From Nitrosopumilus sp. b3 (GTDB lineage: Archaea > Thermoproteota > Nitrososphaeria > Nitrososphaerales > Nitrosopumilaceae): a DNA stretch of 64,000 bases. The DNA is taken from positions 248,001 through 312,000 of the forward strand of contig NZ_MU078693.1 of NCBI RefSeq assembly GCF_014078525.1. The letters run 5' to 3'. The position numbers and the translations under genes were made by a program. The notes below the pieces were generated by a model. The model saw only the letters and a program-made list of their open reading frames with translations. It did not search any database and was not told the origin of the DNA. Below are positions 1 through 64,000 of this stretch, one piece after another (within the stretch, counting starts at the first letter, position 1; each line of letters begins with the position of its first letter).

Positions 1-311
1 ATTAGGTAATCATATTGTAAATTATGCGAAACAGTTTTTACATTTTTATTTTGTATATCGATTTTTACAATTTCATCTTTAATGAAATTGATATCTTTTT
101 TTGATAATTCATTTAATGATCCAATTGAATTTTCAAAAGTTCGTGTTCCATTAATTATCCATAATTTTGCAAATCCTACCATAAACCAATCTTTTTTATC
201 AATTACAGTAATTTTTACTTGCGATGAAGATAGAGAATTTCTTAATTCATTTGCGGAGGATAGTCCACCAAAGCCTCCCCCTAAAATAACAATATGTGGG
301 ATATCAGTCAA
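1..311 (-). CDS. NAD(P)/FAD-dependent oxidoreductase, NDH-2/SQR-like, N-terminal part (cut by window start)
   Basis: Read directly on the minus strand from a TTG at 311; the frame is open to the window edge (103 codons). The start is followed by a Rossmann dinucleotide-binding motif (VILGGGFGGLSSANELR), then IDKKDWFMVGFAKLWIINGT, the pattern at the N-terminus of type II NADH dehydrogenase and sulfide:quinone oxidoreductase flavoproteins, which pass electrons to membrane quinone. The redox-active parts lie outside the window, so the substrate cannot be decided. It begins one base after the stop of the upstream SDR on the same strand, so the two are probably co-transcribed. The TTG start is inferred from this spacing and from the lack of another start before the glycine motif. 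Confidence 0.8.
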   Translation of the reverse strand, partial: MTDIPHIVILGGGFGGLSSANELRNSLSSSQVKITVIDKKDWFMVGFAKLWIINGTRTFENSIGSLNELSKKDINFIKDEIVKIDIQNKNVKTVSHNLQYDYL

Positions 312-312
312 C

Positions 313-1053
313 TTAACGTTCTTGTGTTGTGGGTCTTATCAAAATTTCATTTACATTAACATGGGGCGGAGATTTAACTGCATACAAAATTGCATTTGCA
401 ATGTCTTCTGCTTGTAATGCTTCCATCTTCTTTGCATTTTCAACAAATCCTTTCAAGGATTCATCAGTAATTGTATCATTGAGTTCTGTTGCAACAACAC
501 CAGGTTCTATACTAGTAACTCTAATTTTAGATCGTACACTAAATTCTTGTCGTAATCCCTCACTAAATGCAGCAACTGCATGCTTTGTTGCACAATAAAC
601 ACTTCCTGCAGGGAAAACAATTCTTCCAGCTACAGAAGAGAGATTTACAATATGACCCGATTTTTTATCTTTCATATGAGAAATTACTGCAGCAGTAGAA
701 TACAATACCCCTTTAATATTTACATCAATCATTTTATCCCATTCATCTATTTTTAGACTTTTGAAAAAGCTCAAAGGCATCAAGCCTGCGTTATTTACTA
801 AAATATCAATAGAACCCCATTTGTCTAAAACTGCATTAGCAAAATTATCACATTCAGTTTTTTGGGTCACATCTAATTTTTGGAAAAATACTTCCCCACC
901 ATTGGCAGAAATTTTTTTTGCAAGTTCTTCTAATCTGTCAACTCTTCTAGCTCCTATAGCTACTTTAGCACCTGCTTTTGATAATGTCAATGCAGTAGCA
1001 AAACCAATGCCACTACTTGCGCCTGTAATAATAGCAACTTTATCTTTAATCAT
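313..1053 (-). CDS. SDR family NAD(P)-dependent oxidoreductase
   Basis: 246 residues, the usual length of a classical short-chain dehydrogenase. The cofactor motif TGASSGIG is at residues 10-17, NNAG at 87-90, the catalytic Ser near 139 and the YxxxK motif (YCATK) at 153-157, so the catalytic set is complete. ARR after the second strand suggests NADP(H) preference, an inference. Such enzymes are cytosolic oxidoreductases acting on alcohols or ketones; the substrate cannot be read from sequence. It lies directly upstream of the truncated flavoprotein gene (one-base gap), implying an operon. Two other SDRs occur in the window (35,886 and 47,064). Confidence 0.93.
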   Translation of the reverse strand: MIKDKVAIITGASSGIGFATALTLSKAGAKVAIGARRVDRLEELAKKISANGGEVFFQKLDVTQKTECDNFANAVLDKWGSIDILVNNAGLMPLSFFKSLKIDEWDKMIDVNIKGVLYSTAAVISHMKDKKSGHIVNLSSVAGRIVFPAGSVYCATKHAVAAFSEGLRQEFSVRSKIRVTSIEPGVVATELNDTITDESLKGFVENAKKMEALQAEDIANAILYAVKSPPHVNVNEILIRPTTQER

Positions 1054-1163
1054 CTAAATTTCCTAAACAAATTATCATTGTAAAAATGTTTAGAAGTTTT
1101 GAAAATGTAAATTGGATATAAAGTTGTGGCACCTTTATTAAAAGAAAAGATGTAAGTTAATTT

Positions 1164-1385
1164 ATGAAATCTGAAAATTGCGCATATTGTGGTGATTTGA
1201 CAGATTTACCTTTTCAATGTAATTATTGTAAAGATCCTTTTTGTTCAGAACATAGACTTCCTGAAGAGCATAGATGTGTAAAACTCAGTCAGATTAGAGC
1301 AAAAAGATTTGGGGAAAAAAAAGTAATTCGAGACGGAGGTCCAAATAAGCCAAATATCTTCAAACGGATTTTTGGACGATTTTAA
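1164..1385 (+). CDS. AN1-type zinc finger protein
   Basis: 73 residues. Residues 6-38 fit the AN1 zinc finger pattern exactly: C6-x2-C9-x9-C19-x2-C22-x4-C27-x2-H30-x5-H36-x-C38, giving two zinc sites. The C-terminal half is basic (QIRAKRFGEKK) and could contact nucleic acid or acidic partners. AN1 domains are common in eukaryotic ubiquitin-related stress proteins; in Thaumarchaeota they occur as small stand-alone proteins of unknown role. TTTATTAAA about 27 bp before the ATG suggests a leaderless transcript. It converges with a small membrane protein gene. Confidence 0.88.
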   Translation: MKSENCAYCGDLTDLPFQCNYCKDPFCSEHRLPEEHRCVKLSQIRAKRFGEKKVIRDGGPNKPNIFKRIFGRF

Positions 1386-1387
1386 AA

Positions 1388-1672
1388 TCAATACGGACTT
1401 TTGTCAGGTGATATTTTTGCACGTCTTCCTTGATAAATAAGTGCAATAGCGAGTGCAAACATTACCATTGCAGTTAGTGGAAAATTCTGTGGGGCAGGCA
1501 AAATAAACCAATAGTACACACCAAAACCAATTGATACAATTGCTTGAACCCATAATTTTATCCATTTTGGGGCCTTGATTATTCTACTAATTGCTTCCAC
1601 TACAAAAATTCCAATTACAGGATAAATTGTATAGAATAAAAAATCAATTACGTCAACACCTGTATGAGACAT
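1388..1672 (-). CDS. Small membrane protein, unknown function
   Basis: 94 residues with about three hydrophobic segments (around residues 10-28, 38-58 and 62-82) and a basic, hydrophilic C-terminus (GRRAKISPDKSPY), so an integral membrane protein. No catalytic motif was recognised. A TATA-like AATTATACC lies about 27 bp before the ATG on the minus strand, consistent with its own leaderless promoter between it and the GINS gene. Convergent with the AN1 gene with a 2-base gap. Confidence 0.7.
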   Translation of the reverse strand: MSHTGVDVIDFLFYTIYPVIGIFVVEAISRIIKAPKWIKLWVQAIVSIGFGVYYWFILPAPQNFPLTAMVMFALAIALIYQGRRAKISPDKSPY

Positions 1673-1704
1673 TTATCATCAAAAGAAATAGGTATAATTT
1701 CTAT

Positions 1705-2262
1705 CTAATCTTCCCAGCGTACTTTGGTTGCAATATTCTTGGAAATTAAGGCTTGGGCATTCTCATAGGGAATAGTTGCAATATCCTCAGGTTTGAAAGG
1801 GCCATATTTTTCAAGATCTGCTCCAACGATTTCATCTACTTCATTAAGAAATCTAATGACAATTTTTTTCGTCTTGTGATTTTGAGCTAATGATTCAAGA
1901 AATTTTGATTTTCCATGAATTGTTGCTGATATAATCATTTCAATTCTTTCTTTTTCTTCTTCTTTTGAATCCAGAATGAATTTTTCTTCATCTAAAAGAA
2001 ATCCAATTTCTGTTTCAGAAGATTTCAAAATTTTATCTAATCTTAGATTTATTAATAATGATGATAATTCAGTTGCCATTTCTATCATTGTATCTTTAAT
2101 TTTACTTTCTACTCCATCAAATTCTTGTTTTCTTAAATTTCCAATAAAATCAGCAAGATCCCGATAAAAATTTGAATCTATTTCTAAAAGAGAATCATTT
2201 TCAACTTCTCGCAAAACAATATGATGCAACGAATTGATATCAATTGGATTTGATTCAGACAT
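1705..2262 (-). CDS. GINS family replication protein (Gins51-like)
   Basis: 185 residues. An all-helical N-terminal region (about 1-125) is followed by a small C-terminal domain (about 128-185) with the pattern KKIVIRFLNEVDEIVGADLE then YGPFKPEDIATIPYENA, typical of the B-domain of archaeal Gins51/Psf-type subunits: GINS tethers MCM helicase and the primase or polymerase at the fork as part of a CMG-like complex. This order (helical A-domain first, B-domain last) is that of Gins51. Other replisome genes lie within 15 kb (both PolD subunits, Orc1/Cdc6, candidate origin). Divergent from glnA. Confidence 0.85.
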   Translation of the reverse strand: MSESNPIDINSLHHIVLREVENDSLLEIDSNFYRDLADFIGNLRKQEFDGVESKIKDTMIEMATELSSLLINLRLDKILKSSETEIGFLLDEEKFILDSKEEEKERIEMIISATIHGKSKFLESLAQNHKTKKIVIRFLNEVDEIVGADLEKYGPFKPEDIATIPYENAQALISKNIATKVRWED

Positions 2263-2316
2263 TTCTTACCTAATCCTTAAATGCTGGATGTATTTGTGTT
2301 TGATTGAAGTAAAAAA

Positions 2317-3777
2317 TTGCCCTATAAAGTGAGTCATGGTAAAGCAATACAAGTAACATATTCACCCGATGAAGTTTTCTCCAGAATTCAACATGAAGGT
2401 ATCCAATTTATCGATTTACAATTTACCGGTTTAACAGGTCATTTCCATCATACCACAATTTCAGCTGATACTTTTACACCTGAACAAATGAGAGATGGAT
2501 TGCCAAAATTAGATGGTTCGTCCATAGTTGGGTTTGCTAGTATTAATGATTCAGATCTGCTTTTAAAACCAGATCCAAATACTTTTGCAATTATTCCATG
2601 GATGACTGAAAATAAAACTGCCAGACTTCTTTGTGATATTTACTGGGGAGAAAATCGAGGACGATTATCACGAGATCCAAGAGGGCTTTCTCAAAAAGCT
2701 GAAGAGTATATCAAATCTCAAGGATTTGATTTTAGTACATGGGGTCCAGAAGTAGAATTTTTTGTTTTTGATAAAGTTCATTGGGATGTTCTAACACCCT
2801 ATAAGGGCCAATCTTATTCAATTGAATCAAAAGAAGCTCCTTGGAGTCAATCAGGAGATGGATATCCAATGGGATTACAAGAAGGATACTATCCTAGTAC
2901 ACCATCAGACACTCTTACACCATATAGAAATGAATGTGTAAATATTCTAAAAAATAATTTTGGAATTTTATGTGATAATCATCATCATGAAGTCGCAACT
3001 GCTGGACAGTGTGAAATTGACATAAAATATGATTACATGACAAATGCTGCAGATGCTGCTCAGTCATACAAGTATGTAATTAGAAATGTCGCACAAAAAT
3101 ATGGAAAAGTTGCAACGATGATGCCAAAACCAATTGCCATGGATTCAGGTTCTGGAATGCATGTTAATGTTAGTTTATGGAAAGGAAAGGAGAATGCATT
3201 CTTTGATCCAGATGATGAGATTGAACTAAGTCAAACTGGGAGATATTTTTGTGGTGGAATTATTAATCATGCAAAAGCATTATCTGCAATTTGTAATCCT
3301 ACTACTAATTCATATCATAGATTAGTACCAGGTTATGAAGCTCCAGCATATGTTGCATGGAGTTCAGGAAACCGTTCTGCTATTGTAAGAGTTCCAAAAC
3401 ATCTAACAGGAAGAAGTTATGCTCATCTAAAAAGACTAGAGTTTAGAGCACCTGATCCTTCATCAAATCCATATCTAGTATTTGCTGCTGTTACTGCAGC
3501 TGGAATGGATGGAATAAAAAAGAAAATGGATCCTGGTGACGAGGTACGTGATGATATTTTCAAGATGACTAAATCAGATAGATCTAGAAGAGGCATAGGC
3601 GTTCTTCCAAAAAGTCTTGGAGAAGCATTAGATGAGTTAGAAAGTGACAGAAAATTCCTAAATTCAATTTTTCCAAATGATGTTATTGATAAAATTATAG
3701 AATTAGAAAGACGTGACCAACGTGAAATAGCAATTAGGCCACATCCACACGAATTTTATCTATACTTTGATGTTTAG
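2317..3777 (+). CDS. glnA: Type I glutamine synthetase
   Basis: 486 residues; condenses glutamate and ammonia to glutamine with ATP, the main nitrogen assimilation step and fitting for an ammonia oxidiser. The N-terminal beta-grasp domain (about 10-120) is followed by the catalytic domain with the metal/ammonia motif MDSGSGMHVNVSLW, the NPTTNSYHRLVPGYEAP segment and the ATP motif around NRSAIVRVP. The start is a TTG just after a purine-rich stretch; in-frame GTG at 2329 is an alternative. It converges with a small membrane protein gene, overlapping its stop by 4 bases. Confidence 0.97.
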   Translation: MPYKVSHGKAIQVTYSPDEVFSRIQHEGIQFIDLQFTGLTGHFHHTTISADTFTPEQMRDGLPKLDGSSIVGFASINDSDLLLKPDPNTFAIIPWMTENKTARLLCDIYWGENRGRLSRDPRGLSQKAEEYIKSQGFDFSTWGPEVEFFVFDKVHWDVLTPYKGQSYSIESKEAPWSQSGDGYPMGLQEGYYPSTPSDTLTPYRNECVNILKNNFGILCDNHHHEVATAGQCEIDIKYDYMTNAADAAQSYKYVIRNVAQKYGKVATMMPKPIAMDSGSGMHVNVSLWKGKENAFFDPDDEIELSQTGRYFCGGIINHAKALSAICNPTTNSYHRLVPGYEAPAYVAWSSGNRSAIVRVPKHLTGRSYAHLKRLEFRAPDPSSNPYLVFAAVTAAGMDGIKKKMDPGDEVRDDIFKMTKSDRSRRGIGVLPKSLGEALDELESDRKFLNSIFPNDVIDKIIELERRDQREIAIRPHPHEFYLYFDV

Positions 3778-4052
3778 ATTCTTCCGGTAAGTGCAATAAT
3801 ATAGTATAATGAAATTGCCATTAAGGCAAATCCTCCTCCAAGAAATATTTCTCGTTTCTTTTCAGATGTAGCAGCTTTATACAGTAAAACTCCACCTGCA
3901 AGACCTACAAACAATATCAAAACTCCAATAATTACACTATCAAAACTTGTGTTGGTAATTAATGGATGAAAAAACCCAGCAAGCAATGCAAAGAATGCAA
4001 CAAGGTAAATGTACTTAAAACCTGCAAGAATTTTTGAAGATGTTTTGTTCAA
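3774..4052 (-). CDS. Small membrane protein, unknown function
   Basis: 92 residues from a TTG. Three hydrophobic helices (about 13-30, 38-58 and 70-88) separated by short loops; KAATSEKKRE is the only strongly charged loop. No recognised domain. The gene overlaps the 3' end of glnA by 4 bases in convergent orientation and is preceded by an AT-rich promoter-like stretch near 4,075-4,085. Confidence 0.62.
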   Translation of the reverse strand: MNKTSSKILAGFKYIYLVAFFALLAGFFHPLITNTSFDSVIIGVLILFVGLAGGVLLYKAATSEKKREIFLGGGFALMAISLYYIIALTGRI

Positions 4053-4107
4053 TGGAGTTTGTAAATATGGTAATCAAATAAACTTTTGAAAAATTTTTAA
4101 AAATAAT

Positions 4108-5820
4108 TTACATCATTCCGCCCATGTCAGGCATTCCACCCATTCCAGGTGGCATTCCACCCATTCCAGGTGGCATTCCACCCATTCCAGGTGGCATTCC
4201 TCCTTCTCCTCCAGGTGGACCTCCTGCAGATTTTTGAGTAGCAATTACATCATCAATTCTAAGAATCATACATGCTGCTTCTGCTGCTGCTGAGACTATC
4301 TGAAGTTTGACTGCTAGCGGTTCAATGATATCACTTGATTTCATATTACCGACTTTTCCTTTCATTACATCAATTCCAGTCCATTTTTCACCTTTCTGTT
4401 GTTTTGAACGAAGAAGCGTAAGTGTATCAATTGGATCCATTCCAGCATTTTCTGAAAGGGCTAATGGGATTGATTCTAAAGCATCAGCAAATTTTTCTGC
4501 AGCTAGTTGTTCTCTTCCTTCTAATGATTTTGCCCAACTTCTGAGTTTGGTTGCAGCAAATGTTTCAGGAGCGCCGCCACCTGCAACAATTTCAGGTTTT
4601 AGGATAACATCTTTGACAACCATAAGAGCATCATGAACAGAACGTTCAACCTCATCTACTACTCTTTGTGAACCACCACGAAGAAGTAAGGTTACAGATT
4701 TTGGATGTTTACATCCTTCGATAAATACCCATTTGTCTTCTTCAATTTTTCTTTCTTCAACAATTTCTGCAATTCCTAAATCTTTTTCAAAGAGATCATC
4801 GAGATTTGTAACTATTCTTGCACCAGTTGCTTTGGCAAGTTTTGTAAGATCACTTTCTTTGATTCTTCTTACTGCAATTATTCCTGCTTTTGCAAAATAA
4901 TGTTGAGCCATATCATCAAGTCCTTTTTGACATAGAACTACATTTGCTCCAGAGCCAATAACTTTGTCAACCATTGTCTTTAACATTCTGTTTTCTTCAT
5001 CCAGAAATGATTTTAGTTGTTGAGGGTTTGAAATGTTAATTTTAGCATCAGTTTCAGTTTTGCTAATCTCCAATGCAGTGTTAATTAATGCAATTTTAGC
5101 ATCAGTTATTTTTCTTGGCATTCCTCCATGAACTACTTCTTTGTCAAGTACTATACCTTGAATTATCATTGAATCTTTTACAGATCCACCTGCTTTCTTT
5201 TCTACTTTAATATCATCAATATCAACATCATAGTTTTCGCCATTCTTTTCTGCCACTGCAAGTACAGATTTTACAATAATATCTGCTAGTTGATCAGCGT
5301 CTTTTCTAACAAGTTTAGTTTGCATTGATGTTTTTGCAATTTTAGTTAAAATTGATTTATCATTTGAAGAAATTTTATCTGCGATACTTTCAAGAAATTC
5401 TTTAGCTTTCTTTGCTGCTTTTCTATAGCCATCAACAATAATTGTTGGATGAACATCTTGATCGATTAGAGATTCTGCGTGTTCTAGCAATGCACCTGCT
5501 AAGACAACAGCTGATGTTGTACCATCTCCAACTTCATTGTCTGTAGTTTTGGAAATTTCAACAAGCATTTTTGCTGCTGGATGTTGAACGTCAATTTCTT
5601 TAAGAATGGTTGCCCCATCATTTGTAATAGTAACATCGCCTAAGGAATCAACTAGCATTTTATCCATTCCTCTAGGACCTAGGCTGGTATGTACAATTTC
5701 AGCAATAATTTTAGATGCAGCGATATTGTTCTTTTGTGCTTCTCGCCCTTTGGTTTCTGAACCGCCTTCTTTTAGCAATACTACTGGCATATTTCCCTTT
5801 GAAGTGGCTTGCATACCCAT
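4108..5820 (-). CDS. ths: Thermosome (group II chaperonin) subunit
   Basis: 571 residues, normal length for an archaeal CCT/TriC-like chaperonin subunit, which forms a double-ring ATP-driven folding chamber in the cytosol. Visible: TNDGATIL near residue 70, the ATPase motif GDGTTSAVV near 100, the apical domain in the middle and an ATP-site return near 390-410. The C-terminus is a GGM-rich tail made of repeated GGMPPGM units. The longer open frame upstream runs over glyA and is rejected: a TATAAAAGG box at 5,851-5,843 lies about 28 bp before the ATG at 5,820, implying a leaderless start there (a second ATG is at 5,814). Confidence 0.97.
4128..4204 (-). repeat. Tandem 24-base repeat encoding the GGM chaperonin tail
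   Basis: The plus strand shows repeated copies of a unit beginning cattccacccattccaggtgg (24 bases per copy with the following bases), encoding repeated Gly-Gly-Met-Pro-Pro-Gly-Met-Gly on the minus strand. The near-identical nucleotide copies suggest recent unit duplication. The tail is a flexible chain at the ring floor, as in GroEL and some group II chaperonins. Confidence 0.8.
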
Positions 5821-5924
5821 AGATGCAAAAACTTCAGATTCCCCTTTTATACCTTCCAGATCAAGATGCGAAAAAAGTTGATCGTTATCGGTGTTTTTAA
5901 ATTGGGAAAATAAGGTTGCAAAAT
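5821..5924. promoter_or_regulatory. Divergent promoter region, thermosome and glyA
   Basis: About 100 bp separate two divergent starts. On the minus strand TATAAAAGG at 5,851-5,843, preceded by purine-rich GGAAGG that could serve as a BRE, is about 28 bp from the thermosome ATG. On the plus strand TTTTTAAAT at 5,894-5,902 is about 27 bp from the glyA ATG at 5,925. Both distances place transcription starts at the start codons. Confidence 0.65.
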
Positions 5925-7247
5925 ATGGCCAAATCTCAGAATAGGCAATCTTACAATAAAATTTTTGCAAAATTAAAGGAACATCACAAATGGTTTGAAA
6001 ATTCAATTCCATTGATTGCAAGTGAAAATATTCCGAGTCCAGCTGTTCGTGAAGCAATAATTTCTGATTTTGGAAATAGATATGCAGAAGGATGGCCTGG
6101 GGATAGGGTCTATGCAGGTTGTGCATACATTGATGATGTAGAGTTTGAATGTATGAAACTCGCTAAAAAATTATTTAAAGCAAAATTTGCTGATGTAAGA
6201 CCAATTTCAGGAGTTGTTGCAAATCTAGCAATTTATTCAGCTTTTACTAATCCTGGAGATGTAATGTTAGCACCTTCTATTCCAGCTGGTGGACATATTT
6301 CTCATGGAAAAAAAGAACATTCAGGAACTGCTGGTTTAGTTCATGGATTAGAAATTGAGTTCTATCCATTTGATGCAGAAGAGATGACAATTGATGTTGA
6401 TAAGACTAAGCAAAAATTAAAGGATTTAGAAAAATCCAAACGTCTTCCAAAAATGGCAATGTTTGGTGGTTCATTATTTTTGTTTCCTCATCCTGTCAAA
6501 GAATTATCAGATTTTCTAAAGAGTTATGATATTCATATTAATTATGATGCAGCACATGTTGCAGGTTTAATTGCAGGAGGAAAATTCCAAGATCCTTTGC
6601 GTGAAGGTGCTGATACTATGACTATGAGTACACACAAGACTTTGTTTGGACCTCAAGGGGGACTTGTGTTAGGTTCAGAGGAACATGAAGAAGTGATTAA
6701 AAAAGCAACATTTCCTGGTCTTACAAGTAGTCATCATATTCATCACATGGCTGGTAAGGCAGTTACTTTTGCAGAAGCTTTAGAGTTTGGAAAGGATTAT
6801 GCTACCAAAGTAATTAAAAATGCAAAGTCATTAGCAGATGCTCTAAGTGATGTTGGGTTCAAAGTCTTGGGAGAAAGTAAAGGATTTACACAGTCTCATC
6901 AAATAGCTGTGAATGTTTTAGATTATTCTGATGGTGGTAAAGTGGAAGCTGATTTAGAAAAAGCAAACATCATAGTAAATAGACAACTGATTCCAGGTGA
7001 TATTAAAGCTGGAAGAAATTATTTCCATCCAGGTGGAATTAGGTTAGGTGTTTCTGAAATCACACGACTTGGAATGAAAGAAGATGAGATGGAAGAGATT
7101 GCATCTTTTATCAAAAATATTGTAATTGAGAAAAAAGATCCAAAGAAAATTCTTTCGAAAGTTAAATCTTTTAGAAAGGATTTCCAGAAAGTCAAATTCT
7201 GTTTTGACAATAAGTTAGGTGCTTACGAATACGTTAAACTCAGATAA
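5925..7247 (+). CDS. glyA: Serine hydroxymethyltransferase
   Basis: 440 residues; PLP enzyme interconverting serine and glycine with transfer of a one-carbon unit to a folate or pterin carrier. The PLP-binding lysine sits in STHKTLFGPQGG, and the N-terminal SENIPSPAVREA and RYAEGWPGDRVYAGC segments are the usual SHMT substrate-binding parts. ATG at 5,925 is preferred over the in-frame TTG at 5,916 because the TATA-like TTTTTAAAT is 27 bp upstream and MAKSQNRQSYNK is a more usual beginning. Tail-to-tail with polC. Confidence 0.96.
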   Translation: MAKSQNRQSYNKIFAKLKEHHKWFENSIPLIASENIPSPAVREAIISDFGNRYAEGWPGDRVYAGCAYIDDVEFECMKLAKKLFKAKFADVRPISGVVANLAIYSAFTNPGDVMLAPSIPAGGHISHGKKEHSGTAGLVHGLEIEFYPFDAEEMTIDVDKTKQKLKDLEKSKRLPKMAMFGGSLFLFPHPVKELSDFLKSYDIHINYDAAHVAGLIAGGKFQDPLREGADTMTMSTHKTLFGPQGGLVLGSEEHEEVIKKATFPGLTSSHHIHHMAGKAVTFAEALEFGKDYATKVIKNAKSLADALSDVGFKVLGESKGFTQSHQIAVNVLDYSDGGKVEADLEKANIIVNRQLIPGDIKAGRNYFHPGGIRLGVSEITRLGMKEDEMEEIASFIKNIVIEKKDPKKILSKVKSFRKDFQKVKFCFDNKLGAYEYVKLR

Positions 7248-7250
7248 TCT

Positions 7251-10200
7251 TTAGGCATAATCTGTAAGGAGAGATTGATCTCCTTTATTTTTACCAAATA
7301 CAAGTTCAATTTCATCTGATAGTGCATGTATTCTTCCACGTTGATATTCACTTACATCGTATTTTTCAACTAATCTTTTTGCAAGTTTAAGATATTTTTC
7401 TACAGACCCTCTTGTGATTGTAGCAATTAGTTTATGGCCACAAATACATGTCTGAATCAAAGGCATTCTACGATATGATTTACCACAAGCAGTACACCTA
7501 AAATTTTGTCTAGCATATGCTCTAAGATTGCCCATGATGTCTGGAACTAGATGTGTTGAAATTACATTAGATACAATTTCTGAAGTATTTACTGCATCAA
7601 TTAAATCTGCATTTTTAACTTGCATATCAAATTTGTCTAGCATTGAACCAAGTGTAGAGTATGCGCTTCGAGATTTTGATGTGGTTAAAGATGATGTTGA
7701 ATGTGTAAAGAAATAATCATAAAATTGCCTTTCAGTTTCAAGTCTTGATTTTATGATATCAACAGATGCTATGTCAGATGCTTTATTTTCTTTAAATGTT
7801 GATTCAAAGAATTCCAAAGGAAGGAATTTTGTAACTTCAAGATTATGTGCCTGTGGTTGAGACTCATGGGGTAAAACTAAAGGTTGTACAAGTAATGGTG
7901 CATCCATTAATCCACCTATTCTATCAGATAGGAATTGTCTTGAAAAATTAAGTAGGCTATCCATTAGAAGCATTATTGAATCAGCATCACCATCTGCATC
8001 TCTTCTTTTTGCAGAATGCCAGTTTGGAGTTGCAAAACAAACATGGGTTTCAGTGTATCCAATAATTCTTCCTACAATTCCAACAGAAGTGTGAGGTGCT
8101 AAACCAATTATTAGATGTCCGATTAGTTCTTTTGAATTGTTTACATTATAAAATGCAGATGTGCCGTAAAATTTCTGTAAAAGGGCATCAATGTATTTAC
8201 AAGTTGAGACAAGATATTTTCCACTTTCGTACGGAATTATGACATCTTGCATACGAAGTTCAATGATTTGATCTGAGTTTTCAAGTGGATTACCATCTGC
8301 ATCATGAAAATATCCAAGTTGTTTTAGTTTTTCAATTGATGTTCCAATCCAAGATGGTTTAAAATGAGTTAATGGTGAATTTGTTGCATCAAATCTAACA
8401 GTTCCATCTTTGAAAGTTGTTAATCCAAAATTTTGTCGTGTAAGTCCTTTCTCTAGAGGTTCTGCAATTTTGTCTTGATTGATTAATTCTTTAACACCTT
8501 TGAATGGTTCTTTTGCACGAAGTCCCATTTTTTCTTGTGCCAAAAGTAATCTTGTTTTTAGCGGAAATTCTTTGTGAGAATGTGCAGGAGCTTTGCGCTT
8601 ACATTTTTCACAAAATGGTTCATTGAGAGTATCTCTGCAATTAGTGCATCGATAGGTTATTGATGTTTTAACACCACAGTTTGAACATTTTATCCCAATT
8701 GAAGGCTCATTGCATTGATTGCAAATTCTGTTAAAGATATTTGCAAAAAAGTGTTCATTCCTAGATGCCTTTAAAAGATCTCTAGTAGGCCCTCCTTTGT
8801 CACTTACTGGGAATAAGACGTGGGTTGGAGGTTTCATTTGTCTTGCTGCTGCTTTTTCGGGTCTTCCTATTCGAACACCGACTGAAGTTGAAAATTTATT
8901 TTTAATTTTAATACCAGATGCTTTTGAAATTATTTCAGGAACTGAAAAATCATTTATTGTTGGTTTTTCTCTAAATAATAAATTAAAGAATATTTTTGCT
9001 TCTTGGTTTTCTAGAATTAATTTTTGATTGTCGATTTTATGAGGAGTGCCAAGATTTTCAAGAATTTTTTTAATTTTAATTGGATACTCAATTGATGTCT
9101 CATTTGCATTGATTGGCTCTAAGAGAATAGAAAGATCTTCAGATGAAATTTTATCCCAAAAATAGAGATAACGAGGATGAAGTGGAATTTTAAAATCAAG
9201 TGAAATTTTTATTGCTTCATCAACTGAAGGTGTTTTATTTATGAATTGTTTTAAAAATTCAGAGTCAAGATTTTGAATTTTTTGTTTTAATTCTTCAATC
9301 CAAAATTCTTCAACATATCCAGATGGAGTTAATTGTGCATTATTTTCAAGAAAATCTCCAAATGAAATTAGAATATCTCCCAGATGTAAAATTTTTTCAA
9401 TTTCATTTTTTATTTGTAATGCATGTTTTACATCCATAATTTTTACTACATCACCATTATTGAGACGAACAGTTGGTGTATCTATTGAATCAACAAAGGC
9501 AACTGTTGCTCCTTTTCCAGGAATGTCAATTTTGATTTGTGTACCTACTGCTACTGTATGATCAAGAATTTCAGCTATTACAGGATGAATTCCAACTGCC
9601 GCAAATCCTGTATTACATGCTCTTCCATATCTTAATCGAAATCCACCTAGTTTGTTAGGCATGGATAATACTGATCTTCCAGTAATTACCTCTCGCATTC
9701 TCTTTGCAGCTGCATCCTCTTGATTATCGCCAGTTTGAACTGCTCCTTTAAGATCATTGAGCCATTCCCAACCATCTAAATTGTATAATTCAATTCTTTT
9801 TAGAAGTTTTTTTGATCTTCCAATTAATCCATCATTTAAAACTCGTAATGCTCCACCTCTAACTCTATCAGTTTTGATTCGTGTCATAGATTTGTGATTT
9901 ACAACTTCATAAGGATCTGTATCTACACCATCTAGCTCCACAGGAAGATTAGAAATTACATGTTCAATATCTTCATCTAGGATATGAAATTGGAAGCTAC
10001 TAGCTTCTCTTTCATAGATTCTTAATTCTTCAACAAATCTACCTGTTTCATCATCAAATGAGTTTGCTTGATATTTAGATAGTCCAGATGCCTTTCTCAC
10101 ATGGTCTGCAATTAACATTGTTACAGCAGATTCTGTTCCACCAGCTGAACGCATTGGACCTGCTATTGAAACTGAGAGATAATCAGTACCATCTTTGTTT

Positions 10201-10622
10201 TTCTTAATTTTAACTTCGCTGATTCCTTGTAATGGTGCAATAGTTACTCCTTCAGTGACAATTGCAAGACCCACTCGTACTGCAAGATCAAGTTTTTCTT
10301 CTAATGTTGCATCTGGGAGAGAGTATTTTCCTAATGCAATTTCTTTTGAAAGGATTAATGCAGATAGTTCTTTTCCATTAATTTTTAGAAGTTCTCTTAA
10401 AGGATCTGCAATATCAATTTCGTGCATCTTTGCAACTCGATCAGCCAGATCAAATGCAATTTTTGGCTCTATTATTCCTGAAGAATCTACTAGACTGGAT
10501 TTTGCCTTTGCAGCATGCTCAAAAATTGAATATGTATCAGTTGAAAGATTTGTGTAATAATCAAGATAATAATTTGGCATTTTAATTCCACTAATACGAG
10601 AAATTGCGTCGTTTTCAGACAT
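7251..10622 (-). CDS. polC: DNA polymerase D large (catalytic) subunit DP2
   Basis: 1,123 residues, normal intein-free length of the archaeal family D polymerase catalytic subunit, the replicative polymerase of Thaumarchaeota. The catalytic aspartates are in RRDADGDADSIMLLMD near residue 875. A cysteine-rich zinc module (CNQCNEPSIGIKCSNCG, then CRDTLNEPFCEKCKRK in the reading) lies near 630-680 and a second (CTACGKSYRRMP, CICGHK) near 1,045-1,065; the C-terminus carries the DP1/PCNA contact region. It is followed on the same strand direction by nothing, and preceded by the GGGP synthase gene 13 bp upstream, so the two are likely co-transcribed. Confidence 0.97.
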   Translation of the reverse strand: MSENDAISRISGIKMPNYYLDYYTNLSTDTYSIFEHAAKAKSSLVDSSGIIEPKIAFDLADRVAKMHEIDIADPLRELLKINGKELSALILSKEIALGKYSLPDATLEEKLDLAVRVGLAIVTEGVTIAPLQGISEVKIKKNKDGTDYLSVSIAGPMRSAGGTESAVTMLIADHVRKASGLSKYQANSFDDETGRFVEELRIYEREASSFQFHILDEDIEHVISNLPVELDGVDTDPYEVVNHKSMTRIKTDRVRGGALRVLNDGLIGRSKKLLKRIELYNLDGWEWLNDLKGAVQTGDNQEDAAAKRMREVITGRSVLSMPNKLGGFRLRYGRACNTGFAAVGIHPVIAEILDHTVAVGTQIKIDIPGKGATVAFVDSIDTPTVRLNNGDVVKIMDVKHALQIKNEIEKILHLGDILISFGDFLENNAQLTPSGYVEEFWIEELKQKIQNLDSEFLKQFINKTPSVDEAIKISLDFKIPLHPRYLYFWDKISSEDLSILLEPINANETSIEYPIKIKKILENLGTPHKIDNQKLILENQEAKIFFNLLFREKPTINDFSVPEIISKASGIKIKNKFSTSVGVRIGRPEKAAARQMKPPTHVLFPVSDKGGPTRDLLKASRNEHFFANIFNRICNQCNEPSIGIKCSNCGVKTSITYRCTNCRDTLNEPFCEKCKRKAPAHSHKEFPLKTRLLLAQEKMGLRAKEPFKGVKELINQDKIAEPLEKGLTRQNFGLTTFKDGTVRFDATNSPLTHFKPSWIGTSIEKLKQLGYFHDADGNPLENSDQIIELRMQDVIIPYESGKYLVSTCKYIDALLQKFYGTSAFYNVNNSKELIGHLIIGLAPHTSVGIVGRIIGYTETHVCFATPNWHSAKRRDADGDADSIMLLMDSLLNFSRQFLSDRIGGLMDAPLLVQPLVLPHESQPQAHNLEVTKFLPLEFFESTFKENKASDIASVDIIKSRLETERQFYDYFFTHSTSSLTTSKSRSAYSTLGSMLDKFDMQVKNADLIDAVNTSEIVSNVISTHLVPDIMGNLRAYARQNFRCTACGKSYRRMPLIQTCICGHKLIATITRGSVEKYLKLAKRLVEKYDVSEYQRGRIHALSDEIELVFGKNKGDQSLLTDYA

Positions 10623-10635
10623 GGTATGTGTTCTA

Positions 10636-11388
10636 TTACTTGCTTCTTTGAATTGCTTTTGCTATTTCTTCTAGTTTTGAAATACTTCCTCCTTTTTCAA
10701 GAAATGTTCCAATAACTAAGGCATCTGCTCCTGCTTTAACCAAGCTTTCTGCGGTTTTCACATCTTTGATACCGCCTCCAACAATTAAAAATCCATTAAA
10801 TGCATGTCTTACTGTTTGCACCATTTCAGGAGTAACGTTGGATTTTGCTCCAGAGCCAGCCTCTAGATATACAAATCTCATCCCTAGAAATTGAGCGGCT
10901 AAGGCATATGCTGCTGCAATTTTTGGTTTTTCAAAGGGAATTCCCCTAGCAGCTCCTACAAACCAGGCAGATGTTCCTTCACCTATTACTAAATATGCAG
11001 TTGGGAGAGGTTCTAAACCAAATTTGAGAACACTTGGAGCGCCTAAGGCTTGTGCTTGAGTGATAAAATAAGGATTTTCTGAGTTCATTAAGGAACTAAA
11101 CAGAATTGCATCTGCATCAGGCACAACACCTGTAACATTACCAGGAAATAAGATAATTGGAATCTTAATTCCTTGTTTTATTCCTTTAACAACTTGTGCC
11201 ATCTCAATTTGATCAGTTGCAGAAGATCCACCTACTAAAATTGCTGAGGCACCAATTTTTTCTACATCTTTTGCAAGTTTAGATGATGCCTCTAAATTAG
11301 AAACTTCTGAATCAATTAACACAAATAGTAATGCATTTTTCTTTTTTAATTCTAATTTTAGGAATTCTTCAACTTTATTTTCAGTCAT
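10636..11388 (-). CDS. Geranylgeranylglyceryl phosphate synthase
   Basis: 250 residues. TIM-barrel prenyltransferase making the first ether bond of archaeal membrane lipids, from sn-glycerol-1-phosphate and geranylgeranyl diphosphate. Characteristic segments are ALLFVLIDSEVS (first strand), ILVGGSSATDQIEM, PIILFPGN, FVYLEAGSGA and the phosphate-binding IVGGGIK and ALVIGTFLE ends. Group II type by length. Upstream of polC on the same strand with a 13-base gap, linking lipid synthesis and replication genes in one likely transcript. Confidence 0.95.
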   Translation of the reverse strand: MTENKVEEFLKLELKKKNALLFVLIDSEVSNLEASSKLAKDVEKIGASAILVGGSSATDQIEMAQVVKGIKQGIKIPIILFPGNVTGVVPDADAILFSSLMNSENPYFITQAQALGAPSVLKFGLEPLPTAYLVIGEGTSAWFVGAARGIPFEKPKIAAAYALAAQFLGMRFVYLEAGSGAKSNVTPEMVQTVRHAFNGFLIVGGGIKDVKTAESLVKAGADALVIGTFLEKGGSISKLEEIAKAIQRSK

Positions 11389-11452
11389 AAAATGGGTTTG
11401 TAGATGACTCTTTAAAGTTTAATTGGAATGCAGTATACAGATTTGTATAGCT

Positions 11453-11815
11453 ATGAAGGAGTTAGAAGAATCTAATTTTAACAATATTATACGTAAAATC
11501 ATCAAAAAATCTTTGTTTACAGAGAGACAAATTGAAATTATTTTAAATCAGAAAGATCTTCTTGAATCTAGTTTTTCTATCAGTAAAGGTGCGTATTACA
11601 GGCAAGTTGGTCAATCTAGAGACAAATTAATTGGTTTATTCTATTCAATCATACTTTTACGAGGATTAGGCATACTTTTGCCTGATGATATAGATGTGAT
11701 ATCAAAACTCTCAGAACAGATTAGTGTGATTAATGAGAGTGATATATTTCCTGAAAGAGAAGATGAAGTGATTAGTGTGATAGATAGGCTCATTCGACAG
11801 GCATGCAATATGTGA
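11453..11815 (+). CDS. Small helical, HTH-like protein next to the origin, unknown function
   Basis: 120 residues from ATG 11,453; an in-frame TTG at 11,423 would add 10. Not recognised as a named family. It looks all-helical; FTERQIEIILNQKDLLESS resembles the start of a helix-turn-helix (the TERQ-x-EIL pattern of LuxR-like DNA-binding helices), and SISKGAYYRQVGQSRDKL could be the recognition part. The 3' end of the gene holds the first members of a TGTGAT repeat array that continues into the next intergenic region, so it may bind its own downstream repeats; that is inference. Lies 2 kb from the candidate oriC. Confidence 0.7.
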   Translation: MKELEESNFNNIIRKIIKKSLFTERQIEIILNQKDLLESSFSISKGAYYRQVGQSRDKLIGLFYSIILLRGLGILLPDDIDVISKLSEQISVINESDIFPEREDEVISVIDRLIRQACNM

Positions 11816-11986
11816 TATGTGTGATTATGCTTATTCATCTCAATTTGACTTCTCTGTGATAAAATGTGTGAGTTAGTTAATCTAAAGTGTGAAATAATAT
11901 TGTTCAATCACGATAAATCACGAATTAGGCGTAAAAGTTGTGATGTTAATAGAGATTCCTGATCCTGAAGTGATTTTAGGTGTGAT
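11695..11986 (+). repeat. Iteron-like array of same-strand TGTGAT hexamers
   Basis: Exact TGTGAT occurs at 11,695, 11,725, 11,776, 11,811, 11,820, 11,855, 11,939 and 11,981, all on the plus strand, with related GTGAT or TGTGA copies at 11,739, 11,769, 11,867, 11,888 and 11,970. Eight exact copies in 292 bp compare with roughly 0.1 expected at about one-third G+C (my estimate). The array crosses from the 3' end of one gene, through a 124-bp intergenic region, into the start of the next, so it is not explained by codon use. Confidence 0.75.
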
Positions 11987-12545
11987 TTTAGCATTTATTG
12001 TTGGGTTAGGAGGATTGTATCTATACTACAAAATACGTCCTTTTGTTAAAACTAAAAATGAAGTGTTTGATGCCTCACAATCTGAGCGTTTAGAGTACTA
12101 TGAAAGACAGTTAATTGATATGAAAATACGCCTAGATGCATTAGAAATTCAAGGAATTGAGCAAAAAGCAGATGAACCAAACTTAGAATTAAAACAAATC
12201 TTAGAGAAATTAACTGAGAATAAAAGTGAAGAAAAACCAATTGAGAAAGTAGTTGTTCCTGAAATCAAACAGGAAAAACCTGTTTCCATGCCTAATATTA
12301 CAAATATTGATCATACAAACCCAACAAATCATGTGTTGCAATTAATCACAAACAAAGCTATGACATCACGTGATATCCAAATCACATTAAAGAGAAGTCG
12401 AGAGCATACTTCAAGACTAATGAAAAAACTATTTGATGATGGTTATGTTGAAAGAAATACAGAATCAAAACCATACACATATTCAATTACTGAAAAAGGA
12501 TTAGCAAAGGTTGAAGAGGTTCAAACAAATCCTTCAATTGCATAA
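11943..12545 (+). CDS. Membrane-anchored winged-helix (MarR-like) protein
   Basis: 200 residues from ATG 11,943 (GTG at 11,940 is in frame). An N-terminal transmembrane helix (about 10-30) is followed by a charged coiled-coil-like region (45-110), a linker, and a C-terminal winged helix (about 128-195) with TSRDIQITLKRSREHTSRLM as helix-turn-helix and KPYTYSITEKGL as the wing. This makes it a candidate membrane-tethered DNA-binding protein, possibly linking the origin region to the membrane; that function is inference. The start codon lies inside the TGTGAT array, so expression may be controlled through it. Confidence 0.82.
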   Translation: MLIEIPDPEVILGVILAFIVGLGGLYLYYKIRPFVKTKNEVFDASQSERLEYYERQLIDMKIRLDALEIQGIEQKADEPNLELKQILEKLTENKSEEKPIEKVVVPEIKQEKPVSMPNITNIDHTNPTNHVLQLITNKAMTSRDIQITLKRSREHTSRLMKKLFDDGYVERNTESKPYTYSITEKGLAKVEEVQTNPSIA

Positions 12546-12680
12546 AATAATTTTAAAAAATATTTCCTATTAAATTTCTAATAATTTTAAAAATTATACT
12601 GTAAATTAGTCCTATTTTATTATTATTTAATAATTAGATATTTTAATAAATTATATATAATATTAAATTATAACATGATT

Positions 12681-12842
12681 ATGTCAGTACAAGAAAATGA
12701 AGTTTTAGTAAAAATTACTTCTGCAGGAACAATTTCTATCCCTAAACAATTTAGAAAGTATATGGATATCCAAAAAGGTGAATATGTTAAAGTGATTCTT
12801 GGAAAAGATAGGTTATTGGTTAGAAAAGTCACTATTTCTTAG
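12681..12842 (+). CDS. SpoVT/AbrB-like small DNA-binding protein
   Basis: 53 residues from ATG 12,681 (ATG at 12,675 adds two), read directly from the nucleotide sequence. The sequence VLVKITSAGTISIPKQFRKY, then GEYVKVILGKDRLLVRK, is the swapped-hairpin AbrB fold signature (K-x-[ST]-x-x-G-x-I-x-[IL]-P-K-x-x-R). Such proteins act as transition-state regulators or antitoxins; no toxin gene is adjacent. TTATATATAA at 12,651-12,660 is about 26 bp upstream of the 12,681 ATG, supporting a leaderless start. The 3' end overlaps the convergent gene by 11 bases. Confidence 0.85.
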   Translation: MSVQENEVLVKITSAGTISIPKQFRKYMDIQKGEYVKVILGKDRLLVRKVTIS

Positions 12843-13236
12843 TTGATAATTCTTGTTTTTGTCCGATTTTAATAGTTTGATATGTCCATTCTCGACCAGT
12901 TCTTGACCTATCCACCCTACCTTTTGACGAGAATCTTGACAAATAAGTGGAGATTATACTAAGTTTTATTGGCTCATTAAATTCATCTTCATATTTTTCA
13001 AGTATGTTTGTAGAGGTAAATTTGCCCATTGGGAAGAATTTATCTACAATAAACCAGATTTTTGAGCCTATTGAATCCATATTAGTGGTTTCAGGTTGCT
13101 CTTCTTCAATATTCATTAAGTCCATCATTTCGAATATTTTGAGAACCTTTTCTCTAGTTACGTTTCCTTCTAATTTAATATCATATTTGGCTCCATCTGA
13201 GTCTTCCATACCTATACGAATGCGTTTGTTTGCCAT
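12832..13236 (-). CDS. Winged-helix-like protein bordering the origin, unknown function
   Basis: 134 residues. The N-terminal part (MANKRIRIGMEDSDGAKYDI) is a short beta-rich region, followed by an acidic linker (IEEEQPETTNMD) and a C-terminal helical domain with SIISTYLSRFSSKGRVDRS and TGREWTYQTI, which looks like the recognition helix and wing of a winged helix. No named family recognised. It is transcribed away from the candidate oriC, whose non-coding segment begins right at its start, and it converges on the AbrB-like gene. An origin-linked regulatory role is inference. Confidence 0.75.
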   Translation of the reverse strand: MANKRIRIGMEDSDGAKYDIKLEGNVTREKVLKIFEMMDLMNIEEEQPETTNMDSIGSKIWFIVDKFFPMGKFTSTNILEKYEDEFNEPIKLSIISTYLSRFSSKGRVDRSRTGREWTYQTIKIGQKQELSTKK

Positions 13237-13395
13237 CTTAGAGATCTAATGGATCAGTCATTAACAGTTCAATTGATCCCAGAATCTTTGTTAACTAACT
13301 AGTTTGTTAACGTTGACTGCCTAGGCCACGCCTAACCTTGTTTTTGTTATTAACAATCATTCTTCATAATCAGTCTATTTTTAGAGTATTTTCAT

Positions 13396-13419
13396 GCCTG
13401 GAGTGGAAATAAAGGGGTG
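13396..13419 (+). repeat. Origin recognition box 1 (ORB)
   Basis: Contains GAGTGGAAATAAAGGGGTG, matching the archaeal ORB layout of a TGGAAA core followed by a G-string. The direct repeat at 13,457 differs mainly at one base of the core. Confidence 0.82.
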
Positions 13420-13456
13420 TTTTATTGATATTCACAGTGTTAACATCCATCTTAAC

Positions 13457-13480
13457 GCCTGGAATGGAAATAAAGGGGGT
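13457..13480 (+). repeat. Origin recognition box 2 (ORB)
   Basis: Contains GAATGGAAATAAAGGGGGT in the same orientation as ORB 1, 61 bp downstream of it, and followed by a second G-run at 13,486-13,490. The spacing is about six helical turns. Confidence 0.82.
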
Positions 13481-13558
13481 AAAATGGGGGTTTTTTAGAT
13501 TTTCTTAACAAACCAATAACAAAATTGTTAATTTCAAATAATTTTGGGAGTTAACCCA

Positions 13559-13580
13559 CACACCAATATTTCCACTCTAT
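13559..13580 (-). repeat. Degenerate inverted ORB-like element
   Basis: The minus strand reads AGAGTGGAAATATTGGTGTG: the TGGAAA core is kept but the G-string is reduced to GG. Its inverted orientation relative to the first two boxes, on the orc1 side and next to the AT-rich stretch, is a frequent arrangement in archaeal origins. Confidence 0.6.
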
Positions 13581-13724
13581 CTTTTTTTAATTATTTTTTT
13601 AAGAAAATCTAAAACTAACTAAAAATAATTAATTACAAACTAAACTACAATTACTGTTCTATTCTATACTCTATTAATTTAGATATGAATATGATAGATG
13701 CATTGGAAATGAAGGTGTGTGAGT

Positions 13725-14930
13725 ATGTCTGATCCGATAGATAGAATGCTTGATGCAGCTGAAACTGGAAAATCAATTATAAAAAATCGAGAAAGCCTTC
13801 ACTTTTCCTACAAACCACCAATTATCTTGCATAGGGAATCTGAATTAGAACAAGTCACCCAATCATTATTACCAATTTTAAAACAATCAAGACCATCAAA
13901 TCTTTTAGTTTATGGAAAACCTGGAACAGGCAAAACACTCGTAGTAAGAAGGGTAATTGATAAAATTCAAGAAAGAGTAGAGAAATCAGATTTTCCAATT
14001 AAATTAATCTACACCAATTCAAAAGAAGAGACAACATTATACGGATTATTAGTCAGTCTAGGCAGGCAATTAGGCTTAGAAGAGGACGAATTACCAAACA
14101 CTGGCCTTGCAATCAGTGAAGTATTCAAAAGACTACTAAACAAAATAAGAAATGGAAAACTTAATGCTATTTTTGTAATCGATGAAATTGACTATCTTGC
14201 CCAATTAGTGGCAAAAACAGGAAAAGATATTCTCTATCAACTTACCAGAGCAAATGAACGACTTGAAGAAGGAGGCTCACTGACTTTGGTAGGAATTTCA
14301 AATGATCTTACTTTTAAAGAAAAATTAGATCCCAGAGTTATTAGCAGCCTCGGAGAAGAGGAGGTAGTTTTTACAAATTATGATGTTGAACAAATAAAAA
14401 AAATTCTTCAAGAAAGAATCAATGAATCATTTATTGAAAATTCTGTAGATATACCTGCACTAAACCTAATTGCTGCTCTGGCAGGGGGAGAACATGGTGA
14501 TGCACGTAGGGCCATCGATTTGCTTCGTGTGGCAGGAGAACTTGCTGAGCGACAACAATCTGATAAAGTCACAATAGAGCATGTTAGAGAAGCCTCCCAA
14601 AAAATTGAGGAAAACAAAGAAGAAAAATCTCTCAAATCATTCCCACTACACGAAAAATTGGTCCTTATAGCCATAATGAAGGCAAACGGCTCTTCTACTG
14701 GAGAAATTTACTCATCATACAAAAATCTATGTAAGGTAGTTGGAAAAGACGAATTAACCCAAAGAAGAATCACACAAATGTTAAGTGAAATTGAATTATC
14801 TGGTTTAATCTCTGGAAGATTAATTCATCAAGGAATTCATGGAAGGACAAAAAAATACAAACTTACAATTTCATCAGAAATGATCAAAAAGACTTTCAAA
14901 GATGATTTAACTTTGCAAGATATTGTTTGA
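13725..14930 (+). CDS. cdc6: Orc1/Cdc6 origin-recognition initiator ATPase
   Basis: 401 residues from ATG 13,725. AAA+ domain with Walker A GKPGTGKT near residue 64-71, Walker B AIFVIDEIDYL near 150 and sensor 1 around LTLVGISNDL, followed by the lid and a C-terminal winged helix (about 310-390) with the ORB-binding helix around DELTQRRITQMLSEIE. It recognises ORBs and loads MCM. The ATG is preferred to the in-frame GTG at 13,719 because AAGGTG ends 7 bp upstream as a ribosome-binding site. The gene is adjacent to the candidate oriC and overlaps convergent polB by 24 bases. Confidence 0.96.
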   Translation: MSDPIDRMLDAAETGKSIIKNRESLHFSYKPPIILHRESELEQVTQSLLPILKQSRPSNLLVYGKPGTGKTLVVRRVIDKIQERVEKSDFPIKLIYTNSKEETTLYGLLVSLGRQLGLEEDELPNTGLAISEVFKRLLNKIRNGKLNAIFVIDEIDYLAQLVAKTGKDILYQLTRANERLEEGGSLTLVGISNDLTFKEKLDPRVISSLGEEEVVFTNYDVEQIKKILQERINESFIENSVDIPALNLIAALAGGEHGDARRAIDLLRVAGELAERQQSDKVTIEHVREASQKIEENKEEKSLKSFPLHEKLVLIAIMKANGSSTGEIYSSYKNLCKVVGKDELTQRRITQMLSEIELSGLISGRLIHQGIHGRTKKYKLTISSEMIKKTFKDDLTLQDIV

Positions 14931-16352
14931 ATTTGAACTATAGTTTTCATGGAAGACTTGAAAAGTTTTTAGATTCACCATTATAGCAATTCCTGGATTT
15001 GGAGTCATACCTACACTAGCTTGAAATGGTGTCTGTTTTTGCCAAGAGCCAGAATTTACTAACAAAATTCCTTTGTACATATCTAATTCTGCCCTATGAA
15101 CATGACCTACATGAAAAATATCCGGAATGTCCTCTATAACTAAAAGATCTTCCATTTCAGGTGCTATTGGTGTTTGACTACCATAAATAGGACTAAGATG
15201 TCTTGCCCGAAGAAGATGTCGCATAACATTGGTTGGTTTGTCATAACTTAGACCTGGTGTAGTCTTGACAATATCATCAATACTTTGGCCATGAAACATC
15301 ATAATTTTAACTCCATTCAATGATACTAAAGCTGGATTTCCAACCATTACCACATTTTCCCTTTCCCATAAACCTGAATTGTATTTTTTTGGAATAGCAG
15401 GTTGAGGAAGTGCTCTTCTTCCAGGGTCGTGATTGCCAGGCATTATGATAATTTTCACATTTTTTGGAATTTTATCAATCAAATCTTCTGCTTTTTTTAA
15501 TTGCTCTTGAATTGTTTGACAGACTAATTCTTTGTCCTGATTTGGATAAATTCCAACACCATCTACTACATCTCCACCAATTAGAACAAAACGAATTTTT
15601 CTTGCAACAGGATCAGGGCTTGATAACCAAGAAACAAACTCGGAAAACTCCTCTTCCATAAAGTACTTACTTCCAATATGAAGATCCGATAGAAAAACTG
15701 CATATGTTTCAGATTCGGATTTATTTTTAGCCTGATCTGGAATATCTGGTAAAATCAAATCTTTTATAATATATCCTGAATTCTTTCCAACACTAATTCT
15801 AGCCATAACAAACTGATCCATTAATAGAGTATTGGCTGTTTTTTGTAATTCATTATCAAAAATTATACCCTCAAAAGTCCCTGATGGATCTTCTAAAATC
15901 AATTTAGTGATATTTCTTTCAACATTTCTTGTGGTTAGAAGACCACAAACATAGACATCCTCTTCAGATTTTGCTGTTTTTACAGAAGCTGCAGATTTGA
16001 GCATTTTAGATTCTGGTCTATCTGAAATAATTCTTTTTAACTTGTTAAAACGACTAGAAAACAAAGCATTGTAACCTTTTACCCCTTCACCTGATGTTAT
16101 TTTACTAGTAGGCTCAGATAGTATCTTGATTTTACTTTGTAATGTAAGATCCTCTTTGATTCCTAAATATGTCTCCAAATCATCTTGATTAATCTGAAAT
16201 AATTTTTGTTTGGTTTTCTCTCTTACAATTTCTTTAATAATTTTCTCTAATTTTTTAACATCTACATTTTCTAATATTTTAAAGGCATCTGGATGAATTT
16301 GGAATCCTTTGTTTAATGCATAGTTTAATGCAAAGGACAATTCCTTTTTCAT
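14907..16352 (-). CDS. polB: DNA polymerase D small subunit DP1
   Basis: 481 residues from the ATG at 16,352 (an upstream in-frame GTG would add two). The N-terminal helical region (1-120) leads to an OB fold (about 130-200) and a calcineurin-like phosphodiesterase domain with intact motifs: SDLHIGSKYF near 224, GGDVVDG, GNHDPGRR near 305, MMFHGQS and GHVHRAELD near 414, so the 3'-5' exonuclease proofreading site appears active. Partner of DP2 (polC, 4.3 kb away). It overlaps the end of cdc6 tail to tail. Confidence 0.96.
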   Translation of the reverse strand: MKKELSFALNYALNKGFQIHPDAFKILENVDVKKLEKIIKEIVREKTKQKLFQINQDDLETYLGIKEDLTLQSKIKILSEPTSKITSGEGVKGYNALFSSRFNKLKRIISDRPESKMLKSAASVKTAKSEEDVYVCGLLTTRNVERNITKLILEDPSGTFEGIIFDNELQKTANTLLMDQFVMARISVGKNSGYIIKDLILPDIPDQAKNKSESETYAVFLSDLHIGSKYFMEEEFSEFVSWLSSPDPVARKIRFVLIGGDVVDGVGIYPNQDKELVCQTIQEQLKKAEDLIDKIPKNVKIIIMPGNHDPGRRALPQPAIPKKYNSGLWERENVVMVGNPALVSLNGVKIMMFHGQSIDDIVKTTPGLSYDKPTNVMRHLLRARHLSPIYGSQTPIAPEMEDLLVIEDIPDIFHVGHVHRAELDMYKGILLVNSGSWQKQTPFQASVGMTPNPGIAIMVNLKTFQVFHENYSSNSNNILQS

Positions 16353-16428
16353 ACACAAAAATATTATCTGGTTTAATTAAATCTGCGCCCACACTAACCC
16401 TCAAATATCATTCGTAATCAATGCCAAT

Positions 16429-16965
16429 ATGAATAAAATTCGAATAATTACATTTTTTATATTTCTAATAATTTTTGCTTCTGCTTATCAGATAGGTTCC
16501 ATTTCAACTGTAAGTGATGAAGAGGCTAAAATATTCATGTCTGAATTTGAGGAATTAGTATTAGATATTGATGCATTTGGAATCTTTACACACAACACTA
16601 CAATTGCATTACCAATGTTTATTCCTGGTTTTGGAGTAGCGTGGGGACTTTTCGCTGCTTGGTCGACGGGATATGCTTTTGCAGCAATAGCTACTACTAC
16701 TCCAATTCTAGCAGATGTTCCTCCTCTAGCCATTCTTTTTTTATCACCATTTGGATTGATGGAGCTTGTAGCATACTCCTTAGGAATTTCTAGAAGTTTC
16801 ATTTTGATTAGAGCAATTTCTAAAAAAGTCAATCTAGTTTCATTTATCAAACCAACAATAATAGAAATTGGAGTTGTAATTGGACTTCTTTTAGCAGGAG
16901 GATATCTTGAATTTTATATGTTAGAATTAGCTCAACAAGAAGGTTTCCAGATGCCTGGATTCTAA
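16429..16965 (+). CDS. SpoIIM-like integral membrane protein
   Basis: 178 residues with about four to five hydrophobic segments, the first near 5-24, then about 60-80 (with GFGVAWGLFAAWSTG), 95-115 and 140-165. The pattern of an N-terminal helix, an extracellular loop, then GxxWG and a PFGLMELVAY segment is that of the SpoIIM/DUF95 membrane family, whose role in archaea is unknown and unrelated to sporulation here. Divergent from polB, with a short AT-rich promoter. Confidence 0.72.
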   Translation: MNKIRIITFFIFLIIFASAYQIGSISTVSDEEAKIFMSEFEELVLDIDAFGIFTHNTTIALPMFIPGFGVAWGLFAAWSTGYAFAAIATTTPILADVPPLAILFLSPFGLMELVAYSLGISRSFILIRAISKKVNLVSFIKPTIIEIGVVIGLLLAGGYLEFYMLELAQQEGFQMPGF

Positions 16966-17049
16966 TTTTTCATACAAATTTGGTTTTGCCTAGTATGTCT
17001 AAAATAATTTAGTAGCAAATTATAAACCAAATTAAAAGAGAAATTAATC

Positions 17050-17946
17050 ATGAAAGCACTTGTATTTCTAATAGCATTAATTGCATTTTCATCAGGATAT
17101 TTCATAAATGAATCATTTGCTGAAATTTCTGAAAATCAAGCATTCCTTTTAGAAGGATCTGGATTTGCTGTTACTGAAGAATCAATTAGAACATCTGAAA
17201 TTGATTTGGGACTATCTTCTCAAAAACAAAGTGGAAGTACAATTAATTTTATTATTGAAGATGGATTTGTAACATTAGATAACGAAGAATTTACAATCTC
17301 TAAACTAAATGGAAAATTCTTACGTGAAGGTCAATATGTTAGAATTAATGGAAATATAGAAAGTTCAAATGGATTTGATACTTCAATTAGCTTCTTTGGA
17401 AGATTAGTTGAAGAAAGCAAAGATGCATCAGTTTATGGATTTACTGGAAGAATTACAACTATAGATGATAGTTACAAAATTCTTTACACTACTAAATTAT
17501 CTAAACTCTCTAAAATTTCCCCAGTTTCTACAGATACAAAACAATCCGAAAATCTAACTATTCATATTCTTAAAGGCTCATCAGGATTAAAAACAACTGA
17601 TGATATTACTCCAGGAGTTAACTCTGCAATTAATTTAAGATTCTTTTCTAATGATAGAATTTCAGTGACACCAGGTGCAACTATAACTATTGTAAATGAT
17701 GATGTAGTATCTCATAGTATTCTTAGTGGAAAAGAAAACTATGGTGACCGATACAATCCTTTTGAACCTGATGGAAGAATTTCTACTGGTATAATAGAGC
17801 CAGGTGAATCAATAAACATTACATTTGAGAATGCAGGATTTTACAGATTGTATGATCCTAATTACACTTGGATGAAGATTGTAGCATATGTCTTTCCAAC
17901 ATCAGATAATTTAGTTTTAGGTAAAGGTCAAAACTTGGGAAATTAA
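17050..17946 (+). CDS. Secreted protein with cupredoxin-like C-terminal domain
   Basis: 298 residues. N-terminal signal peptide (MKALVFLIALIAFSSGYF), a beta-rich central domain (about 25-160) of unknown type, and a C-terminal cupredoxin-like fold (about 215-290: TPGATITIVNDDVVSHSIL, then GESINITFENAGFYRLYDP). Thaumarchaea use many cupredoxins in electron transfer, but here the usual Cys-x-x-His-x-x-x-Met copper loop is replaced by YDPNYTWMK, so normal type 1 copper binding is unlikely. TTATAAACC lies 27 bp before the ATG (leaderless). Confidence 0.8.
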   Translation: MKALVFLIALIAFSSGYFINESFAEISENQAFLLEGSGFAVTEESIRTSEIDLGLSSQKQSGSTINFIIEDGFVTLDNEEFTISKLNGKFLREGQYVRINGNIESSNGFDTSISFFGRLVEESKDASVYGFTGRITTIDDSYKILYTTKLSKLSKISPVSTDTKQSENLTIHILKGSSGLKTTDDITPGVNSAINLRFFSNDRISVTPGATITIVNDDVVSHSILSGKENYGDRYNPFEPDGRISTGIIEPGESINITFENAGFYRLYDPNYTWMKIVAYVFPTSDNLVLGKGQNLGN

Positions 17947-18659
17947 TTTTCCCACTGCCATCGATAATTCATATATGAATCTAAACTCGTTTGATTGAAA
18001 ACCATTACTGACAAGTCTGAAAATTCTTTTCCTTCCAAATCTTTTACTGTTCCTTCAAAACTTGTTTCATTTTCAGTTGTTATAGCCTCATAAACATGAA
18101 CTTTAATTTTACTAGTATCAAAATTATTTTTTCTAAGATAAATTGCAATTTCTGATGGCATAAAGTGTTTGTCTGGTTGTTTGGGCCAAGGCCTTGGAAC
18201 TAAAATTACACTAAAACCATCAATCAAAGCTTTTTGTAACTCTAATTTTTTATCTTCAATAGGAGTAGTCACATGCATCGTAATTACTTTAGATTTGTCA
18301 AGAGGAACTTGAGCTCTTGATGCAGCAACTTGAATTGAACTAATTCCTGGAATGATTTCTACTTTGCCAAAAATTTCAATTAATCTGTCTACCACTTCTG
18401 ATTCAGAAAAATTCACATCACCTGTAAATGGAATCACTAATGTTCTATCCTCTAATTTTGGAAGAATTTCTTGATAAGATTTTTCTTGATCATTCATAGT
18501 AATTTCATAAACTTCTTTTCCTTCAATTAGATGCTCTATTGTTTTTAACGTGTATTTGTACCCGATTATTACATCACAATTCTGAATTATCTCCTTAACA
18601 ATCTCAGTTACATATTTTGGAGAACCAGGCCCAACACCAACAGCAAAAATTTTTCCCAA
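17943..18659 (-). CDS. cbiE: Cobalt-precorrin-7 (C5)-methyltransferase CbiE
   Basis: 238 residues with the tetrapyrrole methylase fold: SAM-loop VGVGPGSPKYVT at the N-terminus, PFTGDVNFSES (the GD motif) in the middle and VEIIPGISSIQ after it. It methylates C5 of the corrin ring in anaerobic-type cobalamin synthesis; its CbiT partner, which acts on C15 and decarboxylates, is encoded 40 kb away at 58,513. The gene follows a PH-like protein gene with a 2-base gap, so they are co-transcribed, and overlaps the convergent gene by 4 bases. Confidence 0.9.
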   Translation of the reverse strand: MGKIFAVGVGPGSPKYVTEIVKEIIQNCDVIIGYKYTLKTIEHLIEGKEVYEITMNDQEKSYQEILPKLEDRTLVIPFTGDVNFSESEVVDRLIEIFGKVEIIPGISSIQVAASRAQVPLDKSKVITMHVTTPIEDKKLELQKALIDGFSVILVPRPWPKQPDKHFMPSEIAIYLRKNNFDTSKIKVHVYEAITTENETSFEGTVKDLEGKEFSDLSVMVFNQTSLDSYMNYRWQWEN

Positions 18660-18661
18660 TT

Positions 18662-19153
18662 TTACTTTGTAAATTTTTGCCTGTCTTTAATATATTGCAC
18701 AAATGGCTCCCAGTCAACCTTCATGTATTTCATGGGTTCTTTAACAGGATATTTTACCCAATCTTGAGCAATTGAATACTGAAATTTCTCTCGTTTTCCA
18801 TCTTTTTCATATTCTATTAACAATGGACTTCCCCATTCTTTTTCTTCATAATTAATACTGGAAATATCATCAAATGATAATTCTACATTTCTTTCATCTT
18901 CTACATCATTCATTAACTCTTTTTCGTCATATCCATCATGACGAATCATTGTATTTTTTGATTTGATAAAATTCACTACTTGTCTTTGAGTAATTGCCTT
19001 CCACCAATTCATTTTTGACTCTGTTTTATGAATAAACATCAAATGCTTATCAGTCAAAATCAACATTCCTTCTTTTCCTCCAATAGAAAAGAATTTTTTA
19101 GATTCTCTCCAGACTGAAACTAAATGAGCCTGAATTTTCTCATCAGGATGCAT
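18662..19153 (-). CDS. PH-like domain protein, unknown function
   Basis: 163 residues. GKEGMLILTDKHLMFIHKT and the following alternating strands, with FSFDDISSINYEEKEWG, resemble a bacterial pleckstrin-homology-like fold; no signal peptide or membrane segment is present. First gene of a two-gene unit with cbiE (2-base gap), but nothing in it suggests a corrinoid reaction. Function unknown. Confidence 0.72.
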   Translation of the reverse strand: MHPDEKIQAHLVSVWRESKKFFSIGGKEGMLILTDKHLMFIHKTESKMNWWKAITQRQVVNFIKSKNTMIRHDGYDEKELMNDVEDERNVELSFDDISSINYEEKEWGSPLLIEYEKDGKREKFQYSIAQDWVKYPVKEPMKYMKVDWEPFVQYIKDRQKFTK

Positions 19154-19226
19154 ATTGATTATTTTGTTTGAGGTTGTTAAAAACTAATACAATTAGCTTT
19201 TATGTAAGCCGTTTTGAAAAAAAATA

Positions 19227-20783
19227 TTGAATAAAATATTTCTGATAATGACTTTGTCTATAATATTAGTCAGTTTCGGAAATTTGGCATTTGCTCAAGT
19301 TGTAAATTACAATAATCTAACTAATCCCGTAGTTATTTTAGAAACTAATTTAGGAAAAATCGCTATTGGATTTTTCTATGATGACGCACCAAAACATGTT
19401 GAAAATTTTATCAAATTATCTTTAAGCGGATATTATGATGGAACTCTCTTTCATAGAATTATTCCAGGTTTTATGATTCAGGGAGGTGATCCTAATACTG
19501 TAAATGGTGATCCTAACACTTGGGGAATGGGAGGTCCTGATGAAAGAGTAAATGCAGAATTTAATACAATAAAACACAACCGTGGAATTGTTTCAATGGC
19601 AAGATCTGCTGATCCTAATAGTGGTGGTTCTCAATTTTTTATAGTTCACAAAGATTCTAACTTTCTTGATGAACAATATACAGTATTTGGTAGATTGGTG
19701 ACTGAAGAAAGTTTTGAAACGCTTGATAAAATAGCTGGAGTTCAAACAGATGATAATGACAGACCAATTATTCCTGAAGAAGTAAAAATTACTAAAGTTA
19801 CAATTGTAAACGAATCTGACATTCCAAATCTATTACTGTTATCTGAACCAGAACGAACACGATCCATTGAAACCCCATCAACTGGAAATCAAAAATATGA
19901 AAGTCCTGAACATGGTATTGCATTTAGTGCACCTGCAGGTTGGTTATTGCAACAGCCTGACAAAACTCAACCAAACTCCCCTGATGTGGTTGCAGTTGGA
20001 CCTAAAATAGGAGAGATCAACCCAGTTATCTCCTTAACAGTACAACAAACAAATCAAAGAAGTCTTGATGATCTAATCTCTGAAAAAATGGAAACAATAA
20101 AACCTGTAGTTGAATCTGGAGAACTGAATATCATTTCTCAAGAAAAAATAACTGTTCATGGAAATCAAGCTTTTGCAATTGATGCAGAAGGAACTTTTTC
20201 ATCAAATGGTCAAAATTACAATGTTAAATTTAGAGAAATTATGGTTTATGGCTCTGAAAAATTTTACTCTCTTTCTTATAGCAATGGAATAAATGAATTT
20301 GATTCCCAACTCCCAAGATTTGAGGAAACTGTTGATTCTTTTAAAATTATATCTGAATCAAATGAAAACAATAATCTCACCACTGAATCAAATGAAAATC
20401 AAGAAGAAGGTGGTGGTTGTTTAATTGCAACTGCAACATATGGTTCTGAACTTGCCCCACAAGTTCAGCAACTAAGAGAGCTTAGAGATAATACCATTTT
20501 ATCCACAGAATCCGGAATGGCATTTATGAGTACATTCAACCAATTTTACTATTCATTTTCTCCAATAATAGCTGATTATGAAAGGGAAAATTCTATTTTC
20601 AAAGAAATAGTAAAATTCTCAATTACTCCTATGTTGTCTTCTTTATCAATTCTAAATTATGTAGAAATTGATTCTGAAGAAGAGATGTTAGGATATGGTA
20701 TTGGAATAATCGTAATGAATATGGGAATGTACTTTATTGCTCCGGTAATTATTGTATATAGCTTGAAAAGAAAATTTCTATAA
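19227..20783 (+). CDS. Secreted cyclophilin-type peptidyl-prolyl isomerase with C-terminal CFI-box-like region
   Basis: 518 residues. A signal peptide (1-23, ending NLAFAQ) is followed by a cyclophilin domain (about 30-195: FHRIIPGFMIQGGDP, GSQFFIVHKD), which isomerises proline bonds outside the membrane. A second domain (about 225-360, starting APAGWLLQQPD) resembles PsbP-like folds. GGGCLIATATYGSELAPQVQ near 395 is a CFI-box motif of archaeal surface proteins, and a final transmembrane helix lies at about 490-513. TTG start; TTTATG 27 bp upstream supports it. Probably a cell-surface folding factor. Confidence 0.88.
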   Translation: MNKIFLIMTLSIILVSFGNLAFAQVVNYNNLTNPVVILETNLGKIAIGFFYDDAPKHVENFIKLSLSGYYDGTLFHRIIPGFMIQGGDPNTVNGDPNTWGMGGPDERVNAEFNTIKHNRGIVSMARSADPNSGGSQFFIVHKDSNFLDEQYTVFGRLVTEESFETLDKIAGVQTDDNDRPIIPEEVKITKVTIVNESDIPNLLLLSEPERTRSIETPSTGNQKYESPEHGIAFSAPAGWLLQQPDKTQPNSPDVVAVGPKIGEINPVISLTVQQTNQRSLDDLISEKMETIKPVVESGELNIISQEKITVHGNQAFAIDAEGTFSSNGQNYNVKFREIMVYGSEKFYSLSYSNGINEFDSQLPRFEETVDSFKIISESNENNNLTTESNENQEEGGGCLIATATYGSELAPQVQQLRELRDNTILSTESGMAFMSTFNQFYYSFSPIIADYERENSIFKEIVKFSITPMLSSLSILNYVEIDSEEEMLGYGIGIIVMNMGMYFIAPVIIVYSLKRKFL

Positions 20784-20824
20784 ATCCAGTTCTATTTCTT
20801 AATAATTAAAAATAAATTCTCTTT

Positions 20825-22180
20825 TTACCAAACATCATCTACTTCATCAAGTACTTTGTATTCTTTTTCAGGCTCACGTCTCATGAATTTTAATCTGGAA
20901 ATATCTCTATCAAAGAAAATGTCTGCTGCCCAATCAAGAAATACTCTAAAACGCTTATCCCATGTGGGTATTTTTGACAAATAAACATTTCTCCAAAGTA
21001 GCCATGCTACAATACCGTGAATATTCATACCCAAAAATGTAGCAATTCCTGTTCTTTTTCCAATTATTGCCATTTGACCTTTTGATTCATAAACAAATTT
21101 TGTTTTTTCTTGATTTTTAATTAATGAATAAAGATTTTTAGCTGCAACCTTTGCCTGCGCTTCTGCAATTTGAGCAGTAGGTGCAAAGGGTCTTTGAGTT
21201 TTAGGATCTAGAAATAATGCACAGTCTCCAATTGCAAAAACCCCTGGAAAATCAACTACTTCTAAATTATCATCAACAATAATTTTCCCCTTATCTGTTT
21301 TGAATAATGATCTTTTAATTGTATTAACTGGTGTAACACCAGCAGTCCAAACTACAGTTTTAGATTGTATGGAACTTACTACTGTTTCATCAATTGCATC
21401 TTTATCAACATCTAATCTTTTTATCATAACTTCATCTCCATTAAAACTTGTAACAGCTGTCTGAAGCTTTATCTCAACTCCATGTCCAATTAATTTCTCT
21501 TGTGCAAACTTTGCTAGACTTTCACTAAACCCAGGTAAAATATTTGGTAATGCTTCTAAAACAATTACACGAATATCTTCTTTTTTGATATTTGGATAAT
21601 ATTTTCTTACATCTAAAAGAAGATCTATTAATTCTCCTGCTGTCTCTATTCCTGCAAAACCCCCTCCTACAATAACAAAAGTTAGAAGACTTTTCTTTAA
21701 AATTGGATTAGTCTCATTTTCAGCCTGCTCAAGCATATCAATAATTCTATTTCTTACAAGAACTGCATCATTGAGTGTCTTCATTTGGAATGCATTTTTT
21801 TCAAGATCAATCATTCCAAAAAAGTTAGTTTCACTACCTAATGCAACAACTAGAAAATCATAATGAATTGAAATTCCTCTCTTGTCTCTACTTCCCCATA
21901 AATTAACAATCTTTCCATATGGATCAATGTTTTTGACTCTTCCCTCGTAAAAAACTGCCTTTTTTGTAATTGTTCTAATTGGCATTACAATATGTCTTGT
22001 CTCAATCATTCCTGATGCTACTTGAGGTAACATTGGCGTAAAAAGCAAGAAATTATCTTCACTTACTAACACAATCTCGATTTCTGAATCATTTTTAAAA
22101 TAACTCTCTAATTTCCTAGTACATTCTAGACCTGCAAAACCTCCTCCTAAAACAACAATTTTTTTCCTATTTCGAGCCAT
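20825..22180 (-). CDS. ndh: Type II NADH dehydrogenase (NDH-2)
   Basis: 451 residues. FAD-binding GGGFAGLE near residues 11-18, NAD-binding VGGGFAGIETAGEL near 170, and GVFAIGDCAL near 310, the standard order of NDH-2 flavoproteins that oxidise NADH and reduce membrane quinone without proton pumping. The C-terminal region (LWRNVYLSKIPTWDKRFRVF) is the amphipathic membrane-attachment part. A related oxidoreductase is cut off at the window start. Single gene unit; converges on the cyclophilin gene. Confidence 0.92.
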   Translation of the reverse strand: MARNRKKIVVLGGGFAGLECTRKLESYFKNDSEIEIVLVSEDNFLLFTPMLPQVASGMIETRHIVMPIRTITKKAVFYEGRVKNIDPYGKIVNLWGSRDKRGISIHYDFLVVALGSETNFFGMIDLEKNAFQMKTLNDAVLVRNRIIDMLEQAENETNPILKKSLLTFVIVGGGFAGIETAGELIDLLLDVRKYYPNIKKEDIRVIVLEALPNILPGFSESLAKFAQEKLIGHGVEIKLQTAVTSFNGDEVMIKRLDVDKDAIDETVVSSIQSKTVVWTAGVTPVNTIKRSLFKTDKGKIIVDDNLEVVDFPGVFAIGDCALFLDPKTQRPFAPTAQIAEAQAKVAAKNLYSLIKNQEKTKFVYESKGQMAIIGKRTGIATFLGMNIHGIVAWLLWRNVYLSKIPTWDKRFRVFLDWAADIFFDRDISRLKFMRREPEKEYKVLDEVDDVW

Positions 22181-22256
22181 TTACCTCTACCCACAAAATT
22201 ACTGAATATATCCTATGAGATTAATATCTAAAATGATATTATTATTCATAAAATTT

Positions 22257-22922
22257 TCAGGCTCTCATAATATCTGAATGTAAGATATCATAAGCCCTTG
22301 AGGCATCCTTTTCATTTAGGATAATTATGATACTATCTTGACTGAAAAATGCATTTACAAGCTCTATACCATTTGCATGTAATACTTCGGCAACATAAGA
22401 GACTACGTCTGACTGGTTTTGTGTAATAGGTATTGAAATTCTAATCTTTGCAAGACCGGTACTAAACATATCCTCCCTGCTTGGTACATTATTGAAAATT
22501 TGCCTTATATCCTCTAAATCTTCAGTTAGAAATCTAAAAGAATCAGATAATCTAAAAAACTCATAATTGTTTGTAACCTTTGAGAATTTATCTAGTATAG
22601 CCATAGGATCCATCTCATCTGATTCCTTCACTGAAAATTTAATGTCCATTATCCCATCAGTTAGCGCCAATCTAGCATTTTTCAAAACTGATTCCTCTCT
22701 GATCTCTTCTTTAATGTCAAATGAATCTGCATATCGTTTTATTGCAACAACTACTGTATTGAGATTAACTGGATTTCCAAGAATTTTTTCAATTTCTGGT
22801 TGAATTTTTACAGCCAATGCTGTATAGTTAATCAAATCCATTTTCATGCAATCATAAATTGAACGATTTCTAGTAATGATCTCTCTTACAACTTCAGGAA
22901 TTGACATGCTTGCAACTCTCAT
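22257..22922 (-). CDS. ACT-like domain regulatory protein, unknown ligand
   Basis: 221 residues. An N-terminal helical region (1-75), a middle segment with paired strands, and a C-terminal domain (about 150-221: TGLAKIRISIPITQNQSDVVS, then GIELVNAFFSQDSIIIILNE) with the beta-alpha-beta-beta-alpha-beta pattern of ACT domains that bind amino acids. No catalytic part, so it may be a ligand-sensing regulator. CTATTATAATTG about 27 bp upstream gives its promoter. Divergent from hsp20. Confidence 0.78.
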   Translation of the reverse strand: MRVASMSIPEVVREIITRNRSIYDCMKMDLINYTALAVKIQPEIEKILGNPVNLNTVVVAIKRYADSFDIKEEIREESVLKNARLALTDGIMDIKFSVKESDEMDPMAILDKFSKVTNNYEFFRLSDSFRFLTEDLEDIRQIFNNVPSREDMFSTGLAKIRISIPITQNQSDVVSYVAEVLHANGIELVNAFFSQDSIIIILNEKDASRAYDILHSDIMRA

Positions 22923-22982
22923 TAAAATTATTATAATATGTCAATTATAATAGGATTATGTAAGAAATCAAGGAAATTACAA

Positions 22983-23020
22983 TAATCTTTATATAATGTC
23001 ATATACATTACATATTATAG
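22983..23020 (+). promoter_or_regulatory. Strong TATA promoter of the hsp20-cdc48 unit
   Basis: TTTATATAA at 22,988-22,996 centres about 28 bp before the GTG at 23,021 of hsp20. The segment 22,923-23,020 also carries the divergent TATA element for the ACT-domain gene. Confidence 0.6.
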
Positions 23021-23527
23021 GTGAATATGACAATGTTCTTTGATAGTGAATTTGATAGAATCTTCAAGAGAATGTCAAACTCTTTTTTTGATATAGATGA
23101 CATTTTTGAGGAATTCAAGGGTAATGGTTCTACCTCTGGTCCATTTTATTATGGATATACAATGACCGTTGGTCCAGATGGAAAACCCGTTGTAAAAGAG
23201 TACGGAAATGTCAAACCAGGCCTTCTCCCAACTTCTGATACAAGAGAACCAGTAGTTGACACCATAGTCGATGAAAAGGAAAAAGTAGTAAAACTCATAG
23301 CTGAGATGCCAGGAGTAGAAAAGACTGATGTCAAAATTGTAGTTGAAAACAAAACTGTAGATCTTTCTGCAGAACATGGTCAAAAGAAATACCATGTAAA
23401 AGTTCCAGTTCAACAAAAAATTGATGAGAACTCTGCAAAGGCTTCTTACAAAAATGGAGTTTTAGAAATTCTCTTCAAGTTAATTGAAGAGGAAAAACCA
23501 AAAGGCAAAACGGTGGAGGTTGAATAA
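23021..23527 (+). CDS. Small heat-shock protein, Hsp20/alpha-crystallin
   Basis: 168 residues. N-terminal F-rich arm (residues 5-30: FDSEFDRIFKRMSNSFFDID), alpha-crystallin domain (about 75-158: IVDEKEKVVKLIAEMPGVEK, KNGVLEILFK) and a short C-terminus. An oligomeric holdase that keeps unfolded proteins soluble. The A-x-x-x-n-G-x-L motif is seen as ASYKNGVLEI. Start is GTG at 23,021 or ATG at 23,027. It is followed after 27 bp by cdc48, coupling a holdase to an unfoldase. Confidence 0.94.
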   Translation: MNMTMFFDSEFDRIFKRMSNSFFDIDDIFEEFKGNGSTSGPFYYGYTMTVGPDGKPVVKEYGNVKPGLLPTSDTREPVVDTIVDEKEKVVKLIAEMPGVEKTDVKIVVENKTVDLSAEHGQKKYHVKVPVQQKIDENSAKASYKNGVLEILFKLIEEEKPKGKTVEVE

Positions 23528-23554
23528 ACCCCCCTTAATTTTTGAGGTAATGAT

Positions 23555-25690
23555 ATGAGTGAAATTATTTTAAAAATAGATGAAATTCCACAACAACATG
23601 TTGGAAAAGGTAGAGCAATTGTTGATCCTAAAATTATCGAGGATCAAAAATGGAATACTGGACAAATATTAGAATTAGCGTATAACAAAAAAACACATGT
23701 AAAACTATGGCCAGGTGCACCTGAAGAATATGGTACAGGAATAATCAAAATAGATGGAATGACAAGACAAAATATTGGTGCAGCAATTGGCGATAAAATT
23801 TCATTAAAATCAGTCGAAGCTGAAAATGCAGAACAGATCGTTTTATCTCCAACTGAAAAAATCTCAGCTGATGGATTACAAGAATACATGATTTACAATT
23901 ATCTAAATCATGTATTTACAACAGGAGATTCTGTATCTTTGAATACCCAAATGGGAGGACGAGTTCAGTTTGTTGTAACTAGTACCAAACCATCAAAACC
24001 AGTAATTGTTACTGAAAACACCATATTCAAACTAGGTTCAATGACTAAAGCAGTTGATACATCCGTTCCAAGAATTACATATGATGAACTTGGAGGCCTA
24101 AAACATGAGGTACTAAAAATTCGTGAGATGGTAGAATTACCAATGAGGCATCCAGAATTATTTGAAAAAATAGGTGTTGAGGCACCAAAAGGTGTTTTAT
24201 TATATGGCCCACCTGGAACGGGTAAAACTCTACTTGCAAAAGCAGTAGCTGGAGAAACTAATGCCCATTTCATTTCACTTAGTGGTCCAGAAATTATGGG
24301 AAAATATTATGGAGAAAGTGAGGAGAAAATTAGAGAAATATTCTCACAGGCAGAAGAAAACTCACCAAGTATTATTTTCATAGATGAAATTGATTCTATT
24401 GCTCCAAAGAGAGATGAGGTATCTGGAGAAGTTGAGAAGAGAATAGTATCACAACTATTGACACTAATGGATGGAATGAAGTCTAGAGGAAAAGTTGTAG
24501 TTATTGCAGCAACAAATAGACCAGACTCAATTGATCCCGCACTTAGAAGACCCGGTAGATTTGATAGAGAAATAGAAATTGGAATTCCTGATACTGAGGG
24601 GAGATTTGATATTCTCTCAATTCACACACGTGGAATGCCAATTGATGAAAAAGTAGATCTTAAACAAATCTCAAAAATAACACATGGATTTGTAGGAGCT
24701 GATTTGGAAGTTTTATCCAAAGAGGCTGCAATGAGATCTCTTCGTAGAATTCTACCTGAGATTGATCTTGATGAAGAAAAAATCTCATCAGAGATTCTGC
24801 AAAAGATCCAAATCACAAGTGAAGACTTTAGAGATGCACTAAAAGAAGTAAGACCAAGTGCACTAAGAGAAGTCCAAGTCCAAATACCAGATGTTAGTTG
24901 GGATGATGTTGGAGGTTTAGATAAACTAAAAGAAGAACTCTTAGAGGCAGTTGAATGGCCTATGAAATACAAAGATGCATACGATTATGTTGACATAGAA
25001 TCTCCAAAAGGAATTCTACTTCATGGTCCACCTGGAACTGGAAAAACATTGATTGCAAAAGCACTTGCAAAAATGACAGAGTCCAACTTTATCAGCATCA
25101 AAGGCCCTGAATTACTTTCAAAATGGGTAGGTGAATCTGAAAAAGGAGTAAGAGAAATTTTCAGAAAAGCACGACAAGCAGCACCATGTATTATTTTCTT
25201 AGATGAAGTAGATGCACTTGTACCTCGAAGAGGTAGTGGAGATTCAGGTTCTCATGTCACAGAAAATGTAGTCTCACAAATATTAACTGAAATTGATGGA
25301 CTCGAAGAACTACACAATGTGTTAATCATTGGTGCTACAAATCGATTAGATATTGTTGATGAAGCACTTCTAAGACCAGGTAGATTTGATAGAATCATTG
25401 AAGTTCCAAATCCTGATACAAAGGGAAGACAACATATCTTTGAGATTCATACAAAAAAGAAACCACTTGCCAGTGATGTCAACATTACAAAACTAGTTGA
25501 ACTAACTGATGGCTTTAGCGGTGCAGAAATTGCAGCCGTTGCAAACATAGCAGCAATAACTGCTTTGAAGAGGTATGTTAGTGGAAAATCTCAAAATGTT
25601 AAAGAAATCAAGATCACCCAAAAAGATTTGATTGATTCAATAGATAAGGTAAAGCCTCAAAAAAAGGAGGCTCCTATCCCCAATCCATAA
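23555..25690 (+). CDS. cdc48: Cdc48/VAT AAA+ ATPase
   Basis: 711 residues. N-terminal double-psi barrel and four-stranded domain (1-190), D1 AAA module with Walker A GPPGTGKT near 218 and [10 protein letters not shown] near 275, D2 with HGPPGTGKT near 489 and [10 protein letters not shown] near 546, plus arginine-finger segments (RRPGRFDRE and LRPGRFDRI). Hexameric unfoldase that extracts proteins and feeds them to the proteasome. GAGGT at 23,544-23,548 is a ribosome-binding site 7 bp before the ATG. Second gene of an operon with hsp20. Confidence 0.97.
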
Positions 25691-25725
25691 AATAGTCTAA
25701 ATACTAAGGGTGATGAGACAAATCA

Positions 25726-25944
25726 ATGAAACTGTATCTTGACTTTAATCCATGCCAAGAGTGCAATACCATGATGGCAGAATTGAGTAGTCCTGAGATG
25801 TTATTTGCTGATGAAAAAACTAGAGCAGATGAATCAGCAAAGTTTCTTCGACACCTAACATACAACCACAATGAAGTAGTTCAAGCAGTAATGGAAGATC
25901 TTCCTAAACAAAAGAAAGATCAAGAGCCTGATTTCTACAAATAA
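25726..25944 (+). CDS. Small conserved-looking protein with CxxC, unknown function
   Basis: 72 residues, hydrophilic and helical. CQEC at residues 10-13 could bind a metal but there is no second pair. Not recognised. GGTGATG about 11 bp before the ATG is an anti-SD match, so it is translated from a leadered transcript, probably continuing from cdc48 35 bp upstream. Confidence 0.65.
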   Translation: MKLYLDFNPCQECNTMMAELSSPEMLFADEKTRADESAKFLRHLTYNHNEVVQAVMEDLPKQKKDQEPDFYK

Positions 25945-26016
25945 CTCTCTTTTTCATTATTAGAAATTAGTAATCATATTCAAATACAAAATTATTCTAG
26001 TTTGTATGAGAAAAAA

Positions 26017-26445
26017 ATGAAATCTAGTCTAGTTTTAAGTCTGATGATTCTGTTTACTAGTATTCCATTTGCATTGGCAATTGAAACAGAACAAGAACCA
26101 GAACCACCAGAAATGCCAGAGCCATCTCCGGAACCAGAACCCATTCGTATGCCAGAGCCATCTCCAGCACCGGCACCATTCCCAGAAGAATCTGAATCAG
26201 AAAAAATAAAACGCCTAACTGAAGAAAATGACAAACTAAAACAACAAAACACCAATCTTCAAGGAGAGATATCTAGTCTAAAAAATGAAAAGAATAGATT
26301 ACAAGAACAGATAACAGAATTAAACGATACAATTTCAAGTCTTAAAGAAATTACAATGGAACAACTACGTGTAATAATAGATTTGGCAAATAGACTAAAA
26401 GATGTAATCTTTGAAAAAATATTTTCTCCTACAATTAACTTGTAG
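26017..26445 (+). CDS. Secreted proline/glutamate-repeat coiled-coil protein
   Basis: 142 residues from ATG 26,017. Signal peptide MKSSLVLSLMILFTSIPFALA, then a low-complexity stretch with two MPEPSP repeats rich in Pro and Glu (about 22-60), then a heptad coiled coil (about 65-130: KRLTEENDKLKQQNTNLQG). No membrane anchor after the signal peptide. The Pro-Glu arm plus coiled coil looks like a spacer or scaffold on the cell surface; exact role unknown. The in-frame TTG at 26,002 would put extra charged residues before the signal peptide and is not preferred. Confidence 0.78.
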   Translation: MKSSLVLSLMILFTSIPFALAIETEQEPEPPEMPEPSPEPEPIRMPEPSPAPAPFPEESESEKIKRLTEENDKLKQQNTNLQGEISSLKNEKNRLQEQITELNDTISSLKEITMEQLRVIIDLANRLKDVIFEKIFSPTINL

Positions 26446-26462
26446 GATTTTTTTTGAATTTT

Positions 26463-27383
26463 CTACTCATTAAGCTTTAATGTTTTCTTAATCAAGACGG
26501 CTCTGTTTCTTATTGTAACATCGCTTACTCCAGATTCTACTGAAAATTTCTTTTGACTAATTTTTTCACCATTCATTATACATGCTAAGTATAATGAAGC
26601 AGCAGCTTGTGCTACGGGGTGTTTTCCAGCAGTTATGTCTTCTTTCTCACATCGTTTTAGTATATCAAATGCATCTCGTTTGGTTTTCTCTTTCAAATTC
26701 ATATTGTTTGAAATTTTTGAGATAAACGATGAAGTGTCATATTGATTAAGATTCAATTCAAGCTTTTTGATTATGGTTCTCAAATCTCGGGAAAGTATTC
26801 TCCTTTCAACATTTCCAGCCTCAGCAACATCATCTAATGTTCTGGGGATGTTATTTTCTCTACATGCTGCATACAACGAGGCTGAAACCAATGAAACCAT
26901 TGTTCTTCCTCTAGTTAATTTTGCATTTACTGCTTTTCTGTAGATGTAGGCAGCATTTTCAACAACATTATCTGGTATTCCTAACTTTGTCTTCATTCCA
27001 TGAAGTAATGTAAAAGCCTTGCTTAATGCAGCAGTCTTTCTTGATTTACTTCTTTGATCCCATGTTCGTAGTCTGTTGAATTCGTATTTTGTTTTGTTGG
27101 ATAATGTTTTTCCAGTAGAATCTTTATTGGTACCAATTACAGTTGATAATCCTTTATCATTCATTGTTAATGATGTTGCAGGACCTGTTCTTGCTAACTT
27201 CATAAAGTCTTCCTGAGTGTAACCGTTGCTTTCATATGATGCGTCAGACATGTTTTGCACTAGAATAAGACCGCAACCCCCACAAACAATTTCTCCTCTT
27301 TCAGAATCTGTTATTGCAGGATAGGTTTTGCAAGTATCTAGTTCACACTTGACATCATAATCATTTGAATAATTTTCTAACAC
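26463..27383 (-). CDS. tfb: Transcription initiation factor B (TFB), first paralogue
   Basis: 306 residues from GTG 27,383. Zinc ribbon with unusual spacing C13-x4-C18 and C-x2-C (VCGGCG), then B-reader/linker (TSLTMNDKGLSTVIG) and two cyclin repeats (about 110-200 and 205-300), ending in a helix-turn-helix for the BRE (VSDVTIRNRAVLIKK). Recruits RNA polymerase to TBP-bound promoters. TTTTATAATC about 27 bp upstream. A second TFB is encoded 3 kb away. Confidence 0.93.
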   Translation of the reverse strand: MLENYSNDYDVKCELDTCKTYPAITDSERGEIVCGGCGLILVQNMSDASYESNGYTQEDFMKLARTGPATSLTMNDKGLSTVIGTNKDSTGKTLSNKTKYEFNRLRTWDQRSKSRKTAALSKAFTLLHGMKTKLGIPDNVVENAAYIYRKAVNAKLTRGRTMVSLVSASLYAACRENNIPRTLDDVAEAGNVERRILSRDLRTIIKKLELNLNQYDTSSFISKISNNMNLKEKTKRDAFDILKRCEKEDITAGKHPVAQAAASLYLACIMNGEKISQKKFSVESGVSDVTIRNRAVLIKKTLKLNE

Positions 27384-27559
27384 TATTAGTTACTATGGGT
27401 GATTATAAAATAAAAGGAGTTTGTTTCAGGTAATTTTGTATTAAGATCATGAATTTGCAAACTAAAAATTCCTAGAATTTATTTGAAACTAACTAGTTAA
27501 TTGTATAACGATGCACATTGTAATAAATGTTAAAAATGAAAAATAATATTTTAAAAAAA

Positions 27560-27751
27560 CTATTTTTTAATTGATTCTAAAGAATGTCCACGGTTTGTAA
27601 TCATTTGAGTTACTGCTTCCATTGTGTAATCAATTCCATGTTCTTCTTCAAAATGATTTCTTAGTTTCTCGATCAGTCCTACAGTTTTTTCTCCATCTAG
27701 GATAAATTCACACTCAAAACCATAGTCGTCACATCTTAGTTTAAGGGTCAT
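27560..27751 (-). CDS. DUF1059-like small protein
   Basis: 63 residues. KLRCDDYGFECEFIL, then LIEKLRNHFEEEHGIDY, is the usual pattern of the DUF1059 family: two cysteines (C6 and C14) and the H-F-x-x-x-H-x-[IM] segment. Function not established. TTTTTATAGG about 27 bp before the ATG supports its own leaderless transcript. Confidence 0.85.
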   Translation of the reverse strand: MTLKLRCDDYGFECEFILDGEKTVGLIEKLRNHFEEEHGIDYTMEAVTQMITNRGHSLESIKK

Positions 27752-27881
27752 TTAGTCTGAAAAAATATTGAACCTATAAAAACTATAGACTTGTATATCA
27801 AATTCAAACTTGATTAGGCACAAATTAGCCTCAGAATCTTCCAAATAGCACTAATAATGATAGTTAATCTGTATGGTGTAG

Positions 27882-28262
27882 ATGAAAGGTTTAGAATTTG
27901 TTTTTCTTGCAGTAGGTTCAGTACTTGGAGCATTTCTAAGATACAAAATATCTGAATCCCCTTTACTTTTCAATACATTACCAGTCAATGTTTTGATAGT
28001 CAATGTTGCTGGAGCATTTATCCTTGGTGCATTTGTAGTGTTTTCAGAACAATGGAATCTTGATGGTAGGTACTCTCTTTTTGCAGCTGTAGGGTTTTGT
28101 GGATCACTAACTACAATGTCATCATTTGCACTTGATTCTAGTAATCTTCTTGAGAATAATCACTATGGAGCACTTGCAATCAATGTTGTTGCAAATATTG
28201 GTTTATCAATTACAGCATTAATTGGAGGAAAATCCTTAATGAGTGCAATAATTAATAATTAA
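27882..28262 (+). CDS. crcB: Fluoride channel CrcB/Fluc
   Basis: 126 residues, four transmembrane helices. NVAGAFILGAFVV (pore Asn) and GFCGSLTTMSSFA (Na+ site and Phe-box) are the diagnostic CrcB motifs. The dimeric channel exports fluoride. Only one copy is present, so a homodimer is expected. The TAA stop overlaps the ATG of the next gene by one base (TAATG). No fluoride riboswitch was seen upstream. Confidence 0.93.
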   Translation: MKGLEFVFLAVGSVLGAFLRYKISESPLLFNTLPVNVLIVNVAGAFILGAFVVFSEQWNLDGRYSLFAAVGFCGSLTTMSSFALDSSNLLENNHYGALAINVVANIGLSITALIGGKSLMSAIINN

Positions 28263-28498
28263 TGAAAATGGTCTATTCTTACCAAGTTGTAAAATTTCAA
28301 ACAATATCTTTTGTTCAAGGAACTCATTGGTCCCAATCAGTTGGTGAAAAAGGTATTTTGTACAAATCACTCAAAGATCCATTCTCAAAGATTATAGTCC
28401 AATCATATACTGGTTCAAAAAAGCTATACCATGTTCCAAAAGATAGAACAGTTGTTGTAACAAATGAAACTGTTCATTTCCTGGGTGAACTGGCTTGA
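28262..28498 (+). CDS. Small protein co-transcribed with crcB, unknown function
   Basis: 78 residues, beta-rich (KMVYSYQVVKFQTISFVQG and DRTVVVTNETVHFLGEL). No membrane segment and no domain recognised. Its start overlaps the crcB stop, so translation is coupled, suggesting a role linked with fluoride resistance or a chance neighbour. Confidence 0.7.
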   Translation: MKMVYSYQVVKFQTISFVQGTHWSQSVGEKGILYKSLKDPFSKIIVQSYTGSKKLYHVPKDRTVVVTNETVHFLGELA

Positions 28499-28771
28499 TT
28501 ATGTAAAAAATTTGTCTACTTGATCTCTGTATTTTAGAGCAACCTTCCCAAAGTCTGCAAAATCTTCTGCAGTTGGATATTTCATTTTCATTCCATATTG
28601 ATTTACAAATACAGATAGTGCACTTCCAATTATCAGACTGTAAACTCCATCAGCTACATTATTTGAATATGGAAATGCAACTTTGATAAATGGTAAGTAT
28701 GTCTCAGTCTGAGAAATCATTAACTTGATATGTTTTTCAACATACTCTTCAATATCTGCCGGAATTGCCAT
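28499..28771 (-). CDS. Small helical protein, unknown function
   Basis: 90 residues, helical with a mildly hydrophobic middle (GVYSLIIGSALSVFVNQY). The stop directly abuts the stop of the convergent gene. TTTATAAG about 27 bp before the ATG suggests a leaderless promoter. No family recognised. Confidence 0.65.
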   Translation of the reverse strand: MAIPADIEEYVEKHIKLMISQTETYLPFIKVAFPYSNNVADGVYSLIIGSALSVFVNQYGMKMKYPTAEDFADFGKVALKYRDQVDKFFT

Positions 28772-28859
28772 ATTCTTACTTGAACTGATTTCTTATAAAT
28801 AGAACTTTATTTCTTAGGCGTGATAAATTCCCAAATTTGTAATTTTTAAAAAAATCTAA

Positions 28860-29075
28860 TCATATCTGCCCTTCAATTTGAGCTAGATACTTTTCCTTTC
28901 CTTTTCTACTTCTAGGTAAACATCTAAGCTGACTTTTACAGCAAGGACAAACAATACCATCAACTTGTACAAATATTTCACAATAATTACATCTCTTTTG
29001 TCCTGCAGCATATCTTCCAATCTGTATTGGCTTGAGAGCCTTGTATTTCTTGCATTCACCTACACAATAGGCCAT
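28860..29075 (-). CDS. Zinc-ribbon-like small protein
   Basis: 71 residues with seven cysteines. CVGEC near the start, then CNYC and CPCC (CNYCEIFVQVDGIVCPCC) form a zinc ribbon, followed by a basic tail (RCLPRSRKGKEKY). Similar small zinc proteins are common in Thaumarchaeota, usually without known role; DNA or RNA binding is inference. Confidence 0.78.
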   Translation of the reverse strand: MAYCVGECKKYKALKPIQIGRYAAGQKRCNYCEIFVQVDGIVCPCCKSQLRCLPRSRKGKEKYLAQIEGQI

Positions 29076-29183
29076 GATTATTTACTAAAAACTATCAGAA
29101 AGATAAAACGTTTGATTGCACTGCACTCACTTTGATGAAATATTATAAAATAAAATTTATACCGCTTATTTAATTTTCAATTA

Positions 29184-29483
29184 TTGCTTGAATTAGATAA
29201 GAAAGTATTTGGAAAAATAACTACTAAAGAGATAATTGGTGCTGAACCCCCTGAAATCCCTGACACAAAAAATAATCTTGAAAAAGAATTTACTATTTTA
29301 CTTGAGGAATTAGAATCATCTTCAAAAGAGAGTCTTGAAAAATTATTAAAAGAACAAAAAATTGCTCAAGATCACATTAACACTAGACCTGGTGCGATGG
29401 CTTTGGCTCAAAACAAAATTAAACTATTCAATGAATATAGTGAAAAATACACTCAAAGAATTCAAGAAAAACTGAAAGCTTAG
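29184..29483 (+). CDS. Small coiled-coil protein, unknown function
   Basis: 99 residues from a TTG. Largely charged and helical (LEELESSSKESLEKLLKEQK), with a short hydrophobic-poor N-terminus, so cytosolic. No domain recognised. The TATA-like TTATTTAAT lies before the start. It converges with the next gene with a 4-base overlap. Confidence 0.62.
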   Translation: MLELDKKVFGKITTKEIIGAEPPEIPDTKNNLEKEFTILLEELESSSKESLEKLLKEQKIAQDHINTRPGAMALAQNKIKLFNEYSEKYTQRIQEKLKA

Positions 29484-30427
29484 CGTGTTTTCTTTTTTGG
29501 GCGTTTTTTGCTAAAATTTTGTTTCTTTCTAATTAGTAATGTAATGATAGCACCTGCAGGAATTCCTATAACTGTTCCAAGACTTACATATGGAGCAATA
29601 AAGAAACTTCCAATCCAAATTCCTCCATCTGTAGTTAATTCCATAAATGTTCTAGGTCTCAATACTACTGAAACTGTCTGTGAATCTTCTTTGTCTGCCC
29701 CTACATCATCAGTATATGTAACAATGATTTGAAATGGAAGTTTGTATTCTGTATTTACTTCATTAATTGGTGTAGTAATTTGAGATGTAATTCCTATAGG
29801 CGTATTTTTCTCTATTTTCGAGAAAGAATGAAGCGTCTCTCCTCTAAATTCTATGTCTTTTGGAGGAATTATCTTTATTCTAACATCTGTAATGTCAATG
29901 TCTTTTGATAAGACTTCTACCTCTATTGGGAATTCTGCATTTGAAAAAATTGATTCAGGCATTTTTGTGCGAATTGTTATGCTTGGGTCTTGTTTTATTG
30001 TAATTGGAATTGCAATATCATGAAAAAATGGTAGTTGTGGTGTTTCATTATTTGCAACAAGAACGTGAGAATATTTTAAATTTAGAAAATGTACTCCCAA
30101 ACTTGCATCAACAGGGATTTGTAGGCTGATATTTTCACCATATGATCCTCCCTGAGAAAGTTTTTCCAAAGAAATACTATCTGATGGTTCTATGATTAGT
30201 CCAGGAATTACTGAAAAGAAAAACTCTAATGAAATGTTCTCTTTATTTTCCCACCCATTATTTTTAATTAAAATTGAGATGACTCCCTCTCTACCAGATA
30301 CTATCTCCTCAGGATATGTAATTTGAATATCCACTCCTCCATCGAGATTCTGTGTTAGAGTTTCTGCATGAATAGGTGGAATCAAAACAATTATTCCAAT
30401 TAGCAGGGGAACAAACCAAAACTTCAT
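29480..30427 (-). CDS. Membrane-anchored surface protein with Ig/CARDB-like repeats
   Basis: 315 residues. Signal peptide (1-22, ending IHA), two beta-sandwich regions (about 25-145 and 150-255) with the alternating pattern of CARDB/NEW1-like adhesion modules (GREGVISILIKNNGWENKEN; FSNAEFPIEVEVLSKDI), then a transmembrane helix (about 280-303) and a strongly basic cytoplasmic tail (RKKQNFSKKRPKKKTR). Topology places the beta domains outside. Function unknown; adhesion or S-layer association is inference. Confidence 0.78.
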   Translation of the reverse strand: MKFWFVPLLIGIIVLIPPIHAETLTQNLDGGVDIQITYPEEIVSGREGVISILIKNNGWENKENISLEFFFSVIPGLIIEPSDSISLEKLSQGGSYGENISLQIPVDASLGVHFLNLKYSHVLVANNETPQLPFFHDIAIPITIKQDPSITIRTKMPESIFSNAEFPIEVEVLSKDIDITDVRIKIIPPKDIEFRGETLHSFSKIEKNTPIGITSQITTPINEVNTEYKLPFQIIVTYTDDVGADKEDSQTVSVVLRPRTFMELTTDGGIWIGSFFIAPYVSLGTVIGIPAGAIITLLIRKKQNFSKKRPKKKTR

Positions 30428-30549
30428 ACTCTGAATTACTCAATAATGACTATTCAGTATTATTATCAGCCTCAAATTTTCAATGGACTTTTAAGAAAAA
30501 AACTTGTTGATTCATAAATACCATAATTTCTAGGATTCTAGAAATAATC

Positions 30550-31455
30550 ATGGTAAGTAAAGGAAAGGATCTATGTCCAAGATGTGCACAAGGAAAACTA
30601 GTTACTGATAATGAATCAGGAGAAATGTTTTGCTCAAAGTGTGGATTTGTAATTACTGAAAAACTACAAGAGGCAGGACCTGAATGGAGATCCTTTACCC
30701 AAGATGAGGGTGGAAGCAAGGCAAGAGCTGGTGCACCAACATCATTGACAATGCATGATATGGGTCTTGCAACAATTATCAACCCTGTAAACAAAGATGC
30801 ATCTGGCAGACCACTAACATCGTCTATGAAAAGCACTATTGAAAGACTAAGGACTTGGGATAGCAGAAGCCAAGTTCATGAACCAGTTGATAGAAATTTT
30901 AGGCAGGCATTTAGTGAATTAAACAGACTAAAAGACAAACTAGCAATATCTGATGCAGTAATTGAAAAAGCTGCATACATTTACAGAAAAGCACTAGAGA
31001 AAGGTCTAGTTCGAGGTCGTTCCATTTCTGCTCTTATGGCATCAGCTCTTTATGCTGCATGCAGAGATACTGAAACTCCAAGAAATCTCAAAGATGTAGA
31101 GCAAGCAGCTAACATCAAAAGAAAAGATATTGCAAGATGTTACAGATTACTAGTCAAAGAACTTGATTTGAAGATGCCAGTAACTGATTCAATTCAATGT
31201 GTTGCAAGAATTGCAAGTAGAATTGGAATTGCAGAGAAAACAAAAAGACATGCAACAAAGGTTCTAAAAATGGCTCAAGACAATGAGGTATCAGCTGGAA
31301 AAGATCCTATGGGTTTGGCAGCAGCAGCATTGTATCTATCTTGTGTGAAAAACGGTGAGGATAAGACTCAGCGAGATATTGCAGAAGCAGCAAATGTTAC
31401 TGAAGTAACCATTCGAAATAGGTACAAAGGCCTCAAAGAATCATTAGATCTATAA
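30550..31455 (+). CDS. tfb: Transcription initiation factor B (TFB), second paralogue
   Basis: 301 residues. Canonical zinc ribbon CPRC and CSKCG near residues 8-31, B-reader (EWRSFT) and linker, then two cyclin repeats with recognition helix (NVTEVTIRNRYKGLKE). Unlike the paralogue at 27,383 its ribbon has normal C-x2-C spacing. A TATA-like AAATACC lies about 28 bp before the ATG. Multiple TFBs allow promoter-set switching in archaea. Confidence 0.95.
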   Translation: MVSKGKDLCPRCAQGKLVTDNESGEMFCSKCGFVITEKLQEAGPEWRSFTQDEGGSKARAGAPTSLTMHDMGLATIINPVNKDASGRPLTSSMKSTIERLRTWDSRSQVHEPVDRNFRQAFSELNRLKDKLAISDAVIEKAAYIYRKALEKGLVRGRSISALMASALYAACRDTETPRNLKDVEQAANIKRKDIARCYRLLVKELDLKMPVTDSIQCVARIASRIGIAEKTKRHATKVLKMAQDNEVSAGKDPMGLAAAALYLSCVKNGEDKTQRDIAEAANVTEVTIRNRYKGLKESLDL

Positions 31456-31493
31456 TTTCCATTTTAAAAAACATAGTTTAGAACAATCTATTT

Positions 31494-32867
31494 TTAAGAA
31501 TCTTCAGTCGGTTTAACAAAACCACCTTCAACTGATTCAGGAGGAGGAATCTTTTTTGATTTTCCTAATCCTATTGTTGTGATTATTACTGATGATAATA
31601 TTATAAAGAAAACAAGTTGCGGATATGCTTCTGCATTTGATATTCCCATAGTTATTGGATAAGTAGCAAGCACTGCAGCTGCTAATCCTCTTGGAATCAT
31701 AGCATTTGTTACTGCCCTATCTAAGAGAGAAAATCTTTTTGTCAGTGTTACTTTGCCAACAAATATTCTTCCAAAATAAACTGCGACTGTAATTAAAACT
31801 CCAAATATGAGATACTCTACCTGTCCAAAACTTGCCATTAATCCTACAAATACAAAAAAGAAAGATCTTACCAAAAATGTTAATTGATTATGTGTAGGAT
31901 CATCCATCTCAATTTTTGGCAGCTTAAATCTGAGTATTTTTGAGAGATGTTTTTTATTTCCAACCATTAAACCAAACACTAGAGCTGTCAAAGCCCCGGA
32001 TTCTCCAAATGAATTTGCCAAGAAAAATAAAACAAATAGAACTCCTAATGTTAACATATACGCGTGCTGAGCATTTCCAAGCTTTGTTGAGACATACATC
32101 CAAGGAATTCCTACGCCAAATCCAAGAACTAAACCAACAATAATTGCTCTTCCAAGAGTATGCTCTAATGTTTGTAGATCAAAATGTCCTGCAAGTACTG
32201 CTTCAAATAATATGAATGCAATAATTGTCGCTAAAATATCAGTTAGTGCAGATTCAAAACTTAGCATGGATTTGGTCTCTTCTGAAATTTTGATATTTCT
32301 CACAAGACCAAAAACAATTGCAGAACTACTTCCACCAACAATTGATCCTAACAAAATACTCTCAAGCCATAACCATCCTAAAGCATAATGAGCTGCAAAT
32401 GTAATCATAGCAACAGATAGAATGAAACCTAAAACTGCTAATGTTACTGAAAAATGTGCAGTTCTAATTACGTGTTTGATATCTAGATTCAACCCTCCAT
32501 CAAACATGATAATTATTAGTGCAAGTGCTGCAAAGTATGGTACCACTTGAATTACAGCTTCAGGTTGAATTAATCCGAAAACTGGTCCAATAATTACTCC
32601 AAGAATCATTAAAAATGCTACATCAGGAATTCCAGTTTTTTTGAAAAATGCTTCACCAGCAACTCCAAGAAAAATTACAACGCCTGCTGCAAGTAAAATA
32701 ACATGAGCTGAAGCAATTGGCCCCTCTTGAATGGATAATGTGCCTATAGAATTTTGTATTTCAATTAATTTGTCTAAAATTGAACTTGAATCAAAATTTG
32801 ATAATGGAATAAAATCTTCTATTTGCCCTCTAAACAACTGCAATACTGATAAAATTATTGGATTCAT
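31494..32867 (-). CDS. CPA1/CPA2-type Na+(K+)/H+ antiporter
   Basis: 457 residues with about 12 hydrophobic helices starting near residue 58, preceded by a 55-residue hydrophilic N-terminal part. IIMFDGGLNLDIKHV and GSIVGGSSSAIVFGL are typical of the monovalent cation:proton antiporter family core helices, and FESALTDILATII carries the paired acidic site. Likely exchanges Na+ or K+ for H+ to keep internal pH and salt balance. Divergent from the hemerythrin gene. Confidence 0.9.
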   Translation of the reverse strand: MNPIILSVLQLFRGQIEDFIPLSNFDSSSILDKLIEIQNSIGTLSIQEGPIASAHVILLAAGVVIFLGVAGEAFFKKTGIPDVAFLMILGVIIGPVFGLIQPEAVIQVVPYFAALALIIIMFDGGLNLDIKHVIRTAHFSVTLAVLGFILSVAMITFAAHYALGWLWLESILLGSIVGGSSSAIVFGLVRNIKISEETKSMLSFESALTDILATIIAFILFEAVLAGHFDLQTLEHTLGRAIIVGLVLGFGVGIPWMYVSTKLGNAQHAYMLTLGVLFVLFFLANSFGESGALTALVFGLMVGNKKHLSKILRFKLPKIEMDDPTHNQLTFLVRSFFFVFVGLMASFGQVEYLIFGVLITVAVYFGRIFVGKVTLTKRFSLLDRAVTNAMIPRGLAAAVLATYPITMGISNAEAYPQLVFFIILSSVIITTIGLGKSKKIPPPESVEGGFVKPTEDS

Positions 32868-32983
32868 TTATGACTAAAAATATTCTTTTAGAAAAGGAAA
32901 TTAAATCAGATTTATTTGATAATTTTAGCTCCTTGATTGATTTTAGATACACATTAAATCAACAATGAAAATAGATTTCTTAC

Positions 32984-33526
32984 TTGAGTGCTACAAATCA
33001 ACTCCGTGCTGATCATGATCAAGTTCGTCGTTTAGAAAAATTAGTATTCAAATGTTCTGATGAACTGTATAAAGGCACAAAAATCCCATTTTCAGACCTG
33101 ACAAAAATCACTATAGTCATTTCAGAATTTATTGATACTATTCATCACTCTAGAGAGGAAGATTCGTATTTTCCATGTGTTGCAAGCTATGATACTCTAA
33201 AGGAAGAAATACGAAAATTTATGATAGAACATGAATTTGGAAGGAATATTGCCAGACAAATATCGCACCATCTAAAAAGATGGAAAAATGGTGAAGATGC
33301 ACAAGAACCAGTATCAAGATATTTGAGAACTTATGCTATTTTCCTAAATGATCATCTAAACAAAGAAAATAAATTTTTTGATGACGCAGAAGCCAATGTC
33401 TTGTCTAAAGAAGAAGAAATTGAAATGTATGAACAGTACAAATCGGTATTTGCAATAGTTAAAAAAGTCGATGAAATGATTGCAGAGATTGATTATTTAG
33501 AAAAACAACCTTGGGCTAAAAATTAA
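32984..33526 (+). CDS. Hemerythrin-like (HHE) protein
   Basis: 180 residues from a TTG. Metal ligand positions fit the hemerythrin HHE pattern: HDQV near residue 10, IHHSREEDSYFP near 50, EHEFGRNI near 80, then H in the fourth helix (LNDHLNKENKFFDD). The four-helix bundle holds a di-iron centre binding O2 or NO. A role in oxygen or NO sensing or protection suits an ammonia oxidiser that makes NO, but is inference. Confidence 0.88.
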   Translation: MSATNQLRADHDQVRRLEKLVFKCSDELYKGTKIPFSDLTKITIVISEFIDTIHHSREEDSYFPCVASYDTLKEEIRKFMIEHEFGRNIARQISHHLKRWKNGEDAQEPVSRYLRTYAIFLNDHLNKENKFFDDAEANVLSKEEEIEMYEQYKSVFAIVKKVDEMIAEIDYLEKQPWAKN

Positions 33527-33563
33527 CGTAAGCTCTTTATGGGTTGTTTTGATATTTTTGTTT

Positions 33564-34079
33564 ATGAAACCTTTTGTTCTTTGGATGACTGGTCTTCCTT
33601 GTTCAGGAAAGACTACCATCGTAAAAGACTTGCAAAATGATATTCCAAACTTAGCAATGCTTGATGGAGATGAACTACGAGAATGGTTCTCTCCAAAAGA
33701 TTTTTCAAAAGCAGGACGTGATGAGCATAACAAAAAAGTTGCTCATTTGGCAAAGCTTTTGCTTAATCATGGCGTTCCAAGTGTAGTATCTCTAGTTTCT
33801 CCGTATTCTGAAAATAGAAAAAATGCTAGAGAGATTATTGATGCTGGCAATCAATTTGCAGAAGTTTATGTGAAATGTTCACTTGCAAAATGTGAAGAAA
33901 GAGATGTCAAAGGTATGTATGCCAAAGCAAGAAAAGGAGAAATCAAGGGTTTTACAGGAATTGATGATCCTTATGAGGCACCTGAAAATGCTGATTTGAT
34001 AGTTGATACAGAAAATGAACCTCTTTCTGATAGTGCAAATAAAGTAAAGGACTTTCTTAAAGAAAGAAACCTACTCTAA
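33564..34079 (+). CDS. cysC: Adenylylsulfate (APS) kinase
   Basis: 171 residues from ATG 33,564; an in-frame TTG at 33,549 is possible but CTTTATGGG about 27 bp before the ATG favours it. Walker A GLPCSGKTT near residues 10-18 and DGDELREWFS substrate motif are diagnostic; the kinase phosphorylates APS to PAPS. LKERNLL ends the protein. It converges with the CysQ-like gene (9-base overlap), and sulfate activation genes sat/cysH lie at 51,205-53,070. Confidence 0.92.
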   Translation: MKPFVLWMTGLPCSGKTTIVKDLQNDIPNLAMLDGDELREWFSPKDFSKAGRDEHNKKVAHLAKLLLNHGVPSVVSLVSPYSENRKNAREIIDAGNQFAEVYVKCSLAKCEERDVKGMYAKARKGEIKGFTGIDDPYEAPENADLIVDTENEPLSDSANKVKDFLKERNLL

Positions 34080-34886
34080 TTTTTTAAATTCTTCAATAAT
34101 TTTATCATGAACTAATCCATTTGTCACCAAAATTCCATTTTGGTGACAAACCTCTTTGTTGTTGTATGTGATATCATTTCCTAACATATCTGTCATTCTT
34201 CCTCCAGCTTCTGCAATTATACAATACGATGCTGCAGAATCCCACTCTTTCATTTTATTTGTAGTAGTAATGTATGCTTCAGCTTCACCTGAGCTAATTT
34301 TCCCTACTTTTAATGAACTACCAATACTAGTGAAATCTTCAATACCTAATTTTTTGATAAATAATTTTTCCTTTTCTGACAAATGATGTCTTGATCCAAC
34401 TGTTCTACATTTAGAAAGATCTGAAACTTTGGTCACAGAAATTTTCTCCCATTCATCATTAGAATATTTGAATGCACCACTTCCTTTTTGTGCAACAAAG
34501 AATGTTTTTTCTGTAGGCCAACCAATCACACCAAGAATTGGTTTTTTATTTTTAATTAATCCAATCATAACCGTAAATTCACCAGTTTTATCAATAAAAT
34601 CAGAAGTTCCATCAAGTGGATCTACTATCCAAATAGTATCCTCTGATAATCTATTAAGATCATCCTTATCTTCTTCAGACAATATTGGGTGATCTGTTTG
34701 TGAGAGAATCTCTTTAATGATATTATTACTTTTAATATCTGCCTCAGTAATTGGAGAATCATCACTCTTTGTAAACGACTCAAAATCTCCTTGATAAATT
34801 TCTAAAATTGCTTTACTTGCCATTTCAACAGCCTTGAGAGCAATCTCTAATTCAGGAATTTTATCAGTAATTGGAATACCTTTCAA
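34071..34886 (-). CDS. cysQ: 3'(2'),5'-bisphosphate nucleotidase / inositol phosphatase family (CysQ-like)
   Basis: 271 residues. Inositol-phosphatase-fold metal sites: EEDKDD near 75, DPLDGTSDFID near 92-102 and WDSAASY near 215, all present. Archaeal members hydrolyse PAP or inositol phosphate and fructose bisphosphate; the neighbouring APS kinase favours PAP, a by-product of PAPS use, but this is context, not proof. Confidence 0.85.
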   Translation of the reverse strand: MKGIPITDKIPELEIALKAVEMASKAILEIYQGDFESFTKSDDSPITEADIKSNNIIKEILSQTDHPILSEEDKDDLNRLSEDTIWIVDPLDGTSDFIDKTGEFTVMIGLIKNKKPILGVIGWPTEKTFFVAQKGSGAFKYSNDEWEKISVTKVSDLSKCRTVGSRHHLSEKEKLFIKKLGIEDFTSIGSSLKVGKISSGEAEAYITTTNKMKEWDSAASYCIIAEAGGRMTDMLGNDITYNNKEVCHQNGILVTNGLVHDKIIEEFKKLE

Positions 34887-34895
34887 TTGAAAAAC

Positions 34896-35105
34896 CTAAG
34901 TTGTTAGTTCTGGCTTTAATGTCCAAGCAACTCCAAGTACAATAAACGGAATTGACATGATTCCAATAATTCCAAGAATAGTATTAAATTGTGATTCTGA
35001 AACTTCTGGATTATTCACAATCCATGGAAGTGGCAATGTAACTATTATCCAAATAATTCCTAAAAGTATAAACAATTTAGCTTTTGATTTTCTATCTTTC
35101 ATCAT
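34896..35105 (-). CDS. Small two-helix membrane protein
   Basis: 69 residues. Two hydrophobic segments (about 9-28 and 40-60) separated by a short polar loop (NNPEVSESQ), basic N-terminus. Starts with ATGATG, so the first or second Met. No family recognised. It lies 10 bp upstream of the CysQ-like gene on the same strand, so co-transcription is likely. Confidence 0.62.
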   Translation of the reverse strand: MMKDRKSKAKLFILLGIIWIIVTLPLPWIVNNPEVSESQFNTILGIIGIMSIPFIVLGVAWTLKPELTT

Positions 35106-35142
35106 TTTTCATACTCTTGTGTTGTATTAAATTCATGTGAAT

Positions 35143-35886
35143 TCATTTAATTGATTCTCCCCCATCCACAGCAAGAATTGCCCCTGTAGTCCATGATGCA
35201 TCATCTGATGCAAAATATAACACTGCTTTTCCAACTTCTTCTGGTTGGCCAATTCTACCTATTGGGTGATCAGCATTCATGAATTCTTTGTCTTTTTGAG
35301 TTTTCAAAAATGGTTTTGTCATATCTGTATCTACCACACCTGGACAAATACAATTTACACGAATCTTATCTTTAGCATATTCTAGTGCCCAACATTTTGT
35401 TAGCAAAATTAATGCAGCTTTTGATGCTGAGTACGCATCAGCATTAAACCCTTGATATGCCTTTAACCCTGCGTCTGATGAAATATTAATTATTGAACCT
35501 GATGTTTTTTGTAGATACGGAATTGTCTCCTTGGTAAACCTAAACTGTCCAGTAAGATTTACATCCAAAACCTCATTCCATTCATCCTCATCAATATTGT
35601 GTAGTTCCTTTATTTTTGGAAAAATTCCCGCATTGTTTACTAGAATGTCTATCTTGCCAAATTTCTCAATTGTTTTATTTACTACGTTTTTTACTTCTTC
35701 TTTGTTTCTAATGTCAGCTACGATTCCGATTGAATTTGGAATCACTGATGATGCTTTCTCTAATCTTTCTTGATTTTTTGAAGTAATTATTACCGTTGCT
35801 CCATTTTCTGCTAAAATTTTAGCAGTGGCAAAACCGATTCCACGACTTCCTCCTGTTACCAGTGCAACTTTTCCAGATAATTTCAA
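35143..35886 (-). CDS. SDR family oxidoreductase
   Basis: 247 residues. TGGSRGIG near 11-18, NNAG near 86-89, catalytic Ser, YSASK near 152-156 and the C-terminal W-x-x-G-A-I-L-x-V-D-G-G motif, marking a classical SDR of the FabG/glucose dehydrogenase type. The substrate cannot be read. The start region leads into an AT-rich promoter area with a 15-base inverted repeat. Confidence 0.93.
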   Translation of the reverse strand: MKLSGKVALVTGGSRGIGFATAKILAENGATVIITSKNQERLEKASSVIPNSIGIVADIRNKEEVKNVVNKTIEKFGKIDILVNNAGIFPKIKELHNIDEDEWNEVLDVNLTGQFRFTKETIPYLQKTSGSIINISSDAGLKAYQGFNADAYSASKAALILLTKCWALEYAKDKIRVNCICPGVVDTDMTKPFLKTQKDKEFMNADHPIGRIGQPEEVGKAVLYFASDDASWTTGAILAVDGGESIK

Positions 35887-35942
35887 TAGTTTTTAGATAG
35901 AAAATCGTAATTTATACCTCAATTAACTCATAATTAGGTATA

Positions 35943-35980
35943 AAATATTATAAAAAAATTAAGTATTTTTTATAATATTT
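35943..35980. repeat. Perfect 15-base inverted repeat in an AT-only region
   Basis: AAATATTATAAAAAA (35,943-35,957) and TTTTTTATAATATTT (35,966-35,980) are exact reverse complements with an 8-base spacer. It sits upstream of the SDR start and about 15 bp before the TATA box of the candidate RNA, so it could be an operator or a terminator-like hairpin. Confidence 0.65.
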
Positions 35981-36020
35981 TTCATAAAATTATAAATACT
36001 TAAAGTTACTATAGTAGTTA

Positions 36021-36158
36021 ATGTCAATAGATATAATTTCTATCGACTAAAACTGCGTAACCCCGCAGAACGTAAAAGGTAATCAGACATTTAGCATCTG
36101 AGAAGGAGAGGAAATCTCTCAAAGTTCTGCAATGAAGGGGTTTACGCCTCTTTTAATT
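36021..36158 (+). ncRNA. Candidate structured non-coding RNA, unknown family
   Basis: A TATAAAT box at 35,991-35,997 is about 27 bp before a likely start near 36,021, and TTTTAATTTT near 36,151-36,160 could end transcription. The segment is richer in G+C than its surroundings and folds as nested helices: GCGTAACCCC (36,055-36,064) with GGGGTTTACGC (36,137-36,147), and directly inside it GCAGAAC (36,065-36,071) with GTTCTGC (36,124-36,130). Two hairpins sit in the enclosed junction: TCAGA/TCTGA (36,083-36,101) and GAGAG/CTCTC (36,106-36,120), plus a small hairpin at the 5' end. No open frame of note. Not tRNA, 5S rRNA, SRP or RNase P RNA. Confidence 0.6.
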
Positions 36159-36584
36159 TTGTAAAATATCCACAGACACAGAACCCATTGTATTGCCATT
36201 TGGATTAATAATAATCATAATTTCTTGTTTCTCTGAAATCAAAATATTTTCTTTGCCAACATATTTCCATGTAAAATATTCAGAAATTCCTGTTTGGTGC
36301 GATGTACCCTCAAGTATAAAATCTTCAGAAAAATCAAAATTTTCCCCATTCAATTTAATTGATAAAACCTCTGGACTACTTCCATTTGGAACAAATCTAA
36401 ATGAATAATGACCTTCATTAATAAAAAATGAATTACTATAGACCCCATCAGAATATAGACTTGGATCTGCAAGAGTTACATGAAATACAATGTTATTCTC
36501 ATTCAAAGTTTGATTTGAACCAAAATTTATTAGAAAAATGCCACTTAGAACTGCTATTAGAATTATGAGAATTTTTTTGTTCAT
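36153..36584 (-). CDS. Small secreted/anchored protein, unknown function
   Basis: 143 residues from ATG 36,584 (an in-frame GTG at 36,599 adds 5). N-terminal signal/anchor helix (KKILIILIAVLSGIFLINFG), then a beta-rich extracellular domain (IVFHVTLADPSLYSDGVYSN, HYSFRFVPNG) similar in pattern to small beta-sandwich proteins. No domain recognised. TTTAAGA about 27 bp upstream is promoter-like. Its stop overlaps the 3' end of the candidate RNA on the opposite strand. Confidence 0.75.
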   Translation of the reverse strand: MNKKILIILIAVLSGIFLINFGSNQTLNENNIVFHVTLADPSLYSDGVYSNSFFINEGHYSFRFVPNGSSPEVLSIKLNGENFDFSEDFILEGTSHQTGISEYFTWKYVGKENILISEKQEIMIIINPNGNTMGSVSVDILQN

Positions 36585-36795
36585 AAAAAAGAGCTCCACT
36601 TATCCATCTTAAAGATTTTAGAGTAATAATGTGGGATTTGAAATGTTAGTTTTTATTTTTAACCTTTACAATAAAATCAAAAATTAGCCTCAAAAAATGA
36701 CGATTTCTAACGTTTATCTTTAGTTAGTAAAATTTAATGTACTGTTAACCATTATTTACACCTGAGATTAAGTACATATTCTAAAATCTATCTCA

Positions 36796-37443
36796 ATGCC
36801 TAATTTATCAAAAGATTGGTCAAAGCAACCAAAGCCTACTATATCTGAAAAAATTAATGATACGATCAAGCCTAAAGGTGCATTAAAACCAAGAGTTCAA
36901 GATGGTATAAAAAAAATTCAAATTCAAATTAAAAAATTAGATACAATGTTAACAAATTTACAAGAACGTGATGCAAAACTATTTCAAAGAATTGTAGATG
37001 CAACACAAAAACATGATACCCAAACAACCAAAGTTCTAGGAAATGAGTTGGCTGAGGTCAGAAAGGTTACCAAAATTTTAAGCGGTGCTAGAATAGCATT
37101 AGAGCAAATTGAATTAAGACTAACTACGTGTAGTGATCTTGGAGATACAGTTGTTGCAATAATGCCAACAATGGGTCTTATGAAAAATCTAAAATCATCA
37201 CTTGGAAAAATCATGCCAGGTGCTGAACAAGAAATTGGTCAAATGGCAGAAATGCTTGGTGGATTCATGACAGATAGTTTCTCAGGAGATTCAGCATTTG
37301 GAATAGATGCAACTACGAGTGCAGAATCTGAGAGCATTCTAAAAGAAGCTGCTGCAGTTGCTGAAAGTTCTACAGGCCAAATGTTCCCTTCAGTTCCTAC
37401 TGGAACTCAAGAAGCAACTACAACTAGTTCAAAATTCTATTAA
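36796..37443 (+). CDS. cdvB: CdvB-type ESCRT-III-like cell division protein
   Basis: 215 residues. Snf7-like helical core: basic first helix region (KPRVQDGIKKIQIQIKKLDT), then LQERDAKLFQRIVDATQ and LAEVRKVTKILSGARIALEQ, and a C-terminal flexible region rich in Ser, Ala and Thr. ESCRT-III homologues polymerise at the division site in Thaumarchaeota, which often carry several paralogues. A coiled-coil gene faces it tail to tail. Paralogue identity (CdvB or a CdvB homologue) cannot be decided here. Confidence 0.9.
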   Translation: MPNLSKDWSKQPKPTISEKINDTIKPKGALKPRVQDGIKKIQIQIKKLDTMLTNLQERDAKLFQRIVDATQKHDTQTTKVLGNELAEVRKVTKILSGARIALEQIELRLTTCSDLGDTVVAIMPTMGLMKNLKSSLGKIMPGAEQEIGQMAEMLGGFMTDSFSGDSAFGIDATTSAESESILKEAAAVAESSTGQMFPSVPTGTQEATTTSSKFY

Positions 37444-37453
37444 TTCTAAAGTT

Positions 37454-37921
37454 TTAATCAGATAGTGATTCTCTAGATTCTTTAATTCTTTTTACTCTAC
37501 TACCTTCATCCTCAATTACTTTATCTACATTTGATAGTTTTTCCCTTAACGAATTAATGATTGTACCTACCTCATCTGCTTCATTTTCTACCTGCTGTCT
37601 CTTTTCAGCAAGTTCTTTAATTCCTCTATTTTCCTCATCAATATACTCACTAACTTTTTGCAGTTTTTCTTTAAGATTCTTAATATCTACAGATTCTTCT
37701 TCAATGTCTTTTTCAAGTAATGTTCTTTTGTCTTTAAGATTTTTAATCATTAAACCAACATAATCTATTGCTTCTTCTAACTTTGCACGTTTCCCCATTA
37801 ACTCGCCAATTCCAATTTCACTTGTAGATTCAACTGTTAACTTGGATTCTGCAGATTCATCTGAATCTACCCTATCTTTTACCATTTCTCCTCCCTCATC
37901 ATTTTTGAACTTATCAAACAT
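37454..37921 (-). CDS. Long coiled-coil protein, convergent with cdvB
   Basis: 155 residues. Apart from an acidic N-terminus (MFDKFKNDEGGEMVKDRVDS), residues 45-150 are an almost unbroken coiled coil with repeated units (KDKRTLLEKDIEEE; REKLSNVDKVIEDE). No membrane segment or enzyme motif. The end is 11 bp from the cdvB stop. Participation in division or chromosome organisation is only suggested by location. Confidence 0.72.
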   Translation of the reverse strand: MFDKFKNDEGGEMVKDRVDSDESAESKLTVESTSEIGIGELMGKRAKLEEAIDYVGLMIKNLKDKRTLLEKDIEEESVDIKNLKEKLQKVSEYIDEENRGIKELAEKRQQVENEADEVGTIINSLREKLSNVDKVIEDEGSRVKRIKESRESLSD

Positions 37922-38000
37922 TTTATGATTTTCTTTTTAAAATGGGAATAAAAAGTTATTATGAATCTCAAAGCTGACCTTGTGAATGATTTTTATTCAA

Positions 38001-38696
38001 TTAAAGAAAATAATGGAGACTATTCAATCCTGAATTTCCAAATCCTTGGTTAGATTCAATCCCATTTTCTGAAATATCACTTATTATTCCAGTAGGCAAA
38101 TAATTCCCATTTTGAAGCATAGTTGTATTTTTTAATCCTAAAATTGTAAAAGATAGGTATAATACATCTTCTTGGTTTGTTTCTGCTAATTTTCCGGTAA
38201 ATATTATTTTGAAACTAAGTTCCTCATCTAAGGCTGTTTCTTGGATTTCTTTATCTGAATCATTGAATTTTCCATTAAATTCCAAGTCAAATTGACTTTC
38301 TCTAAAATTTAAAATATTATTTGAAGAAATTTTCCACAAATTTTCTCCAACTTTTGAAGCTTTTCCATCAAAAAGTACAATTCCTGAGTGATATGCCTTA
38401 TAATTTACATATGCCCATCCTGTTGTTTTTCCATCAAAAGACATTTCTCTATGTATATCCTCTTCAGAAAGGTCAGTTGGTAAAGCATAACGTTGAACTT
38501 CTAACTTTCCATTTACTACTTTTTCAGTTAAAATCGTCCAAAGTCTCTCTTTTCTTATATTTTCAGAATTTCCTAACTTATTTTCTTCTTGGATTTCATC
38601 GGATTCTGCAAACGAGTAGTTTACTGATAATGTTGAACTAAAAAGCATCAAAAGAATTAGAATTCCTTCTATGGATCTTTTTTGTGATTTTAACAT
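38001..38696 (-). CDS. Secreted protein, unknown function
   Basis: 231 residues. Signal peptide after a basic start (KSQKRSIEGILILLMLFSST, then LSVNYSFA), a Glu/Asn-rich linker and a beta-rich domain (about 50-200) with FDGKTTGWAYVNYK and FKIIFTGKLAE. Similar beta-rich layout to the secreted protein at 17,050 but not clearly the same family. Strong CTATATAAGG at about 38,755 gives a leader of about 30 bases. Confidence 0.75.
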   Translation of the reverse strand: MLKSQKRSIEGILILLMLFSSTLSVNYSFAESDEIQEENKLGNSENIRKERLWTILTEKVVNGKLEVQRYALPTDLSEEDIHREMSFDGKTTGWAYVNYKAYHSGIVLFDGKASKVGENLWKISSNNILNFRESQFDLEFNGKFNDSDKEIQETALDEELSFKIIFTGKLAETNQEDVLYLSFTILGLKNTTMLQNGNYLPTGIISDISENGIESNQGFGNSGLNSLHYFL

Positions 38697-39012
38697 GAGA
38701 ATAGATTGTAAATGTAATGGATTAGGGACGGCTACGAAACATCCTGTTCCTTATATAGAAAATTTTAGCAAAATGCCCAAAAAATAGCAAAATTTTCCCA
38801 ATTTTAGTAAAATATGAAAAATTAAGTTTTTTTCAAAGAAAACCATCTTTTTGTAACAAATTTTTTAGGCATAGATTTCCCAAGAAATTATCTCCCCATC
38901 CTCATTTTCACAAAAAATCAGAGTTTTTTTTACTGAGATGAGCGTTCCGCTTTGCGTTCCGCTATGAAGTTTCAAAATGTTCCTCATAAACCAATTAGTT
39001 CTATACTAGAAC
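38697..39012. other. Intergenic region, two promoters and a tandem GC-rich 9-mer
   Basis: 316 bp between divergent genes. It holds a strong TATA (CTATATAAGG, minus strand) near 38,755 and, near 38,983-38,995, an AT-rich promoter-like stretch for the wHTH gene. GCGTTCCGC occurs at 38,942-38,950 and again at 38,954-38,962, separated by ttt, an unusual GC-rich tandem repeat in an AT-rich setting about 50 bp before the wHTH start. The rest is A/T-rich with no gene seen. Confidence 0.7.
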
Positions 39013-39300
39013 ATGTCAAAACAACAATACAGGTCCGAAATGGGCATAATGGGTGATATCTTAGACGTTACCGCCGATGGCGGTCGTAATGGAATCATTG
39101 TATCTGCAATATCTCGCAAAGCCAACCTATCTCACTACGCAGTACTAGACAAATGTGAGAAACTGGTAGAAGCAGGCTTGGTCGAATCCGTCAAAAATGA
39201 TAGGAATAGAGTCTTTTTGATTACTGAAAAAGGACTTGAATTTTTCCAGGAATTTAAGAGGTTTCAGGGATTAGTAGAGAGCATGAATCTAAGGTATTGA
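39013..39300 (+). CDS. Winged-helix transcriptional regulator
   Basis: 95 residues. Entire protein is one winged helix: RSEMGIMGDILDVTADGG, IIVSAISRKANLSHYAVLDK (HTH), LVEAGLVESVKNDRNRVFLITEKGLEFF (wing). Common in Thaumarchaeota. First gene of a three-gene unit with a membrane winged-helix protein 4 bp downstream and a secreted coiled-coil protein. It probably binds the tandem GC-rich repeat 50 bp upstream; that is inference. Confidence 0.88.
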   Translation: MSKQQYRSEMGIMGDILDVTADGGRNGIIVSAISRKANLSHYAVLDKCEKLVEAGLVESVKNDRNRVFLITEKGLEFFQEFKRFQGLVESMNLRY

Positions 39301-39304
39301 TCAA

Positions 39305-40333
39305 ATGAATCCCGAAATCGTACCAATTCATAGGAAAGAGTTTCTTCGAGAAGATGGAATGCTTTTTGTAAGGACTGAGGGTATCCTCGAAACAATGGTT
39401 AAAGCACCTTTGATAATTGCTAGCTTAATCGTTGTCGCTTTAGCGATGCCAATTCAGACCTCATTCAGCTCTACTCGATCTTTAGATATTACAGTTTATT
39501 CAGATGGTTCTGCACATGTATCATCACAAATAGAGGTGGATCCTTTAGATCCAGATTTTGAGGTTAATCTATTTGGTCCCTCCATTGATAATTTTGTCGC
39601 AGTTGGCGAAAACGGATTTTTACTATCTAGTGAAATAATTGATAATAAAGTAACAATTGATACTTTTGGAACATCTTCTATTACAATTGATTATGATATT
39701 CATGATTTAATTTCCAAAGAAGGCAGAGTTTGGACTTTTACTCTTAATTCACCTACTGATTATTCATTATTAATGCCTGCAAACTCAATAATTGTTGGAA
39801 TGACTGCATTGCCATCAAATATGGTTATATTAAATGATCAAACACAGTTGGAACTAAGTACTGGATTATCAGAAATTAATTATATTCTCGGTACCGCAAA
39901 CCCACCAGTAACAAACCCACCAGTAACAAATACTGAATCTACTATTGATATTTTTACACTTTCAATTGTTGGCATATCGATTACTGCAGCTGTAGTTGGA
40001 GTAATTTTTATGGTTAAAAGAAACCAAACAAAATCAATTCCTGTTATTCAAAACCAAATAACAGAATCCCAAACAAAATCTAATTCTAATGATCCTGAAA
40101 CCATCTTTAAACTAAGACCTGAAATGCGTGAGGATGATAAAGAAATTATTAAATTTATTTCTGAAAATGGTGGTCAGGTTTTGGAAAGTGACTTAAGAAA
40201 AAAATTCCTTCAACCAAGAACTACTATGTGGAGAGCAGTTAAACGACTAGAAAGACAAGGAGTAATTGAAATTTCTAAAAAAGATTTACAAAACTTGGTT
40301 AAACTAAAAACAGAATTGGAGGAAGAAGAATGA
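39305..40333 (+). CDS. Membrane-anchored sensor-like winged-helix protein
   Basis: 342 residues. An N-terminal cytoplasmic stretch, a hydrophobic segment (about 31-55, APLIIASLIVVALAMPI) as signal or anchor, a beta-rich domain outside (about 55-205), a PPVTNPPVTN linker, a second transmembrane helix (about 220-245) and a C-terminal winged helix (about 275-340: LRKKFLQPRTTMWRAVKRLE). This is the layout of a one-component membrane sensor with a cytoplasmic DNA-binding domain. ATG at 39,305 has AAGGT 9 bp upstream; ATG 39,395 would start right at the signal peptide. Confidence 0.82.
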   Translation: MNPEIVPIHRKEFLREDGMLFVRTEGILETMVKAPLIIASLIVVALAMPIQTSFSSTRSLDITVYSDGSAHVSSQIEVDPLDPDFEVNLFGPSIDNFVAVGENGFLLSSEIIDNKVTIDTFGTSSITIDYDIHDLISKEGRVWTFTLNSPTDYSLLMPANSIIVGMTALPSNMVILNDQTQLELSTGLSEINYILGTANPPVTNPPVTNTESTIDIFTLSIVGISITAAVVGVIFMVKRNQTKSIPVIQNQITESQTKSNSNDPETIFKLRPEMREDDKEIIKFISENGGQVLESDLRKKFLQPRTTMWRAVKRLERQGVIEISKKDLQNLVKLKTELEEEE

Positions 40334-41358
40334 AAGTTATTGTTACTTCTGTATTACTAATTTTAGTTGTTAGTATGGTTTTTGGTGGCCCCATGAGTAA
40401 TGCTTATGCCCAAGATGACTCAAAAATTCTCCTAAAGCTTGCAAAACGTGCACAAAACCAAGTCCAAAATCAAATTTCTTCTGAATCTCCAGATCAAATA
40501 AAAAGATTATTTGATGAAGGAGTCCAAAATGTTAATTCACTTGAAAAGGCAATTAGAAATAATGATGTCGATTCTGCAAAAAAACATTTTCTTGCAGCAA
40601 TGAAGATTTTTACTCAAATTTCTAGAGAGTCATCAGATACCTCTACAAAAGAATCATCATCAGAAGTTACAGCGAAAACAACATCGGACTCTGTAAGATC
40701 AACTGTTAAAGATCCATCAAATGATCTTCAAAGATTACAAATTTATGTAAATAGCCTAAAAACAATTGCTAAAAAATATGATGCGCCAATTGACTTCTCT
40801 GAACTTGATGAATTATTTAGATTATCCAAACAACAAATCAGTGATAATCAATTTTCTTTGGCATTAGAAACATTACAGAAAATCAAAAAAATCATTGTAG
40901 AAGTTAATAAAGAAATTAGAGATGAAGCATCAAAACAAGAATCTCAGCGTGCTAAAGAATATGCTCAAAAATATCTAGAACAACTAGATAGATTAATTGA
41001 AAATGCCAAAAAACAAGACCTTTCTGATGAAATAATCAAAAAATTAGAAAATGCTAGAGAAAAACTCTCTTCAGCAGATAATCCAAATGATATTATCAAA
41101 GAAATTAGAGAAATTCTGTCAATAAAAAAACAGTTTGAATTAACAAAAAATGATAGACTTGAATCAAGAGTATTACAAGTTGAAAAAACCATATCTAGAT
41201 TATCTCAAATGGATGGAGTAGATGACAATGATTTGATGGATGCCAGAGCTACACTCCAAAGTATTAAACGTCATTTGTATGATGGAGAATTTGATGCTGC
41301 GAATCAACTTTTGAGAGATTTGGCAAAACAATTACAAGAAATTAAAAATTCTAGCTAA
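40330..41358 (+). CDS. Secreted coiled-coil protein
   Basis: 342 residues. Signal peptide (ending SNAYA, about 1-27), then nearly continuous amphipathic helices with repeated segments (KRAQNQVQNQISSESPDQIK; LDRLIENAKKQDLSDEIIKK; TISRLSQMDGVDDNDLMDAR). Helical-bundle, DUF-like. The ATG overlaps the previous gene's TGA (ATGA), so translation is coupled. May be the extracellular partner of the membrane sensor. Confidence 0.82.
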   Translation: MKVIVTSVLLILVVSMVFGGPMSNAYAQDDSKILLKLAKRAQNQVQNQISSESPDQIKRLFDEGVQNVNSLEKAIRNNDVDSAKKHFLAAMKIFTQISRESSDTSTKESSSEVTAKTTSDSVRSTVKDPSNDLQRLQIYVNSLKTIAKKYDAPIDFSELDELFRLSKQQISDNQFSLALETLQKIKKIIVEVNKEIRDEASKQESQRAKEYAQKYLEQLDRLIENAKKQDLSDEIIKKLENAREKLSSADNPNDIIKEIREILSIKKQFELTKNDRLESRVLQVEKTISRLSQMDGVDDNDLMDARATLQSIKRHLYDGEFDAANQLLRDLAKQLQEIKNSS

Positions 41359-41402
41359 TACTCATCATAAACTTCATATACATTTTCTAAGCAGCATTGA
41401 GC

Positions 41403-41597
41403 ATGGCTTCTAAAGCAATAGTTGTTGGAGTAGGTATCCCTATGATTATTGTAGGTGCTTTGATGGCTTGGTTATGGGCTCCATTAGAAGTAATATATCA
41501 AAATCAAGTAGAACTTGTTGGAAGTACTATTGGAATTTTAGGAGTAATATTTTTCATCTCTGGATTATTTTATAGAAAAGAACCAGTCATGCATTAA
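41403..41597 (+). CDS. Small two-helix membrane protein
   Basis: 64 residues from ATG 41,403 (TTG at 41,397 in frame). Two hydrophobic helices (about 5-25 and 35-55) and a short basic C-terminus. CATATACA about 27 bp before the ATG indicates a leaderless transcript. No function recognised. Confidence 0.68.
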   Translation: MASKAIVVGVGIPMIIVGALMAWLWAPLEVIYQNQVELVGSTIGILGVIFFISGLFYRKEPVMH

Positions 41598-41638
41598 AAC
41601 ATCATTGAATAAATAATGAAAAAAATTACGGTTATTAC

Positions 41639-42352
41639 TTGAAAGTAAGATTATTTGAGATATTTACATCCGTTGAAGGAGAAGGAATTCTTTATGGAAC
41701 AAAAACTCTGTTTGTTAGACTTGCAGGTTGTCCATTTACCTGTTTTTATTGTGATACTAAAGAATCTCTTCCACTTGACTCTGGAACGGAATATTCAATT
41801 GAAGAAGCGAATCAACTAATTGATACTAATCTTAAAAACCAAACTTACAAAGTAAATTTTACTGGAGGTGACCCATTAATTCAGCATCAAGCAGTAGCTT
41901 TACTTGCAAAACACATCCAAGACAAAAAAATTCCAACATATCTTGAATCTTCATGTTTTGATATTGATAGATTCAATCATGTATTACCATTTATTGATAT
42001 AGTAAAAATTGAATTTAAAACAAAAGATTCTGATTTTGTAGATTCTCAACACTATGAAAAATTAATTGAGCATACAATGAAATGTCTAAAATCATCAATA
42101 CAAGCAAAAAAAACAACGTATATCAAAATTGTTGTTAGCTCTAAAACAAAGCTAGATGAATTTAAAGAACTGACAAATCAAATTTTCAAAATTGTTTCTA
42201 AAGATGATATAGATGGATTCATCATTCAACCAACATATGGCATTTCTGAACCATCATTAGAACTATTATTGAATTTGTATGATATTGTATATCCAGATTA
42301 TATTGAAGTAAAGGTTGTTCCTCAATTACACAAATTTATTGGAGCTCCATAA
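41639..42352 (+). CDS. queE: 7-carboxy-7-deazaguanine synthase QueE
   Basis: 237 residues from a TTG. Radical-SAM cluster C31-x3-C35-x2-C38 (GCPFTCFYC), preceded by the substrate motif SVEGEGILYGT and followed by FTGGDPL. Converts 6-carboxy-tetrahydropterin to 7-carboxy-7-deazaguanine, a step of preQ0 and archaeosine synthesis in tRNA. QueC (43,270) and FolE (42,415) nearby complete three steps; QueD is not in the window. Confidence 0.93.
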   Translation: MKVRLFEIFTSVEGEGILYGTKTLFVRLAGCPFTCFYCDTKESLPLDSGTEYSIEEANQLIDTNLKNQTYKVNFTGGDPLIQHQAVALLAKHIQDKKIPTYLESSCFDIDRFNHVLPFIDIVKIEFKTKDSDFVDSQHYEKLIEHTMKCLKSSIQAKKTTYIKIVVSSKTKLDEFKELTNQIFKIVSKDDIDGFIIQPTYGISEPSLELLLNLYDIVYPDYIEVKVVPQLHKFIGAP

Positions 42353-42414
42353 CATTAGCACCTGACTAAAAATCTAATTAGGTTCAAATACTAGAAAAAT
42401 TCTGTGAGAATAAC

Positions 42415-42972
42415 ATGGACAAAGAGCGTGTAGAAAAACTAGTTAGAGAACTAATTATTGAAATTGGTGAGGATCCTACAAGAGAAGGCTTACGAGAAAC
42501 TCCAGACAGAATTGCAAATATGTACAAAGAAATCTTTGGAGGATATGATTCTGATTCAGAATTGTCCGTACAATTTTCAGAAGATTCTGATGTGGTAATT
42601 GCTCGTGATATTCAATTTTATTCAATGTGTGAACACCATATGTTGCCATTTTTTGGAAAAATCCACATTGCTTATTCTCCAAATGGAAGAGTTTTTGGAA
42701 TTTCAAAACTTGTTAGATTAGTAGAAAAATACTCAAAGAGACTACAAATTCAGGAACGATTAACAAAGAATATTGCAGATGAATTGTTCGCTCAAGGTGT
42801 TAAAGGTGTAGTTGTTTTAGCTGATGCAGAACACCTCTGTATGAAAATGCGTGGTGTTAGAAATGATGCAACACTCTCTTCATCAGCCTTTAGAGGAATC
42901 TATGAAAAGAAAGAAGAAAAAGCAGGAATAATGACACTCATTAGAAAACGTGCCTCAGACTCTTCTTTCTAA
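42415..42972 (+). CDS. folE: GTP cyclohydrolase I
   Basis: 185 residues. EDPTREGLRETPDRIA, the zinc site CEHHMLPFFGKIHIAY and the second Cys in EHLCMKMRGV identify type IA FolE, making dihydroneopterin triphosphate from GTP, the entry to pterins and 7-deazaguanine. Located between queE and queC. Leader about 60 bp after queE. Confidence 0.96.
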   Translation: MDKERVEKLVRELIIEIGEDPTREGLRETPDRIANMYKEIFGGYDSDSELSVQFSEDSDVVIARDIQFYSMCEHHMLPFFGKIHIAYSPNGRVFGISKLVRLVEKYSKRLQIQERLTKNIADELFAQGVKGVVVLADAEHLCMKMRGVRNDATLSSSAFRGIYEKKEEKAGIMTLIRKRASDSSF

Positions 42973-43015
42973 CATATAGTGAAAAATTAAATAATCAACA
43001 TATTTGATCATCAAC

Positions 43016-43267
43016 ATGGGAGCAAATCCATATATCCATATTCCAAAAGAATCTTGGCCTAGTTGGACATGGTATGCAATTGAATGCATAATTGTTTTAG
43101 CAATTTCTTTGGTAGCATCAAGCAAAATTACTGATTCCTTTGAAGGGCTTGATCCACAAACACAAAACTACATGTTTATGGGAATAATGGGATTGATCTT
43201 CTTAGCTTGGTATATTGGTATAAGAGGTTTTATTCTAAAAAAGAAAATTCTTAGAAACAGATACTAA
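43016..43267 (+). CDS. Small two-helix membrane protein
   Basis: 83 residues from ATG 43,016 (TTG at 43,004 gives an extra four). GANPYIHIPKESWPSWTWYA then two transmembrane helices (about 18-40 and 52-72). The TATA-like AAATTAAAT about 27 bp upstream. Two bases separate its end from the convergent queC gene. No family recognised. Confidence 0.72.
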   Translation: MGANPYIHIPKESWPSWTWYAIECIIVLAISLVASSKITDSFEGLDPQTQNYMFMGIMGLIFLAWYIGIRGFILKKKILRNRY

Positions 43268-43269
43268 AA

Positions 43270-43944
43270 TTATTTAAGATATTTTGTTTTATCATTAATT
43301 ACAGCTTTTTCAAATGCAATTTTCCTATTATTACAAGATTCACAAATTCCACAATGATATTTTTTATTTGAATAACAACTCCAAGTTTTAAAAATTGAAT
43401 CTCCCAATACTTTCATTCCCGATTTTAATAAATCACTTTTTGATAATCCTTTACGATAAGGAGACCAAATTTCTATGTTCTTTCGTATTTTTGATTTAAT
43501 TCCATCTATTTCACCTTCGTTAAATGCAGCTTCAAGTTTTTTTGCAAAAATTGGTCTGCAATCAGGATAATGCTGATCTCCTGTATGTGCACCATATACT
43601 ACAAGCTGTGCATTTAATGTAAAAGCCCAAGCAGACGCAATTGATAGAAATACTGCATTTCTAATTGGAACTACTATTGAATACTCAAATTTATTTGGGA
43701 TTTTCTTTTTTGAACTAGTCAATACATTAGAATCACCATACAATTCTTTCATAAATCCTATATCGATTATTTTATGTTGCTTTAATCCTAGTTTTTTTGC
43801 AAAAGATTTAGCAGCTGTAATTTCATTATTTGCCTTTTGTCCATATGAAAAAGTAATTCCATATAATTCATATTTTGACTTCAAAAATGAAACTGCACAA
43901 ACAGAATCTATTCCTCCACTAAATACTACTATTGCCTTTTTCAT
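43270..43944 (-). CDS. queC: 7-cyano-7-deazaguanine (preQ0) synthase QueC
   Basis: 224 residues. PP-loop ATPase motif FSGGIDSVCA at residues 8-17 and C-terminal zinc-binding cysteines CYSNKKYHCGICESC. Converts 7-carboxy-7-deazaguanine to preQ0, precursor of archaeosine in tRNA. Downstream of thrB on the same strand with a 13-base gap, so in an operon with thrB and the GPN GTPase. Confidence 0.95.
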   Translation of the reverse strand: MKKAIVVFSGGIDSVCAVSFLKSKYELYGITFSYGQKANNEITAAKSFAKKLGLKQHKIIDIGFMKELYGDSNVLTSSKKKIPNKFEYSIVVPIRNAVFLSIASAWAFTLNAQLVVYGAHTGDQHYPDCRPIFAKKLEAAFNEGEIDGIKSKIRKNIEIWSPYRKGLSKSDLLKSGMKVLGDSIFKTWSCYSNKKYHCGICESCNNRKIAFEKAVINDKTKYLK

Positions 43945-43957
43945 ACTATTTCAAAAA

Positions 43958-44878
43958 TCATTTTTTCTTAACAATTGCACCTTTGCTTGGTTTACAGATT
44001 ATTGTTTGACATTTAATGTTCGCAGACGCAAATCCTTTAGACATTGCCAAACTAATCTTTTTCAAATTAGCAGATTTTTCTGTAAATGCGATAACTGATG
44101 GTCCTGCGCCACTAATTGTGACACCTAATGCACCTGCTCTTAGAGCATTTTGTTTTACTTTGGTATATCCTGGAATCATATGCTGTCTAGCTGGCTCAAC
44201 TATTACATCTTTTATTGAATTGCCTATCAACTTTGGATCTTTTTTCATAAACCCTGCAACAATTGCAGATGCATTTGAAATATTCAAAACACTATCAGTT
44301 AATTTCACTTTATTTGGAATTACACCTCTTGAGACCTTTGTTTTCTTTTTTGGTACAACAAGTTTTGGAACAGCCACACACATTCTAAGATTTATTGGCG
44401 GATCAATCCGAATAACATCCAAAGGATCAGTCTTTACTATCACAAATCCTCCCAAAACTGATGCTGCAACATTATCATAATGGATTGTTCCTGCACTAGC
44501 TTTTTCACCAGAACCGGCAAATTCTACCAAAGTGTTTCCATCAAGTTTTAGTCCAAATAATTTATCAAATGCAATTGCAGTTGCAGCTGCTGATGCAGCA
44601 CTGCTACCCATACCAAATCCTGGAGGGACTCCTTTTTTTATTTTAATTTCTATTCCTTTTTTTATTTTAAATTTTTTTTTCATATTTTTTACTACTAATC
44701 CTGCAGTATTGTTTTCAGGATTTGTTGGAATATTATCTGCAGTGCTTATTGTAATCCCACTTTTAGTTTTCGTTAATGTAATTTCGTCATAAAATGCGTC
44801 TATTGCCAATCCAAACACATCAAATCCTGGTCCTAGATTGGCAGTTGATGATGGCGCTTTTACTGAAATTGATTGCAT
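43958..44878 (-). CDS. thrB: Homoserine kinase
   Basis: 306 residues. GHMP kinase with ATP loop GVPPGFGMGSSAASAAAT near 85-102, N-terminal SVKAPSSTANLGPGFD (substrate-binding), and C-terminal ALGVTISGAGPSVIAF. Phosphorylates homoserine on the way to threonine. Overlaps the GPN GTPase stop by one base, same strand. Confidence 0.94.
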   Translation of the reverse strand: MQSISVKAPSSTANLGPGFDVFGLAIDAFYDEITLTKTKSGITISTADNIPTNPENNTAGLVVKNMKKKFKIKKGIEIKIKKGVPPGFGMGSSAASAAATAIAFDKLFGLKLDGNTLVEFAGSGEKASAGTIHYDNVAASVLGGFVIVKTDPLDVIRIDPPINLRMCVAVPKLVVPKKKTKVSRGVIPNKVKLTDSVLNISNASAIVAGFMKKDPKLIGNSIKDVIVEPARQHMIPGYTKVKQNALRAGALGVTISGAGPSVIAFTEKSANLKKISLAMSKGFASANIKCQTIICKPSKGAIVKKK

Positions 44879-45633
44879 TAGTCTTCTACCTCTTCGCCCA
44901 AATTAAGAATTCTGCTCAAAGCACCTTCAAGATTTACTAAACCATCCCCTGTTACATTAGAAATTGGAATTAAGCCCTGCGCAAACCCACCTAAATTTAA
45001 TCCTCGTAAAATGCTTGTTGTTAATGTGTATGTATCGCCATCTGCCTCTTTAGAAATTGCATTCTCTAAAGTATTCAAATTTGTAGACCATTGCAGAATT
45101 TGTTTTAATCTATCTTCAATAAGATCTGTTTTTGTTACTACATTAATTGTAGGTAAATTCAAACGTAACCTTATTGATGTTGCAAGAAGTGCAATTGACA
45201 CAAAATTAATAGGAGTAGTGATCAATGCACCATCAAAAAGAAAAATATTTGTTTTTTCATCTGATGAAATATTTTCTACAAGAAAACGGCCACTAGAACG
45301 ATAAGCAAATAGTTCTATTTGACCAGGAGTATCAACAATAAGATAATCTGGATTTATTCTATTTACTTCATTTTGAATATCATCAATTTTAGATGCGATC
45401 AAATCATTTGCCATAATCATTGCACCATTTGGTCCAAGTTCATATTGATTCATTATTGATACAATATCTACATAATCTCTAACATCAACGTCACAAGTAT
45501 ATGGCATATTTTCTACTCCTGGATCCAAATTTAATACAGCTGCAAAAGAACCATTTTTTGTATAATAATCCAATAATTTTGATGTAAGTAATGATTTTCC
45601 AGAACCAGCAGTACCAGAAACGAAAATAGTTTT
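44878..45633 (-). CDS. GPN-loop GTPase
   Basis: 251 residues from TTG 45,633. Walker A GTAGSGKS near the start, the diagnostic Gly-Pro-Asn in LGPNGAMIMA, DTPGQIELF (switch II) and TKTDL. GPN GTPases assist RNA polymerase assembly in eukaryotes; the archaeal role is not established. A longer frame exists, but TATAAG at 45,663-45,658 lies about 28 bp before the TTG and supports this start. First gene of the thrB-queC unit. Confidence 0.9.
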   Translation of the reverse strand, partial: KTIFVSGTAGSGKSLLTSKLLDYYTKNGSFAAVLNLDPGVENMPYTCDVDVRDYVDIVSIMNQYELGPNGAMIMANDLIASKIDDIQNEVNRINPDYLIVDTPGQIELFAYRSSGRFLVENISSDEKTNIFLFDGALITTPINFVSIALLATSIRLRLNLPTINVVTKTDLIEDRLKQILQWSTNLNTLENAISKEADGDTYTLTTSILRGLNLGGFAQGLIPISNVTGDGLVNLEGALSRILNLGEEVED

Positions 45634-45768
45634 CAAACCTGTCTGATTCTTTATTTGCTTATATTTCAAACTAACTTGAAAATCTATTTTTATCAAAATT
45701 CCAAATTGGTATTAAAAATTTTAATAAAATTCCACTTTATCTTTATCATATTCTATTTCATCTTGTTT

Positions 45769-45921
45769 GTGATTGATAGTATTTCTGAAAAAGAAAATTA
45801 TCTTAAAGATTTAGTGATTAAACTCCTCCGAGAAAGAAATCTATCCAATTTTGACATGCTAGATTCATTGTTTACAGAACTAAAGCATGAACTCGAAAAT
45901 CAACAAAAAAACACTAATTGA
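45769..45921 (+). CDS. Short helical protein upstream of a flippase-like gene
   Basis: 50 residues from GTG 45,769. Helical and charged (ISEKENYLKDLVIKLLRERN, ELKHELENQQ). A TATA-like CTTTATC about 27-30 bp upstream gives a leaderless start; the longer hydrophobic N-terminal extension upstream is not likely. Function unknown. Confidence 0.55.
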   Translation: MIDSISEKENYLKDLVIKLLRERNLSNFDMLDSLFTELKHELENQQKNTN

Positions 45922-46012
45922 ACCATTTTTTGTGCCTAATTTGGGATGTACATTTTTTGATGACTGGGAATTTACTCAACTTTCATATTTGATTCCTCAA
46001 AAAAATTATCAA

Positions 46013-47029
46013 ATGAACTGGAGACTAGTTGCCATTCCTGTTACCTTAATTCCTATTTTCATTATTGCCATTCAATTTGATATTCAAATAGATGATGTCT
46101 TGGCAATTGGAATTCTTCCATTTGTTGGTGCAGTTACAGCTATGTTGATCAAATTAGGATTACAGGGAATTAAATTTGCATATATCACAAGAAAATACCT
46201 TGGAAATTTTGATTCATTTTTAAAATTAGTGGGTGTTAGAGTAGGAAGTGAATTTATCAAATTTACAACCCCTATGTTTGTTGGAGCAGAATTCGTTGTA
46301 ATCTATTATTTGCACAAGAAAGGAGTCAATCCTGCAAAATCTGCGTGGATTGCAATTATGGATATTGTTACTGAAGTGTTTGCAGCAGGTTTGTTATCTA
46401 TAATGGCAGGAATCATTGCATTACTTAATGGTGCATATGTTGTCGGAGCTGTAATTTTAGCTACTAGTATTATTATTACATCTTTATGGATGGTCATGTT
46501 CTTTCTTTCATCTAAACATACATTCCAAGTTCCAAAAATTTTAGAAAATCTTGTAAAAAAGTTTGGAAAAGACAAGGGCAAAAAAGCTATTGATAAAACA
46601 AATCTCTGGATGGACGAAGTATGTACGATGAGTCGAGAAAATCTAAAAACTCCTGAATCTAAAAAAATCTTTACAATTTCATTTTTCTTTTCAATAGCAT
46701 CATGGGCATTTTATGGAATTTCATTTATGATTATTGCTATGGGAACTGGTTATGTTATTAGTGCATTTAATTCTATAATGGCAGTTATGGGGGCAAACGC
46801 AATTGGAAACTTGCCAATCACTATAGGAGGATCTGGTTTAGCTGAATTTGGAATTGTTGCTTATTTGAATAACTTAGACCCTTTTGCTTTTAAAATTCCT
46901 GAAGGAATAGTTGCATGGGATGCAGTCATTGGATGGAGAATCGCAACTTATTATGTACCCATTGTGATAACCTGGTTACTTTTAGTTAAATTAGCCTTGA
47001 GTAAAATATCAAAACCATCTGAATCATAG
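46013..47029 (+). CDS. Flippase-like integral membrane protein (LPG synthase TM region family)
   Basis: 338 residues from ATG 46,013, with about eight hydrophobic helices. GFAVGAVTAMLIKL-like start, RVGSEFIKFTTPMFVGAEF, and GNLPITIGGSGLAEFGIV are typical of UPF0104/lysylphosphatidylglycerol-synthase transmembrane regions, which move lipid-linked molecules. The upstream in-frame ATG at 45,887 would overlap the short preceding gene and add an unlikely N-terminus. No synthase domain is fused, so a lipid flippase is the best guess. Confidence 0.83.
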   Translation: MNWRLVAIPVTLIPIFIIAIQFDIQIDDVLAIGILPFVGAVTAMLIKLGLQGIKFAYITRKYLGNFDSFLKLVGVRVGSEFIKFTTPMFVGAEFVVIYYLHKKGVNPAKSAWIAIMDIVTEVFAAGLLSIMAGIIALLNGAYVVGAVILATSIIITSLWMVMFFLSSKHTFQVPKILENLVKKFGKDKGKKAIDKTNLWMDEVCTMSRENLKTPESKKIFTISFFFSIASWAFYGISFMIIAMGTGYVISAFNSIMAVMGANAIGNLPITIGGSGLAEFGIVAYLNNLDPFAFKIPEGIVAWDAVIGWRIATYYVPIVITWLLLVKLALSKISKPSES

Positions 47030-47063
47030 AAACCACTTTATTTTTAAACAATTTTTTTAATTT

Positions 47064-47864
47064 ATGAATTTCAAAAATAAGGTCGTTCTTATTACTGGTG
47101 CATCATCTGGAATTGGCAAAGAATCTGCAATAGAGTTTGCAAAAATGGGAGCTAACATAATTTTAGTTGCACGAAGAAAAGATAAACTAGAACAAATTGC
47201 AAATGAATTAAAAAAATTCCATGTATTAACATTGATTTGCCAGTGTGATGTTTCAAAAAAAGATCAAGTAAAAGAAATGACACAATCAGTCTTTGAAAAA
47301 TTTGATTCTATTGATATCTTGGTAAATAATGCTGGATTTGCCATCTACGGCTCTGTTTCTGATCTTTCAATTCAAGATATAGAATCTCAAATGGAGACAA
47401 ATTATTTTGGTATGGTATACTGTATCAAAGAATTTCTCCCATCGATGTTAAAGAAAAAATCTGGCCATATAGTTAATGTTGCATCTGTTGCTGCAAGTTT
47501 TGGTTTGCCTGGAATTGCTTCGTACTGTGCATCTAAATTTGCAATGTTAGGATTTTCTGAAGGTCTTAAACATGAATTAAAAGATACTGGCGTGGGAATT
47601 ACTGTTGTAAGTCCAATAATGGTAAGAACCAACTTTTTTGATCATTCATCATTTGAAAAAATGCCAAAATACTCACCCACGTCACTTAATCCTAAAACTG
47701 TGGCAAAATCAATTATTAAAGCTGCAAATTCATCAAGATTAGAAATTGTTGTGCCCTCAGTGGTACGTGGAGCTATATGGATGAAAAGTTCATTTCCTTT
47801 TTTCATAAATCCAATAATAGGAAAATCATTCAAAAAACAATTAGATTCAACAAAGAAGAATTAA
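47064..47864 (+). CDS. SDR family oxidoreductase
   Basis: 266 residues. TGASSGIG near 11-18, ARR after strand two, NNAG near 89-92, YCASK near 153-157, and a C-terminal hydrophobic segment (VVRGAIWMKSSFPFFINPII) that may attach to membranes. Complete catalytic set; substrate unknown, but the C-terminal tail resembles long-chain lipid or steroid-type SDRs. Follows the flippase-like gene by 34 bp, same strand, so may be in one transcript. Confidence 0.92.
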   Translation: MNFKNKVVLITGASSGIGKESAIEFAKMGANIILVARRKDKLEQIANELKKFHVLTLICQCDVSKKDQVKEMTQSVFEKFDSIDILVNNAGFAIYGSVSDLSIQDIESQMETNYFGMVYCIKEFLPSMLKKKSGHIVNVASVAASFGLPGIASYCASKFAMLGFSEGLKHELKDTGVGITVVSPIMVRTNFFDHSSFEKMPKYSPTSLNPKTVAKSIIKAANSSRLEIVVPSVVRGAIWMKSSFPFFINPIIGKSFKKQLDSTKKN

Positions 47865-47866
47865 GT

Positions 47867-48265
47867 TTATTCTTCCAAATCATCTGAAGCCTCACTAGAG
47901 CCTACATCTAACAACTCTAATGATTTTAAATCAAATTGATAAATTGCTTTCATATCAATCTCTTTTTCCTTTTCTAGGTAATCTGAAACTTTTTTGCTTA
48001 ATGGTGCTTTATGTTGGTCAAAAACGAATTCATAAACTTCGCCCTTTAGTAAATCGTCAATCTTAATTTTTTTTGAAACATCCATGGTAACAATATGTCG
48101 TCCATCCTCTACAGGATCATACAACTGTACGTCAATTTTGTTATCTTCATAATAAAATTCTAAAATATATCCTGATTTTTTCATTTCTTTAGGTTTCTTA
48201 AATTTTGCATTTTGAATTTCATCTGTAACCCAATCAGGAATATCGTCTTCTTTCTTTTTTACCAT
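47867..48265 (-). CDS. Acidic small protein, unknown function
   Basis: 132 residues. Beta-rich, charged core (GYILEFYYEDNKIDVQLYDP; DVSKKIKIDDLLKGEVYEF) with acidic C-terminal tail (SSEASDDLEE). No known domain. Twelve bases downstream of a zinc-ribbon gene on the same strand, so co-transcribed. Confidence 0.68.
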   Translation of the reverse strand: MVKKKEDDIPDWVTDEIQNAKFKKPKEMKKSGYILEFYYEDNKIDVQLYDPVEDGRHIVTMDVSKKIKIDDLLKGEVYEFVFDQHKAPLSKKVSDYLEKEKEIDMKAIYQFDLKSLELLDVGSSEASDDLEE

Positions 48266-48277
48266 ACTAAACCCTCT

Positions 48278-48589
48278 CTAGTTTTCTGCTTTTTCTTTTT
48301 TACTTTTTGACCACCATTCAAGATAATCATCATGCTTATCATCACGTGTTCTTTCTCTTTGATTTAATTTAAATCGAATATCGGAAATTTCTTCTCTTGT
48401 TGCATATAGTCCACATCTCTTACAAATGAAATGCCTTCTATTTTTTTCATCCATCTTCATTGGAATATCAATTTCATCAAATAATTTGAATAATGCATCT
48501 CTGCTTCTGTCTTCTTCTGGAAAATCTTCTATATACTTGGCTTCTATTTTCTTTTTCTCTCTTGATGTACATTCTGGACAGTTAGGCAC
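48278..48589 (-). CDS. Zinc-ribbon protein, unknown function
   Basis: 103 residues from GTG 48,589. CPEC near residue 4-7 and CKRCG near 58-62 make a zinc ribbon pair, separated by charged segments; the C-terminus is basic and acidic (RERTRDDKHDDYLEWWSKSK). First gene of a two-gene unit. Function unknown; nucleic-acid binding is a guess. Confidence 0.78.
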   Translation of the reverse strand: MPNCPECTSREKKKIEAKYIEDFPEEDRSRDALFKLFDEIDIPMKMDEKNRRHFICKRCGLYATREEISDIRFKLNQRERTRDDKHDDYLEWWSKSKKEKAEN

Positions 48590-48650
48590 TGCTGATTTTG
48601 CTTAATTTTTTCCATAAAAGCGTTCCCACATAATGTAGTGATCGTTATTA

Positions 48651-48718
48651 ATCTGACACGCGGATTTTTTCATCATCCCTTGCGGTCCGTTCGCCCATCG
48701 AAATCCCGCGTGCCAGAT
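48651..48718. other. Long GC-rich hairpin, candidate RNA or regulatory element
   Basis: 48,651-48,667 (ATCTGACACGCGGATTT) pairs with 48,701-48,718 (AAATCCCGCGTGCCAGAT) over 17 base pairs with one bulged base, around a 33-base loop (GCGGTCCGTTCGC inside) that can itself form a small hairpin. The stem is far richer in G+C than the flanks. It lies between two minus-strand genes, without an open frame and without a U-run after the stem, so it is not a standard terminator. Confidence 0.7.
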
Positions 48719-48742
48719 GAGAAAAATTCTTAAAATAATCTA

Positions 48743-49975
48743 TTATCTCTTTTCTTCTAAAATTTGGGCTGCAATTCTTGCTGAATTTTCTGCTCCATTT
48801 GGAACAAAATTTTTTGAAAATTCATGTAAATTTCCCTCAAATACTTCATAATCTTTCTTAATTTTGGAAATTGCATCAATTACTTGTGAAGTTTTAGTAG
48901 CTAGTACTCCTAAATTCTTTTCTTGTGCCCATAAGATGTTATTTGTATGCTCATCATAAACTGGAATTCCAATAATTGGTTTTGATTTCCCACCCATTAT
49001 TTCACCCATGACAGTATGTGAGCCATTGACTACTGCATATTTGCATAAATTCAATATTGTATCCTTTTGATTCTCAGATAGAAAACCAATATCAATTTGT
49101 ATCCAATCTATTTTTTTATCTAGTGCTTCTGTAATAGAATATTTTTTACCATTTTTGTCTGTTACAGAATCTAGGTTTGATTCATCTCTTGCATGTGAAA
49201 TAATTCTTTTTTCATTTAGCATCTCTTTTTGATGAAAAACTTTTTCATATCTCTGGCCAGTTCCATCGTTTGTAGATTTATTTCCAGTTCTCATCCAATA
49301 CCCAAATTCATTATTTTCAACCAGCTTTTCAAGATCTGTTTTTTCTTCATTTTGAATTTTATTACTAGTAAAATGTCCTACATAGATAACTTTCTCTTTA
49401 ACCTCATTTATGAAATTTAGATTATATTCACACATTGTATATGGTGGTGGGGAATCTGCAACTAGGATTTTTGTAGCTTTTGCAATTTGTTTTGCAACAA
49501 AAATTAATGATGGATAAAGATATGCTCTTGAATTGTATAGTTTTGGCCTAAATTGGTTTGTTACAAATAAACTGGGGATATTTCGATTTTTTGCTAAAAT
49601 ATTTGAACCCATATCCCCATCATTAATTACCAAATCAAATTTTTCTTTATTGTAGAGTTTTCTTTCTTCTCTCAAATAATTTGCAATTTGCCTTACAAGT
49701 GGTGGATTTTTAGAAATTGGTAATAGCAGATTCATTAAAGACATTGTTACACTTGGTCCAAACTTTCCATCAATTGGAGTTGGCATTAATATCTCATGAA
49801 TTTTCTCCTTTTGATCTGGAAATTTCTTTAATAATTTTTCATAAACATGATCCTTACTTGAGAAATGAACTTCAAATTTTTCTTTTATATGATCTTCTAG
49901 TACTTGATTAAGTCTCATCATTCTAGAATAGTGCCCACTTCCCCAAGGATAGATGAATTCTCCTATTTTGAGCAT
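48743..49975 (-). CDS. Glycosyltransferase, GT-B fold (MurG/MGDG synthase-like)
   Basis: 410 residues. N-terminal GEFIYPWGSGHYSRM (the G-x-G-H loop of GT28-like enzymes), DLVINDGDM and a C-terminal donor domain with VNGSHTVMGEIMGGKSKPIIG and YDEHTNN, the usual G-x-x-x-E and E-x-x-N elements. Likely transfers a sugar to a lipid or surface molecule. A 30-base gap to the ThiI-like gene upstream on the same strand suggests co-transcription. Confidence 0.85.
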   Translation of the reverse strand: MLKIGEFIYPWGSGHYSRMMRLNQVLEDHIKEKFEVHFSSKDHVYEKLLKKFPDQKEKIHEILMPTPIDGKFGPSVTMSLMNLLLPISKNPPLVRQIANYLREERKLYNKEKFDLVINDGDMGSNILAKNRNIPSLFVTNQFRPKLYNSRAYLYPSLIFVAKQIAKATKILVADSPPPYTMCEYNLNFINEVKEKVIYVGHFTSNKIQNEEKTDLEKLVENNEFGYWMRTGNKSTNDGTGQRYEKVFHQKEMLNEKRIISHARDESNLDSVTDKNGKKYSITEALDKKIDWIQIDIGFLSENQKDTILNLCKYAVVNGSHTVMGEIMGGKSKPIIGIPVYDEHTNNILWAQEKNLGVLATKTSQVIDAISKIKKDYEVFEGNLHEFSKNFVPNGAENSARIAAQILEEKR

Positions 49976-50005
49976 ATCATAAAACCAATTATGCCGTTTA
50001 AATTC

Positions 50006-51118
50006 TCAGTGATTCTCTTCAAATGAATCTAAAATATCATGAACATTGTTTGGTCCTACAATAATTGAAATCGTTTTCTTTGTTTTAAAGGAGGATTCTA
50101 CTTTTTTTACATGAATTGGAACTTCATTAGTACTCATAGAGACTAAATTTTCTAGTTTTTTGAGATTTCTTTCTAGTCCAATCTCTTTTGCATCATTAAA
50201 TAAATTAGAATCTACTCCAGCAAGCGGCATTATTGGAATTTTCTTTTTTTCAAATATCTGTTTTAGTGAATTATCAATAAATTTTGAAGAAAATATCAAT
50301 GGTGATAATGCTATTGATATGCGGATGTTTGAATATTGTAGCATTATTTGTAAAATTGAATTTACATAAATCAAATAATTTTTAATTCCAGTTGGTTTGA
50401 TTTTTATCTCAAAAAATTCTAATTCCACATTATCTTGTACAAGTCTTGGTAAAATTTGATTAATCATTTTTGCTAGATTCATTAATTCAGATTTTTGTCT
50501 ATAGCAAACTATTATCTTTACATCATTTCCTTGTTTAATGGTTTCAAAACATGAAACAGCAGATAATTCATCATATACTGCACAGATTGTTTTCTCCTTT
50601 TGTATTTCATTGGGAATGCCTCCATTCCCTTTATCTGAAAAAATACAGACATATGCATTATTTTTTGTTAAATATGTATACAATAACTTATCATAATTTT
50701 CATCAGTTCCAGGAAAAGCTCCGAGATTTTGTTTCTTTTCAATAATACTTGATGTTGTTGCAATCTCAACATCTTTAGTAAGAAATCCTTTAGATGCTCC
50801 TTCAACTTTAACTAGAAACTTTTCCCCTTTTAGGAGTAGATTTCCACCAATAGATGTAATCTCTGAAACAATATTTTGAAACTCATTTTTTGTCTGTCTT
50901 GCAATTGCTATTTTTTGAATTCCAAATAATAGGTTGATTGCAGATGATGCAAAAACAGGATCATTTGCATCAACTAAAATTACATCATTATCTCTTTTGA
51001 CTGATTTGAATTTTTGTTTTTTAATCTTTAAAATTTTTTTAATATTTGTAATTAATAATGGAATTTTATTTTTTGAAAAAATATTTGGAAAGACTACAAC
51101 ATATGATATTTCTTTCAT
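50006..51118 (-). CDS. ThiI-like THUMP protein with degenerate PP-loop
   Basis: 370 residues from ATG 51,118 (a longer frame starts at 51,184). THUMP RNA-binding domain (about 50-150: GNLLLKGEKFLVKVEGASKG, TSSIIEK), then a Rossmann-like domain with the PP-loop site replaced: the expected SGGxDS is CAVYDELSAVSCFE. The rest aligns with ThiI/4-thiouridine synthase style folds by secondary pattern only. TTTATAAAC about 27 bp before the ATG supports this start. Possibly an RNA-binding, non-thiolating relative. Confidence 0.72.
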   Translation of the reverse strand: MKEISYVVVFPNIFSKNKIPLLITNIKKILKIKKQKFKSVKRDNDVILVDANDPVFASSAINLLFGIQKIAIARQTKNEFQNIVSEITSIGGNLLLKGEKFLVKVEGASKGFLTKDVEIATTSSIIEKKQNLGAFPGTDENYDKLLYTYLTKNNAYVCIFSDKGNGGIPNEIQKEKTICAVYDELSAVSCFETIKQGNDVKIIVCYRQKSELMNLAKMINQILPRLVQDNVELEFFEIKIKPTGIKNYLIYVNSILQIMLQYSNIRISIALSPLIFSSKFIDNSLKQIFEKKKIPIMPLAGVDSNLFNDAKEIGLERNLKKLENLVSMSTNEVPIHVKKVESSFKTKKTISIIVGPNNVHDILDSFEENH

Positions 51119-51204
51119 ATTTTTTAAGTTGAAATCTACTTGTTTATAATTTAGGATAAAATTTGGGTAATCAATATAAAACAAATACTTTATGTGAAAA
51201 TGTG

Positions 51205-51918
51205 GTGCAATTCACACAAGAACAAGTAGATGATTTAAACTCTAAAATTCACACAACCGAGGATGCACTTGAGTGGGTTTCTGAAAATCTTCATCCAAAG
51301 GTTGCAAAAGCCTCCAGCTTTGGTGCTGAGGATGCAGTAGTAATGGATATTATGCTAAAAATTAATCCAAAATTTCGATTCTTTACATTAGATACAGGAC
51401 GATTGCCCCAAGAAACTTATGACATTATAGATATTGTAAGCAAAAAATACAACATTTCAATCGAAGTTCTTTTTCCTGATACAAAAGAAGTTGAAGAAAT
51501 GGTTAAAGAAAAAGGAATGAATCTATTCTACGAAAGTATTGAGAACAGGAAACTATGTTGTGAAATTCGTAAAGTTCATCCAATGAATAAAATGTTACAG
51601 ACTTTGGATGGCTGGATTACAGGACTAAGACGAGAGCAGACAAAAAATCGAAAAAATGTTACCATGTTTCAGCTAGATCATGTACATGGAGGAATTCTAA
51701 AAATAAATCCAATTATTGATTGGACTTGGGATCAAATTCAAGAATATATCAAAAAAAATGATCTTCCATACAACAGTCTTCTTGACAAAGGCTATCCTAG
51801 TATTGGATGTGAACCATGTACCAGAGCAATAAAGCCTGGAGAAGATATTCGTGCAGGAAGATGGTGGTGGGAACAAGGTGGAAATAAAGAGTGTGGCCTT
51901 CATATAGACCCTGAATAG
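51205..51918 (+). CDS. cysH: Adenylylsulfate/phosphoadenylylsulfate reductase (APS reductase-like CysH)
   Basis: 237 residues from GTG 51,205 (GTG 51,202 also possible). TATAAAA about 27 bp upstream supports it. ASSFGAEDAVV is the SAT/PAPS-binding P-loop; four Fe-S cysteines occur as LCCEIRK and GCEPCTR, and the catalytic CGLH end is NKECGLH. The [4Fe-4S] pairs are the mark of APS-using enzymes. Reduces sulfate-derived APS to sulfite in sulfur assimilation. Divergent from the ThiI-like gene and 9 bases before sat. Confidence 0.93.
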   Translation: MQFTQEQVDDLNSKIHTTEDALEWVSENLHPKVAKASSFGAEDAVVMDIMLKINPKFRFFTLDTGRLPQETYDIIDIVSKKYNISIEVLFPDTKEVEEMVKEKGMNLFYESIENRKLCCEIRKVHPMNKMLQTLDGWITGLRREQTKNRKNVTMFQLDHVHGGILKINPIIDWTWDQIQEYIKKNDLPYNSLLDKGYPSIGCEPCTRAIKPGEDIRAGRWWWEQGGNKECGLHIDPE

Positions 51919-51927
51919 AGGGATATC

Positions 51928-53070
51928 ATGTCAGAAAATAACTCAATCAAACCACATGGAGGAATTCTAGTTAATCGAATCACAAAAGTAGATCTTACTG
52001 GGCTATTCTCAATTACAATTACAGAAGATCTTGCAAATGATGTTGAAAATATTGCAGATGGAATATTTAGTCCACTTGAAGGATTTTTGGGGCAACAAGA
52101 CTTTGAAAGCGTTGTATCACGAGGAAGACTTGCTAATGATTTAGCATGGACTATTCCAATAATATTAGATGTTGATGAACAAACTGCTTCTAAAATGAAA
52201 GAAGCAAAAGATGTGTTGTTAAAAAATCCAGACGGAGTTGGAGTTGCAGTTTTACATGTTAATGAAATCTATTCCTTTGATAAGGAAAAAACTGTTCAGG
52301 GGGTATATGGAACAAATGACAATTCTCATCCAGGTGTTGCAAAGACAATGTCAATGAAAGATAAATTGGTAGGTGGAAAGATTGACTATATTCAAAGACC
52401 AAATGACAGTGAAATTAGAAACAATAGATTAACACCCAATCAAACCAGAGAAGCCTTTGCCAAGGCAGGCTGGAAGACAATCTGTGCATTTCAAACTAGA
52501 AATCCCCCACATGTAGCACATGAAATGCTACAAAAAACATCCATTACTACTCGAGATGGGGTATTTGTTAATCCAATTATTGGAAAGAAAAAGTCAGGTG
52601 ACTTTGTTGATGAAGTAATTGTAAAATGCTATGAAACCATGATAAAATTATACTATCCAGAAAACCGATGCATGCTTGGAACACTTCACACTGAAATGAA
52701 ATACGCTGGTCCAAAAGAGGCAATTCACCATGCAATAATGAGACAAAACTATGGATGCACACATATCATTATTGGACGAGATCATGCAGGCGTTGGAAAA
52801 TTCTATGATCCATTTGCAGCACAAAAAATCTTTGATGATTATCCAGAATTAGAAATTTCACCAGTATTTTTCCCACCATTCTTCTACTGTAGGAAGTGTC
52901 TAACGTATACTACTCCAAAAGCATGTCCGCATGGAGATGATGATAAGGAGCAGATCAGTGGAACTAAACTACGAGAAATGATTCAAAACGGACAAGCACC
53001 ATCTGAATTTATTCTACGACCAGAAGTTGCTAAAGTGATCTTAGAACATCCAAAACCATTTGTTGATTAG
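51928..53070 (+). CDS. sat: Sulfate adenylyltransferase
   Basis: 380 residues, single-domain ATP sulfurylase. Active-site motifs: [11 protein letters not shown] near 190-200 (the H-x-x-H site) and GRDHAGVG near 284; the zinc-like [16 protein letters not shown] near 325 is a feature of archaeal/dissimilatory-like forms. Activates sulfate with ATP to APS for CysH. GAGGGAT ribosome-binding site just before the ATG. Operon with cysH (9-base gap). Confidence 0.96.
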
Positions 53071-53100
53071 CTTTTTATTCAATCAAATTTGTTCTAGCTT

Positions 53101-53766
53101 GTGAAGTATCTAACTCTAATTTTGTTTTTAGGATTTTCTCTAGCTCCTGCATTTGCACAGGAATTAACAAATCCATCATTACTTATAGATACAATAGATA
53201 TTCCTTCAGATGAATTCAATCGAATATTGCGAGAAGCACCAGTGATATTTCTTGATGATGTTCATGCAGTTAGCTGGCAAGTAACTATTGATAATAATTT
53301 ACTATATGCAAATCCAAATGGAAATGCAGTTCTTAGATTATACGATCAAGAGACTCATGATGAATTTATTGAAGTCGGTATGGGACCTCAACCAGAAAAC
53401 AAATTTTGGGTGGCAGTTCAAACTCCAAAAGAAGGATACATAATAGTTCATAAAGATCTTGATAGAGGCTGGTATCCACAAGCAAAGTCTATCATATCAT
53501 ATACTGATAGAGCAGGACTAACAGTGAATAATGGGGCAAGAATTGTAGTCACCAATTTGGATATTGGTACATTTGCAATTGATTCGTATTCAGTACATGG
53601 AAAGGAAGGCTCTGCTGATCCTCCTGCAGTAAACTCTGGAAGTATGATTATAGAATTTCTTTCTGGCGATCCTGCAAAGAACTCATTTGCAATGTTTCCA
53701 TTTTACATGGCAGCAGGAATTGGAATAATTGTAGGAGTGCTATATCTAACTAAGAAGCGTTCTTAG
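53101..53766 (+). CDS. Secreted protein anchored by C-terminal helix, unknown function
   Basis: 221 residues from GTG 53,101. Signal peptide (MKYLTLILFLGFSLAPAFAQ), a beta-rich domain (about 45-175: VSWQVTIDNNLLYANPNGN and GWYPQAKSIISYTDRAGL), then a transmembrane helix (196-216) and KKRS at the end. Likely an outward-facing membrane protein. 30 bp after sat on the same strand. Confidence 0.78.
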   Translation: MKYLTLILFLGFSLAPAFAQELTNPSLLIDTIDIPSDEFNRILREAPVIFLDDVHAVSWQVTIDNNLLYANPNGNAVLRLYDQETHDEFIEVGMGPQPENKFWVAVQTPKEGYIIVHKDLDRGWYPQAKSIISYTDRAGLTVNNGARIVVTNLDIGTFAIDSYSVHGKEGSADPPAVNSGSMIIEFLSGDPAKNSFAMFPFYMAAGIGIIVGVLYLTKKRS

Positions 53767-54400
53767 TTTTATAATACTTACAACTTTTTTTAATCTTGCA
53801 TACATTACACATTGGTGAAATTGGTTTGCAAATATTTTGGCCATACATTACAAATGTATCATTAATATCAATCCAATATTTTTTCTGAATTTTTTTCATC
53901 AATTCCTGCTCTGTTTCTTCGGGATTTTTGGTATCTACTAATCCTAATCTATTTGATATTCTATGAACATGGATATCTACAGGAATTGCGGGTTTTTCAA
54001 ATGCATAAACCAATACACAATTAGCTGTTTTCCTTCCAACCCCTGGCAACTGCACCAAAGTATCCAGATCATCAGGAACTTTACCTTTGTATTTTTTATC
54101 AATAATTTTTGCAACTTCAATAATTCTTTTTGATTTTACATGATAGAATCCAATTGATTTTATTATTTTCTCTACATCTTTAATTTTGGCCTTTGCAAGT
54201 TCTTTTGGATTTTTATATTTTAAGAATAATGCTTTTACTGCTTTTGTTGTAGCTTCATCTTTAGTCCTGGCCGAAAGTATTGTTCCAATTAAAATACTAA
54301 ACGGACCAGTCTCTGCATCATGAAGATCCTGTAATGCTGTAATTCTTGGTGGCTTTACAGAATTCATCGTATCAGTCATTCCACGAAGAATTTTTTCCAT
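53750..54400 (-). CDS. nth: Endonuclease III (DNA glycosylase/AP lyase)
   Basis: 216 residues. Helix-hairpin-helix LPGVGRKTANCVLVYA with catalytic Lys, catalytic Asp in AIPVDIHVHR, and a C-terminal [4Fe-4S] loop (CKPISPMCNVCKIKKSC). Base-excision repair of oxidised pyrimidines. Overlaps the convergent gene by 17 bases. Confidence 0.95.
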   Translation of the reverse strand: MEKILRGMTDTMNSVKPPRITALQDLHDAETGPFSILIGTILSARTKDEATTKAVKALFLKYKNPKELAKAKIKDVEKIIKSIGFYHVKSKRIIEVAKIIDKKYKGKVPDDLDTLVQLPGVGRKTANCVLVYAFEKPAIPVDIHVHRISNRLGLVDTKNPEETEQELMKKIQKKYWIDINDTFVMYGQNICKPISPMCNVCKIKKSCKYYKTKNAS

Positions 54401-54454
54401 TTTGAATTAAAAATTACGTACAAGTATTATAACTGTAGTAACAAAGCTTTACCA

Positions 54455-55606
54455 TTGGATCTTACTAGAGAAGAAGAATCTGCACTCAAGGGAGAACAAG
54501 GAGAGATTTTGCAGATGGCATATAGAATTTTGGTTGCCACAGGTGAGGCAACTGATGCTGATAAATTAATCCCAATTGAATGGGCTCATCTTTCTGGTGT
54601 AAATTACAATACAATTGGAGATGCAGGAGAAGAATTTCTCTCCAGTATTAGCAAAGATGCGAGAGTTTCAGTAAAAACTACTCTTAATCCAATGGGTTTT
54701 GATATTGATAATGTTGTAAACTATGGATTAAATGAAAATTTTATTTCAAAACAATTATCCATCAGAAATTCATATGAAACAATGGGTGTAATTCCTTCAT
54801 TCTCATGCATTCCTTATGAAATTTTTGAAATCCCAAAAGATGGAACACAAGTTGCGTTTGCAGAATCAAATGCTGCAATTCATGCAAACTCTTTTGATAA
54901 TCTAAAGACAAACAAAGAAAGTGCATTTAGTGCACTTGCAAGTGCAATTGTTGGAAAAAGCCCTTACTCATCAATAAGAAAAGATGATTCACCAAACATT
55001 ACAATTAACATGAAAGTAAAAAATCCAAATGAATTAACATATGGTATGCTGGGATTTTTTGCAGGAAAGGTTGGAGATACTTCTGTAAATATTTCAGGAC
55101 TTGGAGAGATGGATAAAAGACAATGCAAAGCTATGTGTGGCGGAATGGGGACATCGGGAACTTGTGCTAAATTCATTTTTGATGATAATTCTGACTGTGA
55201 AAAAGTAGATTTTGATGAAAAAGAAATGCAAAATGTACATGATGAGCTAAACACTGCAGAAAAAGGTGATATAATTACACTTGGCAGTCCACAATTGGGC
55301 TTAGATGAGATTTCTGATCTTACAAGCATGCTGAAGGGTAGATCTTTTCAAAAAAGGTGTATGGTGTTTTTACCTAGAACTGTAAAGGAGCAAGCAAAAA
55401 AAATTGGATATACAACAGAACTTGAAAGAGCAGGATGTGAAATTCTTTCTGACTGTTGTACGTGTTTGACTCCTTTGATAAATAAAGAAAATGTTGATGC
55501 AGTTACAACAAATAGTATCAAGGGTGCGTTTTATCTTAAAAATTCTAACGGTGTAGATGTAAATCTAAAACCATTATCACAAATTATTCAAGATGAGACA
55601 CGATGA
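54455..55606 (+). CDS. Aconitase X large subunit, probable phosphomevalonate dehydratase large subunit
   Basis: 383 residues from TTG 54,455. DUF521/AcnX pattern: IPIEWAHLSGVNYNTIGDAG, SCIPYEI, AFAESNAAIHANS (substrate-contact), and Fe-S ligand cysteines in KAMCGGMGTSGTCAKF and DCCTCLTPL. AcnX occurs as phosphomevalonate dehydratase in the archaeal modified mevalonate pathway to isoprenoids, here feeding membrane lipids. The small subunit gene starts within its stop (ATGA). Confidence 0.9.
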   Translation: MDLTREEESALKGEQGEILQMAYRILVATGEATDADKLIPIEWAHLSGVNYNTIGDAGEEFLSSISKDARVSVKTTLNPMGFDIDNVVNYGLNENFISKQLSIRNSYETMGVIPSFSCIPYEIFEIPKDGTQVAFAESNAAIHANSFDNLKTNKESAFSALASAIVGKSPYSSIRKDDSPNITINMKVKNPNELTYGMLGFFAGKVGDTSVNISGLGEMDKRQCKAMCGGMGTSGTCAKFIFDDNSDCEKVDFDEKEMQNVHDELNTAEKGDIITLGSPQLGLDEISDLTSMLKGRSFQKRCMVFLPRTVKEQAKKIGYTTELERAGCEILSDCCTCLTPLINKENVDAVTTNSIKGAFYLKNSNGVDVNLKPLSQIIQDETR

Positions 55607-55986
55607 AAGTTTTAGTTGCAGGAAAAGCTCAAGGTATTGTTTTAAAATCTGAGAAACCAATTAACTTTCTTGGGACTGTTGATAAGAAAACAGGAATAAT
55701 TAGTGATAGAAATCATGATCTTTATGAAAAATCAATCAAAGATGTAATTCTTGTATTTCCATCAGGAGTAGGAAGTAGTGTTGGTGCATATACAATTTAT
55801 TCAATAAAATCAAATAATTCTGCACCACTTGCTATGATATGTCACAAGGCAGATCTTACTGTAGCTACCGGTTGCGCATTGGCAAACATTCCATTAATTA
55901 CACTTTGTGATGAGGAATTTGATGCTATTAAAAATGGAATGAAATTTTCTCTTGATACTGACTCTAATCTAATTCAGTATCAGTAA
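55603..55986 (+). CDS. AcnX small subunit, probable phosphomevalonate dehydratase small subunit
   Basis: 127 residues. DUF126/aconitase swivel domain: GKAQGIVLKSEKPINFLGTVD, KDVILVFPSGVGSSVGAYTI and the catalytic swivel serine segment. Forms a heterodimer with the large subunit; the 4-base overlap implies coupled translation. Together convert (R)-5-phosphomevalonate to trans-anhydromevalonate 5-phosphate. Converges on rqcH with a 23-base overlap. Confidence 0.9.
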   Translation: MKVLVAGKAQGIVLKSEKPINFLGTVDKKTGIISDRNHDLYEKSIKDVILVFPSGVGSSVGAYTIYSIKSNNSAPLAMICHKADLTVATGCALANIPLITLCDEEFDAIKNGMKFSLDTDSNLIQYQ

Positions 55987-57910
55987 ATTTCTTGATATCC
56001 AAGTCTCCTGTAGATACTTCTTTAATCTGGCTTTTGCCAGAAGGCAAAACACGAACAAAATCATCAAGATTAATTTTTCTTGCAATCTCTTCATGCATTT
56101 TTAAAAATTCAATTCGTATTTTTTTTGCAGCCTCTACCATCTCTAATCCATGTGGTTCAATTACTGCATAGCAAATAGAATTTTTTTTAATTGGCTCAGG
56201 TGGACCACATGTTAAGACATAATCATCATCTTGAGGAATTATTCCAACTGCAAGTTTGAGAGTATCTGATTTGATAAAATTCCTTTGTCCTTCAATTGTA
56301 AAGGAACCCTTTGGTAGAAATTCCCCGCTTGGAGCTGATTTTTTTACTTGCTCTGGATTTACCCAAAAAGCACTAACACCATACATTCCTTCTTTCCATG
56401 CACGACTAAAACAAACAGTAGCATGTGCAACTTCATTCATACTTCTATCTGGTGCATTTTCAGCTTCTTTTAGAATAAAAAATGGTGAACCAAAAATATC
56501 CCCATGAAAAATTTTGTCATTTTTTACCAAATGTTTTCTAACTACAGCAGAATTTGATGCAGCATCTCTTCCACCAATTGTAAGCAAGCCATCAGATGTA
56601 AAGAACCATCTGTATCTTTCATACCAGTTTTTCTTTCTGATCTCTGAAATTATAGTAATATCTTTTTCAGCTTCTGTTTTGTTTTGTAATTTTTCTAGCT
56701 TTTTCAGAGTTTTTTCTTTGATTAGTTCAATTGATTTTATTGCACCTGATTGCTTTTTTGCCTCATTAAATAATACAGAAGCAATTGATTGAAGTGGAGA
56801 TTTTGTATTGATCTTTATTTTTTCATCTTGGATTACAATTAATGGAATTCCTTTTTCTGTGATTAATTTTGCATTATTCTCTGATAAAATTTCTTGAGCA
56901 GAATTTTCCTCTATTGATATTATTCCCTGTGAAACCATTTGATAAAGGGAATTTGCTACATTTGTAATGTTTTTTGATCTTTCTTTAACTGTCTCAATGG
57001 CTTTTTCTTGTTCAGAGATCTGTGTTTGTAGTTCTTTTATTTTTTTATCAGATCCACTTGACTGAATTGACTTGCCTTTATCAACAATTTTTTCAGTAAA
57101 TACAGTATCTAATCCTTCAATGAAGCTATCAACTTTTGTTATTTCACCTTCTAATTTTCCTAATCTTATTGGAAGAACTTCCACTTTTTCATTTCTGACT
57201 ATTATTGGTTCGTGATTTCCTGATACTATATCTGAAACAATCTTTTTTGTAGTTTCAAAAACTCTGTTTGTCTCTTCAGTTGTTAATAGATTGCCAATTT
57301 TTTTACCATCAACATTTGCAATTTCAAATACTCCTTCAACATATTTTTTTGGTAAACCTAGTGTCCTTCCAAACCATTTCGCACAAATCAATTCAGTTGT
57401 TTTGAGTCCATCAAAATCTGATTCTGATAGGTTAAAGATATCTAGTCCGCTAGTTGGTGGCTGTACATATTCTAATCCAACACTGAGCTTCCTATGTCTT
57501 ACTTCTATTGAATGCTGTAATGCAAGAATCTTCATTTCATTATTGCAGAGTAAAATATTTCCATCTCCAAAAAACTCTCCCACTAGAACAAACTCTTTCC
57601 CAAACCCTTCAAATGTAAAGTATGCAATTCTTTCTGCACCAATCTGTTCAATTTTTTTTAATTTTAATCGTAGTAAATCACTACGTAGTCTTTTGAGTAG
57701 TCTGTTAGGTTCTATTTGATCAATTTTTACCTTGGTTAACCAAACCCCTGATGTTGATATCATCATGAAAAGATCACTTTTCTCAGTATGGTGAAGCTTG
57801 AAGAGAATACTATCTTTTGTGATGCCGTAAATATTACTAATGTAATAGTCTTGAACTTGCTCTGAAATTTGATTTACCAAATATCGTAGTTCTATCCCAG
57901 ATAATGCCAT
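55964..57910 (-). CDS. rqcH: RqcH/Rqc2/NEMF homologue (NFACT family)
   Basis: 648 residues from ATG 57,910. NFACT-N at the N-terminus (SGIELRYLVNQISEQVQDYY, residues 4-160), HhH-like middle, a coiled coil (about 270-310), and the NFACT-R domain (about 430-530: WYERYRWFFTSDGLLTIGGR). Binds stalled large ribosomal subunits with peptidyl-tRNA in quality control. GGTATAATT near 57,938 is 27 bp upstream, so the ATG at 57,910 is preferred to 57,919. Confidence 0.92.
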   Translation of the reverse strand: MALSGIELRYLVNQISEQVQDYYISNIYGITKDSILFKLHHTEKSDLFMMISTSGVWLTKVKIDQIEPNRLLKRLRSDLLRLKLKKIEQIGAERIAYFTFEGFGKEFVLVGEFFGDGNILLCNNEMKILALQHSIEVRHRKLSVGLEYVQPPTSGLDIFNLSESDFDGLKTTELICAKWFGRTLGLPKKYVEGVFEIANVDGKKIGNLLTTEETNRVFETTKKIVSDIVSGNHEPIIVRNEKVEVLPIRLGKLEGEITKVDSFIEGLDTVFTEKIVDKGKSIQSSGSDKKIKELQTQISEQEKAIETVKERSKNITNVANSLYQMVSQGIISIEENSAQEILSENNAKLITEKGIPLIVIQDEKIKINTKSPLQSIASVLFNEAKKQSGAIKSIELIKEKTLKKLEKLQNKTEAEKDITIISEIRKKNWYERYRWFFTSDGLLTIGGRDAASNSAVVRKHLVKNDKIFHGDIFGSPFFILKEAENAPDRSMNEVAHATVCFSRAWKEGMYGVSAFWVNPEQVKKSAPSGEFLPKGSFTIEGQRNFIKSDTLKLAVGIIPQDDDYVLTCGPPEPIKKNSICYAVIEPHGLEMVEAAKKIRIEFLKMHEEIARKINLDDFVRVLPSGKSQIKEVSTGDLDIKKFTDTELD

Positions 57911-58014
57911 GAATATCATATTTTATATCTAAAATTATACCCTTGCTATGATATGGTCAATCTTTGACCAAAGATATTAAACATGGTTTGCCTGAGTCAC
58001 GCTAGAAAATTACC

Positions 58015-58494
58015 TTGGCGAAATTTAAAAAGAAAAAATCTGCTCCTACTACTGGACCTGAAGATTCTAAAAAAGAATCTGTAAAAGAGAATCCAGTTGA
58101 TGCTCCTGAAACAGAAAAATCTGAGCCTGTTGCAGATAATTCATCAACTGATCCACCAGTAAGTGTTGCTGAGAAAAGTGAGAAAGATAGGAAATTAAAT
58201 AAATTATTTTGGATGCGTGTTGCCTTGGCAATAATAGCAGGAACTGCTGCGACTTTTATCTTTGAAGATATTGAAGGTGAAGATAGAAGATGGGCATCAA
58301 TTGCATTTATGATTATAGTATTCTTTGGAACAATTATAGTTGCAAAAGGGATGAAGATGCAACTACCATCATCAGATAGAAAAAAAATTGTTACTCAGGC
58401 AATTGGCAGCTATGTCTTTTTGTATTTGTTTACTTGGATTGTAACTTATACCCTAGTTCATTCTGGAAAAGTCACTAGTGGGATTAATCTATAG
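58015..58494 (+). CDS. Membrane protein with long charged N-terminus, unknown function
   Basis: 159 residues from TTG 58,015. Residues 1-60 are low-complexity, Lys/Glu/Ser/Pro-rich (KFKKKKSAPTTGPEDSKK, SEPVADNSSTD), then three transmembrane helices (about 68-85, 92-112 and 130-152). No recognised domain. A charged tail plus membrane bundle might be a scaffold. 18 bp before cbiT on the same strand, so possibly in one transcript. Confidence 0.72.
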   Translation: MAKFKKKKSAPTTGPEDSKKESVKENPVDAPETEKSEPVADNSSTDPPVSVAEKSEKDRKLNKLFWMRVALAIIAGTAATFIFEDIEGEDRRWASIAFMIIVFFGTIIVAKGMKMQLPSSDRKKIVTQAIGSYVFLYLFTWIVTYTLVHSGKVTSGINL

Positions 58495-58512
58495 AAACAA
58501 TAACGATTAGAC

Positions 58513-59103
58513 ATGTGGGATTTTAAAACACCTGGAATTCCTGATGAAAACTTTGAGAGAGCAGAAAAAGTTCCAATCACTAAAGAAGAGGTAAGAACCA
58601 TTCAAATCAGCAAAGCTAGATTAAAACCTGGTCAAACAGTTTATGATGTTGGTTGTGGAAGTGGGTCAATTTCTGTTGAAGCTGGACTTCAAGTTGAATC
58701 ATCAGGAAAAGTTTTAGCTATTGATCATGATGAGAATGCAATAGAATTAACAAACAAGAACATACAAAAGTTTGGCCTTTCAAATATTTCAGTAATATTT
58801 GGTGATGCCAAAGAAAAGATACAAGATCTTGAACCAGCTGATGTTATAATAATTGGAGGAACAGGTGGTGATACTAGAGATATAGTTGAACTATCTGAGA
58901 ATAAACTAAAGTCAGGTGGGAGAATTGTAATTGGAGTTATTCTAATTGAGACACTTTATTCTGTATTACAAATTTTAGATAAATTACAGTTTGAATCAAT
59001 AGATATTACTCAAGTTACCATATCTAAAAGCAGAAAGACCAGTACTGGTACTATGATGCTTGCAAGAAATCCTGTTACTGTAATTTCTGCTACTAGAGTC
59101 TAA
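58513..59103 (+). CDS. cbiT: Cobalt-precorrin-6B/7 C15-methyltransferase (decarboxylating) CbiT
   Basis: 196 residues. SAM-binding VYDVGCGSGSISVEAGL near 43-59, GDAKEKIQDL and DVIIIGGTGGD (substrate-linked). Partner reaction to CbiE in the corrin ring pathway. Heads the run cbiT-cbiL-cbiF. Note that cbiE is 40 kb away. Confidence 0.94.
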   Translation: MWDFKTPGIPDENFERAEKVPITKEEVRTIQISKARLKPGQTVYDVGCGSGSISVEAGLQVESSGKVLAIDHDENAIELTNKNIQKFGLSNISVIFGDAKEKIQDLEPADVIIIGGTGGDTRDIVELSENKLKSGGRIVIGVILIETLYSVLQILDKLQFESIDITQVTISKSRKTSTGTMMLARNPVTVISATRV

Positions 59104-59139
59104 TCTAGATATTTAATTGGGAACAAAGTCAGATTTTTT

Positions 59140-59862
59140 ATGCCTGGATTAATTGGGATTGGAGTAGGTCCTGGAGATGTTGAATTACTAACAGTCAAGG
59201 CAGTAAAGGCAATTCAGAATGCTGACATCATTATGTGTCCAGCTTCCAATGAAGAAAGACCTAGTATTGCACTTTCTGTTGTTTCACCAATTATTGATAA
59301 ATCAAAAAATCAAGAAATTATAAAATTAATTTTCCCAATGACCAAAGACAAAGACATTCTTGAAGAGACTTGGAAAAAGAATGCAAAGATAATGGCAGAA
59401 ACTGTTTTGTCAGGAAAAAATGTTGTATACCTAACAGTAGGTGATCCTTTCTTGTATAGTACTTGGATTTACATGCACAAGGATCTCAAAGAAAACTATC
59501 CTGACATGGATATTACCGTAATTCCAGGAATTGTTTCATTGTTTACATTTGCAGCAAAAGTCGGTGTAAGTGTAGCAGAAGGTGCAGAAAAAGTTGCAAT
59601 AATTCCATCATGTTATGATCTATCTAGTGTTAAAGAGATTGCAAAAAATTCTGAATCAATGATATTTCTTAAAGATGGAAGATACTTTGATCAAGTGATT
59701 CAAGTTCTTAAAGAATCTGGATTTCCAGATAATTCTATCTTTGCAATAGGACAAGATCTTGGAACAGACCATGAAATTATTCGAAAACTTACATTAGGTG
59801 AAGTAAATGATGATACTTTAACTACAAAATACTTCTCAATTTTGGTGGTAAAGCGTGTCTGA
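59140..59862 (+). CDS. cbiL: Cobalt-precorrin-2 C20-methyltransferase CbiL
   Basis: 240 residues. Tetrapyrrole methylase with GIGVGPGDVELLT at residues 6-18, LTVGDPFLYSTW (GD motif) and ITVIPGIVSL. C20 methylation of the corrin ring. It overlaps cbiF by 8 bases. Confidence 0.94.
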   Translation: MPGLIGIGVGPGDVELLTVKAVKAIQNADIIMCPASNEERPSIALSVVSPIIDKSKNQEIIKLIFPMTKDKDILEETWKKNAKIMAETVLSGKNVVYLTVGDPFLYSTWIYMHKDLKENYPDMDITVIPGIVSLFTFAAKVGVSVAEGAEKVAIIPSCYDLSSVKEIAKNSESMIFLKDGRYFDQVIQVLKESGFPDNSIFAIGQDLGTDHEIIRKLTLGEVNDDTLTTKYFSILVVKRV

Positions 59863-60613
59863 TGTTTTCTTTGTAGGTTGTGGCCCTGGAGATCCTGAAC
59901 TAATTACTGTAAAAGCCAAAAAACTAATTCAGAAAGCTGATGTTGTAGTGTATTCAGGTTCTTTAATTCCTGAACCAATCTTGAAACTATGCAAAAAGGG
60001 AAAACTTTTTGATGCTGCAAAACTAGTTAGAGAAGAAATTTTTGATTTGTTATACAAAAATGCAAAAAAAGACAAACTTGTGGTGAGGTTACATGATGGT
60101 GATCCTTCAATTTATGGTGCAATCAAAGAACAGATTGATAACCTTGAGGAAAAAGGAATAAAGTCTACTGTTATACCTGGAGTAACTGCATTTTTAGCCT
60201 CAGCTGCTGCACTTGGAACCCAATTAACTTTACCTGGAGTTACTCAGACCATCATAGTTACAAGAGCAGAATCAAGAACCAAAGTTCCAAAACGTGAAAG
60301 AATTTCTGAACTTGCAAAACACAAAGCTACCTTGATCTTTTATCTTAGTGTTCATTTATTATCTAAATTAGTAAAAGAAGCGATTGCAGGCGGTTACAAA
60401 AAATCAACTCCTGTAGCAGTAGTATATAGAGCAAGCTGGGAAGATCAAAAAATTATCAAAGGAACTTTAGAAGATATTGCAAAAAAAGTTAAAGATGAAA
60501 AAATTACTAGAACTGCAATTGTGATAATTAGTGATGTAATTGATCCAGAAACTTATGAGTATTCAAAATTATACGACAAGAATTTTAGCCATGGCTATAG
60601 AAATAAAAAATAA
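59855..60613 (+). CDS. cbiF: Cobalt-precorrin-4 C11-methyltransferase CbiF
   Basis: 252 residues from GTG 59,855, overlapping cbiL by 8 bases. Motifs VGCGPGDPELITVKA near 5-19, VVRLHDGDPSIYGA and STVIPGVTAFLASAAALG; VYRASWEDQ near the end. Methylates C11 in cobalamin synthesis. Confidence 0.95.
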   Translation: MSDVFFVGCGPGDPELITVKAKKLIQKADVVVYSGSLIPEPILKLCKKGKLFDAAKLVREEIFDLLYKNAKKDKLVVRLHDGDPSIYGAIKEQIDNLEEKGIKSTVIPGVTAFLASAAALGTQLTLPGVTQTIIVTRAESRTKVPKRERISELAKHKATLIFYLSVHLLSKLVKEAIAGGYKKSTPVAVVYRASWEDQKIIKGTLEDIAKKVKDEKITRTAIVIISDVIDPETYEYSKLYDKNFSHGYRNKK

Positions 60614-60630
60614 AAAATAGATTTAGACGT

Positions 60631-61296
60631 CTAAGATATGTCGTCTGAACCATCAATTGTAATGTCCCAGTTTACAGTTAACTGATCACCTGGATTCATT
60701 GTGACTGATGATGGGAAATTCTTCAATGCGAAAACTCCTCTATCAGCACCTAAACCTGTTTGATTAAACAAGCCTGCTGCATTAATTGTATTTCCAGTTT
60801 GGGTTGCAGATGAAGAATACGTGAATTGATTAGTAATTCTTTGTATTGCAGGATCAGAGTCGGCAGTTGAATTTGTGAATGTACCCAACGAACCAGCTAC
60901 TGCATTCAATCCATCACCAACTGTAATTTCAGCTGGAAGTACTGTATTAAGAGTTGTATCTACTAATGCGGAACCATTACTAATACCAATAACAGTGTAT
61001 TTTCCCAAAGCAGATGCAGTACCAGCGGTACAGCCACTGTTTTGTCCAAACAGTAACATGGCAGTACAATTTCTTCCATCATTAACAATTGCATTGTCTG
61101 TTTGTTGATAAGAAAGAATATTTCCTTCATTATCAGTGTGTATAATTTCCATATGTCCTAGAATACTTCCACCTTCTGAATAAGAAGATGCTGTATTACT
61201 TTGCATCTCGAATGTGCCATCTGAAAGGTTAATTCCTGCCATTCCTATAGCAAATGCGACTGCTGCAAACATACCGAAACTTGTAGCGTTTTTCAT
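60631..61296 (-). CDS. Secreted protein, unknown function
   Basis: 221 residues. Signal peptide (KNATSFGMFAAVAFAIGMA), then a Gly/Ser/Thr/Asn-rich beta domain (STADSDPAIQRITNQFTYSS; SSVTMNPGDQLTVNWDITID), low in charge, with two cysteines (NCTAMLLFGQNSGCTAG). Common in thaumarchaeal surface proteomes; adhesin-like or virus-like structure is possible but not shown. Single gene unit. Confidence 0.75.
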   Translation of the reverse strand: MKNATSFGMFAAVAFAIGMAGINLSDGTFEMQSNTASSYSEGGSILGHMEIIHTDNEGNILSYQQTDNAIVNDGRNCTAMLLFGQNSGCTAGTASALGKYTVIGISNGSALVDTTLNTVLPAEITVGDGLNAVAGSLGTFTNSTADSDPAIQRITNQFTYSSSATQTGNTINAAGLFNQTGLGADRGVFALKNFPSSVTMNPGDQLTVNWDITIDGSDDIS

Positions 61297-61381
61297 TATA
61301 ATTTTCTATGTAAATTGATTTATAGGGATAATGGTAAATTTTTCTAAATCATAGTTCCAAATTGGATCATTTCTAAAATTA

Positions 61382-61561
61382 TTATCCTCCTGAAACCCCT
61401 ACTGATTCATCTAACCCTATAGTAAATTGTTTAGGCTCATTTTTAACTTCCTCCTCAAGAGAAATTTCACTAATATCTTCTGAATAATTTCCTGAAGCTA
61501 CTAAAACTCCCACACCAATAATAATTGCTATTGCAACTCCAATAATAATTCCTTTATTCAT
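61382..61561 (-). CDS. Small membrane-anchored protein, unknown function
   Basis: 59 residues, read directly from the sequence. N-terminal hydrophobic helix (KGIIIGVAIAIIIGVGVLV), then an acidic extracellular stretch (SEDISEISLEEEVKNEPKQF) ending in TIGLDESVGVSGG. TATA-like TTTTTATAGT about 25 bp upstream. Divergent from the 61,634 gene. No function recognised. Confidence 0.78.
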   Translation of the reverse strand: MNKGIIIGVAIAIIIGVGVLVASGNYSEDISEISLEEEVKNEPKQFTIGLDESVGVSGG

Positions 61562-61633
61562 ATTTTTTTTAGTTGTTGGTACTATAAAAAGAATAAAAAA
61601 TTTTTCTATTAGTTAAATGAATAAATCAAATTA

Positions 61634-62443
61634 GTGAAAAACAAAATCATAATATTTGGTATTTTATTCATATTTTTTTCCTTTCACGTATACTTTGATA
61701 ATGCATTTGCAGAAGATCCTATCTTAATTTCTATTTCATCCGATTTAGATGAAATAATCTTTGATGGAAAGTGGACAGATTCCTATGAATGGAAAAAATC
61801 AAGTTACAATTGGCTAAAATTTGACGATGGTACTGAAATTCATTTGAGAACAGCTCATCAAGAAAATTTTATTTATGTTCAAATCAATGCGGCATCTGAT
61901 ATGAGTATTAACAAAGGTTCAGATAGCGCTATTGTTTGCTTTGATACAAAAAATGACAAAACATCTGTTCCACAATCAGATGATTATTGTTTTTCAACAA
62001 CACTTGACGGAAAAACTCCATTTACATATCAAGGAAATAATATACCTGCACTAAACGGTCACTTTACCAAAATCACTAATGATAAAAATTTCATTGCAGT
62101 TGGATCATCATCTGACAAATATGATAGATACAACAAAGTCCCACATGCAAGCTATGAATTTAAAATTCCTTTAGATGTCTTGGGACGTTCTGATAATTAT
62201 GGGTTTTATCTTTCAGTTTTTGATGCAGACAAACAAATTCATTACTCATGGCCATATGAGATTAAAAAACAAAGTTTGATTTCAATTACTAGTCCTAGCC
62301 AATGGGGAGATTTAGTTTCACCTGACAAATCTATTCCTGAATTTAATTTCTCATTTTTATTATTATTTATAATTCCAATATTGGTAACTTTTACTTTTCT
62401 CATAAAATCCAAATTTGCAATAAATGATTTTTCTTCTCTCTAA
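61634..62443 (+). CDS. Secreted CBM9/DOMON-like protein with C-terminal anchor
   Basis: 269 residues from GTG 61,634. Signal peptide (ending NAFA), then FDGKWTDSYEWKKSSYNWLK, EIHLRTAHQENFIYVQINAA and ASYEFKIPLDVLG, the strand pattern of CBM9/DOMON-like modules that bind sugars or heme. The C-terminus PEFNFSFLLLFIIPILVTFT followed by a Lys-containing end is a PEF-x-F-type sorting signal, suggesting processing by an archaeosortase (inference). Confidence 0.8.
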   Translation: MKNKIIIFGILFIFFSFHVYFDNAFAEDPILISISSDLDEIIFDGKWTDSYEWKKSSYNWLKFDDGTEIHLRTAHQENFIYVQINAASDMSINKGSDSAIVCFDTKNDKTSVPQSDDYCFSTTLDGKTPFTYQGNNIPALNGHFTKITNDKNFIAVGSSSDKYDRYNKVPHASYEFKIPLDVLGRSDNYGFYLSVFDADKQIHYSWPYEIKKQSLISITSPSQWGDLVSPDKSIPEFNFSFLLLFIIPILVTFTFLIKSKFAINDFSSL

Positions 62444-62531
62444 AACAACTAATAATATCAAAAATATGATGCCTAGAATCTATTATTTTTAATTAAAAAT
62501 TAATAACCACTAATTTTTCCATTTTAATCAA

Positions 62532-63701
62532 ATGACTCTTGATTATATGAATAAAAACAGACCTCAAATTTCAATTATTATTCCAACATATAACGAGTCA
62601 CAAAATATTCTAAATATCCTAAAATCTATTGGGGATATTATTCCAAAAAATGTTTTTACAGAAGCAATTGTTGTTGATGACAACTCTCCTGACGGAACAG
62701 GCAAAATCGTAGAGGACTATCTAAAAAGCGTCAAAAAAATCGCTGGATATACAATAGATATCATTCATAGAACAACCAAAAATGGATTAAGCTCAGCCAT
62801 ACTTAGTGGAATTCAACGAGCAGCAGGTGATACAATAATTGTAATGGATAGTGATCTTTCTCATCCTCCACAAATAATTCCTAAAATGATTGAAACACTA
62901 AAAAAATATCAGTGTGATATGGTTGTAGCTTCTAGATATATTACCGGTGGACAGATAAACGGCTGGAATACAAAACGAAAGTTTCTAAGTAAAGTAGCTA
63001 CAATGATTGCCAAAAGAGGATTAAATGTTAAAACAAATGATCCAATGTCTGGATTTTTTGCTTTTAGAAAAGGAATATTGAAAGGATTAAGCTTTGATGC
63101 GATTGGGTTCAAAATACTTTTAGAAATTCTAGTAAAAAAAAGAGGACTAGATGTAAAAGAAATTCCTTATACATTCCAAGATAGAAAATTAGGCTCAAGT
63201 AAATTAAATTCTTCAATAGTCTTTGATTATATTAAATCAGTTTGGAAGTTATATCGCTCCAATAAACTTGAGGAAAATAATGAAAAAAGAAATTCTGTAA
63301 AATTTTTCTCCAAAGCAGGTAGATTTTATACAATTGGAGCATCCGGGTTTGCAATCAACTATCTTATTTCATTAATGCTCTCTGGAGGAATTACAGAAAT
63401 ATGGTATCTATATGCTAACATTATAGGAATTATTACATCAATGACATCTAATTTTGTTTTTAACAAATGGTGGACGTTTGGTGATAGAAATTTTTCATTC
63501 AAAAAAACTATTTCACAATATTCAAAATTCATTACTTTCAGCTCTTTAGGTGCATTAATCCAAATTGGTGTCGTGTTTTCACTAGTTGATAATAATAATT
63601 GGGTGTATTCAACTGCGTTGGGTGTCGGTGTTTTAACTGGAGCCTTTAGTAATTTTATTTTAAATAAAAAATGGACATTTAAAGAAAAACTTTGGCAATA
63701 A
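62532..63701 (+). CDS. GT2 glycosyltransferase (dolichol-phosphate-mannose-type) fused to GtrA domain
   Basis: 389 residues. GT2 catalytic part (about 10-230): IIIPTYNESQNILNIL, VDDNSPDGTGK, VMDSDLSHPP (metal DxD), and DRKLGSSKL; then GtrA-like four-helix membrane domain (about 260-385: RFYTIGASGFAINYLISLML, TSNFVFNKWWTF). Transfers a hexose to polyprenol phosphate, used in surface glycan or protein glycosylation. The next gene starts inside its end (10-base overlap). Confidence 0.93.
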   Translation: MTLDYMNKNRPQISIIIPTYNESQNILNILKSIGDIIPKNVFTEAIVVDDNSPDGTGKIVEDYLKSVKKIAGYTIDIIHRTTKNGLSSAILSGIQRAAGDTIIVMDSDLSHPPQIIPKMIETLKKYQCDMVVASRYITGGQINGWNTKRKFLSKVATMIAKRGLNVKTNDPMSGFFAFRKGILKGLSFDAIGFKILLEILVKKRGLDVKEIPYTFQDRKLGSSKLNSSIVFDYIKSVWKLYRSNKLEENNEKRNSVKFFSKAGRFYTIGASGFAINYLISLMLSGGITEIWYLYANIIGIITSMTSNFVFNKWWTFGDRNFSFKKTISQYSKFITFSSLGALIQIGVVFSLVDNNNWVYSTALGVGVLTGAFSNFILNKKWTFKEKLWQ

Positions 63702-64000
63702 ACTACAAAATTATTTTATTAATAAGTGTAGTATCTATAATTGGATTATTTTTTTTAACTCAAATTAAAACTGATGATTCTATTAACGAGAGTGATTCTA
63801 AACAATCAGATATGTTTTTTGATTTTAATATAGACACAAAAAATATTGACTTAATCGAATTACCTATTGATTCAATTTTTCAAATTTATGGTGTTCGAGA
63901 TGAATACATTATAGATGGAAATTATCAAAAATACAGTAGGCTCCTCTTTGAATTAGATCCAAATAATAAGTCATTATACAAAGAACTAAAAAATACTGAT
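63692..64000 (+). CDS. Membrane protein, N-terminal part (cut by window end)
   Basis: 103 codons from TTG 63,692, open to the window edge. MAINYKIILLISVVSIIGLF, then FLTQIKTDDS, forms a signal-anchor helix; the following acidic, beta-rich part faces outside. Overlaps the GT2-GtrA gene by 10 bases, so co-translated; it may be the next surface-glycan enzyme, but no catalytic motif is visible yet. Confidence 0.72.
   Translation, partial: MAINYKIILLISVVSIIGLFFLTQIKTDDSINESDSKQSDMFFDFNIDTKNIDLIELPIDSIFQIYGVRDEYIIDGNYQKYSRLLFELDPNNKSLYKELKNTD

Follow-up and report, generated by a model that had tools for sequence, protein, structure and literature searches.

Dual-function bacterial small RNAs such as SgrS/SgrT and RNAIII/hld are free-standing molecules that combine a regulatory fold with a Shine-Dalgarno-led open reading frame (ORF) of tens of codons, whose peptide is conserved. 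A further comparison is tmRNA, which archaea are not known to possess; it is small and stable, and its very short ORF closes with a stop codon. In S. meliloti, the leader-peptide attenuator RNA rnTrpL/peTrpL acts in trans (PMC7298713); it is small, folded and terminated, its 5' end carries a short ORF, and the position of the ribosome can decide the fold. From the marine group II Euryarchaeota, an abundant marine archaeal lineage, comes Tan1, an abundant 229-nt structured RNA without assigned function that was not in Rfam when described (PMC5069720).

Here we describe an RNA encoded at positions 36021-36158 (plus strand) of a window from Nitrosopumilus sp. b3, the window being the whole stretch of 64,000 nucleotides that was analyzed. 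In kind, this RNA stands between the dual-function small RNAs and the trans-acting leader-peptide RNAs. It is set apart from both by the predicted leaderless start of its micro-ORF, by a fixed ORF length combined with free sequence, and by the lack of a regulated gene downstream. It resembles rnTrpL/peTrpL in being a small, folded and terminated RNA that opens with a short ORF and, as proposed below, in its trans action and in a fold decided by the position of the ribosome. Unlike rnTrpL/peTrpL, it has neither a downstream biosynthetic operon nor a regulatory codon run, its ORF is nine codons long, and it is archaeal and occurs family-wide, usually as three paralogues. Like SgrS/SgrT and RNAIII/hld, it would be a free-standing small RNA carrying both an ORF and a regulatory fold, but its peptide is nearly neutral and its ORF lies at the very 5' end. 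It differs from tmRNA in fold and in lacking a tRNA-like domain, as judged by ARAGORN. Tan1 comes from another phylum and is longer, and the parts of its description considered here mention no micro-ORF (PMC5069720).

Structure and covariation of the RNA

The plus-strand fold of 36021-36158 has a minimum free energy of -39.1 kcal/mol, compared with -24.2 +/- 3.25 kcal/mol for shuffled sequences (z = -4.58), and none of 200 shuffles was as stable. The outer helix P1 comprises 10 base pairs between GCGUAACCCC (36055-36064) and GGGGUUUACGC (36137-36147), the latter with one bulged U. Nested within it are the 7 base pairs of P2, formed by GCAGAAC (36065-36071) and GUUCUGC (36124-36130). P2 leads into a junction with an A-rich strand, GUAAAAGGUAA (36072-36082), that is largely conserved in the genus (alignment A1), followed by two hairpins: H4 (UCAGA...UCUGA, 36083-36101), whose sequence is variable, and H5 (GAGAG-GAAAU-CUCUC, 36106-36120). 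The H5 loop reads GNAAU in two of the three paralogue types, A and B, whereas H5 of type C differs. A U-rich tail at 36148-36160, the likely end of transcription, overlaps the 3' end of a convergent gene (36153-36599, minus strand) and is found in nearly all genus homologues of types A and B. A TATA box, TATAAATA, lies at 35991-35998 on the plus strand, centered 26.5 bp before the ATG at 36021. The GC content is 36-43% within the RNA and 10-20% just upstream.

These results bear out the preliminary description, which had proposed two nested helices of 10 and 7 base pairs, two junction hairpins, a TATA box 27 bp before the start, a U-rich end and a contrast in base composition. It had not included a 5' hairpin, H1 (GUCAAUAG...CUAUCGAC, 36023-36047), indicated here by folding and covariation, or the ATG at the 5' end, which opens the nine-codon ORF that H1 covers. 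By folding, types A to C and more distant members share one common architecture.

Covariation was evaluated on 100 homologues fitted to a covariance model (alignment A3) and on a genus set aligned independently with MAFFT (alignment A1). Compensatory, two-sided changes occur in 31 of the 37 base pairs in A3. Shuffles give 94 alignment cells changed on both sides, where A3 has 411. Paired cells make up 91% of A3, compared with 79% after shuffling and 37-50% after sliding of the partners. None of the covariation measures on A3 was reached by any of 500 shuffles. A1 agrees with A3 on the percentage paired, the two-sided changes and the covariation score, but this agreement does not extend to the count of further pair types. 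Specifically, P1 and P2, the long helices for which the preliminary description had called for a covariation search, are each paired in 96% of cells, with two-sided changes in 7 of 10 and 7 of 7 pairs, respectively. H4 varies freely with compensation (7 of 7 pairs), and H5 is paired in 98% of cells. The weakest helix is H1 (77% of cells paired), although 6 of its 7 pairs also show compensatory change. Cells with GU or UG outnumber those with AC or CA about three to one (308 to 104), which places the RNA on the plus strand. We consider it virtually certain that this is a real structured RNA gene.

The RNA was expected to match no recognized class, and this held: no Rfam 15 family exceeded its gathering threshold in the window or in the region of the RNA, and the only match in ten diverse homologous loci was to an unrelated tRNA. 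A relaxed threshold gave only a chance-level match for the region (15.3 vs 80.4 bits). Archaeal RNase P RNA (RF00373) was rejected, as the genome has its own at C2:500705-500984 (187 bits), and tmRNA and tRNA were rejected because ARAGORN finds none in the window. Box C/D guide RNAs combine RUGAUGA and CUGA boxes with a k-turn, and H/ACA guide RNAs have a guide pocket and, 3 nt from their 3' end, an ACA box; inspection of A1 by eye showed neither an arrangement of C and D boxes nor an ACA close to the U-rich 3' end, and Rfam gave no match. We found no description of the RNA in the searchable open literature, although its transcript may have been sighted earlier in surveys of ocean small RNAs, published in subscription papers outside that search.

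Distribution and genomic context

BLAST searches detected the element in 34 of 36 other genomes of the same genus, often twice, and in none of 24 genomes from other families. A covariance model built from 51 sequences (R1) recovered it in 221 of 250 Nitrosopumilaceae genomes, including 125 of the 131 of good quality, and in 18 of 22 genera; all matches listed in a class-wide search with this model belong to the Nitrosopumilaceae. With a deeper model built from 100 sequences (R2), the element was found in all 40 near-complete Nitrosopumilaceae genomes; 27 genomes from other families gave no match. We found no copy outside the family in the genomes searched. Public contigs labeled Hyphomicrobiales, Chitinophagaceae or Nitrososphaeraceae that carry the RNA (L234, L238, L166 and L181) proved to be Nitrosopumilaceae-like DNA: they match Nitrosopumilaceae loci at about 80-93%, with kilobase-scale synteny in L166, L181 and L238, and are probably misbinned or mislabeled. 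We did not find the element in the viral contigs, plasmids and phages searched, and an origin from these was rejected.

Genomes carry one to four copies. Most Nitrosopumilus and Nitrosarchaeum genomes have three, one each of types A, B and C, and a single genome has four. The source genome encodes type A in the window, type B at C2:371308-371445 and the more distant type C at C4:481995-482122. One genome contains a tandem pair 306 bp apart (L129:2001-2432), in which each copy has its own TATA box and micro-ORF. Decayed copies were also observed (L261 and L271).

There is no near gene downstream on the plus strand, as the preliminary description had noted: 36153-36599 holds a convergent neighbor, and not until 36796 does another plus-strand ORF begin. 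The convergent gene encodes a 148-aa protein with a hydrophobic N terminus and no Pfam match, and it lies beside the locus A RNA in 41 of the 100 loci, in several genera. Locus A neighbors are kept across genera, with a short-chain dehydrogenase upstream and this small convergent protein downstream. Also a conserved locus A neighbor is the ORF at 36796-37443 (plus strand), which has a weak match to Snf7 (ESCRT-III/CdvB-like; E = 9e-4, below the curated cut-off). A transcription factor B gene is located at 30550-31455 (plus strand) of the window; a gene of the same family directly adjoins the RNA in several other genera of Nitrosopumilaceae.

The paralogues have different neighbors. A type B copy faces a convergent purP-like gene and a type C copy a convergent aroA-like gene (both genes named from sequence, not from a domain search), and overall the downstream gene is convergent in 85 of the 100 loci, although these loci are related and do not represent 85 independent events. 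A cis-acting riboswitch or attenuator leader would lie upstream of, and be transcribed into, the gene that it regulates, an arrangement that does not fit these loci; the earlier view that a riboswitch is unlikely agrees with this. The unrelated and mostly convergent loci of the paralogues instead argue for a free-standing, trans-acting RNA.

A putatively leaderless micro-ORF of fixed length

The ATG at 36021 opens the micro-ORF ATG TCA ATA GAT ATA ATT TCT ATC GAC TAA (36021-36050, plus strand), which would encode MSIDIISID. A start codon and an in-frame stop are present in all 100 homologues. The ORF has nine codons in 89 of them and eight in 9, with single cases of ten (L134) and twelve (L116). 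Start codons are ATG (94), GTG (3) and TTG (3), including one manual correction (L135), and they interchange 6 times on the tree; one subclade has lost the ATG and has TTG or GTG as its following codon. Switched starts, even displaced by one codon, occur in L030, L053, L060 and L061. All three stop codons are used (TAA 54, TGA 25, TAG 21), and on the tree they replace one another at least 25 times. None of the 81 distinct ORFs has a stop within codons 2-9 of its frame, whereas the other two frames are broken in 53 and 22. Three copies first missed at the edges of the model (L139, L150 and L135) show nine-codon ORFs when read from the TATA box, as do all 19 further intact copies, mostly of type C, which were examined after the pattern was noticed. 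The decayed copy L261, a natural control for frame conservation, has lost both helices and the frame.

In 85 of the 100 homologues the start codon follows 22 nt after the end of the TATA box, and in 13 more 21-25 nt after it. Given the geometry of archaeal promoters, the 22-nt spacing suggests that transcription starts at or next to the ATG. Ordinary genes in the window show only a weak, broad bump in TATA-to-ATG spacing near 21-26 nt, which does not firmly establish a local promoter rule. At the other end, the stop codon lies 3-4 nt before P1 in 89 of the 100 homologues.

The encoded peptides are far more variable than the frame. Among the 100 homologues there are 74 different peptides; type C examples include MEKRVNYKP, MQNRVNYNE and MVKRVNYNK. 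Between close pairs pN/pS is 0.78, a value that is only a guide, given the overlap of the ORF with H1 and the non-independence of the pairs. K-D and I-D recur in type A peptides and in some relatives, and the peptide itself may still be important, although H1 pairing could also cause this recurrence.

From these comparisons of sequence, start, frame and stop appear to be under selection, and we infer that the RNA is transcribed and translated. Selection on translation of the micro-ORF is very probable. As length, frame and stop are kept while the peptide is near neutral, the act of translation, rather than its product, seems to be what is selected. The earlier picture of a purely non-coding structured RNA is therefore retained in part: its structure and its own TATA promoter stand, but every homologue carries a frame-conserved, putatively leaderless micro-ORF.

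A possible ribosome-driven switch and its alternatives

We propose that the element belongs to a family of free-standing structured RNA genes in the Nitrosopumilaceae, and that its micro-ORF is selected as a device for loading and positioning a ribosome, not for its peptide. Transcription would begin at the AUG or within one or two bases of it, from the TATA promoter. A ribosome would then enter by leaderless initiation, unfold H1, read nine codons and terminate 3-4 nt before P1. Ribosome footprints are about 28-30 nt, and the mRNA enters the ribosome roughly 12-15 nt in front of the P site. By this geometry, a ribosome at the stop codon should have opened the 5' half of P1 with its leading edge, and with the ORF and stop codon spanning about one footprint (30 nt) there should be no room for a second ribosome behind it. 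The RNA could thus alternate between a ribosome-free state, with P1 closed and the three-way junction complete, and a ribosome-loaded state, with P1 open and its 3' strand free. In this way it may report on or regulate translation in trans, above all leaderless initiation and termination. Selection on frame and length but not on the peptide is what would be expected if the arrival of the ribosome, and not the product, were the signal.

Our confidence differs among the parts of this proposal. The switch at P1 and its action in trans are hypothetical, and the switch mechanism at P1 is a tentative suggestion that we would not call probable. No conserved alternative fold that uses the opened P1 was found among the two candidates examined. 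A pseudoknot joining the U-rich tail to the A-rich junction is suggestive in two sequences but unsupported overall, and an alternative terminator hairpin with the P1 3' strand, suggested by a pattern scan, was unsupported when tested. Mimicry of a Shine-Dalgarno sequence by the H5 loop was rejected by eye, as the key base varies and type C lacks the loop. The explanation as a whole, which joins a structured RNA family, selected translation of the micro-ORF and a ribosome-driven switch acting in trans, is plausible but falls a little short of what we would call likely. It is rather doubtful that the RNA represents a ribosome-gated class, present in several copies per genome, in which a leaderless nine-codon ORF of fixed length and free sequence docks exactly one ribosome at the closing helix and so reports or controls translation in trans.

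Alternatively, the element could be a dual-function small RNA, in which the folded 3' domain base-pairs with mRNAs and the micro-ORF yields a functional nonapeptide. The conservation of the single-stranded A-rich junction in the genus and the K-D and I-D recurrences in part of the peptides would suit such a role. Purifying selection on the peptide would then be expected, and the 74 peptides and pN/pS of about 0.8 speak against a single peptide function. The junction sequence is conserved no further than the genus, which makes a common mRNA target across the family unlikely. We regard this reading as unlikely overall.

A leader-peptide attenuator that has lost its regulated gene or lies far from it, with the terminated leader acting alone, would account for the order of promoter, short ORF, folded RNA and U-rich end, and trans-acting leaders have a precedent in rnTrpL/peTrpL (PMC7298713). 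This is improbable given a downstream gene that is mostly convergent (85 of 100 loci) and differs between paralogues, ORFs without a run of one amino acid, and the lack of a conserved alternative terminator fold.

The start and stop codons could also be by-products of the initiator sequence and H1 in a purely structural, non-coding RNA, as archaeal promoters favor particular start bases and H1 covers the ORF. However, the stop codon lies outside H1 and all three stop codons interchange, GTG or TTG replaces ATG as the start even where the start has moved by one codon, the frame is kept through changes in length, and the pairing of H1 is the weakest of all the helices, which together leave this explanation quite improbable. 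Antisense regulation of the convergent neighbor (36153-36599 and its counterparts elsewhere), suggested by the convergent arrangement and by the constancy of the locus A neighbor across genera, is most improbable, as the RNA and that gene share only about ten bases, the paralogues face unrelated genes (hypothetical protein, purP-like, aroA-like) and the conserved part is the fold, not the tail.

Returning to the ribosome-driven switch, a fixed ORF length combined with a changing peptide is an unusual evolutionary signature, and it suggests an RNA switch of a new kind. The ocean's most abundant cells include the Nitrosopumilaceae, which perform much of the ammonia oxidation there; to our knowledge, almost nothing is known of their regulatory RNAs. 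The RNA described here is nearly universal in the family and multi-copy, and its absence from Rfam 15 means that it is also absent from annotation pipelines built on that release. A ribosome-driven switch of this kind would open up RNA-based control of leaderless translation in archaea.

Follow-up and report, generated by a model that had tools for sequence, protein, structure and literature searches.

Within the 64,000-nucleotide stretch of Nitrosopumilus sp. b3 analysed here (the window), the minus strand carries a small RNA gene that is best explained, with a probability of about 0.7 and on comparative sequence evidence, as a stem-closed guide RNA with a single box C/D-like motif, which would direct 2'-O-methylation of C1402 (Cm1402) in 16S rRNA. 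That the RNA gene and its structure are real is close to certain. The features discussed below are the following.

48652-48719, minus strand: small RNA gene (covariance-model match G000:C1:296652-296719; extent from the model, transcript ends predicted)
48706-48717, minus strand: 5' strand of helix P1 (12 of 12 pairs changed on both sides)
48652-48663, minus strand: 3' strand of helix P1 (same 12 pairs)
48692-48700, minus strand: putative guide C GAUGGGCG, positions 11 to 3 before box D' (invariance and exact 16S complement)
48686-48689, minus strand: box D'-like CGGA (C and GA the same in all 64 sequences)
48678-48685, minus strand: stem-loop CC-GCAA-GG between D' and C', candidate C-helix of a kink-turn (99% of cells pair, and each of the two pairs changes on both sides)
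48670-48676, minus strand: box C'-like AUGAUGA; family pattern RUGANGA, its UGA and GA unchanged in all 64 sequences
48741-48746, minus strand: TATA-like ATAATA, -27 to -22 (across 64 aligned upstream regions, A+T is at least 0.88 from -27 to -24)
48747-48754, minus strand: BRE-like GAAAAGAG, -35 to -28 (sequence, and in the same 64 regions a peak of A from -33 to -31)

A first-pass annotation of this DNA had pointed out a hairpin at 48651-48718, and the sequence is as it was described: a GC-rich stem with one bulge (a 12-pair core, 48717-48706 with 48663-48652 on the minus strand, followed by A-U pairs that include the bulge), a GC content of 0.42-0.43 over the hairpin against some 0.24-0.36 around it (100-nt windows), the motif ATGATGA at 48676-48670 on the minus strand, and no T-run 3' of the hairpin. 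The single-sequence fold is moderately unusual, with a minus-strand folding energy of -26.9 kcal/mol (z = -2.6) equalled by 3 of 200 dinucleotide shuffles. It is conservation that tells the hairpin from a chance product. Covariation across species had been proposed as a check: in 64 sequences (63 distinct) fitted to the covariance model, all 12 P1 pairs show two-sided changes, with 96.6% of cells paired, so that both strands differ in sequence and yet stay paired; of all cells 95.1% pair, as against 71.6% in shuffles, and none of 500 shuffles reaches the covariation score. An independent MAFFT alignment of 15 rows concurs (two-sided changes in 10 pairs, with none of 500 shuffles reaching the score). 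Four antisense matches of the palindromic stem had been excluded by a stricter cut-off. Covariation and conservation thus bear out the suggestion that this AT-rich archaeon has here a gene for a structured RNA. Inside P1 the layout runs from a variable joiner to the guide, then C-N-G-A, a stem-loop with two pairs or more, R-U-G-A-N-G-A and an A-rich joiner. A hairpin P2 proposed by RNAalifold within the loop (UUCG-AUGGG-CGAA) was rejected: both its outer pairs are kept in only 42 of the 64 sequences, and the hairpin is broken in 22, while the guide is kept.

The family is widespread. A nucleotide search of 61 genomes returned near-full-length copies (E of 4e-39 or better) in 29, all of which belong to the same genus, represented by 37 genomes; there the copies share flanking gene ends; more divergent copies change their stem in step on both sides. 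With a first covariance model built from 15 sequences, matches were found in 217 of 300 genomes of the order (167 of the 197 of high quality; 51 of 64 genera), nearly always single, with two in G054 and in G272, and a more sensitive search matched 35 of 40 chosen genomes. A second model, built from 64 sequences, matched 77 of 398 phylum-wide genomes, nearly all within the order; weak matches outside it came from G331, G338, G348, G611 and G623. Scanning GTDB contigs for the pattern gave hits in records named Thaumarchaeota, Cenarchaeum, Nitrososphaera, Methylarchaceae, Geothermarchaeota and Bathyarchaeota. The scan yielded 80 loci among 110 matching stretches, all 80 being scored alongside 10 other loci; 30 of the 80 (counted by hand) reached E <= 0.001, values that are flattering since the loci were pre-selected on the core, and these comprise 29 archaeal loci and one bacterial locus. 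The latter (L170, Sphingobium) looks coding and was set aside as a chance match. One group of loci (family f2: L144, L149, L150, L151) retains the guide and the D'/C' motif with P1 short or absent. No Rfam 15 family reaches its gathering cut-off in the window (the best weak match has 17.9 bits against a cut-off of 100), and we found no report of the RNA in the open-access literature on small RNAs of ammonia-oxidizing archaea, a corpus that leaves subscription journals mostly uncovered. What emerges is a single-copy, housekeeping-like RNA family, widespread in these archaea, without a match in Rfam 15.

The hairpin lies between two minus-strand genes, one glycosyltransferase-like (48743-49975, weak Pfam match) and one encoding a C-x2-C zinc-ribbon-like protein (48278-48589, without a Pfam match); a tRNA search of the window found none. 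The TATA-like element shares nucleotides with the stop codon of the glycosyltransferase-like gene upstream. The peak of the BRE/TATA signature (-33 to -23) would place the start of transcription near the first base of P1, and the RNA is presumably expressed from this promoter of its own. The first-pass annotation had also entertained a 5' element of the zinc-ribbon operon, and a cis-acting leader or attenuator would fit an RNA that lies just upstream of that gene, on the same strand, in a synteny kept through the genus. Between the two, however, a conserved promoter-like (BRE/TATA) block, GTGGGAACGCTTTTATGG (48606-48626, minus strand), stands a short way ahead of the zinc-ribbon GTG start codon, which suggests a separate, and probably leaderless, transcript. 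Elsewhere unrelated genes adjoin: glycosyltransferase and zinc ribbon are the context in the genus, whereas at L039 and L041 the RNA follows genes that we read as aconitase-X-like from their proteins, and in other genomes it directly precedes tRNA genes. This variation between lineages speaks against the RNA acting in cis on the zinc-ribbon gene, an explanation that we now hold to be very improbable. Even less credit can be given to a mobile or repeated element, also raised at the outset on account of a structure with long GC-rich complementary arms: a genome-wide search for copies, as had been advised, finds one full copy in the 1.79-Mb genome (six other matches span 14-28 nt, none with an E value better than 0.26), the arms covary between species, and synteny is kept in the genus.

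A same-strand tRNA gene lies at most 60 nt downstream of the RNA in 12 of 60 scanned loci, and in six of these (L105, L111, L112, L183, L198 and L237) it is tRNA-Ala(CGC), some 5 to 50 nt away; two loci, L195 and L116, may belong to one genome. The proximity to tRNA-Ala(CGC) suggests that the two genes are cotranscribed and that tRNA enzymes process the transcript.

ATGATGA had been likened to a box C (kink-turn) sequence, and this likeness holds throughout the family, where the motif behaves as one half of a kink-turn. Facing it across the short stem-loop is the box D'-like element, the second base of which is U in 39 of the 64 sequences, G in 14, C in 10 and A in one; it reads CUGA in most other lineages and CGGA here. 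Both G-A dinucleotides and the adjoining C-G pair are invariant, and would form tandem sheared G-A pairs. The internal D'/C' motif of archaeal box C/D sRNAs, CNGA with RUGANGA, is therefore present, in the same layout as the D'/C' kink-turn or k-loop described for these RNAs (PMC7994747, PMC3608112). Counting against a guide, position 2 of box D' and position 5 of box C' are unpaired in 22 of 63 sequences. Of the first reading of the locus, an RNA gene with a box C-like motif is supported, and the operon and mobile elements are not; it missed box D', the guide and the rRNA target.

We regard 16S C1402 as the likely target of a C/D-like guide. Ahead of box D', the stretch GAYGGGC is invariant in 64 of 64 sequences and the next base is G in 61. 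Its sole varying base, U or C, is opposite G1405, and either pairs with G. In the rRNA locus of the same genome (6.1 kb), CGCCCGTC occurs once, at the decoding centre of 16S rRNA, and the guide complement CGCCCGUC has one site, an exact one, at 16S C1400-C1407; we number the target after E. coli from the universal 1392-1406 primer site. Nine base pairs join guide positions 3-11 to 16S C1400-G1408, and G48694, the N+5 nucleotide, faces C1402. Known guides are 10-12 nt long beside box D or D', with position 5 opposite the modified base, and such is the arrangement here, with positions 1-2 unpaired. These two positions do not pair with A1398 and C1399, and position 2 is A in 62 of 64 sequences though G would pair, both of which speak against a guide. 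Position 3 is A in three of 64 sequences, and in two of the genomes concerned (G265 and G277, where 16S was found) no compensating change exists in the rRNA; these genomes of about 0.8 Mb retain the RNA (L113, L126) with its guide so weakened. A free complementarity search of the rRNA locus gave a score of 24, against maxima of 24-32 in 30 shuffled targets, which by itself is not beyond chance; of 336 permuted versions of the motif, 8 find an exact site somewhere in 16S or 23S rRNA. The case rests on three things taken together, namely that the match is exact, that the guide does not vary and that N+5 falls on C1402.

The 16S site is intact wherever 16S rRNA was found (31 of 61 genomes in one scan). 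In a second scan we read an exact site in 15 of 16 matching genomes; the sixteenth, G030, gave only a two-mismatch match, unlike 16S. Genomes without a 16S match are mostly fragmented assemblies, from which 16S is presumably missing. Two of the predicted protein partners are encoded: Nop5 and fibrillarin genes, which an archaeal box C/D sRNA would need, are adjacent in this genome, and fibrillarin was found in 59 of 61 relatives, in 56 of them above the curated cut-off.

The proposed mechanism would then be as follows. Transcribed from its own minus-strand promoter, the small non-coding RNA would fold so that the long helix P1 holds open a loop with the guide and one D'/C' kink-turn. L7Ae would bind this kink-turn and recruit Nop5 and fibrillarin, while the guide, 5'-CGAYGGGCG-3', would pair with 16S C1400-G1408 in helix 44, at the decoding centre. 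C1402 would face the guide nucleotide five positions ahead of box D' and so receive the 2'-O-methyl group. P1 would thus stand in for the terminal C/D kink-turn and the second guide, and the role of the RNA would parallel that of snR70/U43 in eukaryotes and of RsmI in bacteria.

RsmH and RsmI are the bacterial enzymes that make m4Cm1402. They modify the same nucleotide as protein-only enzymes, where an RNA guide would act here. In eukaryotes the same nucleotide by position is Cm1639 of yeast and C1703 of human 18S rRNA, served by snR70 and U43 (SNORD43); the guide here presumably resembles that of U43. These are standard snoRNAs with terminal C/D boxes, unlike our RNA, and the likeness is one of position. 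In the literature, yeast Cm1639, guided by snR70, is conserved in E. coli and human (PMC8307265), E. coli m4Cm1402 and the yeast Cm are tabulated side by side (PMC2584109), human C1703 is the target of SNORD43 (PMC6466398), and the entry for chicken U43 gives a guide of 10 nt on the 5' side, which makes it a D' guide (PMC2653536). Against the guide reading, the tabulation lists no modification at 1402 for H. volcanii (PMC2584109).

Two other ways of accounting for the conserved loop deserve to be weighed. A box C/D-like RNA bound to this same 16S site might serve as a chaperone or checkpoint in the assembly of helix 44 and guide no methylation at all, as might be expected of an RNA with one motif only, with guide positions 1-2 unpaired and with a target in the functional core of the small subunit; yet the N+5 position falls on precisely the nucleotide that is methylated in bacteria and eukaryotes, and fibrillarin is present, which makes this unlikely. 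We deem it slightly less probable still that a kink-turn RNA uses its invariant loop on another target (the 23S A-loop, a tRNA, an mRNA) or for direct protein binding. The A-loop has the top pairing score in rRNA (25), but the canonical pattern for it is unmatched in this genome, where the A-loop, GCTCGCC, has a mismatch that breaks the pairing; as a target it also leaves the U/C change at position 8 unexplained, while the exact universal match is 16S 1400-1407.

How does such a guide relate to known ones? With the double-guide box C/D sRNA of archaea the RNA shares D' (CNGA/CUGA) and C' (RUGANGA) around a short loop, a guide just upstream of box D', the N+5 rule and the Nop5/fibrillarin genes. 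It differs in that the former has terminal C and D boxes and a second guide, where a covarying helix of at least 12 pairs is found here. In the family no terminal kink-turn of box C (RUGAUGA) and box D (CUGA) is seen, P1 taking its place. As the terminal motif is absent, the RNA is strictly not a standard box C/D sRNA, yet it probably works like one. Nor is it an H/ACA sRNA: no conserved ANA follows P1 on its 3' side (by eye, 64 sequences), and the 3' strand from box C' to P1 is A-rich and variable, unlike a two-sided pseudouridylation pocket. In the minimal single-domain C/D snoRNA, one C/D motif and one antisense element suffice, a finding of Deryusheva and Gall (2019) as related in PMC7994747, and these are what we find here; the kink-turn of the minimal snoRNA sits on a terminal stem, however, while ours is internal and in D-then-C order, as if by circular permutation. 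Against a single motif, PMC8413462 holds that archaeal guide RNAs need both motif pairs.

The possibility of a group of such guides in Nitrososphaeria and Bathyarchaeia, permuted-like, with a single motif, acting on 16S C1402 as a half-RNP or an RNA dimer, we put forward tentatively, at somewhat short of even odds. If it exists, one motif is enough for an archaeal box C/D RNP to work, contrary to current models; two motifs per guide RNA are no universal need in archaea; and RNA guides may have directed methylation of this nucleotide of the decoding centre before archaea and eukaryotes diverged. Were Cm1402 guided, one and the same decoding-centre methylation would be made by protein in bacteria, and with guide RNAs in eukaryotes and these archaea.

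Some relatives bear on the origin of this architecture. In G611 (L148), a distant archaeon, a stem is followed by a C-like GUGAGG, the guide, CUGA, AUGAAGA, a second guide, CUGA and the stem, i.e. the same guide and box D' in what appears to be the canonical C-D'-C'-D layout; this RNA has weak matches to the archaeal C/D families sR3 and sR14. The Bathyarchaeal L145 and L147, by contrast, are stem-closed (by eye). With both forms at hand, the stem-closed one may derive from a canonical guide. A four-box C/D scan of the window found none. A C-D'-C' pattern matched 7 times in the whole genome and once in a reversed control; by eye no convincing terminal D is seen, and at least some look coding. 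Finally, a weak model match in G348 (L146 1001-1061, minus strand) apparently lies inside the intron of a tRNA gene; it has the stem-closed layout of guide, CUGA, loop and GAUGAAGA, with a different guide, and single-motif C/D-like elements may thus occur in archaeal tRNA introns too.
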